This document shows, piece after piece, positions 1 to 64,000 of a stretch of 64,000 nt of DNA. Source of the DNA: Paenibacillus amylolyticus (GTDB lineage Bacteria > Bacillota > Bacilli > Paenibacillales > Paenibacillaceae); NCBI RefSeq assembly GCF_029689945.1, contig NZ_CP121451.1, positions 4,216,001-4,280,000 of the forward strand, in the 5' to 3' direction. The position numbers and the translations under genes were made by a program. The notes beneath the pieces are model-generated. The model was not told the DNA's origin. It was given only the letters and a program-made list of their open reading frames with translations, and did not search any database. Each line of letters begins with the position of its first letter. Positions within the stretch are counted from its first letter, which is position 1.

Positions 1-1
1 T

Positions 2-871
2 CCTATCGATTTTTTGGCAAATTTCACAATGAATATGGGCGGAATTGCTACAGCATCGGATGTTAATCCTTTTAAAGATTGGACTGTGATTGCCTTCCCG
101 TATGCTACAGGAGACTTTCATGCAGGAACTGGAGAGTTCAAATTTACAGATAAAAAAGGAAAGAAAAAAACACTGTACCATAATGGATATACTAATTTCA
201 CCATGACGATGAAAGAAGTTATTGAGCATGCTAATATTAGAAATCCCGATGCAGTTTTAGTTACAGGCTATAGTGCTGGCGGATGGGGTGCATCGCTCCT
301 TTCCGATGATGTATTTACTAATTATTTTCCAGAAGCAAAGAGTAAGACGGTTTTAGTGGATTCATCTTTGCTTCTCAATGATGACTGGCATAGTATCGCA
401 ACAGATGTATGGAAATCACCAAAACATATATCTGACCGATTAGTGTCTAACAATATAACTTTAGACAGCTTAACTGCACTACACAAGAAGTGGGGGGATC
501 AGGTTAACATATTATTTGATTCTTCTACAAGGGACGGAGATCTAGCGAAGGTACAAAATTACTTTGATGCAGGAAAAATGGAGGTCGACGAAGGAAAGAC
601 AGATATATATCAGCAAATATTAAAGGAATCGATACCGAAGTTTAAAAAACAAGCTGGAGCCCATTTGTTTCTTTGGGATGGGTTACCATGGTACGATGAT
701 CCACGAAATTTAACTATGCACACCATTATAGCTACACCCCATTTTCTCGATAAATTTGAGAATGTAGGTATGTCCATATCCGATTGGACAATGAATGCGG
801 TTAATGGAAATCTGGAAGATCATGGGCTTGATTTAGTTAACAAGACATATCCTTCTACTGTTGGAAACTAA
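2..871 (+). CDS. Pectinacetylesterase-family (PAE/Notum-like) hydrolase, 5' partial
   Basis: The gene enters from the left edge: the frame is already open at base 2 and the first in-window start-like codon (TTG at 14) has no ribosome site, so the true N-terminus lies outside. The protein carries GYSAGGWGA around residue 86 of the visible part, the G-x-S-A-G-G nucleophile elbow typical of pectinacetylesterase/Notum-type serine hydrolases. FLWDGLPWYDD follows late, and a His near the C-terminus (DWTMNAVNGNLEDHGLD) could complete the triad. No signal peptide can be judged because the start is missing. The family removes acetyl groups from pectin or related substrates; the substrate here is unknown. 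Confidence 0.7.
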   Translation, partial: PIDFLANFTMNMGGIATASDVNPFKDWTVIAFPYATGDFHAGTGEFKFTDKKGKKKTLYHNGYTNFTMTMKEVIEHANIRNPDAVLVTGYSAGGWGASLLSDDVFTNYFPEAKSKTVLVDSSLLLNDDWHSIATDVWKSPKHISDRLVSNNITLDSLTALHKKWGDQVNILFDSSTRDGDLAKVQNYFDAGKMEVDEGKTDIYQQILKESIPKFKKQAGAHLFLWDGLPWYDDPRNLTMHTIIATPHFLDKFENVGMSISDWTMNAVNGNLEDHGLDLVNKTYPSTVGN

Positions 872-1133
872 ATAATTTATTAAGCTATGTGAGCAGGGGC
901 ATGAGACCGTTCCTTTTCAGATGTCTAAAAATAAGTAATTCATTTAGAGCCAATCTCGGATTTAAAAATATATTTACCGTTTAAATGCTCACCACTTATG
1001 TTAGGGTTTTTGTATTCGAACTTATCAGCTTAGATCCTCTTTCCTCTCTGACAACCTTACCGATGAATTAGGATTTATGAATAGACTCCTCTACGCTCTT
1101 TTTGTGTTGATAGCACAAATCTTATAAAAAATG

Positions 1134-1218
1134 GAATTCACTATTGGCGACAATGTCTGGATCGGTGCTGGAGCCATCATATTACCAGGCGTAACGGTCG
1201 GCGAGAACAGTGTAATCG
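1134..1218 (+). pseudogene. Remnant of a hexapeptide-repeat acetyltransferase
   Basis: About 28 codons read IGDNVWIGAGAIILPGVTVG, the left-handed beta-helix hexapeptide signature (V/I-W-I-G-A-G) of maltose/galactoside O-acetyltransferases. There is no N-terminal domain upstream, and homology stops at the hairpin at 1227. The intact relative at 1875-2420 carries the same block, so this is probably the debris of a second copy. The roughly 260 bases between 872 and 1133 show no gene. Confidence 0.6.
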
Positions 1219-1226
1219 TACTTGAT

Positions 1227-1281
1227 AAAAAATACGTGCTAGCTAGGGGTGTTTACGCCCTCCTTGCTAGCACGTATTTTT
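1227..1281 (+). terminator. Strong hairpin with 16-bp perfect arms
   Basis: The arms AAAAATACGTGCTAGC and GCTAGCACGTATTTTT are exact reverse complements around a loop of about 22 bases that itself can pair (AGGG with CCCT). A-tracts and T-tracts on the two sides make it a likely bidirectional terminator. It directly follows the acetyltransferase remnant. Confidence 0.6.
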
Positions 1282-1487
1282 ACATAATATGGTTGGGTTA
1301 TATGAACATACAGGATGATTCGTCGCGCCCTGTCGAGATTTTAGCGATCAGTTCATCACGAGTCTGGTACGATTCATGGCACAATAGGTTATCAGTTGTT
1401 ATATTGCAATGTATTCAAAGTACAACACATCTAATGTGTATTCTGCCCGTTAATTGAATGGATTAACGGGTAAAACAACAATTAAAT

Positions 1488-1561
1488 ATATGGCTAATCG
1501 GTAATCGGACTATGTTCTTGTCCATTCCGGCAATCGGTACACGTTCTTGTCACTCGACAAT
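1488..1561 (+). repeat. Dispersed repeat family A, tandem double copy
   Basis: Two successive units of the form CGGACTATGTTCTTGTCC and CGGTACACGTTCTTGTCACT lie about 30 bases apart, followed by CGACA. The first unit, with its upstream TAATCGGTAATCGG, is nearly identical to the copy at 17661-17699. Reversed, the unit reads as tandem GACAAGAAC repeats next to CCGATT, resembling the multiple terminal repeats at IS21-family ends. That origin is inference. Confidence 0.6.
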
Positions 1562-1637
1562 AAAATTTCGGTCAAGTGCCTATTTGATCTTCACTTTCCT
1601 GCTCTGCCTGTTGACCGGCGTAAAGATCCTAAAATAC

Positions 1638-1670
1638 AAAAAAGCCCAACTCTTTTTGAAAGATTGGACC
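1638..1670 (-). terminator. Rho-independent terminator
   Basis: On the minus strand GTCCAATCTTTC pairs with GAGTTGGGC around AAAAA and is followed by TTTTTT. It lies just after the stop codon of the gene remnant at 1697-1835 and would have ended that gene. Confidence 0.6.
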
Positions 1671-1696
1671 TGTATCTAAAACATTTCAAGCTCCTT

Positions 1697-1835
1697 TTAT
1701 TTTACAAGGACTTTAATCTGATCGTCTCCTGTTCTTTCTAATACTCGGTACCCTTCAACAGCAGCAGTTGCAATTCCCTTCATCATTGGGTCGGCAGTAA
1801 CCATCCACTAGACAGGTCCCATCATCCCTGACAAG
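1697..1835 (-). pseudogene. C-terminal remnant of an unrecognised protein
   Basis: Minus-strand reading ends with KGIATAAVEGYRVLERTGDD and IKVLVK before TAA at 1697. It is interrupted by an in-frame TAG at 1808-1810, upstream of which it reads SLSGMMGPV. The composition is clearly protein-like and a terminator follows directly, but there is no N-terminal portion. The upstream end matches a stretch near 5270 (see findings). I do not recognise the family. Confidence 0.4.
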
Positions 1836-1874
1836 GAGTGTCTATTTCAACTTAATCCAATTTGTAAAATCGTT

Positions 1875-2420
1875 TCACTCTGTGATTTGCTTAAGTACTT
1901 TGGCTGGGTTCCCAGCGACTATCGTATTTGCTGGCACATCTTTTGTTACAATTGAACCGGCAGCAATTATGGAATGATCACCTATTGAAACACCTGGAAG
2001 AACAGCACAGTGCCCTCCAATCCAAACATTATTCCCTATGGTTATAGGAATACCGTAACCCGATTTATTTCTGTCCTTGGGATTAACATTATGACCAGCC
2101 GTATAAATGCCGACGTTAGGTGCAATCATGCAATCATCACCGATACGAACCTCCGCCATATCCAATATGGTGCAATTGTATCCAGCATAAAAGTTACGAC
2201 CAACATGAATGTTGTAACCCAAATCACAATGAAAATTATGATCAATGCTGATACCTTCACCTACGCTGCCGAATAGTTCTCGTATCAATCGTTCTTTTTC
2301 TTGTTCATTCTCTGGATCGCACTCATTATAAGTCTTCACAAGCTTTTGGGCTCGTAAACTTTTTTCTCGAAGTTCCGCTGTCCCACGTTCGTAATAAACC
2401 TTTTTTTTATCCTCTTTCAT
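1875..2420 (-). CDS. Sugar O-acetyltransferase (maltose/galactoside type)
   Basis: A 181-residue protein starting MKEDKKKVYYERG, preceded by GGAGGG five bases before ATG; upstream in-frame codons are not used. The N-terminus carries the short helical maltose-acetyltransferase region. It is followed by left-handed beta-helix hexapeptides with the catalytic-type His in TAGHNVNP, then NVWIGGHCAVLPGVSIGD and the terminal VAGNPAKVLK typical of the Maa/LacA/NodL family. These enzymes move acetyl from acetyl-CoA to a sugar hydroxyl in the cytoplasm. The sugar cannot be inferred from the neighbours. It stands alone after the TetR gene, on the same strand. Confidence 0.9.
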   Translation of the reverse strand: MKEDKKKVYYERGTAELREKSLRAQKLVKTYNECDPENEQEKERLIRELFGSVGEGISIDHNFHCDLGYNIHVGRNFYAGYNCTILDMAEVRIGDDCMIAPNVGIYTAGHNVNPKDRNKSGYGIPITIGNNVWIGGHCAVLPGVSIGDHSIIAAGSIVTKDVPANTIVAGNPAKVLKQITE

Positions 2421-2568
2421 TATTTCCCTCCATGTCCAAATGATCTTGCTTATTATAATAGCCAGCACGGTCAAGTTGAAGAACTTTACCGCACACCTTG
2501 CCGGCGTGAGTTTCAATACTCATACTGCGTAGAAGCTGCCGGGCTTTTTGGTAAGAAGCGGGGAGATT

Positions 2569-3138
2569 CTACAATTCTTCAGAATAGAAAGCTTTAGATA
2601 CGGATTCTGTAGCTTTATCAATAAAAGCTGCAATTTTACTAGGGCTTTCCTTCAGACCACTACTCACCCACCTTTTAATTATGGCTATACTGCCATGAGC
2701 GGTGAACGTATACCAGGACTCAAATAATTGTGGATCAAAATATTTTAATTTTGTCTTCCATCGTTCAATAGTTAAATCGTGACTGATATAAAGGATTCGT
2801 TCTAATAATTCTTTATCGCCATGCTCTGAGAACAGAACCTCACATATCGTTTTATTCGCTTTTATGTACTTACATAATTCATAAGATAGCGTTTGAGGGT
2901 TGGAAGAGCTCATCCCAACTTGCTTAATGTCTTCGTAAAGATCATTTTCAATCGTTGAAAGAAGCTCAAACTGATTAGCATAGTGTGTATAAAAGGTGTT
3001 GCGGTTAATCCCTGCTTCGCTGCAAATGTCGGTCACGGTAACTTTATTGATAGACCTTTCTGTCAACAGCTTCAACAGGCTTTCTTTGATAACCATTTTT
3101 GTATATCTCACTCTGTGATCTGTTTTTTTGTCTGCCAT
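2569..3138 (-). CDS. TetR/AcrR-family transcriptional regulator
   Basis: 189 residues from MADKKTDHRVRYTK, with GGAGGATATT before ATG. The N-terminal helix-turn-helix is clear (KVTVTDICSEAGINRNTFYTHYAN), followed by a helical effector domain of the type with a Trp-rich middle (ESWYTFTAHGS). It is divergent from the membrane gene at 3294, and the intergenic region holds a perfect 16-bp palindrome at 3249-3264, the classical arrangement for a repressor controlling its neighbour. The ligand is unknown. Confidence 0.9.
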   Translation of the reverse strand: MADKKTDHRVRYTKMVIKESLLKLLTERSINKVTVTDICSEAGINRNTFYTHYANQFELLSTIENDLYEDIKQVGMSSSNPQTLSYELCKYIKANKTICEVLFSEHGDKELLERILYISHDLTIERWKTKLKYFDPQLFESWYTFTAHGSIAIIKRWVSSGLKESPSKIAAFIDKATESVSKAFYSEEL

Positions 3139-3248
3139 AATATCCTCCCTGTTTAAAATAATGAACAAATCTAAGGTGGTTTGTATGATAACTAACATAT
3201 CCCAATCGAACAGCCTGTTGTTTAAGTAACACAGTGAAATTATAATTT

Positions 3249-3264
3249 ATTTGAACGTTCAAAT
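3249..3264. promoter_or_regulatory. Putative TetR operator
   Basis: ATTTGAACGTTCAAAT is a perfect 16-bp palindrome between the divergent TetR gene (start 3138) and the membrane-protein gene (start 3294). Its position 30 bases before the latter start suits repression of that gene. Confidence 0.6.
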
Positions 3265-3293
3265 CTACTTTTAAATTTAAATGGAGGTAAAAT

Positions 3294-4248
3294 ATGGGTG
3301 ATTTAACTGTAGTACCTGTATGGATAATTCAAGATATTATAGTCTTAATTGCTGCTGTTCTAATGGTTTATCCTTGATAAGGAAACGCATCCCAAAACGG
3401 TACTACTGCAGTTTATTGGTTTTGTGTTTTTTTACGCAGCCGTTTTTGAAATTACTGCTTCATCTCTTGGGGAAGGATTTTACGCCTATGGGCGGAGCAT
3501 TTTAATGTTATTTAATATACCGATTACTGTCCCTATTATTGAGTTTCTGATCATTTATTCCACTTTGCGTGTTCTAAAGTCTGTCAATATACCGTCCTGG
3601 ACTAAACCATTTATTACGGGATTAAGCGCGATGGTCTTTGATTTTTCACTCGACCCCGTGGCCGTTAAACAAATCTTTCAGACCATGAATGGAACCATTG
3701 CAAGATGGACTTATTATCCGCTGGCCGGTGAACCTCAGATCTATGGGGAACCCGTGATGAACTTTACAGGATGGATTTATATAGCGGGGTATTGGACCGT
3801 CTTTATTCTAATTGGAGAATGTTGGCATAAAAAGAAAGGCTACAGTAAATCAATTGGTTATATCTATCCGTTTCTGGCGGCAATTCTGTCATTAGCGTGT
3901 ATGTTCTCACCGTTATCTAACTTCCTTAATTATATGGGGCCCTTCTTCGAAAGAACCTCGAATATGCAATGGGTGATGTTGATTACACTTTCTGTAATTA
4001 CAATCGGAATTTTAGCATTAGCTTTTATAAAGTTTTGGGACCGGAAAGTTAATTATTCAATCACTCCCAAGAAAGATTTTCCTATCATGTTTTCTTTCGT
4101 AGGGTTCCCCCTAGTCAATACGATATTTTGCATTATAGGCGGTTATACGGAAGTGTTGTGGCTGGTCGTTCTGGCTCAGATCTTATTATTGCTAGGTTGG
4201 ATTGGAATTTACATTATGGGTAAGAAAGCAAGTCCAAACACGAAATAA
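3294..4248 (+). pseudogene. Polytopic membrane protein resembling CruF/DUF422 carotenoid-biosynthesis proteins, frameshifted
   Basis: ATG at 3294 follows GGAGG and reads MGDLTVVPVWIIQDIIV before a stop at 3375. Removing one C from the CC at 3372-3373 restores DKETHPKTVLLQF and joins the long downstream frame (GTG at 3424 is not a real start). The restored protein is about 317 residues with roughly seven membrane segments, plus MVFDFSLDPVAV and EPVMNFTGW. These recall the Asp-rich and P-x-NF-x-GW motifs of DUF422/CruF hydratases, a moderate match by eye. It is divergently paired with the TetR gene. The indel may be a sequencing error. Confidence 0.55.
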
Positions 4249-4281
4249 CCATAAACCCAAACATCGAGGCCAAGACAAACT

Positions 4282-5208
4282 TTATTTAATATTCCTTTTC
4301 GGCGTTTTTATTTTGGTGCTTCTTGCTAACATGAGAACCTCCTTATCGATGGGTTCTGTTATTTCTCTTCTCAGCAAGGCAATTTCATGTTTATACGGAG
4401 GGTTCTTGTATTTAATTGGTCCGAGTGATGGGGTTTCAAGAAGTTTGGGCAATTCAGTTAGCTGAGGGTGATGGACAATATAGTCCAAAGAAGGTAACCC
4501 TATACATCAATGACCTATATTCTCATGCCTGTCCTTGCGCGATCCGCGCTCGTTCTTGGAATCATTAATGTGGAGTACTTTTAATCGTTCTAACCCAATT
4601 ATGCGATCCAACTGATCAAGGACGCCATCAAAATCATTAATAATATCGTACCCAGCGTCATGAATGTGGCAAGTGTCAAGACAAATTGAGAGACTCTCAT
4701 TATAGGTTACTCCGTCTATAATACGAGCTAGCTCCTCAAAGCGATGGCCACATTCCGTTCCTTTGCCAGCCATCGTCTCTAACGAGACTTGAACTTTATC
4801 AGCTCGTGTAAGAACTTCATTAAGGCCTTCAATTATTTTATGAAGTCCTTTCTCTAACCCCGCACCAACATGCGATCCGGGATGCATAACAATTTGCTCG
4901 GAACCTAATGCTCTTGTTTGCTCTATTTCATCCCGCATAAAGGCTATGCTATGGCTGAAAACCTGGTTATTTAATGAATTGGCCAGATTGACCAAAAAGG
5001 GGGCATGAACAACGATATTGCTGATTCCATGCTCTTTCATATGTATTTGCCCCTCTGAAATATTGTAATCAGAGATTGGTTTTCTTTTCGTATTTTGTGG
5101 AGCACCGGTGTAGACTAAGAATGTATTTGCACCATAGGAAGCAGCTTCTTTACTGGCTTTAAGAAGCATCTCCTTCCCTCCCATGGATACATGACTACCG
5201 ATAAGCAT
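4282..5208 (-). pseudogene. nfo: Endonuclease IV interrupted by an in-frame TGA
   Basis: Starts [14 protein letters not shown] with GGGGGA before ATG. It has the TIM-barrel AP-endonuclease motifs of Nfo: [46 protein letters not shown], and the Zn-ligand region [11 protein letters not shown]. Reading stops at TGA (4507-4509) just after NIGH. The same frame then continues with [20 protein letters not shown] and PPYKHEI, exactly the expected C-terminus. A single GGA-to-TGA change explains this; it is not an indel. The restored enzyme would be about 308 residues and would cut abasic sites in DNA. It is either truncated in this strain, read through, or a base-call error. Confidence 0.85.
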
Positions 5209-5375
5209 ATATATCCCCCTTTTTGATTAGTTTTTACGGGAAGAACAAATTTATTCAGCTTTTTACAGGTTCCATCATCCCTCACGAGGAGCTTACCTAT
5301 CATTCTACGGCAACCCATTCCATTGGATCTATACGGGAGACCTAGTCGCGTGAATGATCATAAAACGAAAAGAAT

Positions 5376-5409
5376 AACCGCCCAATTCCAATAAGGATTT
5401 TGGGCGGTT
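5376..5409. terminator. Bidirectional terminator hairpin
   Basis: AACCGCCCAA and TTGGGCGGTT form a perfect 10-bp stem with a short loop. It lies between the DsbA gene (ends 5491, minus) and the start of nfo, so it can stop transcripts running leftward out of the DsbA operon. The segment 5209-5340 also holds a short stretch shared with 1810-1835. Confidence 0.7.
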
Positions 5410-5490
5410 TATGATTCTGCCTATTACAGTGTGATTGTTCTCTCGATAATGCTTACATAGTATCTTTATCTTACCGATACTTGGCTTTAT

Positions 5491-6123
5491 TTACTGAGAT
5501 GCTTGGTTAAGAGCTTTTAAAAATACCTCTGTTGGTTGTGCGCCGGATATCGCGTATTTTCTATCAATGACAAAGAATGGTGCTCCTGTAATCCCTAATT
5601 GTTTTGCTGTAGCTTCATCTGAACGCACTTCGCTAGCATATTTGGAGAGATTATGGAGAACTGCCATGGACTCATCTCTGTCCATTCCAACGGATTCTGC
5701 AATGTCTGCTAATGTAGCATAATCGCTGATTAGTTTGCCGTCCGTGTAATAAGAATAGAAAAGCTTCTCTGCTAATTCCTGATCTTTACCCACAGATTTG
5801 GCATACTGGGTTAAACGATGCGCATCAAACGTATTGGTGGGCTTTATTTGGTCGATATTATACACGAGACCCATCAGTGCTGCTTGTTGTTCAAGTTCAG
5901 CATGTGCCTCTTTCGCTTGTTCGAGACTCATACCATGTTTCTCAGAAAGGATTTGATGCATACTTTTGCCTGAGTACATGGATGTTTGCGGATTAAGTTC
6001 AAAGCTTCTATATTCAATGAACACTTCATTCGGATGAGCGAATTGCTCCAGTGCAGACTCTAATCGTCGTTTCCCAATATAACAAAATGGACAAACATAA
6101 TCCGACCATATCTCGATTTTCAT
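5491..6123 (-). CDS. DsbA-family oxidoreductase (FrnE-like)
   Basis: 210 residues starting MKIEIWSDYVCPFCYIGKRR; GAGGGAGAA precedes ATG. The C-P-F-C redox pair sits at residues 11-14 in a thioredoxin fold with the large helical insertion of FrnE/2-hydroxychromene isomerase-like proteins (FDAHRLTQYA, then LGITGAPFFVI with the cis-Pro). It is cytoplasmic because no signal peptide is visible. It is the last gene of an operon with the NAD(P)-binding protein and SDR upstream. Its job there is unknown; thiol-disulfide or detoxification chemistry is plausible. Confidence 0.9.
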   Translation of the reverse strand: MKIEIWSDYVCPFCYIGKRRLESALEQFAHPNEVFIEYRSFELNPQTSMYSGKSMHQILSEKHGMSLEQAKEAHAELEQQAALMGLVYNIDQIKPTNTFDAHRLTQYAKSVGKDQELAEKLFYSYYTDGKLISDYATLADIAESVGMDRDESMAVLHNLSKYASEVRSDEATAKQLGITGAPFFVIDRKYAISGAQPTEVFLKALNQASQ

Positions 6124-6179
6124 AATGAATTCTCCCTCACTAACCACTTTAATCGGTTAATACTACATTTTTAATGAAC

Positions 6180-6823
6180 TTATTTGTTATAAATAATAGG
6201 CATTCTTCTAATTAATTGGTTGTCACGAGCAGCAGAGTACATGAATTTAGCAACATTTTCTCTGGAAACAGATAATTTAGCCGATTGATCTCCGAATGAA
6301 TAATCATAAGACTGCCCTGTGTATTTAACATTGGGGTTAATAATTCGAACGACTGTCCAATCCAGATTCGATTCCTTAATGATTCCTTCTATTTTCTTCA
6401 TTTCTGCATAACCGTTTGGAAGGAGAACCTTGGCTAATACACCTGGAAGTATCGTGGACATATTTTTCTTATCGTCATCGGATTGCAGAGCTGGTGTCGC
6501 AAGTGTAATAAACCTTTTTTTGTTAAGTTTGTTCATAGCCCTAATTATCCGTTCGTGTCCGTCAGCAATTGGCGTGCCTTTAAGCTTGCGTGACATATCG
6601 GATGCTGGCCCCAATGTGCTGATTACGATATCGGATTCAGCAACGGCCTTCTCGATGGTTGAGCTATTCGAAAGGTCCCCCTGTACAAGGCTCAAATTTG
6701 GATGTTTGAGGCTGATTTTTGGGGATTTCTAACGTATGCCGTAACGAAATCTCCCTGATCTAAAGCTAGTTGTGTGACAAGCTGTCCAATTGCACCAGTT
6801 GCACCAAAAACAGTGATGTTCAT
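6180..6823 (-). pseudogene. NAD(P)H-binding (NmrA-like, atypical SDR) protein, frameshifted
   Basis: ATG at 6823 reads MNITVFGATGAIGQLVTQLA, the Rossmann G-x-x-G-x-x-G start, through AYVRNPQK. It then runs out of frame; the rest (NLSLVQGDLSNSST to MPIIYNK) is in the next frame. One A missing from the A5 run at about 6716-6720 explains the break. The restored protein of about 214 residues resembles atypical SDR/NmrA-type epimerase-like proteins. The gene lies 39 bases after the SDR, in the same operon. A sequencing indel is as likely as true inactivation. Confidence 0.75.
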
Positions 6824-6862
6824 ATTCTTTTCTTTTATCTCCTTTAACATAAATTATTTAAC

Positions 6863-7522
6863 TCACACTTTATCTTCAGTTATAAACTCTTCTACTCTGT
6901 CACGTTTGGTGTACATGTCGTACCAAATATCAGCGATTGTATCTTGAACTCCTGAGTTCGCCTGCATCCAGATTCCGATCGAAAGGTGACCTGCATAAAC
7001 TCCTTTATCAGCTAATTCGCTATTCAAATTAAAGATATAATTGCGAAGTCCTGAAATTGCAATCCCCACATTGCCCATCATCGGTACCGGGTGTACTGAA
7101 GCACCTCCCGTTGTAAATAACAGAGCACCGCTTTGCTTATCCAGCATGTCCGGAAGCACTTGTTTCACACTTGATAAAGCACCTAAAACATTATATTGAA
7201 ATTGGTATAATGCATTTTCTTCAGTTACATCTAGTGTTGGCGCTACAGAATTAAAGCTCGGCGTAGGACTGTATTCAAGAACATCAATAAATCCGTATTT
7301 TTCTTTAATAGCAGCAAAAGCCTTCTCAATTTGTTCTTTATTCAATATGTCCGCTTGAAAAGAAGCAGCTTCGATTCCCAATTGTTCTAATTCAATAACC
7401 AGTTGGTTCAACTTTTCTTCATTTCGCGCAATAAGCGCTACGCGAAAGCCGTGTTGTCCAAATTTCTTTGCAATGGACATTCCTAGACCTGCTCCTGCTC
7501 CAACAATCGCGATCGTTTTCAT
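6863..7522 (-). CDS. SDR-family protein with an atypical active site
   Basis: 219 residues from MKTIAIVGAGAGLGMSIAKK (Rossmann glycine motif), AAGGGGAG before ATG. NAD(P)-binding features are clear, but the position of the catalytic Y-x-x-x-K is occupied by MGNVGIAISGLRNY, with no Tyr/Lys pair, and the usual NNAG is EYSPTPS. It is probably a non-classical SDR or one that has lost dehydrogenase activity. It is first in the operon SDR, NAD(P)-binding protein, DsbA, and is divergent from the TetR gene at 7721, which likely controls it. Confidence 0.85.
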   Translation of the reverse strand: MKTIAIVGAGAGLGMSIAKKFGQHGFRVALIARNEEKLNQLVIELEQLGIEAASFQADILNKEQIEKAFAAIKEKYGFIDVLEYSPTPSFNSVAPTLDVTEENALYQFQYNVLGALSSVKQVLPDMLDKQSGALLFTTGGASVHPVPMMGNVGIAISGLRNYIFNLNSELADKGVYAGHLSIGIWMQANSGVQDTIADIWYDMYTKRDRVEEFITEDKV

Positions 7523-7720
7523 TTAAATATCTCCCCTTTAATTAGAGTTAATTATCAACAAGACAAATAATGGTCAACGTGTTGTATATTTATCTTTTGT
7601 TTATTATGATGAATAGAAGGTCAGCATTCAATGTTTAATAATTTTGATTTTGAGAGATAAAATACAGTTTCAACTTAGATGTCGTATATCTAACAAAAAA
7701 AGTTAAGGGAATGAGCCATA

Positions 7721-8317
7721 ATGAATAAAAAAACCGATTTGCGTATCATTCGCTCCAAACATTCGATAAAAAAGGCGTTTATAGAACTTCTTAATGAAAA
7801 GGGGTACGAAGGAATTACAATTCAAGATATAGCCGATAAGGCGATGATTAACCGAAATACCTTTTACCTTCATTATCAGAACAAACCCGATTTGTTGAAT
7901 ATATCTATGGACGAATTATTAGAAGAATTAAATAGTACACTCAAGCAATGTTCGAGCAGCAAGTCTCACATAAGCGGCTCAATGCTTGAACAACTCATGC
8001 AAACCATATTGGAGAAAATTAAGGACAATATTCCTTTCTACAAAGCATTGTTACTTGATGAGAATAGAATCTATGGTTTTCAATCAAAGATGGAGGAAAT
8101 TATAAAAAATACAGTGGAAGATGGCTTGGATAATATGCCCCTTCAGATTTCAAAGGAATTATTACTTCAATACATCGCATCTACTTTTATGGGCATTGTA
8201 GTATGGTGGGTTAAAAATGATTTTTCGTATACTCCAAGTGAACTTGCCTCTCAATTCGGAAAAATTTTAACTCATGGACACTTAACAGCTGCAGGCATTC
8301 CAATTAAGGATTATTAA
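7721..8317 (+). CDS. TetR/AcrR-family transcriptional regulator
   Basis: 198 residues. The N-terminal HTH reads GITIQDIADKAMINRNTFYLHYQN, and the C-terminal domain is helical and of the same subtype as the TetR at 2569 (HYxN linker, then a WWV segment). It is divergent from the SDR/DsbA operon across about 200 AT-rich bases, so control of that operon is likely. AAGGGAATGAGCC precedes ATG. Confidence 0.9.
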   Translation: MNKKTDLRIIRSKHSIKKAFIELLNEKGYEGITIQDIADKAMINRNTFYLHYQNKPDLLNISMDELLEELNSTLKQCSSSKSHISGSMLEQLMQTILEKIKDNIPFYKALLLDENRIYGFQSKMEEIIKNTVEDGLDNMPLQISKELLLQYIASTFMGIVVWWVKNDFSYTPSELASQFGKILTHGHLTAAGIPIKDY

Positions 8318-8404
8318 CTCGGTCCACTTCCTTACCAATAAGGTAGATCAGCAGAGGGTATAACCTTTGGTATTTACCTGATTGTAATCAGGGCTGACAG
8401 TTTG

Positions 8405-8426
8405 TGATGTTCTTGTCTCTCGACAC
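8405..8426 (+). repeat. Dispersed repeat family A, short copy
   Basis: GATGTTCTTGTCTCTCGACA matches the family core GTTCTTGTCCCTCGACA with one change. It lies in the gap after the TetR gene. Confidence 0.5.
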
Positions 8427-8472
8427 TTAAAGAAAGTTCCATTGCCTCCTACTTAATTATTACTGCAAAAAC

Positions 8473-8511
8473 AAAAAAACCGTTAATCATCACATCACAG
8501 ATTTAACGGTT
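8473..8511 (-). terminator. Rho-independent terminator
   Basis: On the minus strand AACCGTTAA pairs perfectly with TTAACGGTT across a 16-base loop and is followed by a run of seven T. It lies directly after the gene remnant at 8515-8724. Confidence 0.75.
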
Positions 8512-8514
8512 CTA

Positions 8515-8724
8515 AAAGTTTACAATGAAAATGACGGAGGGACGTCTAATCCACACCGGTTCTCTGTATACCTACATGGCAATAGCCATCGCTGCAACCT
8601 CTGGTAAAATGATCTCTGAATGTTGTAGCCATATGGATAAACTTACCATCAACAGAATGAATGATATCGCAATAACGTAAGGCAGCTTGCCTATTCTGTT
8701 CGTTGCGGGATTTGCTGCATTCAT
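8515..8724 (-). pseudogene. Truncated membrane-protein gene remnant
   Basis: ATG at 8724 follows AAAGGGGAG and reads MNAANPATNRIGKLPYVIAI, then a membrane helix and PEVAAMAIAM. An in-frame TAG (8572-8574) follows where Trp would fit, and the same frame continues VYREPVWIRRPSVIF until it dies at the terminator. Start, ribosome site and terminator remain, but most of the gene is deleted. I do not recognise the family with certainty. The 363 bases from 8725 to 9087 hold only the repeat at 8971-9010. Confidence 0.5.
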
Positions 8725-8970
8725 AGGCTCCCCTTTCGTACCAGATTCAACAGGTTGTTGCTGTTGAATCGTCATAGCTATGATTGATGTGTGCATATAC
8801 AGCATGCTGTTAGATTTATGCTAACATGAACATTTTGAATGTTTTAAGTACCACTATATGCATTTTTTGGCATACCAATTTTCAAGTTGTTACTATTGTG
8901 AAGATGTCCTGTGTGTTCCTAGGTACCTGCTTTAATAATGTGCTTTACTTGTAAATGGATTGACAGGGTG

Positions 8971-9010
8971 AGAATAAAATAAAAAGTCGCTAAATTAGCG
9001 ACTTTTATTG
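8971..9010 (+). repeat. Family A hairpin module / terminator-like palindrome
   Basis: AAAAGTCGCTAA and TTAGCGACTTTT form a perfect palindrome, preceded by AGAATAAAATAAA as in the other family A copies (9743, 10903, 55175, 62776). It can act as a bidirectional terminator beside the DinB gene. Confidence 0.6.
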
Positions 9011-9087
9011 AAGTATATTGGCTGCTTAACAGACTTTCCGATGTTAATTTCGGTCCCCATATCACAATCTGCCTGACCGAACTGAAA

Positions 9088-9648
9088 TTAATTTTTATTC
9101 AATATGCCTAAATATGCACTCCAGGGACCCACATCCATCCTGTATCTTTCCGCCATAACCCTAACAATTTGCGCAATGTGTGTAAAATCATGAACGACCC
9201 ACGCAGAGAGCAGCTCCCTTAACTTTACGATGCCGAACTCCGGGTGCAGGCCGTTCTTCTCCAGATTGGGATTCGAATGCATGATCTCCTTGAGTGTGGA
9301 GATATTGTTCATTCTCATGCTGCTGAACTCCTGTAGTGCTTCTTCAAGGCTTCGTTCTGATATCTCCTTCAAGTGTGAGAAACGATCGAAAGCAGGAAAC
9401 AGCTGCTCTTCCCCTTGCATTACAATGGTTTCCACTCGCGGAATCCAGTTATGTTTCTCTGCTTCAATAAGATGTTCAATCACTTCGTGAGCATTCCAGG
9501 TTCCTTCACCCTCATTAGATCGCAGCCATCCGTCTGAAAGACCGGATAAGAAGTGCTTTAGTGTTGGCGGTGTACGCTCCAAAATTTCAATAGCTTCATT
9601 TATACAGAAATTAATATTAATGCACCCCTCTCTAAATAATACAGTCAA
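9088..9648 (-). CDS. DinB-family metal-dependent protein
   Basis: A four-helix-bundle DinB/YfiT-like protein. The His ligands expected for the metal site appear in WNAHEVIEHLIEAEKHNW and VVHDFTHIAQIVR, together with the family's C-terminal GPWSAYLGIL. The start is uncertain. TTG at 9648 is poorly placed; GAGAGGGG lies just before an ATT codon at 9621 in the same frame, and no ATG is available. DinB-fold proteins include thiol transferases acting with bacillithiol or mycothiol; the role here is unknown. Confidence 0.85.
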   Translation of the reverse strand: MTVLFREGCININFCINEAIEILERTPPTLKHFLSGLSDGWLRSNEGEGTWNAHEVIEHLIEAEKHNWIPRVETIVMQGEEQLFPAFDRFSHLKEISERSLEEALQEFSSMRMNNISTLKEIMHSNPNLEKNGLHPEFGIVKLRELLSAWVVHDFTHIAQIVRVMAERYRMDVGPWSAYLGILNKN

Positions 9649-9742
9649 TGAATTGATCTATCCTTTACTTTCATATTAGCTTCTTTCTTTAGCGTTTGTC
9701 CTTGTTCCTTCTTTTCTTTTCTTTTCTTTCGCATTACGGATA

Positions 9743-9801
9743 AATTAAAAAAGCCGCTAAAATAGCGACTTTCAATGAGCATATGTTCTTGTCCCCGACA
9801 G
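9743..9801 (+). repeat. Dispersed repeat family A, long copy
   Basis: An AAAAAAGCCGCTAAAATAGC hairpin module is followed after about 15 bases by ATATGTTCTTGTCCCCGACA. The order and spacing match the copies at 10903-11014 and 55175-55262. Confidence 0.65.
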
Positions 9802-9804
9802 TTA

Positions 9805-10742
9805 TCAGTACCAGAAATACTGCATCTTCCTATACCCGACATCCCATACTTTCAAGTCGCCCTTAATAGTAAGCTTCAGCTCGTTTCCCGGTTCAAGTGG
9901 AATCTCGAATAACGACGGGAACAGATCAGGATCAGTACGCTGAAGTTCTCCAGAACTGCTCAAGATCTCCCGGCCATCCAGGGTCATGCTGATGCTTCCG
10001 GAATAATTCGTTGGTTCCGGGTGCCGTAATCGAAGGAGAAAATCGTCTGCCCCTCAGACTTGTACGTAAACGTTCTGGACTCTCCACCTTCAGCGCCATA
10101 CATGTTTGAATCGGGCGTCACCTGCTGTCCGTTGATTAGGAGGCTTTCAGGCTTGTCTCCGGCGGATGAATGGCCCGAAGTATCCGTCCATTCATTGATC
10201 GCCGTAAAAGGGCCCTCTACTTTTGTTGTTATTTTTTCTACCGCCGCCCCTACTCCCCATAAAGCTATAAAAAGAACGATACCCGATATGGCCGTTGCCA
10301 CCAGATTGCGCCCGAGGCTGCGGTAACGGAAACCAAGCTTGTATGCCCCAAAACCGAGGGCTGCTCCAATTGAATTTTGAAGAGCATCGTTGATATCGAA
10401 ACTGCCCAGGAATGTAAGGGCCTGGATTGTCTCCAGCACAAGAATCGCTATGAAGAATAGGGTGATGAACCGGACGAAGCTGACCCGGTACAGCCACGGA
10501 ATCAATATACCGAAAGGAATAAACGCAATAGTGTTCCCGAAACCCACCATACTCATTAGGCTGGGATGCAGAAGTTCCGACGGAGATGGCAAACTAATGA
10601 AGTTATCGGGCATAAAAATAAAGGTGTAGCCGGAAGTATGCTCTGAAGCCTCTCCTCTGCCGAAAGCAAAGAACATAAAATAAAGAACAAGCAATAAGTA
10701 CAATAAGGTCATAGTTATTAAAATCTTGCGTTGATTGACCAT
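9805..10742 (-). pseudogene. VanZ-family membrane protein, frameshifted near the C-terminus
   Basis: ATG at 10742 (MVNQRKILIT) follows GGGGGAG. VanZ-like core: hydrophobic segment 1, then FMPDNFISLPS, NTIAFIPFGILIPWLYR, a segment ending LVLETIQALTFLGSFDINDA, and IGAALGFGAYKLGFRYR. It is followed by an extracytoplasmic-looking domain of about 110 residues. The frame breaks at about 10010 (RNQRIIPEASA, stop), and the next frame continues NYSGSISMTLDGREILSS to QYFWY. One missing C in AACC(C)AACG restores it. VanZ-family proteins are linked to lipoglycopeptide tolerance in some hosts, but most have no known function. Confidence 0.75.
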
Positions 10743-10902
10743 GGTTAACTCCCCCACTCTATTTTTCCAACCATTACTATAACTTACTTACCCATATCAT
10801 GCACGCCTTAGCTTAATTAGAACAGGGGTGAGAACGCCGCCTTACGTTCCCACGTTCATAGTACACTTTTTGCTTGTGTTATCATTTAGGCAAAGATATT
10901 AG

Positions 10903-11014
10903 CCTAATCGGCAATAGGTTCTTTTCCTTGGAAGGGACAAGAATTTGTTTCGATAAATAAAAAAAGCCGCTAAAATGGCGACTTTAATGGGAATATGTTC
11001 TTGTTCCTCGACAC
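10903..11014 (+). repeat. Dispersed repeat family A, full-length copy
   Basis: The most complete copy: GGCAATAGGTTCTTTTCC, an inverted GGGACAAGAA, CGATAAATAAAAAAAGCCGC with the TAAAATGGCGAC hairpin, a spacer TTTAATGGGAATAT, and GTTCTTGTTCCTCGACA. The two TTCTTGTCC-like ends are partly inverted around the hairpin, as in a small non-autonomous element. Confidence 0.65.
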
Positions 11015-11099
11015 TCGGCATCTCATCTGTTTCCGTTCACTAGTCGGTATGGTGATAAACATTGAATCATGTTGCAGATTTCAAACACCATCAATAATT

Positions 11100-11941
11100 T
11101 TAGTTGTCATTGTATACAGCCTCCCTTTTTCGCAATACCACTACGATATCTGTCTGAGGTACAAATAAATTATAATTCGTTACATGCACTTGTCTTGTTT
11201 CGGTTACGGATTCTATCTTTAATTCAGGAGGAAGACAGCGCTCTATGTGAGTAATTAATGTTTCTTTGGTAAATCTCCAAATTACACCATCAATCGAAGA
11301 GTTCGCCATATAACCACGGTCTGTTACAGAACCTGAAAGAGACTTGAGAACAACCGGATCCGCAATAATGATAGATCCACCGTCACGTAAGAGTCTGCAG
11401 CTCTCGATGAAGGCTTTTTTGTGATAGCGAATGTGATGAAAGCTTCGTGCAAACAAAATCATATCGCAGCTATGATCAGGTAAAGAAGTTGGCTTATCAA
11501 TGAAAGCATGAATATAAGAATTAAACCTTCCCCACTTCTTTCCTAGTTTTAGAGCATTTAAATTCGGATCCATGTTGAGAAAACGAACGTCCTTCTGCTT
11601 GCGAAGATACTTGTTCAATAAACCTGTACCGCAGCCCACCTGAAGAACATCACCCTTTAAAGGGGGAGAACTTTGTAGACATTACGAGGAATAGGGAAAT
11701 TTTGAACGTACATGGCCAGTTCGTAGAAAATCGGATAACGCTCTTGCAATCGAACCAATTTACTGGTGTAGAAAGGTTTCCGCTTTTTGTGACGTTTAAA
11801 GTCCCATTTGTTCAAATAGTAGACAGGGGTTAACAGCAAGAACAGAATAATAAAGACACTCTGGACGCTATAAATTCCAAGTTTACTAGGACGATCATTG
11901 GAGTTATGAGACATCATTTGTTTAAAAGTATTCAAAAGCAT
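11100..11941 (-). pseudogene. Class I SAM-dependent methyltransferase with N-terminal membrane helix, frameshifted
   Basis: ATG at 11941 after GAGAGGGGAG. Residues 1-45 hold one membrane helix (VFIILFLLLTPVYYL), then a basic linker and a segment ending NFPIPRNVYKVLP. The frame then breaks in a C5 run at about 11661 and continues DVLQVGCGTGLLNKYL, with GCGTG as SAM motif I, FLNMDPNLNALKLG as the acidic loop, and SCDMILFARSFHHI and GGSIIIADPVV as the later motifs. One extra C would restore about 281 residues. It is on the same strand and downstream of the lasso-type precursor, after that gene's terminator; any link is speculative. Confidence 0.75.
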
Positions 11942-12289
11942 CACTCCCCTCTCACAACGCTATAAATGGTGTAGAACCTGTTCTAACATAACAAACGAAT
12001 CCAATTGAATGACTTACGAAGCGAAGTGAATCTTCTGATCATGAACAATTTAATCGTATTTAGAGAAGAGTACTTTTTTGACTCTTTCTCCCCGCCCATT
12101 TAAGCGGACAAAAGAAGAGCCGTTTACAATGATGCATCACTATATTTTGTTGAAATCGCTTATGTATAGAAATTATTTTTGCGTGGAGGCCTCAACTGAA
12201 CAATGGTTGTCGAGCGGCGTAATGAATTTCGCAATGTATTCGAAGAAATGTTACATCAACAGGAGGCGGATACACCTCATCTGGCATCG

Positions 12290-12310
12290 AAAAAGCCGCC
12301 TACAGGCGAC
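12290..12310 (-). terminator. Terminator of the lasso-precursor gene
   Basis: On the minus strand GTCGCC, loop TGTA, GGCGGC (one G-T pair) is followed by TTTTT. It starts about 22 bases after the precursor stop codon, so the precursor appears to be a single-gene transcript. The segment 11945-12289 shows no convincing gene on either strand. Confidence 0.65.
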
Positions 12311-12332
12311 CTTTTGAGCAAGAATACGATTT

Positions 12333-12479
12333 TCAACTTGAGGACGCTGGATTATATAAGTCTGCATCATGTTCGGAGATCCAATCAATTTGCTTGTATC
12401 CACGGCCAGCCATCGTTTGCTGCCGCACATCCAGAACCTCTAATTTCGGTGCCTGCCAAGGCGTTTTTTTCGTTTCCAG
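12333..12479 (-). CDS. Paeninodin-family lasso peptide precursor (orphan)
   Basis: A 48-codon frame beginning CTG GAA ACG AAA AAA, nine bases after AAAGGAGGAG; no ATG, GTG or TTG exists in frame back to a stop at 12528. The leader carries TPWQAPKLEVLDV and ends QTM, matching the paeninodin-type leader (W-x-x-P-x-LEVLDV, Thr at position -2). The predicted 25-residue core starts AGRGYKQID, so Ala1 can close onto Asp9, as in paeninodin (AGPGTSTPD), and it ends in Ser, the residue PadeK phosphorylates in that system. The tail is WISEHDADLYNP then ASSS. No B1, B2, C or kinase genes are in the window. The leader has one extra Gln (VRQQTM) relative to what I recall of the family. Recognition is by motif, without alignment. 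Confidence 0.75.
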   Translation of the reverse strand: METKKTPWQAPKLEVLDVRQQTMAGRGYKQIDWISEHDADLYNPASSS

Positions 12480-12555
12480 CGGTCGTCTCCTCCTTTCTAC
12501 AAAACTGGAACCAAAATGCGAGCACCCTTATATGACTTGCGCAATACAATTTTCG

Positions 12556-12574
12556 AAGATACATTATGTATCTT
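12556..12574. promoter_or_regulatory. Perfect palindrome upstream of the lasso precursor
   Basis: AAGATACAT-T-ATGTATCTT (9-bp arms, one central base) lies about 77 bases before the precursor start codon, in its promoter region. It is a good candidate operator for the single-gene transcript. The rest of 12480-12694 shows no gene. Confidence 0.5.
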
Positions 12575-12694
12575 TACGGGAATCATAAGACACAATACGT
12601 ATCTAAGTAAACAAATATTTCATCCCTTTCCTTCTATAAATATCTGCAAAATTCAATCCGATTGCTTTCATCCTTACTAATAGAAATAGATATA

Positions 12695-13543
12695 TTACCC
12701 TTTAACAGCGCCTGCAGTCATACCGTCTATGAAATATTTCTGAAAAGCAATGAACAGTATGAAAATTGGAACGATGGAGAAGAAGGAGCCCACGATCAAT
12801 AGGTCATAGTTATTGCCATAAGGAGTTAACAACGTCTTCAAACCGATTGGAAGTGTATATTTACTCTGATCTCCGAGCACCATGAATGGCCACAATAGAT
12901 TATTCCAGCTATTCATACCATTCAAAATAGCCATTGCTGCAAAGGATGGCTTCATAATCGGCATAATTAATCTGAAATAAATCGCATACTCGTTTGCGCC
13001 ATCAACCCGGCCAGATTGAATAATCTCTTTGGGTATGCTTCGTAGATATTGCCTGAAGAAAAATATGGTCGCAGCATTGGCTATACCGGGCAGAATGATT
13101 GCCGAATAGCTATTCACCATTCCCAAATCATTAATTAGGCTGTACAAGGGAACCAGCAGTATTTCGAAAGGCACCATCATAATGAGCAAAACACATATAA
13201 AGAGGAAGTTCTTACCTTTAAAATGATAGGCTGCAAAACCATATGCAACAAATGCGCTTACAAAAAGTGTTAAAACCACTTGAACGATGGTTAAAATCAT
13301 ACTATTCCAAAACCACACAAAATAATCATGTTCTCCAGTAAACAGAAAGATGAAATTATCAAAACTCATGATTTCAAAATCCAAACTTAGGTTAAGACCA
13401 TATCTAACTAAGGATTCACCTGGTTTAAAGGAAGATAGGGCCACTGCGTAGAATGGGATCATAATTATAACGAATAGTATAATGAATAAACCAATAATGA
13501 CTATTCTAGAGATGAAATCACTTCTCGTCTGACTTCTGCCCAC
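12695..13543 (-). CDS. Carbohydrate ABC transporter permease (MalG type)
   Basis: About 282 residues from GTG at 13543 (VGRSQTRSDF), placed seven bases after AAAGGAGGAGG and just past the stop of the preceding permease. Six membrane segments. The EAA loop that binds the ATPase reads EIIQSGRVDGANEYAIYFRLIMP, and the end is FQKYFIDGMTAGAVKG, typical of MalG/AraQ proteins. It is the third gene of the operon solute-binding protein, MalF-type, MalG-type. No ATPase gene is present, so a shared MsmX-like ATPase encoded elsewhere is expected. Confidence 0.93.
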   Translation of the reverse strand: MGRSQTRSDFISRIVIIGLFIILFVIIMIPFYAVALSSFKPGESLVRYGLNLSLDFEIMSFDNFIFLFTGEHDYFVWFWNSMILTIVQVVLTLFVSAFVAYGFAAYHFKGKNFLFICVLLIMMVPFEILLVPLYSLINDLGMVNSYSAIILPGIANAATIFFFRQYLRSIPKEIIQSGRVDGANEYAIYFRLIMPIMKPSFAAMAILNGMNSWNNLLWPFMVLGDQSKYTLPIGLKTLLTPYGNNYDLLIVGSFFSIVPIFILFIAFQKYFIDGMTAGAVKG

Positions 13544-13544
13544 T

Positions 13545-14440
13545 TTAATCCTCCTCCTTTTTGAACATTCCACTAAATTTCAACTGTGTTAAATTGATAA
13601 CCATAGCAATGACTAACAGAATGATACCAACTGCAGCTGCGTAACCCAGCTTATTCTGCTCAATCCCTTGTCTATACAGATATCCTACAATGGTTAAACC
13701 AATATTTTGGGGTGATTTGTTACCGTTGAACATCATCAGACTCTCGGTAAACATGGCTAAACCTGCATAAACACTAATTGTGGTAACATATACCGTGGTC
13801 GGCTTCAATAATGGCATTGTGATCATTCTAAACTTCTGCCAAGCAGATGCACCGTCAATTGAAGCAGCCTCATAATATTCATTGTCAATGCTTTTCAAAC
13901 CCGATAGATAGTAAAGCATATTAACGCCTGTCCATCTCCAACATGCGAGGATTAACAGTGCTGCCATACTCCAATTTCCGTCTTTCAAAAATTTAATAGG
14001 CGCTACACCAAACAGACCCAGGAAACTGTTCATTAATGAACCTTCCATTTCACCGAATGTCAGGCGGAAAATGGTACCCGCAACTGCGACAGATGTCAAT
14101 GCAGGGAGAAAGAACGAAGATTTGAAAAACTCTCTTCCCATCATTAACTTACTGTTGATCATAACGGCGAATAACATGGGAAAGGGAATTAACAACACTA
14201 AGGTTCCTAACATGTACACAACGCTATTTCTAATCGATATCAAAAACACTTTATCTGTAAGCAATTTCGAATAATTTGCTTCACCAATCCATTTAGGCTC
14301 CTGCCCCAACATCCTATCTTGAAAACTCATTATGAATGAATTTACAAGCGGAAAAACCAGAACATCAAAAATATAAGTATAAATGGCAATACAAAAACAT
14401 AAGGTGCAACTTTTTGAGAGTATACAAATTTCTTTATCAT
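13545..14440 (-). pseudogene. Carbohydrate ABC transporter permease (MalF type), frameshifted near the N-terminus
   Basis: ATG at 14440 (MIKKFVYSQKVAPYVFVLPF) follows AAGGGAG. It reads through the first membrane helix and then stops, while the remainder (NSFIMSFQDRMLGQEPKWIG onward) lies in the next frame. A one-base change in the A5/T5 run at 14352-14356 restores about 298 residues with six membrane segments and the EAA loop YYEAASIDGASAWQKFRMITMP. It pairs with the permease at 12695. If the break is real, the importer is dead; error is the simpler reading because the rest is intact. Confidence 0.85.
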
Positions 14441-14525
14441 ATTCTCAATCTCCCTTGACTATGGTTAAACCTGCCGACACCACTATACCTGCCGACAGGT
14501 ATAATCAATCATTTACTTATTATAT

Positions 14526-15863
14526 TTATTTCAATTCTTGTTCAATGGCTGCTTGTGCTTCATCCAACGCTTCCTTCACGTCTTGGCCATCTTCAAAGAT
14601 GGCATTCAAAGTAACCGTATTGAATATATTGCCGATGGTTGGTGAAGCTTTAACGGACTTTATCGCTTGAATTTCGTCCTTAATTTCATTTAAAGTATCA
14701 AATGCATTTGTTTTAAAGTATTGGACGTATTCATTTTCAGGGTTTTTCGTAACTGCATCATCTTTCCATACTTCCATGTTGATTGGGTCAAATCCAAGTG
14801 TATTCCAGATCTCAGTCGTAGCTTCTTTCGAAAGCTTAGCAAAGGCCACAAATTCTTTTGCCAACTGAACGTCTTTACCATTCTTGGTAACAACAGTGCC
14901 AGTACCGCCCAAGCCAACGGAACGAGGATTACCTTCTTCGAATACAGGCAATGGAGCTATTGCATACTTACCTTTAAGGTCTTTCATTTCGTTTACAAAG
15001 CGGGACATGTACCACTCAGGCATTAATGCACTTGCGTAGTTGCCTTTGTTATATTCGCCTTTTGCTTCTTCTGTGTCGGGTTGTCCGCCAGGGATCGTAT
15101 GAATAACATTGTTCTTCTGCAGATCGACTAACATTTCAAGCGCTTTAATCATTTCAGGCGAGTTCACTTTTGGAGTACCATTTTCATCTGTAAAATCAGC
15201 ATTTTGTTGAGCTAGTAGCAGCGATGCTTGGAACGAAGCTGATGTATCAGCAGTACCTAAGTACTTGCCAGTCTTTTCGTAAACCTGGATACCTGCTTGT
15301 TTGTAATCTTCCCACGTTTTGATTGTCTTGTAGTCAACACCCGCTTGTTCGAGAATTTCAGTGTTGTAGAAAGCAAGCGTAGCACCTACGTGATAATCAA
15401 AGCCATAAACCTGATCGGCTTTGGAATAAATCTCGACACGTGAAGGAACAACAGCGTCTTTGTATGGTGCAAATACATCATTCAAAGATTCCAGGGGAAC
15501 GTTGTCACCTTCCAAGAATTTCGGGAATTTACCTAGCTCAATATCCGCGATATCAGGAGCACCTTTTCCGCTTGTAACTGCCAGTAAGAGCTTGTTATGC
15601 ATATCATCGTAAGGCATAACCGTTACATTTAACTTAATCTGTTTGTCTGGGTTCTGTTGGTTCCATAACCCCAGCATTTTATCCAAATGCTTGCCGTGCA
15701 AATCTACGAATGTCCAAAATGATAATTCTGTTGCATTCTCACCGGCATTAGCGCCTAATTGACGTGTTTCCGTTTTTGAACCAGAAGGATTACCACATGC
15801 AGTAAAAACAAGTGACATAATAAGGAGTGTAACGATGAAGATTAAAGCACTGCGTTTTTTCAT
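14526..15863 (-). CDS. Sugar ABC transporter solute-binding lipoprotein, AraN-like
   Basis: 445 residues from MKKRSALIFIVTLLI; signal peptide with lipobox LVFTAC, so it is anchored outside the membrane. Segments such as ELSFWTFVDLHGKHLDKML, APDIADIELGKFPKFL, YGFDYHVGATLAFYN and GLGGTGTVV parallel Bacillus subtilis AraN (arabinan-oligosaccharide binding) as I remember it, so an arabino- or related oligosaccharide is a fair guess. First gene of the importer operon. A partly matching catabolite-response element lies upstream. Confidence 0.9.
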   Translation of the reverse strand: MKKRSALIFIVTLLIMSLVFTACGNPSGSKTETRQLGANAGENATELSFWTFVDLHGKHLDKMLGLWNQQNPDKQIKLNVTVMPYDDMHNKLLLAVTSGKGAPDIADIELGKFPKFLEGDNVPLESLNDVFAPYKDAVVPSRVEIYSKADQVYGFDYHVGATLAFYNTEILEQAGVDYKTIKTWEDYKQAGIQVYEKTGKYLGTADTSASFQASLLLAQQNADFTDENGTPKVNSPEMIKALEMLVDLQKNNVIHTIPGGQPDTEEAKGEYNKGNYASALMPEWYMSRFVNEMKDLKGKYAIAPLPVFEEGNPRSVGLGGTGTVVTKNGKDVQLAKEFVAFAKLSKEATTEIWNTLGFDPINMEVWKDDAVTKNPENEYVQYFKTNAFDTLNEIKDEIQAIKSVKASPTIGNIFNTVTLNAIFEDGQDVKEALDEAQAAIEQELK

Positions 15864-16023
15864 TTGTTCGTCATCCTCTCTTTTGTTATGCATTTGAAAA
15901 GTCGGCTGACTAGTTAGTTCTGTTGATTTAAGCGGTTACAATCCATCTTGGCACCACCATCCTTAACATAATTCGAACCTTTCAAAGAAAAGACCCCTTC
16001 GCAACAATTTCTTGACTCCACGT

Positions 16024-16037
16024 TGTAAGCGCTTAAT
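16024..16037. promoter_or_regulatory. Possible catabolite-response element (cre)
   Basis: TGTAAGCGCTTAAT keeps the central AAGCGCTT of the CcpA consensus but lacks its final CA. It lies about 160 bases before the AraN-like gene, where carbon-catabolite control of the importer would be expected. Confidence 0.35.
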
Positions 16038-16121
16038 ATGCCGTACTATAATATATATGAAATAGGCTTTATATAACCATTTGATTATAAATTCATAAAG
16101 TTTATGGGGAGATGTTAGCAA

Positions 16122-16200
16122 AACAAAAACAGCCGATCACGTAGATCGGCTGCTTTTCTGGGTAATATTGAATTATTGTATCCCGTTACCACAGCCATTT
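16122..16200 (+). repeat. Dispersed repeat family B, copy 1
   Basis: A hairpin CAGCCGATC-ACGTA-GATCGGCTG with CTTTT after it (terminator-like), then TTGAATTATTGTATCCCGTTA. The same arrangement recurs at 18176-18250. The hairpin can also serve as a terminator between the AraN-like operon and the LysE gene. Confidence 0.5.
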
Positions 16201-16299
16201 CGCAACCTGACAATTTGTCTTGCTCCAGACATGATTATAATGTAAATTTAATAATACATTTTTAATAAGAATGAATGATAATAAACGAAAGGAATAATT

Positions 16300-16932
16300 A
16301 TGGAAATTTATCTCAAGTACTTCTTAATTGGACTAGCTATTGCTATGCCAGTTGGAGCAATCACAGTAGAAATGACGAAACAAGGACTAAAAAATGGATT
16401 CGTCCATGGTTGGGCTGTTGGTTTAGGTGGTATGACAATAGACTTCATGCTAATCATGGCATTATACTTTGGTTTTGCGTCTGTTCTCGCGTTGCCCTTT
16501 ATTCAAATCCCATTATGGACTATAGGTGCCGGGTTTCTTGCTTATTTGGGCTATGACTCGATAAAAAATGCAGATAAAGATATTACACCAGCAAACGAAA
16601 AGACTCAGAAATCTTTTTTTAGTACATATCGAAATGGATTGTTGGTTGCAGTCTCACCAGGCAATTTAGTGTTTTGGATTTCTGTATTTGGTGCTGTTTT
16701 GTCACAATCGTATAGTTCTTCCAACACAGGCAGTTTCGTGGTTGCAGCAATCGGTGTAATGAGCGGAATTTTAATTCACGATCTAGGCCTCTTATCTATT
16801 GTTTCAGTCACAAGAAAAGTAATGAGTCGTCGTATGATTCAAGCGGTATCCGTAATCGCCGGTATTATGCTTATCGGTTTCTCACTCTATTTTCTCTATG
16901 AATTTATTGTGAGCATTATTCGATTGTTTTAA
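16300..16932 (+). CDS. LysE-family amino-acid exporter
   Basis: 210 residues with about six membrane helices. MEIYLKYFLIGLAIAMPVGAITVEMTKQG matches the LysE/RhtB N-terminus (P-V-G motif), and GLLVAVSPGNLVFWISVFGA is the second conserved block. AAAGGAATAATT precedes ATG. A single gene on the plus strand followed by a long hairpin. Family members export basic or neutral amino acids; the substrate is unknown. Confidence 0.92.
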   Translation: MEIYLKYFLIGLAIAMPVGAITVEMTKQGLKNGFVHGWAVGLGGMTIDFMLIMALYFGFASVLALPFIQIPLWTIGAGFLAYLGYDSIKNADKDITPANEKTQKSFFSTYRNGLLVAVSPGNLVFWISVFGAVLSQSYSSSNTGSFVVAAIGVMSGILIHDLGLLSIVSVTRKVMSRRMIQAVSVIAGIMLIGFSLYFLYEFIVSIIRLF

Positions 16933-16937
16933 AGTTT

Positions 16938-16994
16938 GCTTCTTTAGGGGTAAGGGGATTTGCTACTTGCGAGTCCCTTTTCCTAAAAAGAAGC
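16938..16994 (+). terminator. Imperfect long hairpin after the LysE gene
   Basis: GCTTCTTTAGGGGTAAGGGGA pairs imperfectly with TCCCTTTTCCTAAAAAGAAGC, and TTTCTT follows. Its position six bases after the stop codon fits a terminator. Confidence 0.55.
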
Positions 16995-17122
16995 TTTCTT
17001 ATCGAAAAAAGCGTTCAACCCACTATGTGGCTGCCATTGAAGCAGCTTCAATGTTCTACCATGCCGATGAGTTAGCGTCTGTTAATGTGCCGGTATTGAC
17101 TAGAATGCTTCCTTTCGATTAA
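16985..17122 (+). pseudogene. C-terminal remnant of an unrecognised gene
   Basis: Open frame KKLSYRKKRSTHYVAAIEAA, then SMFYHADELASVNVPVLT, ending LPFD-TAA at 17120. The composition is protein-like, but there is no start or ribosome site, and the upstream part merges with the LysE terminator. Probably the tail of a deleted gene; family not recognised. Confidence 0.3.
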
Positions 17123-17126
17123 TCGA

Positions 17127-17163
17127 CATTGGCAATAGGAACAAGTTCTTGTCCCTCGACAAT
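17127..17163 (+). repeat. Dispersed repeat family A copy
   Basis: GGCAATAGGAACAAGTTCTT followed by GTCCCTCGACAA; the core matches the family consensus exactly. Confidence 0.6.
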
Positions 17164-17190
17164 ATTTTCTCTATTAAGCGTCAACTATCT

Positions 17191-17457
17191 TCATGCAATT
17201 ATTTCCCTTACATATTCAGAGCACTCTTGGACCAAGTCATGTAACTTATTCAAGTCTACACAACGTTTCTCCATCAGTGGGTTATCCCAATCATAATCTT
17301 TTATTACAACCACAGCAAATTCCTTCCTATACCAGCCAACATCAATAATAATATTCATTCCATAATTATATCTGACTTGAAAAATATCCTCTTGATCCAG
17401 GGATGCCGTTCCATTGTAGGCAACAATTCCTGGCGAGAAATCTATATCATCAAACAT
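17191..17457 (-). CDS. Small acidic protein of unknown function
   Basis: 88 residues from MFDDIDFSPGIVAYNG, with a good ribosome site (GAGGGGAG) about ten bases before ATG. Acidic, no membrane segment, with a predicted beta-strand run (NIIIDVGWYRKEFAVVVIKDYD) and a C-terminal helix. I do not recognise it; size and composition would suit an immunity or antitoxin-type protein, but no partner gene is adjacent. Confidence 0.65.
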   Translation of the reverse strand: MFDDIDFSPGIVAYNGTASLDQEDIFQVRYNYGMNIIIDVGWYRKEFAVVVIKDYDWDNPLMEKRCVDLNKLHDLVQECSEYVREIIA

Positions 17458-17660
17458 TTATTATGCTCCCCTCACTTTGATTTTTTCAGTTACTCGATAT
17501 GTACCTTGGAATCCTTTCAAGCTTCGATATCTTGAGATTGACCTATTGGTAAGATCATCAATCCTTATGATGATGAAACGTATAGTGCCGATGCTATTAA
17601 GATCAATAGGGTAATTTCGCTAACAGAAGTTCGTAAAATGATTCATTCTTTAGATATACA

Positions 17661-17699
17661 TCTAATCGGTAATCGGACTATGTTCTTGTCCCTCGACAA
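17661..17699 (+). repeat. Dispersed repeat family A copy
   Basis: TCTAATCGGTAATCGGACTA followed by TGTTCTTGTCCCTCGACAA, nearly identical over 30 bases to the first half of the copy at 1488-1561. It abuts the stop codon of the gene at 17703. The rest of 17458-17660 shows no supported gene. Confidence 0.65.
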
Positions 17700-17702
17700 C
17701 GG

Positions 17703-18071
17703 TTAATCAATCTTACATGGTCTAAACGTTTCATGAGTAGCTTCATACTCTTCTATTAATCGGATTTTGTTTCCATCAAATCTAATCATTGATATACCAT
17801 CAAATGAATAAAGTTGTTTTTCTTTTGCTTTAAAATACCATTCTACAAAAAATAAGGTTTCATTTACTTGATGAATATTTTTTATCTTCCATTCTAAGAC
17901 AACTTGCTTCAGTAACATTTTTTTGATCCACCAATGGATTTCCTCTAAACCCACATACATTGCTCCATAACATTCGCGGTAGGTAATATCATCAGAAAAA
18001 TACGTATCTAAACATGTGAAATCTCTATTTACCCACATAAAGAAATATTTTTTTATAATTTCTTCTTTCAT
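17703..18071 (-). CDS. SnoaL/NTF2-like small protein
   Basis: 122 residues, AGGAG before ATG. MKEEIIKKYFFMWVNRDFTCLDTYFSDD and YRECYGAMYVGLEEIHWWIKK, with IRLIEEYEATHETFRP at the end, match the cone-shaped NTF2/SnoaL fold (helix, then Asp/Tyr pocket, then curved sheet). Such proteins are often small isomerases, cyclases or binding proteins; the function here is unknown. Stands alone. Confidence 0.75.
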   Translation of the reverse strand: MKEEIIKKYFFMWVNRDFTCLDTYFSDDITYRECYGAMYVGLEEIHWWIKKMLLKQVVLEWKIKNIHQVNETLFFVEWYFKAKEKQLYSFDGISMIRFDGNKIRLIEEYEATHETFRPCKID

Positions 18072-18175
18072 ATGTACTCCTCTATTCTTTAATTAAGCGC
18101 TGTTTTTAACTAGTGTTTTGAATCTATTATATCAAATGAACAGAAAATCCCTAAGCAATTCTGAACGCTTAGTGA

Positions 18176-18250
18176 ACAAAAGCAGCTGTTCACGTTGATC
18201 AGCTGCTTTCTTGTATTCTTGAGTTATAGTTTCCCGTTAGCGTGAGGATA
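18176..18250 (+). repeat. Dispersed repeat family B, copy 2
   Basis: CAGCTGTTCACGTTGATCAGCTG hairpin with CTTTC after it, then TTGAGTTATAGTTTCCCGTTAG. The same order as copy 1 at 16122-16200, with matching bases inside and outside the hairpin, so it is more than a shared terminator shape. Confidence 0.5.
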
Positions 18251-18361
18251 CCGAATCAATTCGAGGGAGCGTAATGAACTACCTCGCCCTTTACGCTCCT
18301 TACACATGTCTCCCCTTCTTTTATGAATTTCAAATGATGGGTTCTTGTGGTGTTATATCAC

Positions 18362-20184
18362 CTACTCTGTCCGTCCAAGGAAAAACGAATAACTATCTGC
18401 CGCACCTAACTTAGTAGTCTCTGTACGTTCAATAAGTTGTAATGCTCTCAATAAAGACCCGACTTGTTCGTGCATCAGATTCACATCGAATTTATCCATT
18501 TCTCTGTCTGCGCTATCTACCAGGAGATAATCTGGCATGGGGATAAGTCCAATCATTGGAATCCCCGCATTGAACAGGGGCTGACTCTCACCAAACAGAA
18601 ACTTATTATGTCCGCGCAAGATAACGGTCCGGGTGTTATTTCTATCTTCAATAGCTTTCATCCAAATGGCTTCCATTCTTTCATTTCCTGCATAGGTGAA
18701 TTCTGTGCTTATTTTGCCAGTCGGTCCATATTTTCCGGAAGCATCGTCTTTCCATTCCAAGCTGCCTAGATGCTCTACAGTGAGTCCAGCCACGGCTTTT
18801 AGGTGTCCATCTTTACCATCCCACAGCTCAGGATGAGCCTGCATCCAGGTTGAGGTTGCCTGCGAGGTACCTTTGAATTCAGGCAACCTGAAATGGCCTG
18901 TTACAAAGGTGAAGATCATCGTCCGTTCTGGCTGTTCCTGCTGCTGCAGGTAACGAATCATGGAGAGCATGCCAATCGCACCATCTTCTTCTACCACATT
19001 TACACCATCGGTATGTGTATTTATAATGATCGATTCCTTTTGTTCTTTCCTTCAATTTTCACATAAAAAGATTCAGTCGGCGCATTTTTTTGTGTTTCTG
19101 CCTCTAAAATCACTGTGCCCGTCTTATGTTCCTCAGCTGCGTTGATTACCTTTTGCCCTGCTGTTTTATTGACCCAAACTGCGGGGATTCCGAAATAACG
19201 CTCCGTGAATGGGATGTATTGATTCTCAGCCTTTTCATCTGAAACACCATCCCAGACGATAATGACTGCTTTCACGCCCTGTTCCTTGGCTTCTTCCAAT
19301 TTAGCGTGCTTCAAAGCTGTGGTAAGGACCAGATCGCCCTCATTCGAAGGAATACCGCCCGGCGCTTGAACTTTTTCACGTATATTCATCACCAGTGCCA
19401 TGGGGAAATTCTTAAAGTTCTTGATTTCTACTACGGCTATTTTATCCTTGGCTTCCTCGTACTCACCAGGTTTGGTGTAGACGAACTCTCCGGTTACTCC
19501 ATTTGGATCGGTCTCGCCAGAGTAAGGAAACGCAGAGGATACATGAATTTCCTCGTTATCAATGATCACAGAGCTTTTCTTTTCTTCCCAGCGGTCAAAA
19601 GTATACTTATCACGGTACACAGTAAAGCCCATATCCGTCACCTGCTGCTGTAACCATGCAATGAACTGATTATGACCTTCCGATCCCGTTGTACGGCTGC
19701 CAAAGGAATTCATTTTTTGGATATTTTCCAACATGGTGGTTGTAGAATCAAGCTGGTCATTGTTGATTTCAGCAGTCAATTCCGCAGGCAGAGTAACAGA
19801 CCCCGTAATAGGCTGAACATATAGGTTAACGACCCAAACCACACTGGCAACTAAAGCGACAATACCGATAAACACTCTCCGAACCACTCGAAAAACCTTC
19901 CCGCTCTTATGCTCATCACCAGCAAAAAACACATTCCAAACCCCTGCTACGATCAGCAGTAGAATTGCAAGTGCGAATAACCAAAACTCTTTAGTGACCA
20001 AGAAACAAATTCCGGTTACCAGGGCAACTGCATAGACCCAAAACAGTGTACCTCTTATCTTGAGGTTAAACTTATAAATTCCTAATTGTGCCAATAGCAC
20101 GATTATTGCTAGTACAACGAACAACATTTCTTTCCCGATGAATACAGAAGCACCAAGCGCTAGAATCAGGAATAGAATCCCCAT
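18362..20184 (-). pseudogene. Membrane-anchored M28-family peptidase, frameshifted
   Basis: Starts MGILFLILALGASVFIGKEM after TGGAGAA. About five membrane helices occupy residues 1-130, followed by the extracytoplasmic catalytic half: SFGSRTTGSEGHNQFIAWLQ, a protease-associated-like segment, then the zinc-ligand region NTHTDGVNVVEEDGAIGML (H, D and E-E expected for M28). The frame breaks at about 19040 in an A run (KNKRNRSL-stop) and resumes at ESIIINTHTDG; one extra A restores about 607 residues. The C-terminal part is intact, with GHNKFLFGESQPLFNAGIPM. Substrate unknown. Confidence 0.75.
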
Positions 20185-20716
20185 AGTTCTCCATTTAATT
20201 TACTTCTCATAATGTACCTCTCTCTTGTTCTTGATGTAAGTTAAGTGTAATAAGGTATAGTCAGTGTTCATCCTGTTCCATAACACGAAATGATTTGAGG
20301 TATTTAATTCAAGATTATCTTCTCTATCCAACTGTTAAAGACCACTGAAAAGGATGTATTCAACTATATTTACACTATAAAGGTTGAACTGTACTTCAAG
20401 GTCAAGATAACAAGATTAAAAATTTATTTAGATACATCTGATTCTTTCCTTCCTTTATTCCCATAGTCTAAAATGTAATTTAAATCTGGACTTAAAGCTA
20501 TTGAGTTGTAACTTGGTGTCATTGTACATTGTCCTTGGACATCATCCACTCATTAACTCTACCATAATAAACGTATTAACAAGCTAAAGACCCGCTTGAT
20601 CCGTAAGGATCAGGCAGGTCTTATATTGGCCGAATAATATTTGATTATCTTTCAATCACTTTGCGAGCTTCGAGCTCCTAATTGCTTTGAAGACGACCTA
20701 AGCTCACTTTGACATC
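20185..20716. other. Intergenic region with one terminator
   Basis: 532 bases without a gene. The hairpin at 20588-20622 (AGACC, TGATCC, loop GTAA, GGATCA, GGTCT) is the only strong structure and probably terminates the large leftward glycan operon ending at 20717. The AT-rich part 20200-20480 holds nothing I can name. Confidence 0.6.
20588..20622 (-). terminator. Terminator of the glycan-utilisation operon
   Basis: A long stem pairs AGACCTGCCTGATCC with GGATCAAGCGGGTCT (two mismatches) around a TTAC loop on the minus strand, then TTTAGC. It lies about 95 bases after the last gene of the operon. Confidence 0.6.
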
Positions 20717-22753
20717 TTATTTGGATAAGTCATACGCTTTTCGGATCAGCGAGAAATATTCATCCGCCTTAACCACCTGAAACTCGGCTCCAAGAGATTC
20801 CGTAATCGCCAGCACATCCGATGGGGTCATGCTCCATGCATTAATCCCAACCGAAATAAACGTTGGAGATTTGCCACCCCATTCGGTCTTGGTACGATTC
20901 AAAATATCTTTACCATCCTGCACCGTTGAGATGCCTCGCAGAATGGAAATCGGAAAGCTGCCATTCATGATTTGAACATTGGCTTTGTCCTCGCCTGCGA
21001 GGAACAGGCCTGGAAGTTTATAGTTCTTCTCATACGCAGCTGCAATCGAATCACTCAGCGGAACGTCTTTCCCAAGCTCACGATTGAGCACAAAAGCGTA
21101 CGACATGTTCGTTTTCTTCAGATAAGAGAACGTTTGTTTCAGATAATCCGGGAATGTGCCTGTCGGCCAAACATGCGGATTAAAGTAACCCACGCCGGAC
21201 GGGCCTGCAACTAGCTGATCATTTGGGGTCGCCGTTGAACGGTAATAGTTTAGAATGGCAGGTGCTGCATCATAGAGTAACGGACTGGAGGTCCAGTTAA
21301 TCGGCACTTTACCCCGTGCGGGATCAGCCCACAGGTTGCGCATATGATTCTGATCGTATTGCAGGTTGTCACCTTCGCCAAAGGTATAGGTTACATAGAT
21401 TTTGTTCTCCAGCTTGGATTTTACCGGTTTGGGAGCAGGCTGTTGTTTTACGTTTGTTCCTGAAAATACGGTCATGTTATGGAACCAGTCGGAAGGAACA
21501 ACATAGACACCATGACGAGATGTGAGTTCGATGCCAGCAACTTCGCCTTCAAAATCATTGTCGAACCAACCCAGATAAGGTGTCCCTGGTTTTACATCAG
21601 ACAGAATCTTCTCAAATAGCGCCTTTTCCTCTGGCACACTGGTAGACAACCAGAACACCATGGCTTTGTTCGCAACAGCATAATCGCGGAGATAGCCATA
21701 AGGTTCCTTTTCTTCAGACGAGAGTGGTTGAACATTGCTCGCAGATACCTTGTATTGGTTCCACATCTCGATCGATACGGTTAGTTGCCTTGTGTCCGCT
21801 GCAGGCTTAAATTCGTATACAAAATAGTTTCCATTATCTGCGAAGCGGTGATCGCTTCCAGGCAAAAATTTGGAGTTATGTCGGTCATAGAGAAACGCTT
21901 CTTCCTCAGAAGAACCTGTTTTGAAATCCGCAATTATCTGTCCATCTGCTTTCACGGTCACTTGATGAACGGCAGGTCCCCAGCCATCCTGAGGAAAGGC
22001 ATCATTAAAGCGGAGGTAGACTGCTTCTTTTCCCAAATAGGATGACAAGTCATAGTCATAGGTCTTCCTGTTGCTTGCATCACGAATCTGTTCCTTCTCG
22101 ACGCCAACCGTTTGGAATGAATCAAAATTTCCGGACGGAATCGGGATGGAGGTGTCTGGACTCAATCCGACCAACATTCGTTGAGTCGTCTGGCTCCAGA
22201 GATGCTCATACTGCCAGTTGTAGGCATCCATACGATTCTTGAACTTGCCCTGCAAGTCTTCGATTACCGACAGGTGATACGGTGGAGCAGTCAATTGTTG
22301 AGCCAGTTCAGGACTGGCAACAACAGCATTTTTGAGTCCGGCAAGTGTCGTTGCCACATTAATGGAGTCCGGCAGCTGCGGATCATATACGATAATGCCT
22401 TTGATCTCTTTCGCATATTTCTTGAGAACATCCATTACGTTGTCATGCTGCTTATAAGGTACGTTCAAGTCCTGCAGCCAAGGGTCTGCTTTATTTTGTT
22501 GAATGTAGATTCGCGGCTTTTCCCGATTGATTACCCCTTCAAGCGTCGTCAAAAGCAATTTGATATCGCCAGATTCCTCATAGACATTCGCCACATCCAA
22601 ACGTTCTACTTTATTGAAAGTTGGAAGCGCTTGATTTTGAGGCCACTTTATAGAATTTATATGCTTCAACTCATCTGCGGCAGCAAATGCACTAGCCGAT
22701 AACACGGTTGTGCAGACCAGGGCAACACACAAAACGGCTAATTTACGAATCAT
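20717..22753 (-). CDS. Secreted GxGYxYP-domain protein (putative glycoside hydrolase)
   Basis: About 678 residues. ATG at 22753 is preferred over 22762 because AAAGGAG is only two bases from the latter. Signal peptide MIRKLAVLCVALVCTTVLSA with cleavage near AFAA. The N-terminal half (ANVYEESGDIKLLLTTLEGVINREKPRIYI) and the central TYTFGEGDNLQYDQNHMRNLW with AGPSGVGYFNPHVWP match the GxGYxYP N/C domain pair, a putative glycosidase family without a well-defined reaction. An inserted beta-rich domain (YLRFNDAFPQDGWGPAVHQV) may bind carbohydrate. Last gene of the seven-gene operon. Confidence 0.85.
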   Translation of the reverse strand: MIRKLAVLCVALVCTTVLSASAFAAADELKHINSIKWPQNQALPTFNKVERLDVANVYEESGDIKLLLTTLEGVINREKPRIYIQQNKADPWLQDLNVPYKQHDNVMDVLKKYAKEIKGIIVYDPQLPDSINVATTLAGLKNAVVASPELAQQLTAPPYHLSVIEDLQGKFKNRMDAYNWQYEHLWSQTTQRMLVGLSPDTSIPIPSGNFDSFQTVGVEKEQIRDASNRKTYDYDLSSYLGKEAVYLRFNDAFPQDGWGPAVHQVTVKADGQIIADFKTGSSEEEAFLYDRHNSKFLPGSDHRFADNGNYFVYEFKPAADTRQLTVSIEMWNQYKVSASNVQPLSSEEKEPYGYLRDYAVANKAMVFWLSTSVPEEKALFEKILSDVKPGTPYLGWFDNDFEGEVAGIELTSRHGVYVVPSDWFHNMTVFSGTNVKQQPAPKPVKSKLENKIYVTYTFGEGDNLQYDQNHMRNLWADPARGKVPINWTSSPLLYDAAPAILNYYRSTATPNDQLVAGPSGVGYFNPHVWPTGTFPDYLKQTFSYLKKTNMSYAFVLNRELGKDVPLSDSIAAAYEKNYKLPGLFLAGEDKANVQIMNGSFPISILRGISTVQDGKDILNRTKTEWGGKSPTFISVGINAWSMTPSDVLAITESLGAEFQVVKADEYFSLIRKAYDLSK

Positions 22754-22846
22754 AATGTTCATATCTCCTTTGTCTCCCTTATATCTTCGAAATGATCACA
22801 GACTTCCTCTGTGCCTGCCTGCATACTCACAACCTGCCTTCACCCA

Positions 22847-24853
22847 TTATTCTGCAGGCTGTTGCATGAGTAATTGAATAAAGAACCCGCCAACCACAGA
22901 ACGATTCTGAAAATTCATCTGCTTAGCGGTGATCGTGTCATACCAATCCGTTACGGGAACACGAGATGACGTTTCGTTCATGAAATCCCACAGCGGTGAG
23001 ATGAACGATTCAAACTGTGCTTTCGTTGAACTCATGGAGGCACACCATACCAGCCAATCGGATTTGGTATACGTTTCACGGCTATCCAAGGGCAGGCCAT
23101 AGCGATTTTGTTTGTGCATGTAATATTCAAGTTCTTTGGCGGCGATCTCTTTCGGGAACAGGTGCAGGTCGAGCAGATGGTTCCATACCAGATTGTACTT
23201 CATGCTCCATGACTCGGTCGGACTGTCAAACGTCAGCTTATAGTGATCCCCGGCATCTGCCATGGCCACCCACTCCTGTGCCATTTTTCGAGCTTCCTCA
23301 AGGTATGTCGCCCCTTCCTTCAGTCCAAGCCTGTCACACAGGTAGGAATACGCAGCAATGCCCAATATGGCCTTAATCGATAAATTGGTATTATGCGCCA
23401 GATGCCCGGCGAAGTCATCCGTGCACAGCTGGTTTACAGGATCGAGTCCATTGTGCAGCAGATAATCTGCCCATTGCGTAAGAGGTTCCCAATGCTGCCG
23501 ATCAAATTCGATATCTCCCCCATATTTGCTGACCGCCGCTGCCATCAGCAGCATATTGCCGCATTCCTCAATCGGCATCTGGTATTCCAGCTTATTCTCG
23601 CCATACACCTGACCGTTGGCCTTAGGGTAGGTTCCTACATCATGAGGAGCAAAATCAAACGTCCAATCCGGGCTCATCGCATACTTGTAAATTGGACGCA
23701 TCATGCCCTTGATCAGTTCAGGGTTGTACCTGAGGAAAAGTGGGATCGAAGGGTAACTGACATCCACCGTAGCGATACATCCATTGCTGAAATTCTCTTT
23801 GGAAAAAAATAAAACATTCCCCTCCTCATCGGCAGCCAGCTTATGCGCCGCAATCGCCTGTCTGTAGGTTAGCGCCACAATATCCCGGTATTTCTCACCG
23901 CCTGCGGCCTGACTCTCTGCCATGAGTTCAAGATTAAAACGGTCACAGCGCTGCTGAATCTCTTCGTATTGTTGAGATGCTCGTAACAGCATCTCATGAA
24001 ATGTTAATCCATTTCGCTTCCAATACGCAGGCAGCGGTTGTTGAAAATATTCAATCGCATGAATATCGTCATACGCAAGCATGAGAAATTCGGATATCGG
24101 TTCGTCCTGGACAGCCCCCAGATCGATCTCGGCGGCCATAACCGGCATATTGTCCGATACAGCCCGCCACTGAGGATGATCATCTTCGATCTGCAATTGT
24201 CCAGTGCGTACATACTGCTCACGGCCTGTTACTGAATGAATGGCCGTCTGGATATGGGAAGATTGGGGAACAGCCAGAACCATATATCCCCAATCGATTC
24301 GTGTATCATCACCGGCAAGCTGTAATACGGGCTGATCCACAGTGCCCATGGACATGACATTCCATTGCCCCTCAATCACATGGCGTTCCCATGTAATGTG
24401 TTGGTCGGATGTGTTTACACACCATTCCCCTGTCACATCAAAATATATTTTGACTTGATGGGATGCCCCATCGATGGATTTGGCCTGAAAAGTCAAATAT
24501 GTCACCGGCCTGGATAACAGGTCCAGATCATCCAGCAATAAAGGTGTATTGAACTGAACATGAAGCTCTATTCCTTCGCCTTGAAACGTATATCGAGTTG
24601 TTACGGGCTGGACAGTCAGGTGGGTCTGCACCAGCACATCAGGTTCCTGGACAGCTGTACGCTCCTCCGATCCCACTTTCCCCATAAATCGTCGAAGCTT
24701 TCCATCGATCACCGCCAAGCCCACCATGCCATTCGTTTTGTTGGTCCAATGCCGGGTATGATCTTCATACAGATGGTCCGCGGCCGACCATACGCTAAAA
24801 TAAGGGTCCACAGTAACCAGAGGTACGGAAGGTGGTCTGAACTTAGTCGTCAT
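22847..24853 (-). CDS. DUF4965/glutaminase-family (GtaA-like) protein
   Basis: 668 residues from MTTKFRPPSVPLVTVDPYFS, AAGGAG nine bases before ATG; no signal peptide, so cytoplasmic. SVWSAADHLYEDHTRHWTNKTNGMVG is the DUF4964-type start. The C-terminal half (FSNGCIATVDVSYPSIPLFL, YGENKLEYQMPIEECGNML, NTNLSIKAILGIAAYSYL) is the alpha/alpha-toroid of DUF4965/DUF1793 proteins. Fungal GtaA relatives were named glutaminases, but many bacterial members sit in glycan loci, as here between a sugar ABC transporter and a GxGYxYP protein, so a glycosidase role is plausible. Confidence 0.85.
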   Translation of the reverse strand: MTTKFRPPSVPLVTVDPYFSVWSAADHLYEDHTRHWTNKTNGMVGLAVIDGKLRRFMGKVGSEERTAVQEPDVLVQTHLTVQPVTTRYTFQGEGIELHVQFNTPLLLDDLDLLSRPVTYLTFQAKSIDGASHQVKIYFDVTGEWCVNTSDQHITWERHVIEGQWNVMSMGTVDQPVLQLAGDDTRIDWGYMVLAVPQSSHIQTAIHSVTGREQYVRTGQLQIEDDHPQWRAVSDNMPVMAAEIDLGAVQDEPISEFLMLAYDDIHAIEYFQQPLPAYWKRNGLTFHEMLLRASQQYEEIQQRCDRFNLELMAESQAAGGEKYRDIVALTYRQAIAAHKLAADEEGNVLFFSKENFSNGCIATVDVSYPSIPLFLRYNPELIKGMMRPIYKYAMSPDWTFDFAPHDVGTYPKANGQVYGENKLEYQMPIEECGNMLLMAAAVSKYGGDIEFDRQHWEPLTQWADYLLHNGLDPVNQLCTDDFAGHLAHNTNLSIKAILGIAAYSYLCDRLGLKEGATYLEEARKMAQEWVAMADAGDHYKLTFDSPTESWSMKYNLVWNHLLDLHLFPKEIAAKELEYYMHKQNRYGLPLDSRETYTKSDWLVWCASMSSTKAQFESFISPLWDFMNETSSRVPVTDWYDTITAKQMNFQNRSVVGGFFIQLLMQQPAE

Positions 24854-24897
24854 ATGAATGCAACTCCTTCAAATTAAAAGTAAGAATACGGAGGTCA

Positions 24898-26553
24898 TCA
24901 GTTCGGCATCTGAACGGTAACTACGTCTTTCCCTTTCAAGTTTTCGTTCGTAAACTGCATGGCTTGATCATATCCGGTCTTTCGAAGCTGCTCGCGTAGC
25001 TCGTTGATAATGCCCAACGCCGCTTCATCCGATTTTGCAAAGATTGCTTCCTTCCAGGCATCACTCATCCGGTCCATGGAAGGCTTCAGCATCTCCCATT
25101 CCGGTGCTTTGGTAATCACATCGCCCGGGTTATAGGCTGTGATGACATGAATGCCATTAGGACGCAGAATTTTTCTGGCTTGTTCCATGGCATCAAGCCG
25201 TTTCTGATCGGCCCAGATATCTCCGCCTGCAACCGAATTGATTCGATCTGGCCCCGTGATGGATTCCAGACCAATGGTAATGCCTTCGTTCTTGCGAACT
25301 TTACCCGATTGATCTGCCGTAAATTTATCGAACCACTCCTTATTGGCAACAGGCTTACCCTCCTTCATATCCCAATGAACGCCCTGCACTCCGTATCTTG
25401 CCAGCATAAATCCTTCATCGGAAGCCATGTAATCGAGGAACTTCAGCGCCGCATCTACACATGCGCCCTTGCAGTTTTTGGTGATCGCTGTTACGTTGTT
25501 GCCCTGGATGCCTAGATCCGCAGGGCGATTCGGTTCAACATCCGCACGCTCCAAGGGGCCGACCGGGATGTAATCGCTTCCAGGGTGTGAAGTGACATAT
25601 TCTTTGGAGGCATCCAGAATGGCCGGATAGTGTGCGGCAAGAATGGCGATGCGGCCCTGATTGATTTTCTCCTTGGCGATCGGGTCAGTCTGGGCGAATG
25701 CTTCCGGGTCCATTAACCCTTCTTCAACCAGTTTCCGATAGAACAGGGTGTATTCTTCATAACCTTTGGTGAAAAAGTTATGCTCTACCGTTCCGTCACC
25801 TTTGTCAACATAACTGCCACCTGAATTGAACATGGTATTGCCGATGCCGACGGACCAGCCGTTGCTGAAGCCACCCAGTGGAAAGACCGGCTGCCCGTTC
25901 TCTTGCAGATTGGCATCCTTGATTGCTTTGAGGAAGGTATAGAATGCCTCCTTAGTCACGACCGATTGCGGGTCTATACCCACCTTATCCGCGATATCCT
26001 TGCGAACATAGAAGCCGTACAGCCAATCCATGCCATCTTCATTCTGGGCAGGCTGGTTTTGCAGGAGCAGATATTTTTTGCCGTCATAGGCATTAATCGC
26101 TTTTTCGTAAAGCGCTGGGGGTACATTTTCTTCAGCAATGGATTTCGCGAGGTTTGGATAGTCCCCAATTTGTCGGAAATATCGACGAGCTGCCCTTTCT
26201 TTTGCCGCCTTGATAATGCCATCCAGCTCCCCTCCCCATGCGGGTCCGGTATAGATATCCGGCAGATCCTGCGTGGCAAATATCTGGTTTACCTTCTCGG
26301 TCTCACTGCCTTTGGTATACTCCCAATCCAGCGTGACGCCCGTTTTCTCCTTGATGACTTCTTCCACAGGCGTTATTCCGTTATCCGAACCACCCGAACC
26401 GTTCCAGTTGTGCAATATTTTGAGCTTGTATGAACCATCAGCTGCTTCTCCGCTATTCCCGTTTCCTGATGAATCCGTGCATCCGCTCAACGATCCTCCA
26501 ACCAAGATGGACACGAGTAATACGGATACGCCTTTCGACCAAATTCGGTTCAA
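24898..26553 (-). CDS. Sugar ABC transporter solute-binding lipoprotein (LplA type)
   Basis: 551 residues from TTG at 26553, seven to eight bases after AGGAGG. Signal peptide with lipobox GGSLSGC. The large size and features such as VEEVIKEKTGVTLDWEY, FATQDLPDIYTG, KYLLLQNQPAQNEDGMDWLYGFYVRKDIADKVG and a Trp/Asp-rich pocket match the LplA/YtcQ group that works with LplB/LplC permeases. Third transporter gene of the operon; the ATPase must come from elsewhere. Confidence 0.92.
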   Translation of the reverse strand: MNRIWSKGVSVLLVSILVGGSLSGCTDSSGNGNSGEAADGSYKLKILHNWNGSGGSDNGITPVEEVIKEKTGVTLDWEYTKGSETEKVNQIFATQDLPDIYTGPAWGGELDGIIKAAKERAARRYFRQIGDYPNLAKSIAEENVPPALYEKAINAYDGKKYLLLQNQPAQNEDGMDWLYGFYVRKDIADKVGIDPQSVVTKEAFYTFLKAIKDANLQENGQPVFPLGGFSNGWSVGIGNTMFNSGGSYVDKGDGTVEHNFFTKGYEEYTLFYRKLVEEGLMDPEAFAQTDPIAKEKINQGRIAILAAHYPAILDASKEYVTSHPGSDYIPVGPLERADVEPNRPADLGIQGNNVTAITKNCKGACVDAALKFLDYMASDEGFMLARYGVQGVHWDMKEGKPVANKEWFDKFTADQSGKVRKNEGITIGLESITGPDRINSVAGGDIWADQKRLDAMEQARKILRPNGIHVITAYNPGDVITKAPEWEMLKPSMDRMSDAWKEAIFAKSDEAALGIINELREQLRKTGYDQAMQFTNENLKGKDVVTVQMPN

Positions 26554-26634
26554 ACCAATCGCCTCCTGAAATATGATGATGAATGATCTGGGTTAAGCCT
26601 GGTAAAAACTCAGCAAATTCCGGGTCAGAATCAC

Positions 26635-27531
26635 CTAACCTTTCACCGAACCAATCATCACTCCTTTTACGAAATATCGTTGCAGGAACGGATAAATACA
26701 CAGGATCGGGAAGACCGTAATGACGAGCAAAGCCATACGCAGGGATTCGGGTGTCGCACCCGCTCCGCCTGAACTGCCAATCGTCTGCCCGCCCTGTTGT
26801 GCTGCGCGCTGCATCGAATTGGACAGCGACTCCGCTTCGGTCAGCATCTCCTGCAGGAGGGTTTGCACCGGAATCAGATCCTTGTTGGATACATAGTAGG
26901 CACCCGAGAACCAGTCATTCCAGTGGGCGACCCCAATGAAGAGGGAGATGGTTGCCAGTACGGGTCCCGAGAGAGGCAGAATGATGCGAATGAAGATCTG
27001 AAAATCCCCATACCCGTCAATGTGGGCTGATTCCTCCAGCTCTTCCGGAATTCCTTGCAGAAAGGTCCGGATAATGATGATATGCATGAAGTTGAATAAC
27101 AGCGGCAAGACGTACACCCAGAAGGTGTTGATCAGATGCAGCTTCTGAAGCGTAATGAAGAACGGGATGAATCCGGCACTGAAAATCGTAGGCAAAAAGA
27201 TGTAAAAGGTGAAAAATGAACGGCCTGGCAAGGATTTCTTCGAAAGCGCGTAAGCCATCAGTGTACACAGAATCACATGAAGGAACGTACCGAGCACGGT
27301 TCGCATGATGGTGATCTGGTACGCCTTCCAGATGCGTGCGTTATCAAATACCTGGGCATAGTTCTCCAGTGTAAATTGTCGTGGTAGGAAATAGATCGCG
27401 CCCTGCATGGAATCCTTGCCGTCATTCAGCGAGTACGCCAGGATGTATATAAACGGGTAGATCATGGAGAATCCGACCAAAGCGAGAATGGTATAGTTTA
27501 TAACTGAAAATAAGGACCATTTGCGTGTCAT
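26635..27531 (-). CDS. Carbohydrate ABC transporter permease (LplC type)
   Basis: About 298 residues; ATG at 27531 lies seven bases after AAGGAGG. Six membrane segments; the EAA loop reads ELEESAHIDGYGDFQIFIRIILP, and LQRYFVKGVMIGSVKG is the terminal signature. A Gln/Gly/Ser-rich cytoplasmic stretch near residues 240-260 (QQGGQTIGSSGGAGATPESL) is common in this subgroup. Partner of the LplB-type permease, nine bases downstream of it. Confidence 0.93.
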   Translation of the reverse strand: MTRKWSLFSVINYTILALVGFSMIYPFIYILAYSLNDGKDSMQGAIYFLPRQFTLENYAQVFDNARIWKAYQITIMRTVLGTFLHVILCTLMAYALSKKSLPGRSFFTFYIFLPTIFSAGFIPFFITLQKLHLINTFWVYVLPLLFNFMHIIIIRTFLQGIPEELEESAHIDGYGDFQIFIRIILPLSGPVLATISLFIGVAHWNDWFSGAYYVSNKDLIPVQTLLQEMLTEAESLSNSMQRAAQQGGQTIGSSGGAGATPESLRMALLVITVFPILCIYPFLQRYFVKGVMIGSVKG

Positions 27532-27543
27532 CACATCACCTCC

Positions 27544-28458
27544 TTAGAACAGGGATACATCACTGACTTTGCGGGCAATCCGGTTGACCGTTAGCACCAA
27601 AATCAGCCCAATTACACTCTGGAACAGCCCCACAGCTGCCGCGTAACTCAGACGTCCTTCCCGTATACCCGAGTTAATGGCGTGCACGTCAAGTACACTG
27701 CCCATGCCAGCGGTCGCAGGTCCATTCAGGAGAAGCAGCTGCTCGTAACCCGCGCTCATCAAGTTACCCACGGCGAGAATAAATAATATAATGGCGACAT
27801 TACGGATACCCGGCAGGGTCACATGCCATATCTGTTGGAAACGCCCTGCACCATCGATTTTGGCAGCTTCATATTGCTGCTGGTCAATTCCGGCAATCGC
27901 AGCCATGAATATGATGGAGTTCCAGCCGATGTTCTTCCAAATATCCGATCCAACAATTATCTGATAGAACCAGGTGGGATTGTTCAGAAATTGGATTGGA
28001 TCAGTTCCGAACGACCCCAGCAAATCATTAACTGGCCCGCCGTATGGCGTGAGCAATCTCTGCATCAGGGTGACAACCACAATCCAGGATACAAAGTAGG
28101 GTAAATAGGAAAGTGTCTGAACGGTTTTCTTGAACCTGATCATGCGTATTTCGTTTAAAAGAATGGCGAGAATGATTGGCATCGGAAAGCCGATTAACAG
28201 CTTCATAAGACTGATAATCACCGTGTTGCGGATGATATCACCCGATTGATAATAGTTAAAGAACTGTTGAAAATACTTGAAGCCTGCCCAGGGGCTTCCG
28301 GTAAAACCGCCAACGAAGGTATAATCCCTGAAGGCAACCTGAATTCCATATAAGGGAACATAAGAGAATAGGAAGAACCAGATGATGCCGGGTAACATGA
28401 ACAAGTAAAAGAGCTTATGCTTCCAGATTCGCTTCATTAACACACTGTTCTTAATCAC
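27544..28458 (-). CDS. Carbohydrate ABC transporter permease (LplB type)
   Basis: 304 residues from GTG at 28458 with AAAGGAG upstream. Six membrane segments; MLPGIIWFFLFSYVPLYGIQVAFRDY is the LplB-type start, and YEAAKIDGAGRFQQIWHVTLPGI is the EAA loop. Forms the channel with the LplC-type protein for the lipoprotein at 24898. Lies in the middle of the operon, after the GH38 gene. Confidence 0.93.
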   Translation of the reverse strand: MIKNSVLMKRIWKHKLFYLFMLPGIIWFFLFSYVPLYGIQVAFRDYTFVGGFTGSPWAGFKYFQQFFNYYQSGDIIRNTVIISLMKLLIGFPMPIILAILLNEIRMIRFKKTVQTLSYLPYFVSWIVVVTLMQRLLTPYGGPVNDLLGSFGTDPIQFLNNPTWFYQIIVGSDIWKNIGWNSIIFMAAIAGIDQQQYEAAKIDGAGRFQQIWHVTLPGIRNVAIILFILAVGNLMSAGYEQLLLLNGPATAGMGSVLDVHAINSGIREGRLSYAAAVGLFQSVIGLILVLTVNRIARKVSDVSLF

Positions 28459-28511
28459 ATTCCCAACGCTCCTTTCCCTTGCGGAAGGTTGAAACCGTTA
28501 TTCTTGCTAAC

Positions 28512-31500
28512 CTAACCTTTGAATTGCAGTGAGATGATCTCAAATGGTGTAAAGGACAAAACTACGTCGGTTTGATCCTGAAGCTCCAGCGATGCGATGT
28601 TATTCTCCATGAGATCCACTTCCCAGACTTCTTCAGCATTCCAACCGATGGAGAGTTTCGTTTTGACCCGGGTTCCCGAGGTCTCATACAGACGGACGAT
28701 AATGTCATTGCTGTCCTCGGCTTTTTTGATCGATTCCACCATGATGTGCGGATGATCCGGCTGCAGGAATGCTTTTGTGTAGGGCAGCTTTTTCTCTTCT
28801 ACATCCATTGAAGAGGAAGACAAGGAACTCAGGCGCAGCGGAATATTGAGCTCATTGCCTCTTCGATAGATTTCAGCCTGAACATGGTTCCCCTGATGCG
28901 GATATAACGAATAGGTGAATTGGTGCTCTGCACGGTCCGCCACCGGATCCGGGTAGGAACTGCTGCGCAGCAAATGAAGGTCAAGTACATTGTTAATGGC
29001 TCGATGTCCGTATTTGCTATCGTTGAGTAAGGCGACTCCGTAATCCGGTTCTGATATATCCACCCATTGGTGAGCGCAGATCTCATCCTTGGCAAAGTCC
29101 CACATCGTATTGCGGTGAGTCGGCCTGCTCAGGCTGCCAAACTGGATTTCGCAGTGAACCTGATCGGTACGAATCTGCACCGGGAACGAAGTACGTAACA
29201 TTTTACCGTTTTCCTGCCAATCCACGACCGTTTCAAAATCAATACGCCGGTTGCCCTCCGTTAAAATAACGGTTTGGGTTAGAGACGACTCGCCATAGCT
29301 GTAATCAAAAACCAACCCAACTCTTGGGCCGTCCCGAAACTCCTGGATATCATTCAGAATGAATGGTATCCCCACTTGCGCTGAATAATCATGTCGGAAA
29401 TCCCAGGCATCGCCTTCGTCATGATATACACGAAGATCGTTCCCCGCTGTCCTTGCAGGATGATTTCACGGGTCTCCAGTTTATCCAGGATCGACGTAAT
29501 GCCGCCATTGGGGTCAAATTTCAGGATGAGAATGTCATTCTCCATACGGTACTCCTTGGCTGAGTCGCGGAAATCTGTTTCCAGCGCAGTAACATCCGTC
29601 TCAATACCCGTTGCGATCTCCCCCATGACCTCCTGATCTTCATGATCAGATACCACGGTGTAGCCCATGGATGGAATCTGCACCTTATGCCATCGTCCAT
29701 GGAGGTGCAGCCACTCCTGACGTTCCCACGGTAGTGAGTTGAATACCACAGTTGAATTGGAGCTTTCCTCTTGAGAAGAGATATAATCTGTAATATAGCT
29801 GTAGGTTTCGGTGATCATGCCTTCCGTCTGCCGGAGCAATGCTTCATACCGTATCAACGACTCATCATATACTCGCTTAATCGAAGATCCGGGGAGGATA
29901 TCATGGAACTGGTACAGAAGCACTTCCTTCCAGATCGTTTCCAATGTTTCGGCCGGATAAGACTTGCCCATGCGGGTAGCCAGTACAGCAGCAAATTCCA
30001 GCTCGCGCAAAGCTTTCTCCATCTTGCGGTTATACCACTTGCTCCGTGCCTGACTGGTCAGGGTTCCTTGGTGCTTTTCGAGATACAACTCCCCACGCCA
30101 GGTCTGGAATCGCTCTCGTTCTTCATTCAATCGTTCAAAAAATGTCCAGGAAGGTTCCTGCACAACAGGCGCCAGACCGAGCAGGTTCTTCTCCCGCTCC
30201 AACCGTTCCAAATGCTCTTCTCCCGGCCCGCCGCCGCCGTCTCCAATGCCGAATAATATCAAAGCGTGGCTGGAAACATTTTTGTCCAGATACTCCCGTT
30301 CTGCTTTGGCAATGGAACGTGGGGCGGCCGGACTGTTGTACGTATCCTCAGGTGGCATATGTGTTAACACCGAGGAACCGTCGATCCCTTCCCACAGAAA
30401 GGAATGGTGCGGATGGCGGTTGTACTCACTCCAGGAGAGCTTCTGGGTCATCATGTAATCTACACCGGATTTCCTCAACAACTGCGGCAAGCTTGCCGAG
30501 TAGCCGAATACATCTGGCATCCACAGCGACTTCATCTCCATTCCAAATTCCTTTTGAAAATAACGTTTGCCGTACAGAATCTGGCGTACAAGAGATTCAC
30601 CGCCTGGCACATTGGTATCCGATTCCACCCACATGGCCCCTTGCGGTTCCCATCTGCCTTCCTGCACGCGTTCCTTGATCTGGTCATACAGCTTGGGATA
30701 GTGCTGCTTCATCCAATCGTATAACTGAGGCTGACTCGCTCCGAATACATAATCTGGATAACGCTCCATCATGCGAAGCACCGTGGAGAATGTTCTTGCG
30801 CCCTTGCGGATCGTCTCACGGATCGGCCATAACCAGGCCAGATCGATATGGGCATGCCCAACCGCACTTAAGTTCAGAACAGGATCGCCGCCACGACGTG
30901 ATAAGGGTTCGTTCAATAATTTCTTGGCGCGCTGAATGCGTTCAGGATTGAGTTCCGTCAATACGATGGAAGCGTCATAGAGGGATTGAAGAATCCTTTC
31001 TCTGCGCGCCATGTTGACAGGAAGATGTTCTGCCGTCTCCAGAAGCACTTCGGTGTCGTAATAGAGACTTCGGATATCTTCACGACAGATGGCTATAACC
31101 GCTTCTTTTACCGTACCGCCTTGGTATTTGCCAAATAAGTCGTTATTGCCAGCATCAGCCCACAGTTCGAATGCCCCGTCTGTCACTGTTATCGACGCAT
31201 GGTCCAGTTCAACCACTCTTTTCCCGGGCAGACCCAGTGTGAATTCAAACTCCGAGTTAATCGTTGTCAATCCCTGTACAGGCGTTCCTTCGTGGTCCAC
31301 CAGACAGAGTTCGCCGTTCACGTCCAGCAGAAGAACAGCCTTGTCGTCACTACCGGACGGTGGAATGCTCCCTGTAAAACAAAACCAGGCACAATCCCAT
31401 AACTTCCCCCAACGCTCGCCCTGAGAAAGAGTGATTTGCTGACCTGACATTCTTTCCTCAAATGGAACAGGCTCCGGGGTGACCCATGCCGTCACATTCA

Positions 31501-31585
31501 ACTTGGCAATGGGTTCATATATGGCTTCACGGAGTTTGGACAGCATTTGATTCAGATGCCCGAGTCTAATCGGTTCATATGGCAT
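28512..31585 (-). pseudogene. GH38 alpha-mannosidase, frameshifted in the C-terminal beta domain
   Basis: Starts MPYEPIRLGHLNQMLSKLRE. GH38 signatures: AVGHAHIDLAWLWPIRET (metal His/Asp), MPDVFGYSASLPQLL (the Asp of the MPDVFGY segment is the expected nucleophile), the catalytic-region FGIGDGGGGPGEEHLERLE, and FHDILPGSSIKRVYDE. Reading ends at about 29354 as MIIQRKWGYHSF. From a G4 run near 29450 the other frame gives DLRVYHDEGDAWDFRHDYSA and then VGIPFILNDIQEF to FEIISLQFKG. One extra G restores about 1020 residues, normal for the family. It would cleave alpha-mannosides taken in by the adjacent ABC importer. No signal peptide, so cytoplasmic. Confidence 0.88.
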
Positions 31586-31612
31586 AATGGTTTTGTTCTC
31601 TCCTCTCGTTCA

Positions 31613-33838
31613 TCAAGCTTTTGCTTTTACATTCTCACGATCCCACCTTACTTGAAGCTCCACCTTGTTCTCGCTGCCATGCTCGTAGTTCAGCAGTACG
31701 GTTTTTGATGTTGAATCCCAGTTCCATTCGGCAGCTACAGTCTTGTGTTGATCTGTACTGCAAACGGATATGGGTTCAAATGGGCAATAGAATCTGGCGG
31801 TGGCCTGCATGTTGGTCGGACCCTTGGCTACACATTGAAAACCTGTATTCGTTATCGTAAGATCTTCAATTCTGGAAGAGGCAGAGATCAGGCTCACCTT
31901 TTCTTGCTGTGGCCTTCCGGCCGTAATGTCGTATAACAATGCTTGCTCACCAGGAGCGAGCCTTACTTCTTGCCGAACATGCAGGTCAGGATCGAACAAG
32001 TCCACCACCGGACCTGGGATAACTAGTGGTTCTTCGGATATGGACTCTTCCAGGACAGAGGCTATGATGTAGGGCCCGCGTTTGATTTTAAAATAATGCT
32101 TGGCTTCCCATCGGAAGTTGGAGTCCTGTAGTCTCTCCCATGTTTCTTTCACAGTCTGGCGAAGTTGATCTGCACTCGCTTTACTTGACGTACATGCTGC
32201 CGGATGTACCGGAAGCCAATGCACCACCCCTTTGCCCACAGGATGAAGCCCTTCCTGCTCTACCTTAAGCCCTAGCTGTTCAAACAAGTGCTCGCGTGGT
32301 GAGGTATATATGATACTCGTGCTTTCCCTGATCTGGTCATCATTCCACCATGCCCGGATGTTGTGATAGGGGTCGCTGTCGTCTCCTACATAGATCAACG
32401 CACCACCGTCCTGTACCCATTGGGCCAGTGCATAATGGATATCGGAGTGCTCCGGCTTCATGTACTCATAACTCAACAGCAGGACACGATATGGAGCCAA
32501 GTAATGCGGATACCGCCTTATATTATCGAGCTGGACGGGTCTCACAGGTATCCCATGTTTAAGCAATGGCAGAGCAAGACCATAGAATGGAGAGAAATCC
32601 AACAGCTCCGTGTCGCCATCCGCTTGAAAACCTTCTGGATCTGTGCCACCATACTTTCCTGCATTCGGTGCTTCCGGCTCAGGCTTCATGCGTTGAAACA
32701 TCGCTGAGTCAGCAATTAATACACCAACTTGAAGAGATTCACCTTCTGATTCAATATTGTCTTGATCCATGTTGCCAAGTGTGTGCATAACATGCAGCAA
32801 TGTTGTTGCATAGTCAGGTGGAATTCGCTCTTTATGCGTGCCTTCATCGGAAGGATAAGTTCCTTTGAAGATTCTTCGCGGCCAAGGTGCGACCTCGTAA
32901 TGGGAAACCCCGGGATGAAGCAGGGAAGCAGCAACGGTCTTCAGGTAGTTCTGTTTATAGTCGGCCCATGTATAATTCGGATTGTCCTCGATAGGGTCAT
33001 GCAGAAACCACATTCGTCTGTCTGTACCCCGCACAAGCTCCTGCATGACACCATATTCCAAGTAAGCGGTTTCAAAAGTGCGTTCTTTGCGCACCCCTTC
33101 ATACACGTTCGGTGTTCGTGATGTACCGGTCCAGATTTGTGCAATATATCCATCTACGGAGGGAAGCTCTATCAATCGAGACTGCGGGCTAACAATTCGC
33201 CACTGCGTATAATTGATCAGGCTGTGGGTCGGAACGTAGAATCGCAAGATGCGATTGTAACGTTTCAGAGCGTAATCTTTCATCTCGGTACACAATCGGT
33301 CTAACACACGTGTGTATAAATACGCTTTTAATTTGGAAGCCCGAAACTGTGCATCGGGTGAAGAGTGAGGCGGACTCCAGGGTTCTTTGTAATACAACTG
33401 CCATTCTCTCTTAAACGATTCCGAGTACCCTCCGTTTACCCAGAATTCAGGCTCCTCCAGATGGATCGCCTCCACGCCAGAATCAACAGCTGCACGTATG
33501 CGTTCAGCAATATATTTAGCAAAGGAAACCGTTGGGACCATGTAAGGAATAACAGGTTCCTTCCCATGCACAATCATCTCGCCATCGCGGTCCATCTGGG
33601 CTTCATCCCAGTGCGTTTCCCCGTCTACTTCCCCATCCAGATAGTCGTTATAGGTCCCCCATGCTACTCCTGTCATTAAATGAACCACGTACCCTTTATC
33701 CTTCCATTCCTGAATACGTTGCGGCATCGTATCGTCTATTCCATAGACCATGACAAAATCCGTTTGCAGATCATAATCAGGATGATGGGGCGCTGATTCC
33801 TGGAATCCGGTTCGTTCTTCCTTCCGAGCGCTAACCAC
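31613..33838 (-). CDS. Uncharacterised glycosidase-like protein (TIM barrel plus GATase-like fold)
   Basis: About 741 residues if translation starts at GTG 33838, which has GGGAGG eight bases upstream; ATG at 33859 has no ribosome site. The first third looks like a TIM barrel (VVHLMTGVAWGTYNDYLDGE, DSGVEAIHLEEPEFWVNGGY with two acidic residues that could be catalytic, DGYIAQIWTGTSR). The middle (LLLSYEYMKPEHSDIHYALA, then WVQDGGALIYVGDDSDPYHN) looks like the class-I-amidotransferase-like domain of GH42-type beta-galactosidases, and the end is beta-rich. No family assigned with confidence. Probably the first gene of the operon, ahead of GH38. Confidence 0.75.
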   Translation of the reverse strand: MVSARKEERTGFQESAPHHPDYDLQTDFVMVYGIDDTMPQRIQEWKDKGYVVHLMTGVAWGTYNDYLDGEVDGETHWDEAQMDRDGEMIVHGKEPVIPYMVPTVSFAKYIAERIRAAVDSGVEAIHLEEPEFWVNGGYSESFKREWQLYYKEPWSPPHSSPDAQFRASKLKAYLYTRVLDRLCTEMKDYALKRYNRILRFYVPTHSLINYTQWRIVSPQSRLIELPSVDGYIAQIWTGTSRTPNVYEGVRKERTFETAYLEYGVMQELVRGTDRRMWFLHDPIEDNPNYTWADYKQNYLKTVAASLLHPGVSHYEVAPWPRRIFKGTYPSDEGTHKERIPPDYATTLLHVMHTLGNMDQDNIESEGESLQVGVLIADSAMFQRMKPEPEAPNAGKYGGTDPEGFQADGDTELLDFSPFYGLALPLLKHGIPVRPVQLDNIRRYPHYLAPYRVLLLSYEYMKPEHSDIHYALAQWVQDGGALIYVGDDSDPYHNIRAWWNDDQIRESTSIIYTSPREHLFEQLGLKVEQEGLHPVGKGVVHWLPVHPAACTSSKASADQLRQTVKETWERLQDSNFRWEAKHYFKIKRGPYIIASVLEESISEEPLVIPGPVVDLFDPDLHVRQEVRLAPGEQALLYDITAGRPQQEKVSLISASSRIEDLTITNTGFQCVAKGPTNMQATARFYCPFEPISVCSTDQHKTVAAEWNWDSTSKTVLLNYEHGSENKVELQVRWDRENVKAKA

Positions 33839-33943
33839 AGCTAAGACCTCCCTGCCCATATTGGATTGATCTTTAGATGTAAATATTCACCATTTCATAA
33901 AATATAATATACATTAAGAATATATTCAATATGTTTTTATGGA

Positions 33944-33980
33944 AAATAAAAAAGCCCTTTCCGTACATCTACGGAAAAGA
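33944..33980 (-). terminator. Terminator between the GntR regulator and the glycan operon
   Basis: On the minus strand TTTTCCGTA, loop GATG, TACGGAAA is followed by GGGC and TTTTTT. It ends the regulator transcript, so the operon beginning at 33838 needs its own promoter in the AT-rich segment 33860-33943. Confidence 0.8.
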
Positions 33981-34006
33981 CTTGAATTTAAGCATTGAAA
34001 TGATGA

Positions 34007-35152
34007 TTAGGGACAGCTTCCAGTGGTTTGACGAACGACAAGTTCAGGTTCAAGCAGAATTTTGCTGAAGCCCGTAATCTCGCGGCTATTCCGAATGACA
34101 TCGAGAAGCTGGTTGGCTGCACGGATTCCCATCTCTCTCTCAAATTGTTTTACATGCGTAAAAATACTGAATTCCTCCACGATGGAAGTGGGGTCATCAA
34201 AGCTTACAATCGATACATCTTCGGGAATGCGAAGACCGGCTTGCTTAGCCATTTGATAGATCTGAACCCCCAGCCTTCCGTTCAGCGATATATAAGCAGT
34301 CACCATCTTGTTGCTGATATATCTGTACAATGGATGGGCTTCAGCATCCTTCAGAACAGACAGCGGCTTGAAATCCGTAATCATATGAGCAGGATTAATC
34401 AGTGCTCCTTTATCCTTCAGTGCTTCAATATAACCATCAATCCGCTCCTGGACCGTAACGGTTTGCAATGGAGAATCCGAGCAGATCGCTATATCACGAT
34501 GTCCAAGCTCCCATAGATGTTCAACGGCCAGCCTTACGCCCAACCTTCCATCAGCCGCAATGTAATGGGTTTCGACGCCAGGCAAATATCGGTCAATGAG
34601 CATAAAAGGGAAGCCGGATAACTTCATCCCGAGAATCTCCTCGTTATAGTTACCTTCATCCACAGGAAAGATTAAGAGCCCCTCAGCTCCGAGTGCTTTT
34701 AGTTCTTTGATCGCATACTCTTCCTTCTCGATGTTGCCATGCGTCAGCATGATCATGCTGCGATAGCCTTCCTGATTGAGTGACTGCTCGATCCCTTCGA
34801 TGAGTCGAATCGCAAAGTAGTCGTGAATCGTAGGCATGATCACCCCAATCATTCTTGTACTTGATCTGCCTCCTTTTACTGCCGGAGATTCAGAAAATGC
34901 GGTGTCTGCTGCATCTGTGCCTTCCGCGACAAAGCTTCCTTTCCCCGGGACACGTGCGATCAACTTCTCGTTAGCCAAACCTGTCAGGGCGTTGACCACC
35001 GTAATTTTGCTAACGTTAAATTGATCCATGAGTTCCTTCTCTGTCGGTATTCGATCACCCGGCTTCATATTTTCGGAAGCAATGAATTTGCGAATGTAGT
35101 CTTGAATTTGTTGGTACAACGGTATTCGATCATTCGTACTCATGATAATCAC
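34007..35152 (-). CDS. GntR/LacI-hybrid transcriptional regulator (AraR type)
   Basis: About 381 residues. The N-terminal winged helix reads PLYQQIQDYIRKFIASENMK and PTEKELMDQFNVSKITVVNA. From about residue 90 a LacI-type periplasmic-binding-like sensor follows (MIGVIMPTIHDYFAIRLIEG, DICSDSPLQTVTVQERIDGY-like segments, SIVSFDDPTSIVEEF). This architecture is that of AraR-like sugar repressors. Start is GTG at 35152 or ATG at 35143; neither has a strong ribosome site. It is the regulator of the glycan locus by position. A 14-bp palindrome TTTTATATATAAAA at 35175-35188 upstream may be its site. Confidence 0.9.
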   Translation of the reverse strand: MIIMSTNDRIPLYQQIQDYIRKFIASENMKPGDRIPTEKELMDQFNVSKITVVNALTGLANEKLIARVPGKGSFVAEGTDAADTAFSESPAVKGGRSSTRMIGVIMPTIHDYFAIRLIEGIEQSLNQEGYRSMIMLTHGNIEKEEYAIKELKALGAEGLLIFPVDEGNYNEEILGMKLSGFPFMLIDRYLPGVETHYIAADGRLGVRLAVEHLWELGHRDIAICSDSPLQTVTVQERIDGYIEALKDKGALINPAHMITDFKPLSVLKDAEAHPLYRYISNKMVTAYISLNGRLGVQIYQMAKQAGLRIPEDVSIVSFDDPTSIVEEFSIFTHVKQFEREMGIRAANQLLDVIRNSREITGFSKILLEPELVVRQTTGSCP

Positions 35153-35319
35153 ATCACCAATTCATTTATTATATTTTTATATATAAAATATATTTTTACA
35201 CATATAAGTACAATAAACAACCGTATAATGACTGTCAATCCTTCGCCATAGCCCTTTGGTGCATCTTTGGCCGACTGGGAAAAGAAAGTGTACCTATTGC
35301 CGTTCATGCTCCTCTTTTC

Positions 35320-36340
35320 CTACTCATTTAGACCGGCCCGGGTTTGCTTGATAGATACAATTACTTTTCCTTTAGCTCTGCCACTGTCCAGATAATCCAT
35401 GGCTTGAGGGGCATTCGCAAATTCAAAGACCCGATCGATAACGGGAATCAATCGCTTCTTTTCCAACAGAATCTTGATCTCCCTTAGTTGCGCGCCGCTA
35501 GGCTTCATAAACAGGAAATGATAGTTGGTCTGCGTCTTTTTTCTATGGCTGTCAGCTTTCGACTGACCAACGATAAAAGTATCCTTTTAAACCAACCCAT
35601 GCCTGCTTCTTTGCCGAATTTGGCATTGGGGAGCCCGGATACCGACACGATTTTGCCCCCGGCTTCAGTACTTGAAATGATTTTCTCAGTACATCGCCGC
35701 CCAAAGTATCCAAAACGGCATCATAGCCTTCAAGCAGTTGTTCAAAATTTTCTTGCTTATAATTGATGATGCGATCTGCACCCAAAGATTTAACCAACTC
35801 ATAACCTTGTTCACTGGCAGTTGTCGCTACATAAGCCCCATTAATTTGGCCAACTGAATGGCAAACGTTCCTACACCTCCGGAGCCGGCATGGATGAGAA
35901 TCTTTTGCCCTTTTGCAGCCTGAGTATGTCGTGAAAAGCTTGATATACGGTCAGCCCGACCAGTGGTATGGATGTTGCCTCTTCAAAACTGAGGTTCGTC
36001 GGCTTCAGCGAAATATCGTCCTGATGAACAGCTATATATTCCGCTAGCGTTCCGATCCTGTTCTTCCGGGGTCTTCCGTATACTTCATCGCCGGGTTTAA
36101 ATTGATCAACTTTGTCGCCAATCTCGACTACAACACCGGAAAAATCATTGCCCAGTATTAAAGGCATCTCATAATGCAATAAAAACTTCAACTTTCCTTC
36201 ATTTATCTTTGAGTCAATCGGATTCAGGCTTGCGGTGTGAATCTCTACCAGCACATCGTTTTCGCCAACAACCGGCATTGGACAATCCTTCAGCAATAGT
36301 GGGACATGTTCCCGTATTTCTCAATAACCATAGCTTTCAT
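35320..36340 (-). pseudogene. Zinc-type alcohol dehydrogenase-like/quinone oxidoreductase, several frameshifts
   Basis: ATG at 36340 reads MKAMVIEKYG. The protein then continues across frames as PLLLKDCPMPVVGENDVLVE, DSKINEGKLKFLLHYEMPLI, ILIHAGSGGVGTFAIQLAKL (NADPH Rossmann), VKSLGADRIINYKQENFEQL, DAVLDTLGGDVLRKSF and PQAMDYLDSGRAKGKVIVSI. At least five single-base deletions, each in a G or A run (near 36312, 35910, 35845, 35655 and 35535), are needed to join the pieces. The restored length of about 330-340 residues is normal for MDR-type NADPH:quinone reductases. The density of breaks is higher than anywhere else in the window, so true decay is possible. Confidence 0.75.
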
Positions 36341-36727
36341 TACCAACACCCCTTATTCGTTTATTCGTCCAAACATTTAAACTAATAGGGCAACAAGGGT
36401 GAAAATTTCAAGCTTAATTTCGTATTCACATGAAGTCCGGACTTGTTCCGGGCAAGCAACGAAATAATGGCATGACGATATTTGTCTTTCAAGGAATCCT
36501 GTATAGGAATGGCGGGATCATTAAAACATAATGGGTTGCGGATGTCAAATCAGGATGTACCAACAACCATTTCAGGTTCACTACTCACATAAGATCCAAT
36601 TTAAAGCCTCCTATTTAGAGCAACTAATTCTAGTTTGCTTCTAATACTACTGGGGAAAGGCTCAATAAATAACCTTGTATCTCTGACTTCATCATCATAT
36701 TGGGGTCGTTATTCATCTTATAGCAAT
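36341..36727. other. Intergenic region without a supported gene
   Basis: About 390 bases between the damaged oxidoreductase and the TetR promoter. A minus-strand open stretch near 36420-36560 (IRNPLCFND, then PAIPIQDSLKDKYRHAIISL) has protein-like composition but no start or recognised family, and may be a remnant. Confidence 0.4.
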
Positions 36728-36751
36728 GTTCTTGTCTCTTGCCCCTTGACA
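36728..36751 (+). repeat. Dispersed repeat family A, divergent copy
   Basis: GTTCTTGTCTCTTGCCCCTT followed by GACA; the core is recognisable with an inserted TTGCC. It directly precedes the TetR operator. Confidence 0.35.
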
Positions 36752-36774
36752 GTCTACCTACTAGTAGGTAGACT
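36745..36774 (+). promoter_or_regulatory. Promoter -35 and 24-bp palindromic operator of the TetR gene
   Basis: TTGACA (-35) at 36746-36751 runs straight into a perfect 24-bp palindrome (36751-36774) with half-site AGTCTACCTACT. The palindrome ends six bases before the ATG at 36781, so a bound repressor would block both promoter and ribosome access. Strong autoregulation is expected. Confidence 0.75.
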
Positions 36775-36780
36775 GATGAT

Positions 36781-37364
36781 ATGAAAAATATACCTAATAC
36801 ATCTGATGACATTCTGACTTGTGCTCGTTCTTTAATTATCACTGGTGGCTACAACGGTTTCAGTTATGCCAACATCGCTGATATGGTTGGGATTCGTAAG
36901 GCGAGCATCCATCATCATTTTCCAAGCAAGGTCGATCTGGTTCGAACACTGGTAGCGCGATACCGGGAAGAAGCTGAGGCAGGACTGAATCATATAGAGC
37001 TCCACGTATCCGATGCTCTTGAACAGCTTAGGTCCTACATTGGTTATTGGGAAGCCTGCATCGCGGACGCAAGCGCTCCAATATGTGTCTGTGCGCTATT
37101 GGCAACTCAACTGCCCGTCCTGCCCGAAGAGGTTGCGACGGAAGTTCGGGCTCATTTCAGCTACCTGTCCACATGGCTGACATCTGTACTGGATCGCGGA
37201 TCGAGGCTTGGGCAACTTCAACTTAGAAATACCCCCATGCCGAAGCCGAAGCATTCATGGCGACAGTTCACGGAGCTATGCTTTCGGCGCGTGCCTACAG
37301 CGATCCGAAGATGTTCAGCTTTGTAACAGGTCCGCTCCTGGACAGACTTGCACTTCCATCGTGA
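36781..37364 (+). pseudogene. TetR-family regulator, frameshifted near the C-terminus
   Basis: MKNIPNTSDDILTCARSLII, with HTH YANIADMVGIRKASIHHHFPSK. The C-terminal domain contains CICVCALLATQLPVLPEEV-like cysteines (PICVCALLA). The frame breaks in the C5 run at about 37233; the continuing frame reads EAEAFMATVHGAMLSARAYS and ends GPLLDRLALPS-TGA at 37364. One missing C explains the break. The restored protein is about 194 residues. It is upstream of a membrane protein and a peroxiredoxin on the same strand, which it may control. Confidence 0.85.
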
Positions 37365-37722
37365 TTGATCCAATGGCTGAAAAAATCAGCCATGATCAAT
37401 CAAATGACAGGGTTCACCTAATCTGTTACCTTAAATCATTTAGAAAGGAGAATACATATCATTTAGGATATGCTCGCTCTTGAAGAACAAAATGCGTCAT
37501 ATCCGCTAAGTGCAAAAAAGTCACCTAGTGTCGAAAGTCCACGAACAGGCATAATTGTGCGCCACGACACGGGTGACTCAAGGGGAATAAGAACAATGAC
37601 TACTCCTCTTATCTATATCAGTAATGCTATCAACGCTAGTGTTGGCACGTTTGCTTAATCTATCAAACAGAACGGAACAAAATCTAATCCCCCTTTTGTA
37701 TAAGGACTGGAAGGAGACTTTT

Positions 37723-38235
37723 ATGTTTGGAATCTCATCAATCGGCTGGGTCCACACGCTAAGCAGTTTGCCCGCCATTCCCCTGGCTGCATATATGTTC
37801 GCTCGCTACGGACGGATCGTGCCTCGTTCAATACCTGGTGTCATCTATTTTATTTCAATGTTGATCGGCTCTATCACGGTTTTTCCTATCGCTCATCAGT
37901 CAGCAAGTTATGTCATTGGTTCCGCAACGATCCTGCTGCTGCTCACCGGATACGGCATTGGATATATTTCAAGCTTGGGGCGTTTCGGCAGGTATCTGGA
38001 AACACTCTCTCTCAGCCTGACGGCATTTCTGCTGATGTTGCCGGCTGTTACCGAAACCCTGACACGTGTTCCCAATGGCAACCCCATCGTCACCAATCTG
38101 AATTCACCAATTCTGCTTGGTTCTCAAGGTACTCTTCTCATCATTCTTATCGTTGGTCTGACAGCCCAAATCATACATTTGCGCAGGCAAAGCAAGCTTC
38201 AGTCATTCGATTCATCAACGTACATGTCTTCCTGA
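37723..38235 (+). CDS. Conserved multi-pass membrane protein of unknown function
   Basis: 170 residues from MFGISSIGWVHTLSSLPAIP, five bases after AAGGAG; an in-frame ATG at 37624 has no ribosome site. Four to five membrane helices, the first with a conserved-looking W-V-H-T-L-S-S-L-P cluster, the second near VIYFISMLIGSITVFPIAHQ, and later YISSLGRFGRYLETLSLSLT and LNSPILLGSQGTLLI. I do not recognise the family. The 37365-37722 leader contains an unexplained AGGGGAA plus ATG at 37597 that reads only 20 codons. Confidence 0.6.
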   Translation: MFGISSIGWVHTLSSLPAIPLAAYMFARYGRIVPRSIPGVIYFISMLIGSITVFPIAHQSASYVIGSATILLLLTGYGIGYISSLGRFGRYLETLSLSLTAFLLMLPAVTETLTRVPNGNPIVTNLNSPILLGSQGTLLIILIVGLTAQIIHLRRQSKLQSFDSSTYMSS

Positions 38236-38302
38236 AGGTGCTCGACAGGCTTACGCTCGCCAGCAACCTTTCGGAAAGTCAATTAAAAAGGAGCAGTAAA
38301 AT

Positions 38303-38944
38303 ATGTCATTAGCTCAAGCTTTAGCCACAGCAAAACAGGAATTTATAGCGCACACCCCTTTGGAAATCCAAACGAAGATGTTCCGACAGATCAAGGAGCA
38401 ACAGGAGTCTGGTATAACTTACGGCCGGCAAGAGGGGCAAAGGGCCAAGGACTTTACACTCAAAAATGCTTTGGGAGAAACGGTTAACCTTTATGATGAA
38501 TTGTCCAAAGGACCCGTAGTTCTCACTTTCTACCGAGGCGGATGGTGCCCGTTCTGCAACACTCAGCTTAAGAGCTATCAGAAGCTCCTTCCGGATATTG
38601 CGGCCCTTGGGGGGCAACTGATCGCAATCAGCCCGCAAAGCCCCGACAACACGCTTTCCCATCAGGAGAAAGAGGAGCTGTCCTTTCAGGTGCTTAGCGA
38701 CACGAATGGTCTTGTAGCTGCCTTCTATAATATTCTTTACGACGTTCCAGACTACATCCAGAACATTATGAAACAAGCTGGTATGGACCTGGCGGAATAC
38801 AACGCGATGGATCGCTGGGTTCTTCCCATCCCTTCCACCTTCATGATCGATGAATCCGGTATTATTCGTTCTGCCTATGTGAATCCTGATTTTATGCAGC
38901 GGTTCGATCCGGAAGATATTCTGCAGGAGTTGAGAAAGCTTTAA
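38303..38944 (+). CDS. AhpC/TSA-family peroxiredoxin-like protein
   Basis: 213 residues; AAAAAGGAG before ATG. About 45 helical residues at the N-terminus are followed by a thioredoxin fold with GQRAKDFTLKNALGE and FYRGGWCPFCNTQLKSYQKL. The peroxidatic Cys is in G-G-W-C-P-F-C rather than the more usual T-x-x-C. PIPSTFMIDESGIIRSAYVN is the C-terminal thioredoxin-fold block. Likely a cytoplasmic thiol peroxidase; follows the TetR/membrane-protein pair on the same strand. Confidence 0.9.
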   Translation: MSLAQALATAKQEFIAHTPLEIQTKMFRQIKEQQESGITYGRQEGQRAKDFTLKNALGETVNLYDELSKGPVVLTFYRGGWCPFCNTQLKSYQKLLPDIAALGGQLIAISPQSPDNTLSHQEKEELSFQVLSDTNGLVAAFYNILYDVPDYIQNIMKQAGMDLAEYNAMDRWVLPIPSTFMIDESGIIRSAYVNPDFMQRFDPEDILQELRKL

Positions 38945-39144
38945 GCGCTTGTTCATTATCATGAGATTATGCACTCTCTGTTACTAGGAGTCCCATGGCT
39001 ATACGTTGAGCATAAGAAAGTGCTGCAGATTCTCCAGACGTAGCATCTTCTTGTGCTCAACTGCATGTTATGGTGGCATCACTAATTGATGAAGCAGTTC
39101 CATATTCCGAATTTTCGTTTAACTCCTGATCTTCTCCAATTCCG

Positions 39145-39174
39145 GAAATCGTTACAGTTCTTGTCCCTCGACAT
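39145..39174 (+). repeat. Dispersed repeat family A copy
   Basis: CGGAAATCGTTACAGTTCTT followed by GTCCCTCGACA, with an exact core. It lies in the 264-base convergent gap between the peroxiredoxin and SDR genes, which otherwise holds nothing I can name. Confidence 0.55.
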
Positions 39175-39208
39175 TTTTAGATTCTTTGTTTTCCTGTACA
39201 GTGAATAT

Positions 39209-40234
39209 TTAGAGTGTAATTCCACCATCTGCAAGGATGATTGATCCTGTCATGTAACTGGAATAATCAGATGCAAGAAACGCAACGATTTGGGCGAGTT
39301 CTTCTGGCTCTGCATAACGCCCGATCCGCATATTCGGAAACTCTTCAGGTACGTAACCGCTCTCCTGCAGCGATTGCGGAACCGCAGCCGTCAATGTTGT
39401 AGACACACCTCCTGGGCAGATGGCATTAATACGAATACCTTTGCGCACATATTCAATGGCCGCCGCTTTGGTCAAACCCGCTACCGCATGTTTGCTTGCG
39501 GTGTATGCACCCAGACTGTGTTCAGCACGAACAGCCGTAGTGGATGCCGTATTGATGATATGCCCGTATCCCTGCTTATCCATAACCTGCAAGGCATATT
39601 TCATGCCCAAAAAGATCCCTTTCACATTCACATCCATGACCCGTGTAAATTCTTCCTCGGAGATATCCTGGAAACGTTGGAATTTCTGGAGTATACCCGC
39701 ATTGTTAAATGCCACGTCAATTTTTCCATAGGCTTCTACTGCTTTTTGAATATAGTTTTGAACATCGCTCTCTTTGGATACGTCAGCCTGTACAAAAGTT
39801 GCTTCGCCGCCATTTTTGCGAACCAGTGCTAACGTTTCTTCCCCTGTCTGCTCATTAAAATCAACCAGAACAAGCTTCGCTCCGCGAGATCCCATCATCA
39901 CCGCGCTGGCTCTTCCAATTCCACTGCCAGCTCCCGTAACCACGATCACTTTACCTTCCAGAGAAATCCCTTCTTTATTCCCTTTCGGTGCACCAATTTC
40001 TTGCTTCTGGAATGCTGGTTCAAACGCAATGGCTGCCAGTTCCTGCTTCAAAATCTGAAGTGTAGGCAAAGGAATATCTACCTGAGGCAATGCAGCTAGT
40101 TGATCCAACGTAAAGTTGGTGGCCATCTTGAACGTGGGTTCCTTCACGAACTCCGGCAAATGCTTTTCCAGTACAGCAAACGATTCTGCGTTGTTCAACA
40201 ATTCACCAATTCGGATATTCTCGTCATAACTCAT
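39209..40234 (-). CDS. SDR dehydrogenase with an N-terminal accessory module
   Basis: About 341 residues; ATG at 40234 (MSYDENIRIG) is nine bases after GGAGAG, while the upstream ATG at 40243 touches it. Residues 5-85 form a module (IRIGELLNNAESFAVLEKHL, then LDQLAALPQV) that also occurs at the C-termini of the GH78 and GH3 enzymes in this window. A classical SDR follows: VTGAGSGIGRA, NNAG, a catalytic Ser in NTASTT, Y-x-x-x-K in AYTASKHAV, and the terminal LADGGITL. Twelve bases after the P450 gene, so likely co-transcribed and oxidising its product. Confidence 0.9.
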   Translation of the reverse strand: MSYDENIRIGELLNNAESFAVLEKHLPEFVKEPTFKMATNFTLDQLAALPQVDIPLPTLQILKQELAAIAFEPAFQKQEIGAPKGNKEGISLEGKVIVVTGAGSGIGRASAVMMGSRGAKLVLVDFNEQTGEETLALVRKNGGEATFVQADVSKESDVQNYIQKAVEAYGKIDVAFNNAGILQKFQRFQDISEEEFTRVMDVNVKGIFLGMKYALQVMDKQGYGHIINTASTTAVRAEHSLGAYTASKHAVAGLTKAAAIEYVRKGIRINAICPGGVSTTLTAAVPQSLQESGYVPEEFPNMRIGRYAEPEELAQIVAFLASDYSSYMTGSIILADGGITL

Positions 40235-40255
40235 TAGGTTCATCTCTCCAATATA

Positions 40256-41487
40256 TTAGTATACGACCGGAAAAGCTTTGAGTCCCCGGATGATCATACC
40301 TGGCCTCCACTCCAGATGTTCCGCATCCGTATTTAACCGAATCTCCGGCAGCCGTTGAAGTAAAGCGTTGATGGCAATCTCGCCTTCAAGTCTCGCAAGT
40401 GGAGCGCCAAGACAATAATGAATTCCTTTACCAAAAGCAATGTGGTCATTGACTTTGCGAGTAATGTCAAACGTATCGGGTTCTTCATATCGACTGGAAT
40501 CCCGATTCGCGGAGGATAATGCGACCAGCATCATGTCTCCTTGGCGAATTTGTATTCCCTGAAAATCAAGGTTTTCGGCAGCCCAGCGTACATTGCTTAT
40601 TTCAGCTGGCCCATTAAATCGCAGCACTTCCTCAACTGCTGCTTGAATCAGATCCGGATCATCCATAAGTAGTTGCTTTTGCTGGGGATGTTCCAGCAAT
40701 GCCAGCATGCCGTTCCCGATCAGGTTCACTGTTGTTTCATGCCCTGCGATGATGAGTACGAATACAAGGGCATATAACTCCTGCTCTGTTAGTTTGTCAC
40801 CTTCTTCCTCTATGCTGATGAGATCGCTGATGAGGTCCTGTTGCATATGATTCCGGCGCTCTGTGATCAGTTCTTGTAAGTAATCCACAAAAGCCTTCAT
40901 TACTTCATCGCTCTCCTGATTCATCTGCGGATTGCTGACACTCTCCATAATGGTGTTGGACCAGGCTCTGAATTGGTCTTGATCCTTCAGCGGAACGCCT
41001 AACATTTCACATATAACGATAATGGGCAGCGGGAAGGCATAGTCCTCGATCAAATCAAACTCGCGAGTGTTTCCTGCCTGAATCTTGTCCAGCAATTCAT
41101 CACTTATTTCCACAATTCGTCCCGCAGCCTCTCAATCATACGGGGAGTAAATGCCTTCTGAATCAAGCGCCGCAATCGACGATGATCTTCAGGACCAACA
41201 CTGATCAGATTGCGTGAAATAATGGCCTGATGTGGAGGAACTGTCTCCTCCGTGTCATCCTTCCTGTTATCGAGAACACCGGTTACAAAGCGACCATCCT
41301 GCAAAATGTTGACGGCATCCTCATATCGGGTAACCATCCACGCAGTATGCCCACTTGGCAGTAATAATCGATGGACAGGCTCTTCGGCACGCAGCTTTTC
41401 ATAGACTGGGAAAGGCTGCTGAATGAAAGAATGATCCATGAAATCAACTTTGGACATGGAACGACCTTGATTCTCATTGGTAAACAT
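40256..41487 (-). pseudogene. Cytochrome P450, frameshifted
   Basis: ATG at 41487 after AAGGAG. N-terminal half: DHSFIQQPFPVYEKLRAEEP, WMVTRYEDAVNILQD, ISVGPEDHRRLRRLIQKAFT (C helix). It stops at DELWK, and the next frame resumes VEISDELLDKIQAG; one missing G near 41110 explains it. I-helix AGHETT, EEVLRF (E-x-x-R) and the haem Cys loop FGKGIHYCLGAPLAR are all intact. The restored 410 residues fit soluble class-I bacterial P450s of the CYP107/CYP109 kind. No ferredoxin or reductase is adjacent. The partner SDR follows. Confidence 0.85.
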
Positions 41488-41503
41488 CGCATCACTCCTT
41501 AAA

Positions 41504-41542
41504 ATGATAGTGTAAATATCACTACGATATAAATACTATCAT
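41504..41542. promoter_or_regulatory. Inverted repeat in the P450 promoter
   Basis: ATGATAGT and ACTATCAT are exact inverted arms 23 bases apart, enclosing a second imperfect palindrome AGTGTAAATATCACT. This sits 17-55 bases upstream of the P450 start and is a candidate operator for the P450-SDR pair. Confidence 0.5.
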
Positions 41543-41606
41543 ATTTATTGTTTCACTTTCAATTAAGTTCATATAATCCCAGTAATACGCGATAATTCGC
41601 AGCCTC

Positions 41607-43034
41607 CTACGGATTCAAACGTTCTTCTAGTTCTTTTACAATTTGAGGGTACTTCTCATCCAAATCGTACTTGCGCAGGCAGAGATACGTTAGAACGAAT
41701 ATCACCAAAGGAAGATATACTGTCAGAACCAGGATGCTGGTAATGGCTGAATCCGCTTGCCTTACTAACGCTCCATCGTAGTTGCCCATGGCAAGAATCC
41801 AGCCGATCATCGCTGCTGCCAGACCCGTACCAATTTTAACGCCAAAGCTGTTTGCGCTATTGACCATCCCAACTAACCGTTTACCTGTCTTCCATTCACC
41901 ATATTCCACGGTGTTGTTCACCAACACCCCGCCAACAGCCATCATTGGAATGGTTGCCAGTGTTGCGATACCTCCAAGTACTAAAGCTGCAATAAAGTTA
42001 TAGGGCATGAAGCAACGAATAAGTGATGAAACAATGCCAAGAATCATGCCGATCCGTGCGGTTCGGGTAAGTCCGAATTTCTTGATCATGGGTCCCACCA
42101 TAACAAATCCCAAAAATACCGGGACCAATCCAACTGCTCCCATGATTCCGATCAGGTTCTCATTCCCGAGAATATACTTGGTGTAATAGATTCCTGTTGA
42201 ACCGTTAAGCGTATACAACATGTTGATCAATAACTGAGCAAACAGCATGATGACCCAGTATTTGTTCTGGAACAAGAGCTTGATGCTTTCCCAGAAGGGA
42301 ATGTTATCGCTTTCAACAATACTTATGCCAGCATTATTTTCTTTGGATGCCAAGAAGGTCAGGATTAAGGAAATGAAAGATACAATACCCAATACAATCG
42401 CAACGATAATCCATGCTTTTTGATTCCCACCAAGCATATTGGTGATTGGAATTAATGTGATAGCGATAATCATCCCGATAATATATCCAAAGATGGTTCG
42501 GGTAAGGCCCATTTTACCGCGTTCTTCCACACTTCTGGTGCGAATCGCCATCAAGCTTCCATAAGGGATCGCAATTCCCGTATATACAATGGCTGAAGCA
42601 AAGGCGACTGTAGCTAAAGCATAGAAGGTTTTTACCGTTGATGATGCCTCGGTGGGCACTGTAAACAGCAATATGATAGATGCCATTGTGGGGAGAGCCA
42701 TCCATAGAATCCAAGGTCTAGCCTTTCCATATTTGGATTTTGTCGCGTCAACGATGCTACCCATCAGCAAGTCTGTTATTGCATTGATAAATTTGGTAAT
42801 GAGCATAATCGTACCCACTGTGGCAGCTGCAATGCCTACCTTATCTGTATAAAAATAAGTTAACATCCCGATCAGTCCGCTAATGGAGTTTAAGGCAACT
42901 TGCGCTGCTCCGTCGCCTAAGTAGTGGTAAGGGCGCATTGTTTTCTGAATGCCTTGGTCATCAAGACCTAATGCCTTGTTTTTTTTACTTCCCTTTACAA
43001 CTGGTGGATTAAGGATTTCCCGCTCTGTTTTCAT
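41607..43034 (-). CDS. GPH-family sugar:cation symporter
   Basis: 475 residues, AAGGGGGAA before ATG, about twelve membrane helices. YHYLGDGAAQVALNSISGLI, LMGSIVDATKSKYGKARPWI (the conserved D-x-T-x-S/K-x-G-K-x-R-P loop of GPH carriers) and a large central loop are typical. Next to the GH78 rhamnosidase gene (ends 43279) on the same strand, so import of rhamnose or a rhamnosyl glycoside is the natural guess. Confidence 0.92.
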   Translation of the reverse strand: MKTEREILNPPVVKGSKKNKALGLDDQGIQKTMRPYHYLGDGAAQVALNSISGLIGMLTYFYTDKVGIAAATVGTIMLITKFINAITDLLMGSIVDATKSKYGKARPWILWMALPTMASIILLFTVPTEASSTVKTFYALATVAFASAIVYTGIAIPYGSLMAIRTRSVEERGKMGLTRTIFGYIIGMIIAITLIPITNMLGGNQKAWIIVAIVLGIVSFISLILTFLASKENNAGISIVESDNIPFWESIKLLFQNKYWVIMLFAQLLINMLYTLNGSTGIYYTKYILGNENLIGIMGAVGLVPVFLGFVMVGPMIKKFGLTRTARIGMILGIVSSLIRCFMPYNFIAALVLGGIATLATIPMMAVGGVLVNNTVEYGEWKTGKRLVGMVNSANSFGVKIGTGLAAAMIGWILAMGNYDGALVRQADSAITSILVLTVYLPLVIFVLTYLCLRKYDLDEKYPQIVKELEERLNP

Positions 43035-43224
43035 TGCTGTTCCCCCTTATTTCATTCGCTTCATGATACCGCTTTCAAACATTATTTTAGTCCTCCTTAA
43101 GGGTTTAATATGGTAACTTCATTATTTTTTTTAGTAAATTCGTGTTGGTGCTTATCCTTTTTTTATGTGCTATTATTTTCGTGTTTATTTCGTTTTTCAA
43201 TAACGAATTTCTGTAATACGAAGA

Positions 43225-43249
43225 GGCACTGCTCGGTTCCGGCAGCGCC
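43225..43249 (-). terminator. Possible terminator after the GH78 gene
   Basis: GGCACTGC and GCAGCGCC pair across a nine-base loop about 30 bases after the GH78 stop codon. The T-tract is weak, so this may be partial. Confidence 0.4.
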
Positions 43250-43278
43250 ATCTATATTAACCCTTTTCGTTTTTACAA

Positions 43279-46008
43279 CTAGGATGCATTGAGTATTTGA
43301 ATGACCCTTCTAAATAACTGTTCAGTCTCCTCAGGTGTATTGGCGAGCATTTCGCTTACAGATAAATCATAGGCATATTGGATCATTGGGTGATCCAGCA
43401 TACCGGGAGCGTGCTCGTTTAACATTCGAACTGCTGTGGGCTCTTCCACTATCTCTTTAAGCGTGGAATCCATCGTAAACCGTTCTCTTTCGAGACGGGT
43501 ATGTGTAGCGTATTCGAAGCTGTAAGATCCGGAACCAACCTCCACAGGCACGGGTTTCTCAGGCAGTACAATAACTGCTGTTGTATTGGCCGGTATCGTT
43601 ACATTGACTATAATTTTACCCGCCGTGCATGACCAAGAGCTTCTTATCTCTCCGTAGACGGAATCAAAAGCAGCATCTACCGAACTGATTCCCCGGATGA
43701 ATTGAGGTTGTATTAGAATCTTCTTATAACCTGCTTCAATTGCATTAATTCCCGCCAGTTTTCTATACATCCATTCACCAATGGAACCATAGGCGTAATG
43801 ATTCAAGGAGTTCATACCTGATGTATCGAAATCACCATTAGGCAGAATGGAATTCCAGCGTTCCCATATCGTGGTAGCCCCTTTTTTTACGGCGTACAGC
43901 CAGGAAGGGAAATCCTCTTTTAGAAACAACGTACCCGCAAGGTCATGCAGGTCATTGTCCGATAGGGCATGACACAGATATGGAGTACCAACAAATCCTG
44001 TCGTGAGATGGTTTTTATGTTTCGCAATATTGTTTTCAAGCGTCTTGCGGATTCGATTCTTGTATCTTTCCTCAGCAAGGTTGAAGTGTAGAGCTAATAC
44101 GCAGGCCGTTTGAGTTTCGCTGACCAGTCTGCCAGTTGAAGAGATATATTCTGCATTGAAAGCCTGTTTGATCTGGTTATGCAATGCTTCGTAACGGACG
44201 GCATCTTCGCTTTTGTGCAGAAGCTTGGCTGTCTTTGCAACGAGTTCGGTCGAATACGCATAATAAGCGTTTGCTACCAGATAAACATCTGTGGCTCCTG
44301 TTCTCTCGTTACTAAACTCCTCCTTGTCCAACCCTAACCAGTCCCCATATTGATAACCGGTCTGCCATAATCCATTCGCTCCACAACGTGCAGTAATATA
44401 ATCAATCCACCCCTTCATGCTGTCGTATTGTTCTCGCAGCAATTGAAGATCTCCATAGGTTTGGTACATGACCCAAGGGACAATAACAGCGGCATCGCTC
44501 CAGGCAGCGGCACTTTCCTGATTTCCAAGAATGTTAGGAATGACATGGGGAACCCCATATTCCTCCGTCTGTTCAGAGGAAAGGTCGCGCAGCCATTTCT
44601 TGAAGAAGGAGGCAACATTCATATTGAACGCAGCGGTCCCGGCAAATACCTGTGCATCTCCTGTCCACCCTAGACGCTCGTCTCTTTGAGGGCAATCCGT
44701 CGGTATATCCAGAAAGTTACCTCTTTGGCTCCACTGAATGTTGCTTTGCAATTGGTTCACCATCCCATTGGAGGTTACGAAAGTGCCTGTTTCCTCCAGA
44801 CTTGAATGCAGCACGCAAGCTGTAAATTGATCAAGCTGGATCTCATGCATGCCTTCAACGGCGATATAGCGAAATCCGTGGAACGTGAAATGCGGACGGA
44901 AAATTTGATCATTACCGTTACAGATCAATCGATCAATAGATACCGCCTGTCTTAACGTATCCGGATAGAAATTTCCTTCCTTATCAAGCACCTCCGCATG
45001 CCGTATGGTTATCGTTTGACCTTTACGTCCTTTTGTTCGCAGCTCTACAAACCCGGTAAGGATTTGCCCAAAGTCAATGACAGATTCTCCTTTTGGGGTT
45101 GTGATCAACTGAAGGGCAGGAAGTTTTTTGGTAATTTTGACAGGTTCACTTTCCTGAGCAACAAGACGATTTTTATCAAAAAAAGCTGTCTCCACATGGA
45201 AGGACTGATTCTCATGGAAACAGGAATCATAAGTCTCACCCATGTAGATTTCACTTGAACGGATGGGTCCTGTAGTCACCTGCCAAGTTTGGTCGGTTGC
45301 AACGATTTCTTTTGTTCCATCCGTATAGACAATGTGGATTTCCGCAAGTACAGCAACTCTATCTCCGTAATGGTTCGGAGTGCATGTAAAACCAAATATG
45401 CCTTTATACCAGCCATTCCCCACCATAATCTCTATTTTGTTCTGGCTCTCCAGCAGCCCGTCCAAACGGTATGTCTGATACTGTAACCGCTCGTTGTAAT
45501 TCGTCCATCCAGGTGCAAAGTAGTCTTCTCCTACTCTTGTTCCATTGATCGCAATTTCATAAACACCGAGGGAAGTCGTATAGATTCGGGCTTGTTGTAT
45601 CTCCTTTTCGAGGGAGAATTCTTTGTAGAAAACGGGTGGAGCACTTTCTTCGCTCGGGAATGGATGTGTGATCCACTCCGCCTGAAAGTTGCTGCCTTTC
45701 AGCAACCCGGTCTCAAAATGTCCTTCGATGACTGCGTGATTACCTTGGTTGTCCCAAACTTCGACTTGAACTTGATATAATGTCGTGGACTGCAAACGAG
45801 GACCAGCGTATTCCACTAAAATGGAGACGTCTTCATCCTTCTTTCCAGAATCCCAGATGTTCTGCAAATCTTGTGTGACTATGATTCGGTAAGCGGATTG
45901 CATAACTTCCTGTTCAGCAGAGACCAATTTCCATGAGAATCTCGGGTTTATTCTGTCCAGTCCAATCGGATTTTGCATGTATTCAATTCGAAAATCTTTT
46001 AATTCCAT
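43279..46008 (-). CDS. GH78 alpha-L-rhamnosidase with a C-terminal accessory module
   Basis: 909 residues from MELKDFRIEYMQNPIGLDRI, AAGGGTGG before ATG. Domain order: N-terminal beta domains (NPRFSWKL, YKGIFGFTCTPNHYGD), the jelly roll, then the (alpha/alpha)6 barrel with IPTDCPQRDERLGWTGDAQV, whose Asp/Glu pair includes the expected general acid, and later GATTIWERWNSILPNGDF. The last 65 residues (STLKEIVEEPTAVRMLNEHA) are the module shared with the SDR and GH3 proteins. No signal peptide, so it acts on imported rhamnosides; divergent from the AraC regulator. Confidence 0.93.
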   Translation of the reverse strand: MELKDFRIEYMQNPIGLDRINPRFSWKLVSAEQEVMQSAYRIIVTQDLQNIWDSGKKDEDVSILVEYAGPRLQSTTLYQVQVEVWDNQGNHAVIEGHFETGLLKGSNFQAEWITHPFPSEESAPPVFYKEFSLEKEIQQARIYTTSLGVYEIAINGTRVGEDYFAPGWTNYNERLQYQTYRLDGLLESQNKIEIMVGNGWYKGIFGFTCTPNHYGDRVAVLAEIHIVYTDGTKEIVATDQTWQVTTGPIRSSEIYMGETYDSCFHENQSFHVETAFFDKNRLVAQESEPVKITKKLPALQLITTPKGESVIDFGQILTGFVELRTKGRKGQTITIRHAEVLDKEGNFYPDTLRQAVSIDRLICNGNDQIFRPHFTFHGFRYIAVEGMHEIQLDQFTACVLHSSLEETGTFVTSNGMVNQLQSNIQWSQRGNFLDIPTDCPQRDERLGWTGDAQVFAGTAAFNMNVASFFKKWLRDLSSEQTEEYGVPHVIPNILGNQESAAAWSDAAVIVPWVMYQTYGDLQLLREQYDSMKGWIDYITARCGANGLWQTGYQYGDWLGLDKEEFSNERTGATDVYLVANAYYAYSTELVAKTAKLLHKSEDAVRYEALHNQIKQAFNAEYISSTGRLVSETQTACVLALHFNLAEERYKNRIRKTLENNIAKHKNHLTTGFVGTPYLCHALSDNDLHDLAGTLFLKEDFPSWLYAVKKGATTIWERWNSILPNGDFDTSGMNSLNHYAYGSIGEWMYRKLAGINAIEAGYKKILIQPQFIRGISSVDAAFDSVYGEIRSSWSCTAGKIIVNVTIPANTTAVIVLPEKPVPVEVGSGSYSFEYATHTRLERERFTMDSTLKEIVEEPTAVRMLNEHAPGMLDHPMIQYAYDLSVSEMLANTPEETEQLFRRVIQILNAS

Positions 46009-46158
46009 GAGATAACCACCCTTCAACATAGATCGTGGACCAAAATGTTAACGCTTACCTAAATATCATAATGAATTTTCCCTGTAAAATATGGTGCTAT
46101 CATTGTAATTTTATAATTTTGATGTGATAAGATGATTAAAAAAGGAGCCAAACACAAA

Positions 46159-47381
46159 ATGGATCTAAAACGTCAATGTAAACTCATTGCTGAACTTTTT
46201 GATATGTCCATCTTCTTCGTAAGCTCCACCGGAGAAGTTCAATTCGAACTGTTGGGTAAACGAATCCTTAATCCGCTGTATAAAAATGATAAACAATTCT
46301 TTTTTTCAGTGTTGGGGTTTGATCCATCTGTGTGTAAAAAGATCCTTCAATTGTAAGAACGATGTTTTTTGAGAACTACATTCTAATTGGTATTGGTAAC
46401 GAACTGAACGATGCAGGAACCATCATTTTAGGACCTTGCCTTCCATTTAGCTTAATTGAACATAAAATAAATGGGCTCATTAATGACACACATCTCTTTG
46501 TGAACCGGGAACAAGTATTTCATTATTATCAGTCTGTTCCTGTGATAACCCACGAGAGGCTAATCAACATCACGATTTTGGTGAATCAAATGTTTAATCA
46601 TGAATTGATCGAAGCTGCGGATGTACTACAGGACTCTTTACGCGGTATGTATATCAACGAAAAAGAAATACAAGGTTCCATAAATCCTTCAAAAGGCTAT
46701 GATGAGGCGCTCCATCACAATCCACTGGAAGAAAAGAAATTGTTAATGATCGTCAAGGAAGGCAAATTGGATATGCTCAAGCATTTTACACAACTTGGTC
46801 GTGAGAATACAGGGGTCCTGTCCAAATCAAGTCATATCCGTTCTAAAAAGAATCTTGGCATCATCGGAATAGCTCTTGCAGCCAGGGCAGCAATCGATGG
46901 GGGTCTCTATTCGGAGATTGCTTTTTCAGTAAGTGATGTTTACATACAGCGCCTTGAGGATCTGCGGACAGATAAAGAGATCGATCAATGCTGCTTGGAA
47001 GCATTTTTTTCATTAACCGAGAAAGTCTCTCAGGTGAATGAATCGCAGCATTCTAAAATCGTAACACTGTGCAAAAATTATATATATAACCATCGGTATT
47101 CCAAGATTACACACGAGGAAATTGCTGAACAAGCCGGTATCAGCCCAAACTATCTGTCTGTTCTATTTAAAAAAGAAGTTGGGGTTCCCGTTAATGAATA
47201 TATTCAACACATCAAAATTAAGGAAGCTAAACATATGATTCAATTTACGAGTACTCCGCTTTCCGAGATCGGGTCTCTTTTGAGCTTTACGGATCAGAGT
47301 TATTTCACCAAGATTTTTAAAAAACACACAGGCAGAACCCCGAAGCAGTATCAACAAACGCATCATATGATAGAGGAATAA
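46159..47381 (+). pseudogene. AraC-family regulator, frameshifted early
   Basis: Start chosen at ATG 46159 (MDLKRQCKLIAELF), twelve bases after AAAAAGGAG. After SVCKKILQL a stop intervenes; one missing T at about 46350 would give FVRTMFFENYILIGIG and the long second frame. The N-terminal sensor is of the YsiA/two-domain type without receiver Asp. The C-terminal 100 residues hold two HTH motifs (THEEIAEQAGISPNYLSVLF and LSEIGSLLSFTDQSYFTKIF, then GRTPKQYQQ). Divergent from GH78, convergent with GH3, so a regulator of the rhamnoside/glucoside genes is likely. Confidence 0.85.
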
Positions 47382-47404
47382 GCCCGGGCTGCGCCGGGCT
47401 TATT
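47377..47404. terminator. Bidirectional terminator between AraC and GH3 genes
   Basis: AATAAGCCCGG and CCGGGCTTATT form a perfect 11-bp stem with a six-base loop, overlapping the AraC stop codon. It serves both converging genes. Confidence 0.85.
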
Positions 47405-47420
47405 CTAACGATGCATGGAT

Positions 47421-49667
47421 TCAACGGTTAACAGCGGATAAAATGCTCTGAAGTGTTTCTTCTGTGAACTGACCGTTGCTCATAAGTGCTGCATTGTGCA
47501 ATGTGGTACCCTTAATTAATTCCTGCATTCCCTCACCCAGTCCAGCTTCATTCCCATCATATTGCCCCATCGCAGCCATAATTTCAGCACCAACGGGATG
47601 CTCTAGTAATTCTCCGAATGTGGAATGCCTGGTAATTGGTTTGGTTACAATAATGCTCGATTCTACCTCGATCGTTTCAACGAGTTCAATCTCTCTTGAA
47701 GATTTTCCGACCATAATGTCGAATGTACCCGTCTCCACATGCCAGTCTTTCAGCGTAACGTCGTAGAAAGCAAAAGCTCTTTTGTCCAGTTCAAAATGTA
47801 CGGTGGTCTCTTCACCAGGCTGAAGTGAAACTTTGGCGTACCCCTTCAATTCCTGAAGTGGACGTGGCACCGTTGATTCCACATCACGTACATATAGCTG
47901 AACGGCCTCTTTGCCTGCTCTCTCACCCGTGTTTTTAACTTTTGTAGTAACCACTACACTGCCGATATCTTTGATCTGTTTATGACTGACCTGCAGATCA
48001 CTATATTCAAATTGGGTGTAGCTCAAACCGAAGCCAAATGGAAACAAAGGCTCCACATCTCTTGTATCGTAATGACGGTAGCCCATAAAAATACCTTCTC
48101 GATATTCGGCAGTTTCACCGTCTCCGGGGAAATTCAGGTACGACGGATTGTGGATCAGTTTTCTAGGAAATGTCTCAGCCAGTTTCCCGCTTGGATTTAC
48201 GTTTCCATAGAGAATATCAACAATCGCACCGCCCAAAGCCTGTCCTCCAAGGTATGCCTCCAATACAGCTTTAACTTGATCCAGCCAAGGCATTTCAATG
48301 GGACCTCCGTTACTCAAAACAACAACAATATTCTCTTGAACCTCCGCGACTGCTTCAATTAAAGTTCGGTGACTTTCAGGCAATTGAAGGTGTTTCCGGT
48401 CGAAGCCTTCGGACTCATAACGTTCAGGCAGACCGGCAAAAATCACAGCAACCTGTGCATTCTTTGCGGCAGCTACTGCTTCTTGAATCAGTTCTTCATC
48501 TACAACATCTTCGTCTAATCTATAACCGGCCGCATACGAGATGCTTGCACTGTCAGTGGCTGTTTTTAGGATTTCTTCATAGATGTTATCCAGCTTCGTC
48601 GGCATAATATGTGAACTACCGCCGCCCTGGTAGCGTGGGTTCTGCGCGAATGCTCCGATCACTGCAATGGAATCTTCGGTGTTTAGAGGCAGAATGCTCT
48701 CCTCATTTTTAAGCAGGACCATGCATTCACTTGCAATCTTTCTGGCCAATTGGTGTTGGGCCTCTACATCAATCGAAGCTGACTTCCGCTGGCTATCTAC
48801 CGCTTTGAATACAAGTGACAACAATCTCTCAACAGACTGATCCAGCACCTCTTCGCTCAACTTGCCCGAAAGAACAGCTTCAATAATCTTCTTACTTCCG
48901 ATCCCGTTACTGGAAGGCATTTCAAGGTCCAGTCCGGCAGCTAATCCCTGATCCCGTTCATTGACCGCCCCCCAATCGGACACCACTACACCTGCAAATC
49001 CCCATTCTTCCCGCAGAATTTCAGTCAGTAACCGGCTGTTTTCGGAACAAAAATCACCATTTACTTTGTTATAAGCGGCCATGACGGTCCACGGCTCTCC
49101 CTCTTTCACTGCATACTCAAAGCTCGCCAGGTAGATTTCCCGCAAAGTTCGTTCATCGACCACCGCATCGACAGACATTCGCTTATATTCCTGGTTGTTT
49201 ACAGCAAAATGTTTGATGGAAGTACCCACGCCTTGGCTTTGTACGCCTTGAATATAGCTGGCTGCCAAAGTCCCCGATAAATAAGGGTCTTCAGAAAAAT
49301 ATTCGAAATTTCGGCCACACAGCGGGGAACGCTTGATATTCGCACCAGGGCCCAAAACAATCGAAATATCCGCTGCTATTGCTTCTTGTCCAAGTGCTTT
49401 CCCCATCGTATGGGCAAGTTCGCGGTTCCACGATGAGGCAACACCACTTCCGGTTGGGAAGCAGGTAGCGGGCATACTTTGGTTTATACCTAAGTGGTCT
49501 GCGCTCCCCTCTTGTTTTCTAATTCCGTGAGGACCATCTGACATCATAATAGAGGGAACCCCAAGGCGTTCAATGGAATGGGTATTCATGAAATCTTTAC
49601 CTGAGCAGAATTCTGCTTTTTCTTCTAATGTCATTTGCTTGATCATTTCTTGTGTATTTCGTTCCAT
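47421..49667 (-). CDS. GH3 beta-glucosidase-type glycosidase with a C-terminal accessory module
   Basis: 748 residues; GTGGAGGA seven bases before ATG. GH3 order: the (beta/alpha)8 domain with [43 protein letters not shown] and the nucleophile Asp in VVSDWGAVN; then the alpha/beta sandwich ([13 protein letters not shown], where Glu may be the acid/base) and a fibronectin-III-like domain ([17 protein letters not shown]). The last 65 residues begin [20 protein letters not shown] and match the module in the SDR and GH78 proteins. No signal peptide. Single gene; probably hydrolyses imported beta-glucosides or related. Confidence 0.93.
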
Positions 49668-50071
49668 TCATATTCCTCCACCCTTAATGATATCGCTTAC
49701 TTATATAAGGATAGATGAATCCGCTTATCGAATATGGTAATATAATTGTTTTTTTAGAATTAATCAACTGAATCGTATCGCATCATCATTTTTTCCACCA
49801 ATCTATTTACTACACAAGGTATACGAGTTGAAATTCAAAAGCCTGCTTGCCAGCATAGAACAATAGAAAGAATCAACGATAAACGTAGATTACCAATAAC
49901 AAAAGGTTGAATTACAAAAGCCCACAGGGAATCACTTTTTATGTGATATCCTTGTGGGTTGATTTGTGTTTTGAACTCGGTTGTGAATGTACGGCGTTAA
50001 GGTCCCCTTTCGTTGACAAACCACATCCAAGTTGATAGCATAATTTAATTGAACTTAAGGAGGTCCTTCTC
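49668..50071. other. Intergenic region with a terminator hairpin
   Basis: 404 bases upstream of both GH3 and the TetR gene. It holds a hairpin at 49921-49958 (CCCACA-GG, ATCAC, loop, GTGAT, CC-TGTGGG), flanked by AAAAG and TTG. This seems out of place between divergent promoters and may mark a lost gene. Nothing else is supported. Confidence 0.5.
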
Positions 50072-50722
50072 ATTCAACCCAAACAAAGGTTAGAACAGGA
50101 ACGTACCAGCTTGCGGCAGAAACGCCGAATTGAAATCATTAAATCGGCCACGGCTGTATTCGCACGGCAGGGTTTTGAGCAAACGACGATGCAGGAAATT
50201 GCAAATGAAGCGATACTGGGCGTTGCAACAATTTTCCGTTACTTTCCTAAGAAAGAACATCTTATTGTGGAGGTAGCTGCTAACATCGTGCATTCAGAAA
50301 TTGAGATACTTCAAGACGTATTGCATGATGAAGGTACGTGTTATGAGAAAATGGAGCGCATTTTTGACGCTTTGGTGTTCTATCATCAAGCTCATTATCA
50401 ACAGAATTCCAAACTTATAGAAGCTTTTGAATGTTATGTTGCCTTGTCTAAAACACCTTTGGAGAACTTACAGATTTATCAGGATGCATATGACCAGCTG
50501 ATCCACCTGTTTACAGATCTTGCCCATTTAGGAGAACAGGATGGTTCTGTGCGGACTGATATGAATACAGTAGATACACTAATTACGATGATGAATGTAT
50601 TCGGTAATTTCTCCAAAAAGATGTCCATGCTGCATGATACGGATGCATTTAATACCCGGGTAGACTTGAATCTACAATTTAACATTCTTAAAACGACGTT
50701 TCTTTCAGCGCTTAAAGCTTAA
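50072..50722 (+). CDS. TetR-family regulator, probable ATT start
   Basis: HTH TTMQEIANEAILGVATIFRY preceded by LRQKRRIEIIKSATAVFARQ. AAGGAGG lies eight bases before an ATT codon at 50072 in frame (reading QPKQRLEQERTS, then TTG at 50111). There is no ATG, GTG or TTG at proper spacing and a stop lies at 50036, so ATT initiation is the best reading; TTG 50111 is the fallback. The helical C-terminal domain is ordinary. It converges with the MMPL exporter gene 16 bases away, a possible target. Confidence 0.85.
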   Translation: MQPKQRLEQERTSLRQKRRIEIIKSATAVFARQGFEQTTMQEIANEAILGVATIFRYFPKKEHLIVEVAANIVHSEIEILQDVLHDEGTCYEKMERIFDALVFYHQAHYQQNSKLIEAFECYVALSKTPLENLQIYQDAYDQLIHLFTDLAHLGEQDGSVRTDMNTVDTLITMMNVFGNFSKKMSMLHDTDAFNTRVDLNLQFNILKTTFLSALKA

Positions 50723-50737
50723 TCATATCTTTGTCGT

Positions 50738-52948
50738 TTAGATGTTTGTCTCCGTCTGAACTTTGGTGTTTGGTGTCACTCTGTTCTCCTTCATATTTTC
50801 TTGCATAATAGATTCGCCTTCAATATCAATATTAGGTAGAAGTCGATCCAACCATTTAGGCAGATACCAAGCGTGTTTGCCGAGTATTGTCATGACTGCA
50901 GGTACAAGTGTCATTCGTACGATAAAGGCATCTACCAGGATACCAAAAGCAAGGGCAAGACCCATCGATTTGATGATCGTATCTTCGGCAAAAATAAAGC
51001 TCGCAAACACAGCAATCATGATAAGTCCAGCGGCTGTAACCACGGGCCCGCTGTGAGTTAATCCACTTCTTACTGAACGGTGGGCGTCACCCGTGTGGGT
51101 ATAATCCTCACGCATTCGGCTCACAAGAAATACTTCGTAATCCATTGCCAATCCGAACAAAATTCCTGTCACCAGAATAGGTAGGAAACTTAAAACCGGA
51201 CCAGGTTCTGGAATACCGAACAAGCTGCCAAGATATCCATCCTGTATAACCCATACGATAAAACCAAGTGTTGAACCTAACGTGAATAAGAAGCCAGCAA
51301 CTGCTTTAATAGGAACCAGGATTGAACGGAAGACAAGCATTAGCAGAACAAAGGCCAATCCAACGATCAGCAATGCAAACTTAGGCAGTGCCTCCTGTAA
51401 TTTTTCGGATATATCAATGTTGACTGCCGTTCCACCGGTTACCATAATCTCTACGTTGTCTTTTTTCAGCACGTTCTTCGATTGATCCCGAATAGCTTGT
51501 ACTAATTCAGTTGTGCGAATATCATGTGGTCCTGTCTCAGGCAAGACGGTAATGATTGCTGCTTGTCCTGAAGGGCTAGGAATAGCGGGCGACACACTTG
51601 CAACACCGGGAATATCTTTAATGTAAGTCGTTGCCTCTGCAATCTTGGTCTGGCTGTCCTTGCTGTCACTGGTTTTGGCTACAACGACAAGCGGACCATT
51701 AAAGCCGGCTCCAAAACCTTCTGCTAATAAGTCATAACCTCTTCGTTCCGTGGTTTCGGTTGATTTAAGCCCGCTATCCGGCAAGCCTAGCTGCATGTGC
51801 AGGAATGGCAATGTACATACGCTAAGAATGATTATGGATAAAATCGAAATTAACCACGGTTTTCCAGTGATCAACCCTCCCCAGGCATTTTCTTTTGTTT
51901 TATTTTTCTTTTGACCGGACCATTTGCGCAACCAGCGATTTTCTCGTGCCGGACTAATCCGATCTCCAGCAACAGCCAGCAGAGCAGGAACAAAGATGAT
52001 GGCAATAAGCACTGCGACAAATACACTGATTGCTGCAGCCAAGCCCATCATGGTAATAAACGGAATTTGAACAACGGATAGTCCTACAAGGGCGATAATA
52101 ACGGTCAGACCCGCAAAAACGACTGATCCTCCGGCAGTAGCATTGGCTTGCGCGATGGCCGTCTCACGGTCATAACCTTCGGCCAGCTGTTGACGGTACC
52201 GGGAAATTATGAACAGCGCGTAGTCAATACCTACGGCTAAAGCAAGCATGACAGCGAGAGTGATTGAAAATGAAGACATGGATACAAAGTTAGATCCAAC
52301 GATTACGGTCATCAAGCCAATTCCCAAACCGATTACTGCTGTCAGAATAGGTAATCCGGCTGCAAGAAATGATGTGAAGGTAAAGGCCAGAATCATAAAC
52401 GCAATCAAAATTCCAATGACTTCAGAGATGCCGCCTACCTCAATTTCTGAGAAAGCTACACTGCCTCCGAGTTCTGTCTGCACCCCATTCTTCGTTAATG
52501 TTTCGGCTATATTTAATGCAAGTTCTTTTGAATGTTCTCCTACGTCACTTGGCGCTTGTTTATACGTAATATCAGCATATCCGATTTTTTTGTCTGGACT
52601 TAGCGTCATGGTTTCATATGGATTAGAAACGGAGACGACGGACAGGTCCGTTTTAACATCCTTCAACGCCCTTTTTATTTTAGATTGATTACCCTCTGAA
52701 GTGAGCAATCCCTGATCTGCTTTGAAAATCAGGCGAATCTGACCCCCTCCATCCGACGCGGGAAATTCGGATTTTAATACCTCTGCGGCCTGGTCGGATT
52801 TTGTTCCGGGTATGGTCATCTCACCTGTAAAAGAAGTCCCCATGCCTAGGCCGAGAGCTGCCATTACAATGAGAAGTGTAAGTCCTGCCGTAATTACTTT
52901 TTTACTTTTCCTCGAAGACCAGGCCCCGAGACGATATAACCATTTTGC
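50738..52948 (-). CDS. MMPL/RND-superfamily exporter
   Basis: About 736 residues from MAKWLYRLGAWSSRKSKKVI. Two repeats, each with an extracytoplasmic domain followed by five to six helices. The conserved G-x-x-x-D-Y motifs are LAVGIDYALFIISRYR and LAMDYEVFLVSRMRED, marking proton relay sites of MmpL/ActII-3/YdgH-type pumps. Likely exports lipophilic molecules or drugs. It lies after the two-component system on the same strand with its own regulatory region at 53044-53097, so the NarL-type regulator probably controls it. Confidence 0.92.
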   Translation of the reverse strand, partial: AKWLYRLGAWSSRKSKKVITAGLTLLIVMAALGLGMGTSFTGEMTIPGTKSDQAAEVLKSEFPASDGGGQIRLIFKADQGLLTSEGNQSKIKRALKDVKTDLSVVSVSNPYETMTLSPDKKIGYADITYKQAPSDVGEHSKELALNIAETLTKNGVQTELGGSVAFSEIEVGGISEVIGILIAFMILAFTFTSFLAAGLPILTAVIGLGIGLMTVIVGSNFVSMSSFSITLAVMLALAVGIDYALFIISRYRQQLAEGYDRETAIAQANATAGGSVVFAGLTVIIALVGLSVVQIPFITMMGLAAAISVFVAVLIAIIFVPALLAVAGDRISPARENRWLRKWSGQKKNKTKENAWGGLITGKPWLISILSIIILSVCTLPFLHMQLGLPDSGLKSTETTERRGYDLLAEGFGAGFNGPLVVVAKTSDSKDSQTKIAEATTYIKDIPGVASVSPAIPSPSGQAAIITVLPETGPHDIRTTELVQAIRDQSKNVLKKDNVEIMVTGGTAVNIDISEKLQEALPKFALLIVGLAFVLLMLVFRSILVPIKAVAGFLFTLGSTLGFIVWVIQDGYLGSLFGIPEPGPVLSFLPILVTGILFGLAMDYEVFLVSRMREDYTHTGDAHRSVRSGLTHSGPVVTAAGLIMIAVFASFIFAEDTIIKSMGLALAFGILVDAFIVRMTLVPAVMTILGKHAWYLPKWLDRLLPNIDIEGESIMQENMKENRVTPNTKVQTETNI

Positions 52949-53043
52949 CATAATAAACGTCATGCCCCTTTCAACTTGCTGCAATTAGGAAGTGTGTCAT
53001 CACCACCCTATGTCTGTATTGTATTGAAAAATAGTCGAAAAAA

Positions 53044-53097
53044 ATCGTACATAAGGGCATTCCCTAAATGTACGATCGGGCAAGATCGGGCATGTAC
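53044..53097. promoter_or_regulatory. Inverted repeat and GGGCATGTAC box upstream of the MMPL exporter
   Basis: ATCGTACATAAGGG and CCCTAAATGTACGAT form a near-perfect inverted repeat (53044-53076). It is followed at 53088-53097 by GGGCATGTAC, which recurs inverted at 55058-55067 in front of the histidine kinase. A shared response-regulator site is the likely meaning. Confidence 0.55.
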
Positions 53098-53135
53098 GTT
53101 TGTTGAATCGAGACGTACGCGAGGCATTTTTTTAC

Positions 53136-53780
53136 TTAGAGATGCAAAAGTCCCTTTTCGACAGCGACAGCAACCGCTTGAGATCGTGAATCCACGCCTA
53201 GTTTGTTGTAAATATTCGTAAGATGAGCCTTCACCGTACGTTCGGCAATGCCCATATCAAAAGCAATTTCCTTACTACGCATCCCTCTTGCGATGGCTTG
53301 CAGAACAATCGTTTCTTTATCGCTAAGCAAGGTAGGCTCCGTTTTTTTGGCTAATGATCGAGTCTGATGAGCAAATAACCTGGCAGTAATCTCTGGCTGA
53401 AGCAAAGTCTCTCCACGAAGTGCAGAGTCCAATGTGCGGAACAGGTTTTCACGGCTGGTATCTTTTAGAAGATATCCTTTGGCACCCAGGGATAAACCTT
53501 CGATCATAAGTTCGTCCTCGTTATATGTAGTAAGAATGATAACGGAAATAAGCAGGCCTTGTTCCTGCATCCGCTTCATTGTATCCAGTCCTCCAAGCCC
53601 CCCTGGCATGTTAAGGTCCATCAGAATGACATCCGGTTCTGAACTTTCCATCAGTTTTAATGCCTCAACACCTTCGCTCGCTTCTCCTACAATGCAGTAA
53701 TTGTCGTCTGTTTCAAGAATAAGCTTCAGACCTTCTCTTACAACCCAATGGTCGTCCACAATCATAACTTTGTGCTTCAT
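53136..53780 (-). CDS. NarL/LuxR-type response regulator
   Basis: 214 residues. Receiver domain with acidic pocket VMIVDDHWVVREG, phospho-Asp in DVILMDLNMPGG, and Lys in LGAKGYLLKDTS. LuxR HTH at residues 150-205 (LLSDKETIVLQAIARGMRSK, then RTVKAHLTNIYNKLGVDSRS). It is 25 bases downstream of its kinase and upstream of the MMPL pump, suggesting a stress or drug-responsive export system of the LiaRS/DesR kind. Confidence 0.95.
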   Translation of the reverse strand: MKHKVMIVDDHWVVREGLKLILETDDNYCIVGEASEGVEALKLMESSEPDVILMDLNMPGGLGGLDTMKRMQEQGLLISVIILTTYNEDELMIEGLSLGAKGYLLKDTSRENLFRTLDSALRGETLLQPEITARLFAHQTRSLAKKTEPTLLSDKETIVLQAIARGMRSKEIAFDMGIAERTVKAHLTNIYNKLGVDSRSQAVAVAVEKGLLHL

Positions 53781-53805
53781 GCGGCTATCCCTCTCCTCCT
53801 ACCGA

Positions 53806-55002
53806 TTATAATGGAACGCTTAAATGTATAGCTGTTCCTTCTTCATTACTGTGAATCTCAATACTCCCGCCAATGAGTCTGGCGCGCTCCTGTATGCCAA
53901 TCAAACCGTAGTGGCCATGTAATTTTCCGATGTGATCCGTGTTAAATCCTTGGCCGTTATCAACGATGTTCAGGTTAAACTGATTATTGTTATGGCTGAT
54001 AGTTATCGTGACAAGGTTCGCTTGTGCGTGACGGGCGATATTCATAAGGGACTCGCTCAAAATATGCAGGATATGCTCCATCTGCACTTTGGACAACTGT
54101 GCAGAGAGCTCTCCCTGAAATTCAGTTGCAATGCCAGTAGCCTGTCGGAATCGTTCCAGTTGTTCATGAAACGCCTCGCTCAGCGTGATGGAAGGGTTTG
54201 ATTTTGTGCGTAAATCATCTATTGCTCGTCGTGCATCCGCCAATGATTGTCTGGCCTGTACCATGGCATTGCGTATAATCTCCTGTGCTTTGAGCTGGTT
54301 CCCTTTTTCTTGATGTATACTTGCAGCCTCCAGCTGCATAATGATTCCGGCAAGCCCCTGGGCCAGTGTGTCATGCAAGTCCCTAGCCATCCGCTGTCTC
54401 TCACTAGTGAGTGTGAGCTCCTCTACTTTTTGGTGAGCCAGCTCTAATTCCCGCAAGAAATTTTGGGTTCTGACACGTGCATTCACTTGTTTGTAAAACA
54501 ATGACGCGTAAGATATGACTACGACCATCATGAGCAATAGTAATAAAACAAGCAGTGCCGTCTCAGGCCCAGTTCGATTAAATAATGTTAGAGAACAAAA
54601 CATGACATAGAGCACAAATGCAACAAAAACCACTTTTGCTGTTTCGAAATAGATCGCAACGGTTTGCCCGATTAATACAGGTATAAGACCAATCAGAATT
54701 GCCGGCATGCCATCTGGCATAAGAATAGCACTACCGTATATTAAACTTGCTTGAATTATAATATATAATGGCTTGGAATAAGCCACCACCGAACCTGTTA
54801 TCCAGTATAAGTAAGTATGGATGAACATCACTATGACGAAAAAAACACTCGAAATAATAATGGGTGCGGACATGGTCTGTAATATAAGAGTTGCAGTGGT
54901 AACAAGGCATAGCCATATTAACACAGGGAGCCGCGAAGCGGATAAAGGATCGATAGGTTCTTCTGCCTCTGAAGCGGTATTCATTCTTTTCTTAAACCAC
55001 AT
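53806..55002 (-). CDS. NarL-family sensor histidine kinase
   Basis: About 398 residues from MWFKKRMNTASEAEEPIDPL, GAGGTG before ATG. Five to six membrane helices with short loops (no large sensor domain), a linker, the HisKA_3 box RQRMARDLHDTLAQGLAGII (His in RDLHDT), and an HATPase domain with SESLMNIARHAQA and VDNGQGFNTDHIG. Such intramembrane-sensing kinases often detect envelope stress. Partner of the regulator at 53136. Confidence 0.93.
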   Translation of the reverse strand: MWFKKRMNTASEAEEPIDPLSASRLPVLIWLCLVTTATLILQTMSAPIIISSVFFVIVMFIHTYLYWITGSVVAYSKPLYIIIQASLIYGSAILMPDGMPAILIGLIPVLIGQTVAIYFETAKVVFVAFVLYVMFCSLTLFNRTGPETALLVLLLLLMMVVVISYASLFYKQVNARVRTQNFLRELELAHQKVEELTLTSERQRMARDLHDTLAQGLAGIIMQLEAASIHQEKGNQLKAQEIIRNAMVQARQSLADARRAIDDLRTKSNPSITLSEAFHEQLERFRQATGIATEFQGELSAQLSKVQMEHILHILSESLMNIARHAQANLVTITISHNNNQFNLNIVDNGQGFNTDHIGKLHGHYGLIGIQERARLIGGSIEIHSNEEGTAIHLSVPL

Positions 55003-55049
55003 TGGATTCACCTCGGTATCCAGTATACCTCTTTTCGCCAGGAAAAATA

Positions 55050-55076
55050 GTACGTTAGTACATGCCCTTTCGGACA
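55050..55076. promoter_or_regulatory. GTACATGCCC box upstream of the histidine-kinase operon
   Basis: GTACGTTAGTACATGCCC lies about 50 bases before the kinase start. GTACATGCCC is the inverse of the box at 53088-53097 and suggests autoregulation by the response regulator. Confidence 0.45.
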
Positions 55077-55174
55077 TACGAAACGAAGAGCGTTAGCAAA
55101 AAAATTTTAGACGTTTGCTAACTAAATCCCACCTCAGTTTAATCACTCAAAAGAGACTTTATCCTCATGTATAT

Positions 55175-55262
55175 AAGTCCTTATTACAAGTTCTTGTCCT
55201 TGGCTTGGGACAAAACTTGTAGCGATAAAATAAAAAAGCCGCTAAAATAGCGACTCCTTTTT
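55175..55262 (+). repeat. Dispersed repeat family A, long copy
   Basis: ACAAGTTCTTGTCC and GGGACAAAACTTGT form an inverted pair, followed by AGCGATAAAATAAAAAAGCC and GCTAAAATAGCGACT. The layout equals the left part of the copy at 10903-11014. The hairpin can terminate kbl-tdh transcripts, whose last stop is at 55286. Confidence 0.65.
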
Positions 55263-55285
55263 CTCAATTAACGACCATAATCAAG

Positions 55286-56245
55286 TTAAGCTTTGCGAAG
55301 CATTTGTCTTTCGCTTAGATGTAACAGCATATCCTTCGTCATAGCCTTCAAGTCGTAGCGGGCATGAAATCCCCATTCTGTTTTTGCTGCCGTCGCATCA
55401 ATCGAATGCGGCCAACTATCGGCAATCGCCTGTCTTTTCGGATCAACATCATAATCGAGGATAAAGCCGGGAATCTCTTCACGAATTGCAGCAGCGATCG
55501 CCTCTGGATCTACACTCATTGCGGTGACATTAAATGAGTTTCGGTGCATCAACCGGGAAGAATCCGCTTCCATTAAATCAATGATAGCGTCCAGGGCATC
55601 TGGCATATACATCATGTCCATGTTTGAGTCTTTGGCGATATAAGATGTATACCGGCCGGCCGTCACGGCTGCGTGATAAATTTCCACCGCGTAATCCGTC
55701 GTTCCTCCACCGGGAGGCGTCATATAAGATATCAAACCGGGGAATCGCAGCCCTCTAGTATCCACGCCGTATTTGTGAAAATAATAATCACAAAGCAGTT
55801 CGCCGGACACCTTGTTTACGCCGTACATCGTATTGGGCCTCTGGATCGTATCCTGCGGGGTATTGTCTTTCGGAGTCGAAGGGCCAAAAGCTCCAATGGA
55901 GCTTGGAGTGAAAAATTGGCAGCCGAGCTCCCTGGAAATTTCAAGTGCATTCATCAATCCGCCCATATTCAAATTCCAGGCAAGCAGCGGTTTCTCCTCT
56001 GCGGTAGCCGACAGCAGCGCAGCCAAATGAATGACGGTGTCCACTTCGTATCGCTTGGCAATTTCGAACATCGCTTTAGCATTCGTCACGTCCAGCAGCT
56101 CGAATGGCCCGGATCGGGTAATTTCGTGAGATGATGACCTGAGATCCGTAGCAACGACGTGATCCGCACCATAAATTTCACGTAATTTGACAACTAACTC
56201 AGAACCGATTTGGCCCAGTGCTCCGGTCACCAAAATCTTGTTCAT
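55286..56245 (-). CDS. tdh: L-threonine 3-dehydrogenase, epimerase-type SDR
   Basis: 319 residues. G-x-x-G-x-x-G in VTGALGQIGSELV; the catalytic Tyr/Lys in TMYGVNKVSGELL; RFPGLISYMTPPGGGTTDYA is the signature of the extended-SDR threonine dehydrogenases that differ from the zinc MDR type. Converts L-threonine plus NAD to 2-amino-3-ketobutyrate. It is 37 bases downstream of kbl, which uses that unstable product, so the two form a complete threonine-to-glycine operon. Confidence 0.93.
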   Translation of the reverse strand: MNKILVTGALGQIGSELVVKLREIYGADHVVATDLRSSSHEITRSGPFELLDVTNAKAMFEIAKRYEVDTVIHLAALLSATAEEKPLLAWNLNMGGLMNALEISRELGCQFFTPSSIGAFGPSTPKDNTPQDTIQRPNTMYGVNKVSGELLCDYYFHKYGVDTRGLRFPGLISYMTPPGGGTTDYAVEIYHAAVTAGRYTSYIAKDSNMDMMYMPDALDAIIDLMEADSSRLMHRNSFNVTAMSVDPEAIAAAIREEIPGFILDYDVDPKRQAIADSWPHSIDATAAKTEWGFHARYDLKAMTKDMLLHLSERQMLRKA

Positions 56246-56282
56246 AAGACATTCCTCCCGAAATAGACTCCAGCGGATGCAG

Positions 56283-57473
56283 CTATATCAGCTTCATTTC
56301 CTTGCCAACTTTCTCATAAACAGAGATCACTTGATCCAGCATTTCCTTGGTATGGGCAGCTGTCGGCATATTGCGTATTCTTCCGGTTCCTTTTGGGACC
56401 GTCGGAAACAGGATTGCCTTGGCGTAAACGCCTTCTTCATAGAGCCGTTTACTAAACTGTTGGGTGATTACTTCATCACCAATAATACAGGGTGTGATCG
56501 GAGTTTCGCTTTGGCCTACATCATATCCAAGCTGGCTCAAGCCATTTTTCAAATGATTGCCGTTCTCCCACAGCTTCTCGATCAGCTCTTTGTCATTCAT
56601 CAGAATGTCGACAGCAGCGCTACAAGAAGCAATTGCAGCCGGAGGTAGCGATGTCGAGAACAGAAACGGACGGCTTCTCAGCTTCAACCATTCAATTAGT
56701 TGTTTTTTACCCGCGACATAACCGCCGACAACACCGATCGCCTTGGAAAGAGTACCAATCTGAAAGTCAATGCGATCGGACAATCCAAAATGCTTCACGG
56801 TTCCCGCACCTGCTCCGAGAACGCCCGAACCGTGGGCATCATCCACATAAGTAATCAGATCGAATTCTTCTGCTATTTTCACGATTTCGGGCAGCTTTGC
56901 TATATCACCATCCATGGAGAAAACCCCGTCGGTAATGACCATAATTTTATGATACTGACCGGATTCCTTGGCCTCTTTCGCCTGCTGTCTTAAATCATTC
57001 ATATCCGAATGCTTAAAGCGAATCACCTTGGCTCTCGACAAGCGGCAGCCATCAATAATTGAGGCGTGGTTCAGCTCATCTGATAAAATCGCATCATGCT
57101 GGTCCATTACCGCAGATATAGCAGCCATATTACAGTTAAATCCCGATTGATACACGATAACAGCTTCCGTTTTTTTAAACCGGGCCAGTTTTTCTTCAAG
57201 CTCAATATGAAGATCCATCGTACCATTAATTGTCCTCACAGCCCCTGCGCCTGCCCCGTAAGTCTGCGCCGCCTTAACTGAAGCATCAATCAGGCGGTGA
57301 TCTGTTGCCAGTCCCAAATAGTTATTAGAAGATAAATTGACTAGGGACTTTCCGTCGATACGAATAACAGGACCATTTGCGCCCTCCAGCGTATCGATGA
57401 CGTTATATAGACCTTTAGTCTTGAGGTCTTCAATGTTCGAACTTAAAAATTGGTCCAATGCTTGACTTGACAT
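56283..57473 (-). CDS. kbl: Glycine C-acetyltransferase (2-amino-3-ketobutyrate CoA ligase)
   Basis: 396 residues from [29 protein letters not shown] before ATG. Class-II PLP enzyme: [43 protein letters not shown], and the PLP lysine in [15 protein letters not shown]. The alpha-oxoamine synthase family also includes BioF and HemA, but pairing with tdh decides for Kbl. Cleaves 2-amino-3-ketobutyrate with CoA to glycine and acetyl-CoA. First gene of the operon. Confidence 0.93.
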
Positions 57474-57634
57474 TTTATTCCCTCCTTGATATACGTTTGT
57501 CCTCATACAGGAGACATGAGATTTTCCGGAAAAACCTTGTTATAGAAGGAGTTATGCTGATTTCAATGTAGCATCTTTTTTATTTTTTGTACACATGTGG
57601 CGGACAAAAAGCAGAAATATCCGCTAATATACAT

Positions 57635-57669
57635 AGCGATTGCTTCCCCCATTCCCGAGAGCAATCGCT
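57635..57669. other. Hairpin upstream of kbl
   Basis: AGCGATTGCT and AGCAATCGCT are exact 10-bp arms with a 15-base loop, about 160 bases before the kbl start and without a T-tract. It could be an operator or leader element. No match to a riboswitch class that I know. The remaining 57474-57776 shows no gene. Confidence 0.4.
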
Positions 57670-57776
57670 GAATATATCGTTCTACTGAATAGTCAGCCAC
57701 TAGAACTTCACGTTTATCAGCTTAAGCTATCTGATATGTTGAGATATTAGCTAAGTACCAAGACTAATGTATGCAC

Positions 57777-57805
57777 TTGTATTTATAAACCGATCGGTTT
57801 ATACT
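57777..57805 (+). promoter_or_regulatory. Promoter with TetR operator filling the spacer (copy 1)
   Basis: TTGTAT (-35), a 17-base spacer and TATACT (-10). The 20-bp perfect palindrome TATAAACCGATCGGTTTATA occupies the spacer and overlaps the -10 (57784-57803). Drives the hydrolase at 57917. Essentially the same element recurs at 58783-58811. Confidence 0.85.
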
Positions 57806-57916
57806 GTAACAAACAGTTTAGAAAGTGAGGCGATCGATAAACAAGACCCATTCATGTTTCGGAGACAAATAGCTTCTGTATAAACAAAAATATAATAACT
57901 GATGGAGGTATTTTCC

Positions 57917-58753
57917 ATGGCTAAAGTAAATGTAGGCGCTGAGAATGACCAACCAATTGAATTGTATTATGAAGATCATGGTGCGGGAAAACCAATTATT
58001 TTGATTCATGGTTGGCCTTTGAGTGGTCGATCCTGGGAAAAGCAAGTTCCTGCCCTAATTGAAGCGGGCTACCGTGTTATCACATATGACCGTCGTGGCT
58101 TCGGTCAGTCTTCTCAACCTTGGGACGGTTATGACTATGATTCTTTTGCTTCGGATTTGCATCAATTGATTTTGCATCTTGATCTGCATGATGCCACATT
58201 AGTCGGATTCTCCATGGGTGGCGGCGAAGTTGCACGGTATGTCGGAACCTACGGAACAGAACGCGTTTCCAGAGCCGTATTTGCGGGAGCGGTTCCTCCC
58301 TATCTCTATATAACTGAAGACAATCCTCAAGGAGGATTGGATGATGCAACGATTGCAGAATTTCAAAACGGGGTAAAAGCAGATCGGCTAGCATTCCTGG
58401 ATGGTTTTACAAGCAACTTTTTCGCTGCTGGTGACCGTACAGACCTTGTGAGCGAACCATTCCGTATCTATAACCGTGATATTGCAGCTCTGGCTTCACC
58501 TAAAGGCACACTGGATTGTATTGCTGCCTTTGCCCTTACTGATTTCCGTCAGGATTTGGAGAAATTCAATATTCCAACACTGGTTATCCATGGCGATTCA
58601 GATGCCATCGTGCCTTTGGAGGTGAGTGGACAACGTACTCATGAATCCATCCCTGGCAGTCGTTTGGTCGTTATCGAAGGTGGACCACACGGATTTAATG
58701 CGACCCATTCTGATCCATTTAATGCAGCATTGATCGAATTTTTGCAGGGTTAG
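57917..58753 (+). CDS. Alpha/beta hydrolase, non-haem chloroperoxidase type
   Basis: 278 residues from MAKVNVGAENDQPIELYYED, GGAGG eight bases before ATG. IILIHGWPLSGRSWE is the oxyanion-loop region, GFSMGGGEVARYV holds the nucleophile Ser, HGDSDAIVP the Asp, and GGPHGFNATH the catalytic His. The sequence is of the cofactor-free haloperoxidase/esterase group. Its promoter is covered by the TetR operator, so it is probably induced by the ligand of the regulator at 59302. Confidence 0.93.
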   Translation: MAKVNVGAENDQPIELYYEDHGAGKPIILIHGWPLSGRSWEKQVPALIEAGYRVITYDRRGFGQSSQPWDGYDYDSFASDLHQLILHLDLHDATLVGFSMGGGEVARYVGTYGTERVSRAVFAGAVPPYLYITEDNPQGGLDDATIAEFQNGVKADRLAFLDGFTSNFFAAGDRTDLVSEPFRIYNRDIAALASPKGTLDCIAAFALTDFRQDLEKFNIPTLVIHGDSDAIVPLEVSGQRTHESIPGSRLVVIEGGPHGFNATHSDPFNAALIEFLQG

Positions 58754-58782
58754 ATTAAAAGGTATTGAATAAGGATGTAGAC

Positions 58783-58811
58783 TTGCACTTATAAACCGAT
58801 CGGTTTATACT
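58783..58811 (+). promoter_or_regulatory. Promoter with TetR operator filling the spacer (copy 2)
   Basis: TTGCAC, 17 bases, TATACT, with the identical palindrome TATAAACCGATCGGTTTATA at 58790-58809. The following ACAAACAGTATAGA also parallels copy 1. Drives the DUF1348 and TetR pair, giving autoregulation. Confidence 0.85.
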
Positions 58812-58843
58812 AACACAAACAGTATAGAGAGCGAGGAAATCTA

Positions 58844-59305
58844 ATGAATCATTTAACTCCCCCATTCACTCGTGAGACCGCAATCCAAAAAACGCGTATG
58901 GCTGAAGACAGCTGGAATAGCCGCGATCCTCATCGCGTCTCGCTTGTGTATACCGAAGATTGTTATTGGAGAAATCGGAGCGAATTCATAACAGGCCGCC
59001 AAGAAATTGTATCTTTACTAACTAGAAAATGGGCCAAAGAACTGGACTACCGCCTGATTAAGGAGCTTTGGTCATTTACGGATAACCGTATCGCAGTTAG
59101 ATTCGCTTATGAATGGCATGATGATCGTGGCCATTGGTTCAGATCGTATGGAAACGAGAATTGGGAATTTGCTGACGACGGCTTGATGCAGCGCAGATTT
59201 GCTTCGATTAATGACATGCCGATTAAGGAAGAGGAACGTAAATTTCATTGGCCTCTCGGCACGCGTCCTGCTGAACACCCCAGCCTAAGTGAGTTAAACC
59301 TATGA
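58844..59305 (+). CDS. DUF1348 (NTF2-like) family protein
   Basis: 153 residues; GCGAGGAAATCTA before [43 protein letters not shown] and [24 protein letters not shown] segments, then [17 protein letters not shown], match DUF1348, a SnoaL/NTF2-fold family without a settled activity. Overlaps the TetR gene by four bases (ATGA), so the two are translationally coupled. Confidence 0.88.
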
Positions 59306-59883
59306 CTCGTACTGTTTTTGAAAAAGCGGATGTCATCCCTCTCGTTGCTGAGGTATTTCGAGAATTAGGTTATGAGGGCGCATCTTTAAGTAAAATTACA
59401 GCCCGTACACGTCTATCCAAAGGAAGCTTGTATTATTTCTTTCCGGGTGGAAAAGATGAGATGGCTGCTGAGATTCTTGCACATATTGATCAATGGTTTA
59501 TCCAAAACATTTTTGAACCGCTCGAAAAGAATGAACCCCGGGCAGCTATTGATCATATGTGGCAAGAGGTCGATACTTACTTTCAATCCGGTCAGCGTAT
59601 ATGCCTTGTTGGTGCATTTGCTTTGGATGAAACAAGAGATCGATTTGCTGCTGTAATTCGGCAATATTTTATAAGATGGATTGAAGCCTTAAGCGCGGCA
59701 CTAGTTCAAACAGGTATCTCTAAGGAGACTGCTGACCAAATTTCAGAGGAAACGATTGCGGGTATTCAAGGGGGATTAACTCTGAGTAGAGCACTTCAAG
59801 ATGAATCCTTTTTTGAACGTACATTGGCAACTCTGTCACAACGCGTCTCAAATTATGTTTCCAAAAGCAACTCCGGGCAATGA
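59302..59883 (+). CDS. TetR-family regulator of the local hydrolase regulon
   Basis: 193 residues from [51 protein letters not shown]; the C-terminal domain contains [20 protein letters not shown] with a Cys that could sense electrophiles (inference). It starts inside the DUF1348 stop region. By position it should bind the paired palindromes at 57784 and 58790, repressing the hydrolase and itself. Confidence 0.92.
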
Positions 59884-59914
59884 CACAGAATTGTTTTAAT
59901 AGGAGGTCATTAAC

Positions 59915-60388
59915 ATGGGCAATTTTGTCGTAGATCAATTGGCATTTGTTCGTCGTCAGGCAGTTGATTATGTGAGGAATATGGATGACTCTGCCTCGGA
60001 AATCATTCCAACAGGTTTGAAGAATAATATAAAATGGAATCTAGGCCACATGTATGTTATACATGAGAAGTTCGCGTTCCAACTTACAGGGGAAGAAACC
60101 AAATATCCTGCTCACTTTAGTAAGTTGTTTGATCCAGGAACTAAACCGTCTGACTGGAATATAGCGTCTCCAACGTTGTCTCAAATCATCGATTTGTTAA
60201 ATGAACAGATTGAAAGGGTTGAATCGATACTTTCAAGCAAATTGAAAGAAGAAATCCATCCCCATTACAAGTCTTCTACAGGACTTACCTTTACAAATGT
60301 AGAACAATTACTGAGTTTTCTGATTTACCATGAAGCCATGCACTTTGCAACAATTAAAAATATCAAGAGCATAATTGACAGTAAGTAG
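59915..60388 (+). CDS. DinB-superfamily protein
   Basis: 157 residues; TAGGAGG before ATG. WNLGHMYVIHEKFAFQLTGE and IYHEAMHFATIKNIKS hold the expected His residues of the DinB_2 four-helix bundle. It is 31 bases after the TetR gene, so it may be the last member of that operon. Function unknown; metal-dependent thiol transfer is possible. Confidence 0.85.
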   Translation: MGNFVVDQLAFVRRQAVDYVRNMDDSASEIIPTGLKNNIKWNLGHMYVIHEKFAFQLTGEETKYPAHFSKLFDPGTKPSDWNIASPTLSQIIDLLNEQIERVESILSSKLKEEIHPHYKSSTGLTFTNVEQLLSFLIYHEAMHFATIKNIKSIIDSK

Positions 60389-60408
60389 TGTTCATTCATT
60401 AAATATAA

Positions 60409-60423
60409 AAAAAACGACCTTAA
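60409..60423. terminator. Left arm of a terminator split by the insertion sequence
   Basis: AAAAACGACCTTA here pairs with TAAGGTCGGTTTTT at 61724-61740 on the far side of the insertion sequence. Together they would form a normal bidirectional terminator between the DinB and DUF421 genes. Confidence 0.6.
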
Positions 60424-60478
60424 ATTCTACCGAATGGTCATAGCCCCGTCAAGTAGACAATAAAAAAGAGAAATTCCA

Positions 60479-61366
60479 TTAAGCGGCGACTTTTTCCCGG
60501 AATTCAATCGGGGAGAGGTCGCCGAGTTTGTTTTGGAAACGATCCTTGTTGTAAAACAAAATATACTCTGTAATTTGGTTCCTTGCTTGCTCCAGATTCT
60601 GAGGCTTCTCCAAATATAACTTCTCCGTCTTTAAGTGAGAGAAGAACGATTCAATACATGCATTGTCATAGCAGTTCCCACGCCGAGAATGGCTTCCTGT
60701 TAGCTTTTTCTCTTCAAGCAACTTCGCATAGCTGTGTGTTGTGTACTGGAACCCCTGGTCGGAATGGATTAAGGCAGGTCCACATTTCAGTTTCTTCACC
60801 GTTTCCATAACGAGTTTTAAGTCATTACGCTCGGAGAGTTCCCAAGCTACAATCTCGTTGTTATATAGATCCATCACAACCGAGAGATAAGCAAAATCAT
60901 GCCCGATCCGGACATACGTAATATCCGTCACGAGTTTCTGCACAGGAGCTGCCGCCGAGAATTCCCGATTTAAGACATTACGGAATAGAACGGACGGTTT
61001 CCGGCCAGCAAATGGACGTTTCTTGCGAATCACGGAACGAATCTGGAGTTCTCTCATTAAGCGGCGTACCTTTTTGTGATTCACCACGAGGCCTTCTTTT
61101 CCTAACGCGGTTCGCATACGTTTGTAACCGAAATAAGGACGAAGCCGATGAATGCCTAAAATATGTGCTTTTAGATCCGCATCCCGATCTGCTCGTTTCT
61201 CTCTGAGGACGATATTCTTCTTCCATTTGTAGTAACCCGCACGAGAAATTTCAGCAATTTTACACAACCAAACCACAGGTGCCCACTTACTTATTTCTCG
61301 AACGGACTGGCACCGGGCTTCGAAATCCAGCTTTCCTCTCCGTGCAAATTCGGATTGAGCTTTTTT
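60479..61366 (-). CDS. IS3-family transposase OrfB (DDE catalytic part)
   Basis: Read in the -1 frame from the slippery site at 61360: KAQSEFARRGKLDFEARCQS then KWAPVVWLCKIAEISRAGYY. The HTH_21 region contains LRPYFGYKRMRTALGKEGL, and the integrase core has the first Asp in VTDITYVRIG, the second in ALIHSDQGFQYTTH, and Glu in NACIESFFSHLKTEKLYLE. The C-terminal YILFYNKDRFQNKLGDLSP is the usual IS3 end. Made as an OrfAB fusion by frameshifting. All catalytic residues are present. Confidence 0.93.
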   Translation of the reverse strand, partial: KKAQSEFARRGKLDFEARCQSVREISKWAPVVWLCKIAEISRAGYYKWKKNIVLREKRADRDADLKAHILGIHRLRPYFGYKRMRTALGKEGLVVNHKKVRRLMRELQIRSVIRKKRPFAGRKPSVLFRNVLNREFSAAAPVQKLVTDITYVRIGHDFAYLSVVMDLYNNEIVAWELSERNDLKLVMETVKKLKCGPALIHSDQGFQYTTHSYAKLLEEKKLTGSHSRRGNCYDNACIESFFSHLKTEKLYLEKPQNLEQARNQITEYILFYNKDRFQNKLGDLSPIEFREKVAA

Positions 61367-61629
61367 AGATATTCTACCTGCGCTTTCAGATAAGCATTTT
61401 CTTCTTCTGCACTGTTAAAATGCTTCTTCGTCCAACGTCCCCGGTAATCCTCAAAACTCTCTCCATTTTGGCTTTTCCGTACCCAAGTAATAATCTGGCT
61501 CTCACTTTTAATACCAAACTTCTCCATGATCCGACTGTAAGTCCAACCCTCTTCCAATCGCAGACGAACAGCTTCTTTCTTCGTTTCTTCACTATATTGA
61601 TTAAAAGTTTGGCCTTTTTTCGCTGGCAT
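61291..61629 (-). CDS. IS3-family transposase OrfA (DNA-binding part)
   Basis: 112 residues from MPAKKGQTFNQYSEETKKEA. A helix-turn-helix (GWTYSRIMEKFGIKSESQII, WVRKSQNG) is followed by a leucine-zipper-like segment (EEENAYLKAQVEYLKKL) used for dimerisation. It ends out of frame with OrfB. GGAGGGGATTTTTGTT precedes ATG. Confidence 0.92.
   Translation of the reverse strand: MPAKKGQTFNQYSEETKKEAVRLRLEEGWTYSRIMEKFGIKSESQIITWVRKSQNGESFEDYRGRWTKKHFNSAEEENAYLKAQVEYLKKLNPNLHGEESWISKPGASPFEK
61360..61366 (-). other. Programmed -1 ribosomal frameshift site
   Basis: The minus-strand heptamer A-AAA-AAG in the phase CTA AAA AAG is the standard slippery sequence of IS3-type elements. A -1 slip changes NPNLHGE to AQSEFARRG and opens the OrfB frame. 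Confidence 0.85.
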
Positions 61630-61786
61630 AACAAAAATCCCCTCCGGTTTTCAGTGTTGAGTTCATTTTAACATGATCTCTTTTTCACTGTCTACCTTGA
61701 GGGGATAATACCAGAAATCGGAATAAGGTCGGTTTTTTTTATTTATAAAATGCAAAAGGAGAAATTCACTGAATGCGCATTCCAGT

Positions 61787-62642
61787 TTATTCGTTTTTCT
61801 GATATGCATGCATCGACGTTTGCAATTGATCTAACGCTTCCTGGTATTTTAGGCGGTCTTTATCATCCAATGCGAGATCCTTTCGCAACTTTAGATCATC
61901 CTTTAATTGTTGAACCAGATCTTGAATTTGAGCATTTGGAGTGGTATTGGCTGGCTTAGGCAAAGCCCCCGTTCCCGTCTGCACGGTCAATTCGCCTTTA
62001 CTGTCCACCTGCCCGATGAAAACTTGACTTAAAGTCAGATTCAGTTTACGTAGTTCTTTTTTATCCACTCCTCACTTATTTCAGTGTTTGTAAGAGTTTC
62101 CGGGAGAATATGGCCATCCATAATGATGGTTCGTGGCTCTTTTTCCGATGAAATATGATAGCCTAACAAATCGGCGGTTAGCGGTTGATACTCTTTTTTA
62201 ACATCACACTAATATCCCCACTCTGTTCCATGACTGCAAATTCGACATCTGCAACGCGAAACACATCTTTTTTACGAAGCTGCTCCAGGAATTCATCAAT
62301 CGTCAGCCGTTCTTTCTTTAATGCTTTTTCATTCAGTGCCCCATTTTCAATGAGAATGGTTGAACTCCCGTCCACAATGTCCCGAAGTTTTTTACTTTTC
62401 AACGTTAAATACTCGGCTCCTGCCGATACCAGTACCCATACAAACACCGCTAAAAATCCCAAATACCACTTGGTATCTGTATCCAATGAAATGTAACCCA
62501 CCAAATTTCCCAAAGTGATACCCGTTATGTACTCAAACAACGATAATTCAGATATTTGCCGTTTACCTAAAATTTTGGTGATGATAAACAGCATCGTTAC
62601 AGCAGATAACGTCCGTAGTACAACCTCTAACCATTCTGGCAT
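61787..62642 (-). pseudogene. DUF421 (YetF-type) membrane protein, two frameshifts
   Basis: ATG at 62642 (MPEWLEVVLRTLSAVTMLFI) follows AAAGGAAC. Three membrane helices with TKILGKRQISELSLFEYITG and ITLGNLVGYISL are followed by the cytoplasmic DUF421 domain (STILIENGALNEKALKKERL, DVEFAVMEQSGDISVMLKK). The frame breaks in an A6 run at about 62205 and continues EYQPLTADLLGYHISSEKEP; a second A6 break at about 62060 leads to ELRKLNLTLSQVFIGQVDSK and the Gln-rich tail. Each needs one extra A. The restored protein of about 285 residues resembles YetF/YdfR, spore- or envelope-associated proteins of unclear role. Confidence 0.85.
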
Positions 62643-62775
62643 GCGATGTGTTCCTTTCTTTACTGAAGAATGTAATGGGTGACTGTCTGTTTACTTTGAA
62701 GGTTAGAATTACCACAGGTTTCAGAATGTATTCAAGCCGTGTGAATATCACAGTTGATGAGCTTGTACCGATATA

Positions 62776-62818
62776 ACAAAAACAGCCGCCAAAATAGCGA
62801 CTGCAATAGGAATATTTG
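62776..62818 (+). repeat. Dispersed repeat family A, hairpin module
   Basis: AAAAACAGCCGCCAAAATAG followed by CGACTGCAATAGGAATATTTGG, matching the hairpin and spacer of the other copies but lacking the GTTCTTGTCC end. Confidence 0.45.
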
Positions 62819-62883
62819 GATTTTGGGATGAAGAATTAAAAGGATGGCTAATGAGCTACCAGCATGTATGATGCAAGATTAAA

Positions 62884-63876
62884 TCACTCGTTTACGCCCA
62901 GCTTTTCTAACACAAGATCAATTGATTTCTCTTTAATATGGGGAGCATCGCTAATGATCCAGTGAGGTACGGTATACACTTGTTTCTTCTTCATTGCCTT
63001 CATGTTGTTCCAGATCGAACTTTGAGTTAATTCCTCATATATCTTTTTAGCTTCTTGATCTTCGCCACGCACAGGGCGCCCAACTTGAATAAATATATGA
63101 TCTGGATTTAGCTCAGGCAGCTGTTCAATTGAAATATTCTCGAAATTTTGGATCGAATCGGTTTGAGGCAAATATTGTAGGCCTGTATCTTGAGATAGCG
63201 TCGCTCCCAAGGATTGAGTTGAGCTGTAAATTCGAAGGACCTTAGGCATTACACGCATATAGAGGACAGTTTCAGCAGGATCAATTTTTGAGGTAAGCAT
63301 TTGTTTTGAAGCAGCTGCCTTTTGATCATACTGAGCTAACCATTCCTCCGCCTCCTTCGTTTTGCCAAGCATGCTTCCGAGTTCCTGCAAAGATTTACGC
63401 CAATCATCCGTTTCATTTGTAAGGATTGTGGGTGCAATTTTGGTCAACTGGTCATAAATCTCTCTTCGGCTCTCCCAACCGATAATTAAATCCGGATTGC
63501 TCTGAGAGAGTACTTCAAGATTGGGCTTATCTCCAAGATCAATCACACCCTCTAATGCATCTTTTTCCAAATACTCAAGGTTCGTCTCTCCCATAAAGTT
63601 TGTCCTCGCATAGGGTTTGATGTCCAAGGCTAAGAGAAAATCAGCTAGTTGCCAATTTAATACTGCAATCTTTTTGGGCTCCCCAATGATCGTTGTTTCC
63701 CCTGCTTTATTCAGGATAGATATGGAATGATCGGGTGCGCTTTCTTCACTATGACTTGCATTAGAATCACTCTGCGTAACGCTTGTACTTTCCCCTATAC
63801 CACAACCATTAAGGAAAAGAGTACTAATTAGCAGTAGAAGTAAAGTAACTCTGAAGTATTTTTTTATATGTAACAA
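62884..63876 (-). CDS. Iron-siderophore ABC transporter binding lipoprotein (FecB/FhuD-like)
   Basis: About 330 residues from TTG at 63876, seven bases after AGGGGGA. Signal peptide with lipobox TLFLNGC. Two-lobed class-III binding protein: KIAVLNWQLADFLLALDIKP, GDKPNLEVLSQSNPDLIIGW, APTILTNETDDWRKSLQELG, and LPELNPDHIFIQVGRP are family blocks. Transcribed from a consensus promoter overlapped by a Fur box, so iron starvation should induce it. Permease and ATPase genes are not in the window. Confidence 0.93.
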   Translation of the reverse strand: MLHIKKYFRVTLLLLLISTLFLNGCGIGESTSVTQSDSNASHSEESAPDHSISILNKAGETTIIGEPKKIAVLNWQLADFLLALDIKPYARTNFMGETNLEYLEKDALEGVIDLGDKPNLEVLSQSNPDLIIGWESRREIYDQLTKIAPTILTNETDDWRKSLQELGSMLGKTKEAEEWLAQYDQKAAASKQMLTSKIDPAETVLYMRVMPKVLRIYSSTQSLGATLSQDTGLQYLPQTDSIQNFENISIEQLPELNPDHIFIQVGRPVRGEDQEAKKIYEELTQSSIWNNMKAMKKKQVYTVPHWIISDAPHIKEKSIDLVLEKLGVNE

Positions 63877-63909
63877 AAGTCGTTCCCCCTGTTTATATAG
63901 AATGCACAC

Positions 63910-63938
63910 ATTATAATGATAATAATAATCATTGTCAA
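63910..63938 (-). promoter_or_regulatory. Consensus sigma-A promoter overlapped by a Fur box
   Basis: On the minus strand TTGACA, exactly 17 bases, TATAAT. The spacer ATGATTATTATTATCAT matches the Fur 7-1-7 pattern (TGATAAT/ATTATCA). Iron-loaded Fur would block polymerase at the binding-lipoprotein gene. Confidence 0.85.
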
Positions 63939-63990
63939 TTAGAGAGGGTAGTTGTATTGAGTCTCTCCTAACAGGAGATGATATACTACA

Positions 63991-64000
63991 ATGACAGAGG
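63991..64000 (+). CDS. Possible start of a divergent gene, 3' partial
   Basis: ATGACAGAGG at the right edge is preceded by AGGAG 14 bases upstream. Only three codons are visible (MTE). It would be divergent from the Fur-regulated lipoprotein gene and so perhaps iron-related. Very weak support. Confidence 0.2.

Follow-up and report, generated by a model that had tools for sequence, protein, structure and literature searches.

A 48-codon gene on the minus strand of the window (the whole 64,000-nucleotide stretch analysed here, lying at C1:4216001-4280000 in a genome of 6.83 Mb that is split over three contigs and has a completeness of 95.84%) is a genuine paeninodin-family lasso precursor gene, hereafter A2. 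With a probability that we put at roughly 0.6, A2 serves as a second precursor that would be processed in trans by the lasso cluster located 1.6 Mb away, and co-regulated with that cluster. Its features suggest a spare, plug-in version of the cluster peptide.

A Paeninodin-Family Precursor Gene

The features of A2 and of its transcription unit are the following (basis in brackets).

12333..12479, minus strand: A2, 48-codon paeninodin-type lasso precursor (translation, NF033524 match, relatives)
12477-12479, minus strand: first codon of A2, CTG (sequence)
12411..12479, minus strand: leader of 23 residues carrying the WxxP RRE motif, LEVLDV and a Thr at -2 (translation; 15-locus alignment)
12336..12410, minus strand: core, 25 residues, with Ala1, Asp9 and C-terminal Ser (translation)
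12333-12335, minus strand: stop codon, TGA (sequence)
12290..12315, minus strand: terminator-like hairpin GGTCGCC/GGCGGC with a T run (by eye)
12489..12496, minus strand: Shine-Dalgarno sequence AAAGGAGG, 9 bases ahead of the CTG (by eye; 15-locus alignment)
12558..12572, no strand: putative operator O2, perfect palindrome GATACATTATGTATC, directly 3' of the -10 (pattern search)
12582..12587, minus strand: -10-like TATGAT (by eye and alignment)
12589..12603, no strand: putative operator O1, reading GATACGTATTGTGTC on the minus strand with one mismatch, placed in the spacer between -35 and -10 (pattern search, alignment)
12606..12611, minus strand: -35-like TTTACT, 18 bp ahead of the -10 (by eye and alignment)
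12275..12630, minus strand: A2 unit common to unlinked relatives (alignment, BLAST)

The initial annotation had described a 48-codon minus-strand frame with a W-x-x-P-x-LEVLDV leader, Thr at -2 and a core starting with AGRGYKQID, and the translation agrees. The A2 protein consists of the leader LETKKTPWQAPKLEVLDVRQQTM, whose motif reads W-QA-P-K-LEVLDV, followed by the core AGRGYKQIDWISEHDADLYNPASSS; the putative cleavage point between them (...QQTM|AG) was placed by alignment and makes Thr the penultimate leader residue. The proposed paeninodin-type affiliation was borne out by profile search, in which A2 scores 53.6 bits (E = 1.3e-14) against NCBIfam NF033524, the paeninodin family, whose curated cut-off is 27 bits; the same model recovers A2 at 53 bits from the whole genome. 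Pfam gives no match to the A2 protein. A degenerate DNA pattern for LEVLDV has a single match in the 64,000-nt window and none in 100 shuffles. Ala1 and Asp9 supply the small residue at core position 1 and the Asp or Glu at position 8 or 9, and the core terminates in SSS, the last Ser matching the position targeted by PadeK. B1, B2 and C do not adjoin A2, their adjacency being a property of the usual paeninodin locus and not of the HMM family. The ribosome site, upstream palindrome and terminator-like hairpin reported around the frame are present by eye and recur in relatives.

From the upstream stop to the leader, no in-frame ATG, GTG or TTG is available to A2, and a longer antisense frame (12203-12535, plus strand) overlaps the gene. 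Together with its shortness, these traits are what a chance frame would display, a reading that deserves practically no credence, as it is already refuted by the E-value of the NF033524 match and by the recurrence of A2 with its operators at 15 loci.

The core had also been thought to be new. Our search of the open-licence full-text literature found no publication on it, but the sequence is already in databases, where a protein with the same core belongs to a cluster of 12 members, and three relatives (G052, G029 and G069) carry an identical core. A protein search with A2 returned four relatives, one of which is labelled hypothetical protein by a source.

A Single Lasso Machinery in the Genome

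The statement that no maturation genes lie near A2 is true of the window but does not extend to the genome: the genome-wide search recommended in the initial annotation locates B1, B2 and the cyclase elsewhere, all together at C1:5.84 Mb. The genome is thus not devoid of maturation genes, and one lasso machinery was found, 1.6 Mb from A2. Searching the whole genome with NF033524 yields three places, namely the cluster precursor (C1:5845935, 63.4 bits), A2 and a third precursor-like gene, A3. The lasso operon encodes a sulfotransferase, the cyclase, the precursor, a kinase-like protein, B1, B2, a nucleotidyltransferase-like protein and an ABC transporter. B1 (lasso_PqqD_Bac) and B2 both score above cut-off, and the best NCBIfam match of the cyclase is lass_lactam_cya at 373 bits, under the model cut-off of 525. 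Genome-wide, there is one Transglut_core3/B2 match and one PqqD/B1 match. Five places are asparagine-synthase-like, and the one whose neighbours were read, at C1:5846162, adjoins B1/B2. The cluster precursor consists of the leader MNTMQNEKKEWQAPALEVLEVNQTM and the core AGTGYRQIDWVTVHDADLYDPTS. It has W-QAP-x-LEVL-[DE]-V in common with the A2 leader, and 16 of the first 23 core residues are identical in the two proteins.

In this assembly, the reading frame of the cluster kinase gene is broken and spans 131 aa, compared with 255-347 aa in 10/10 relatives checked. Since frame breaks affect four of the 10 lasso-region genes examined here, compared with 0/10 in both G052 and G002, sequencing error has to be seriously considered alongside a true loss of the kinase, and the breaks across the region may be indel errors of this assembly.

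The sulfotransferase-family gene heads the operon (L010:11994-13262, minus strand, L010 being the lasso region). A relative of it also precedes the cyclase in G006, G030, G013 and G065, and none was found in the G023 cluster, where it was looked for. The lasso operons of G067, G032, G068 and G003 (L084, L090, L096 and L099) include a tandem second precursor with the core AG[TA]GYKHIDWVTVHDADLYGTS.

A2 Copies in Related Genomes

Our comparison set comprised 75 genomes of the genus (numbered G..), 72 of which contain an NF033524 match. Besides the cluster copies, unlinked precursors occur at 14 loci in 13 genomes, which with A2 makes 15 loci in 14 of the 75 genomes. In seven of these (this genome, G052, G037, G009, G034, G068 and G069), both precursors lie on the same contig at a distance of 1.0-1.7 Mb; in the other seven, A2 and the cluster precursor are on different contigs. 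Outside the genus, the family-level NF033524 search gave at least eight matches in G191, at least five in G225 and at least four in G251, and among the matches listed, some are far apart or on different contigs.

Leader and core are readable in 13 of the 15 A2 copies, which start with ATG (nine copies), CTG (this strain and G052), ATA (G032) or ATT (G034). The G032 copy has also lost the Pro of WxxP, the G068 copy has an internal stop and, in the alignment of the 15 loci, a damaged Shine-Dalgarno sequence, and one G004 copy is devoid of the start region and the Trp. The cores follow the consensus AGxG[YF][RK]QIDW, with Asp9 in 15/15 copies and Ala1 in 14/15, one of the G004 copies having Gly1 instead. 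All 15 copies share the tail EHDA-x-[LI]Y, and the C-terminal Ser is found at 14 of the 15 loci, G005 having Phe.

G037, G034 and one G004 copy out of two share the A2 unit despite flanks that otherwise differ; in G009 and G010, roughly the coding part alone aligns with it by BLAST. Most relatives have TATAAT at the -10-like position. The terminator-like hairpin, G+C-rich with A/T runs, recurs at the 15 loci, in diverged form in G009/G010.

We considered reading A2 as a mobile element, since the unit sits in several genomic contexts, in some relatives with copies of a dispersed repeat nearby, and keep these facts as observations only. In the window, this repeat, GGACAAGAACNTGTTCC, occurs at 1507-1552, 10935-11006, 17138-17154 and 17675-17691, with six matches at up to two mismatches for 0.02 expected, and related copies lie near the A2 units of several relatives. 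The methyltransferase-like gene adjoining A2 (11100-11944, minus strand) is split in two frames in this assembly and forms a single frame of 277-307 aa in 8/8 relatives checked.

Evidence for selection on A2 in this strain is weak. Over all pairs of A2 copies, pS is 0.242 and pN 0.105, and dS between A2 and the G009/G010 copies reaches ~2.07 with a dN of 0.23. Pairwise dN/dS values of A2, each computed from few changes, are 0.39 against G029, 0.13 against G069, 0.56-0.69 against G032, G005 and G034, and 0.87-1.93 against G067, G037, G036, G068 and both G004 copies. A2 and G052 differ by two synonymous and no nonsynonymous changes, amounting to 2/141 coding positions compared with 15/216 in the flanks (p = 0.02). 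The coding part is also less diverged than the flanks against G029 (p = 0.036) and G069 (p = 0.0009), but the difference is insignificant against 9 of the 12 copies compared in this test, from which G009 and G010 were excluded.

A Paired Palindrome at the A2 and Cluster Promoters

All 15 A2 loci have a perfect GATAC-N5-GTATC palindrome upstream, and each also has a second palindrome with one mismatch. The two are spaced by 31 bp at 12 loci, this one included (O1 to O2), by 32 bp in G032 and by 30 bp in G009 and G010. By eye, in the aligned units, the upstream palindrome falls between the -35-like and -10-like hexamers. The cluster promoter has the putative operators in common with A2: TTGACA is followed by a perfect palindrome inside a 17-bp spacer and by a -10-like TAGAGT. 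In a close set made of 20 relatives and this genome, the perfect palindrome is found at 21/21 cluster operon heads, and the one-mismatch partner 31 bp further on at 19/21, being degraded in G009 and G010. The A2-like units of these two genomes keep the pair even though their coding parts are separated from A2 by the dS of ~2.07.

In the 75 genomes, the exact 31-bp pair pattern has 68 matches, distributed over 55 cluster heads (3334-3541 bp from the cluster precursor), 12 A2 loci (within 300 bp of the unlinked precursor) and one site upstream of a repressor-like XRE gene in G023. The pattern misses three A2 units through their spacing. It is absent from 19 of the 75 genomes, 16 of which bear a precursor, and from the cluster in 17 of the 72 precursor-bearing genomes; no perfect site is found near the G013 cluster head, and the G023 cluster is differently arranged. 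We considered that the palindrome could be a generic genome repeat and rejected this reading because reversed-pattern controls are lower throughout: 3 for 16 single palindromes in this genome, 190 for 920 in the 75 genomes, and 0 for the 68 pairs.

A Third Precursor-Like Gene

L011:8359-8424 (C1:5424359-5424424), minus strand: A3, third precursor-like gene (NF033524, leader only)

A3 scores 27.1 bits against NF033524 through its leader alone, which is of the lasso type (WxxP, ETM). Its core follows the consensus NGG[EQ]GIWQYVW[DG]GEFWKLE[LM][LM]VS, which ends in Ser and has no acid at positions 7-9. As written, A3 cannot form a standard lasso ring. This type of match occurs in 28 genomes; in the 21 where A3 was read, 17 fit the consensus exactly, G056, G055, G068 and G037 deviate, and a GATAC palindrome lies upstream in 21/21. 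Here, A3 precedes a gene for a CarboxypepD_reg-domain protein.

A Candidate XRE Regulator

The excess of the single palindrome over its reversed control is absent only in G016 and G022 among the 75 genomes. One of the 16 places in this genome is 197 bp upstream of the gene of P0002, a 122-residue XRE protein encoded divergently from a capsule/exopolysaccharide operon (CpsB/CapC and Wzz matches); others are found ahead of a hexapeptide acetyltransferase, a sugar epimerase, an HpaB-like gene and an ABC transporter region. All 75 genomes carry the XRE gene, the three that have no lasso precursor among them. In 30/30 close loci, that of this genome included, a site is found 180-198 bp upstream of the gene; of the 15 further loci, 13 have one within ~250 bp, the exceptions being G016 and G022, neither of which has a lasso precursor. 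G074, likewise devoid of a lasso precursor, does carry the site at its XRE gene. P0002 has an N-terminal HTH domain, its sequence matches PDB entries 7t8i (the ICEBs1 XRE regulator) and 1b0n (SinR), and its score against NF041951 (XRE/RstR-like) is 70.6 bits, under the cut-off of 80; among the matches listed, P0002 exceeds no NCBIfam cut-off. Judging from its position, this conserved XRE protein encoded beside the exopolysaccharide operon is the most likely candidate for a repressor acting at the palindromes. In the smaller genomes checked (G006, G007, G012 and G018), the lasso precursor is 22-26 kb from the XRE gene, in line with the co-localisation of paeninodin and LPP (linear polyphosphorylated peptide) clusters with capsular polysaccharide loci, which is frequent according to PMC13381572.

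Proposed Mechanism and Alternative Explanations

A2 would be transcribed as a single-gene unit, from a promoter of its own to a terminator of its own. Since both promoters bear the same operator pair, A2 is expected to be expressed with the lasso cluster and to track its expression. The layout, with O1 between the -35 and -10 and O2 located 31 bp, or about three turns of the helix, further downstream, is the one expected of a repressor that blocks RNA polymerase, a role that the conserved XRE protein, whose own upstream region bears the operator, could fill. Provided that the CTG is translated sufficiently in this strain, the WxxP leader would be bound by B1, the RRE protein of the distant cluster, B2 would cut after Thr-Met, the cluster cyclase would close the ring from Ala1 to Asp9, and the C-terminal Ser would be a kinase target. 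For the cyclised A2 core, the calculated [M+2H]2+ is 1381.644, or 1421.627 with one phosphate, and for the cluster product 1281.598. Of the fates first contemplated for the gene (orphan, trans-processed precursor or relic), the common promoter architecture of A2 and cluster favours trans processing. Counting against this reading are the non-ATG starts and broken copies, the presence of A2 in only 14/75 genomes, the weak evidence for selection, the broken kinase frame, the clusters that have no exact pair, the occurrence of the single operator ahead of other genes and that of the XRE gene in three genomes with no lasso precursor.

In this strain, a productive copy seems likelier than a relic, though the CTG start keeps the margin small. 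Under the relic explanation, A2 arose when a lasso precursor was duplicated together with its promoter; the copy functioned in trans in an ancestor, and a mutated start has since turned it into a relic here, while the ATG-start copies of relatives may still be working. Such decay would account for the CTG, ATA and ATT starts, the internal stop of G068, the truncated G004 copy, the low frequency across the genus and dN/dS values near or above 1 against six copies. It is harder to reconcile with a promoter, both operators, ribosome site, leader, core and terminator that are all intact by sequence, with the lack of nonsynonymous changes relative to G052, which likewise has a CTG, and with a coding part less diverged than its flanks in three comparisons, though not in the nine others. 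We regard the relic explanation as possible for the CTG copy but somewhat doubtful. Non-ATG starts might also reflect near-cognate selection instead of decay, a question for which four copies are too small a sample. As A2 begins with CTG, unlike the nine ATG-start copies among the 13 readable ones, and as two copies are clearly broken, A2 may be barely expressed or decaying in this strain, and trans working would be the stronger claim for ATG-start relatives.

A very improbable alternative holds that A2 acts mainly as a competitor: by occupying B1, its leader would tune the output of the main lasso peptide, and whatever is made from its own core would be incidental. The leader motif common to both precursors and the single PqqD-type RRE match in the genome agree with it, and, according to Popov et al. 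(2026; PMC13381572), identical leader motifs may bring precursors into competition for the machinery they share. A pure leader decoy would nevertheless have no need of the Asp9, Ala1 and EHDA-x-[LI]Y tail that A2 copies have retained. A second precursor processed in trans is our preferred reading. Beyond A2, we tentatively propose, at clearly less than even odds, that the paeninodins of the genus belong to an exopolysaccharide/cell-surface regulon under one conserved XRE repressor, into which promoter-precursor units such as A2 and A3 plug additional cores. If so, the cluster would supply the enzymes and the scattered units extra cores, and one machinery would yield several co-induced peptides.

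Comparison with Known Systems

A2 resembles paeninodin (PadeA) in its leader motif, Thr at -2, the fit of Ala1 and Asp9 to a nine-residue ring and the C-terminal Ser, and the same genome has a cluster with B1, B2, C, kinase-like, nucleotidyltransferase-like and transporter genes. It differs in standing alone, 1.6 Mb off, with its own copy of the paired-operator promoter and a CTG start. PadeK phosphorylates peptides of the paeninodin family, as summarised in PMC9266682. The RRE-binding leader motif has W in its paeninodin form, as described by Popov et al. (2026; PMC13381572). LPPs, as portrayed there, have a related leader motif and RRE logic but differ by YxxP leaders and clusters with no cyclase, A2 having WxxP and a cyclisable core. 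The Discussion of the same article calls a link of paeninodins to capsule or biofilm tempting but untested. With 67 of the 68 matches of the paired operator at lasso precursor loci, to which it is thus almost exclusive, and the single operator beside the exopolysaccharide operon and XRE gene, a lasso-exopolysaccharide link becomes directly testable.

Searches of the open-licence literature by title and start of abstract found neither unlinked lasso precursors nor a regulator of paeninodin clusters; a related idea is that of unclustered lanthipeptide proteases (PMC8960859). A2 would be overlooked by mining centred on clusters, being far from the enzymes and starting with a CTG outside the usual start codons, which suggests that such mining overlooks precursors.

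As for regulation, P0002 has the same N-terminal HTH as XRE/RstR-like repressors, and its DNA target is deduced from position only. With respect to gene organisation, there is a parallel with the prochlorosins, lanthipeptides in which many precursor genes are unlinked to one shared modifying machinery. A2 is likewise unlinked to one machinery; the difference is that here one or few lasso precursors go with a common operator, in place of many lanthipeptide precursors.
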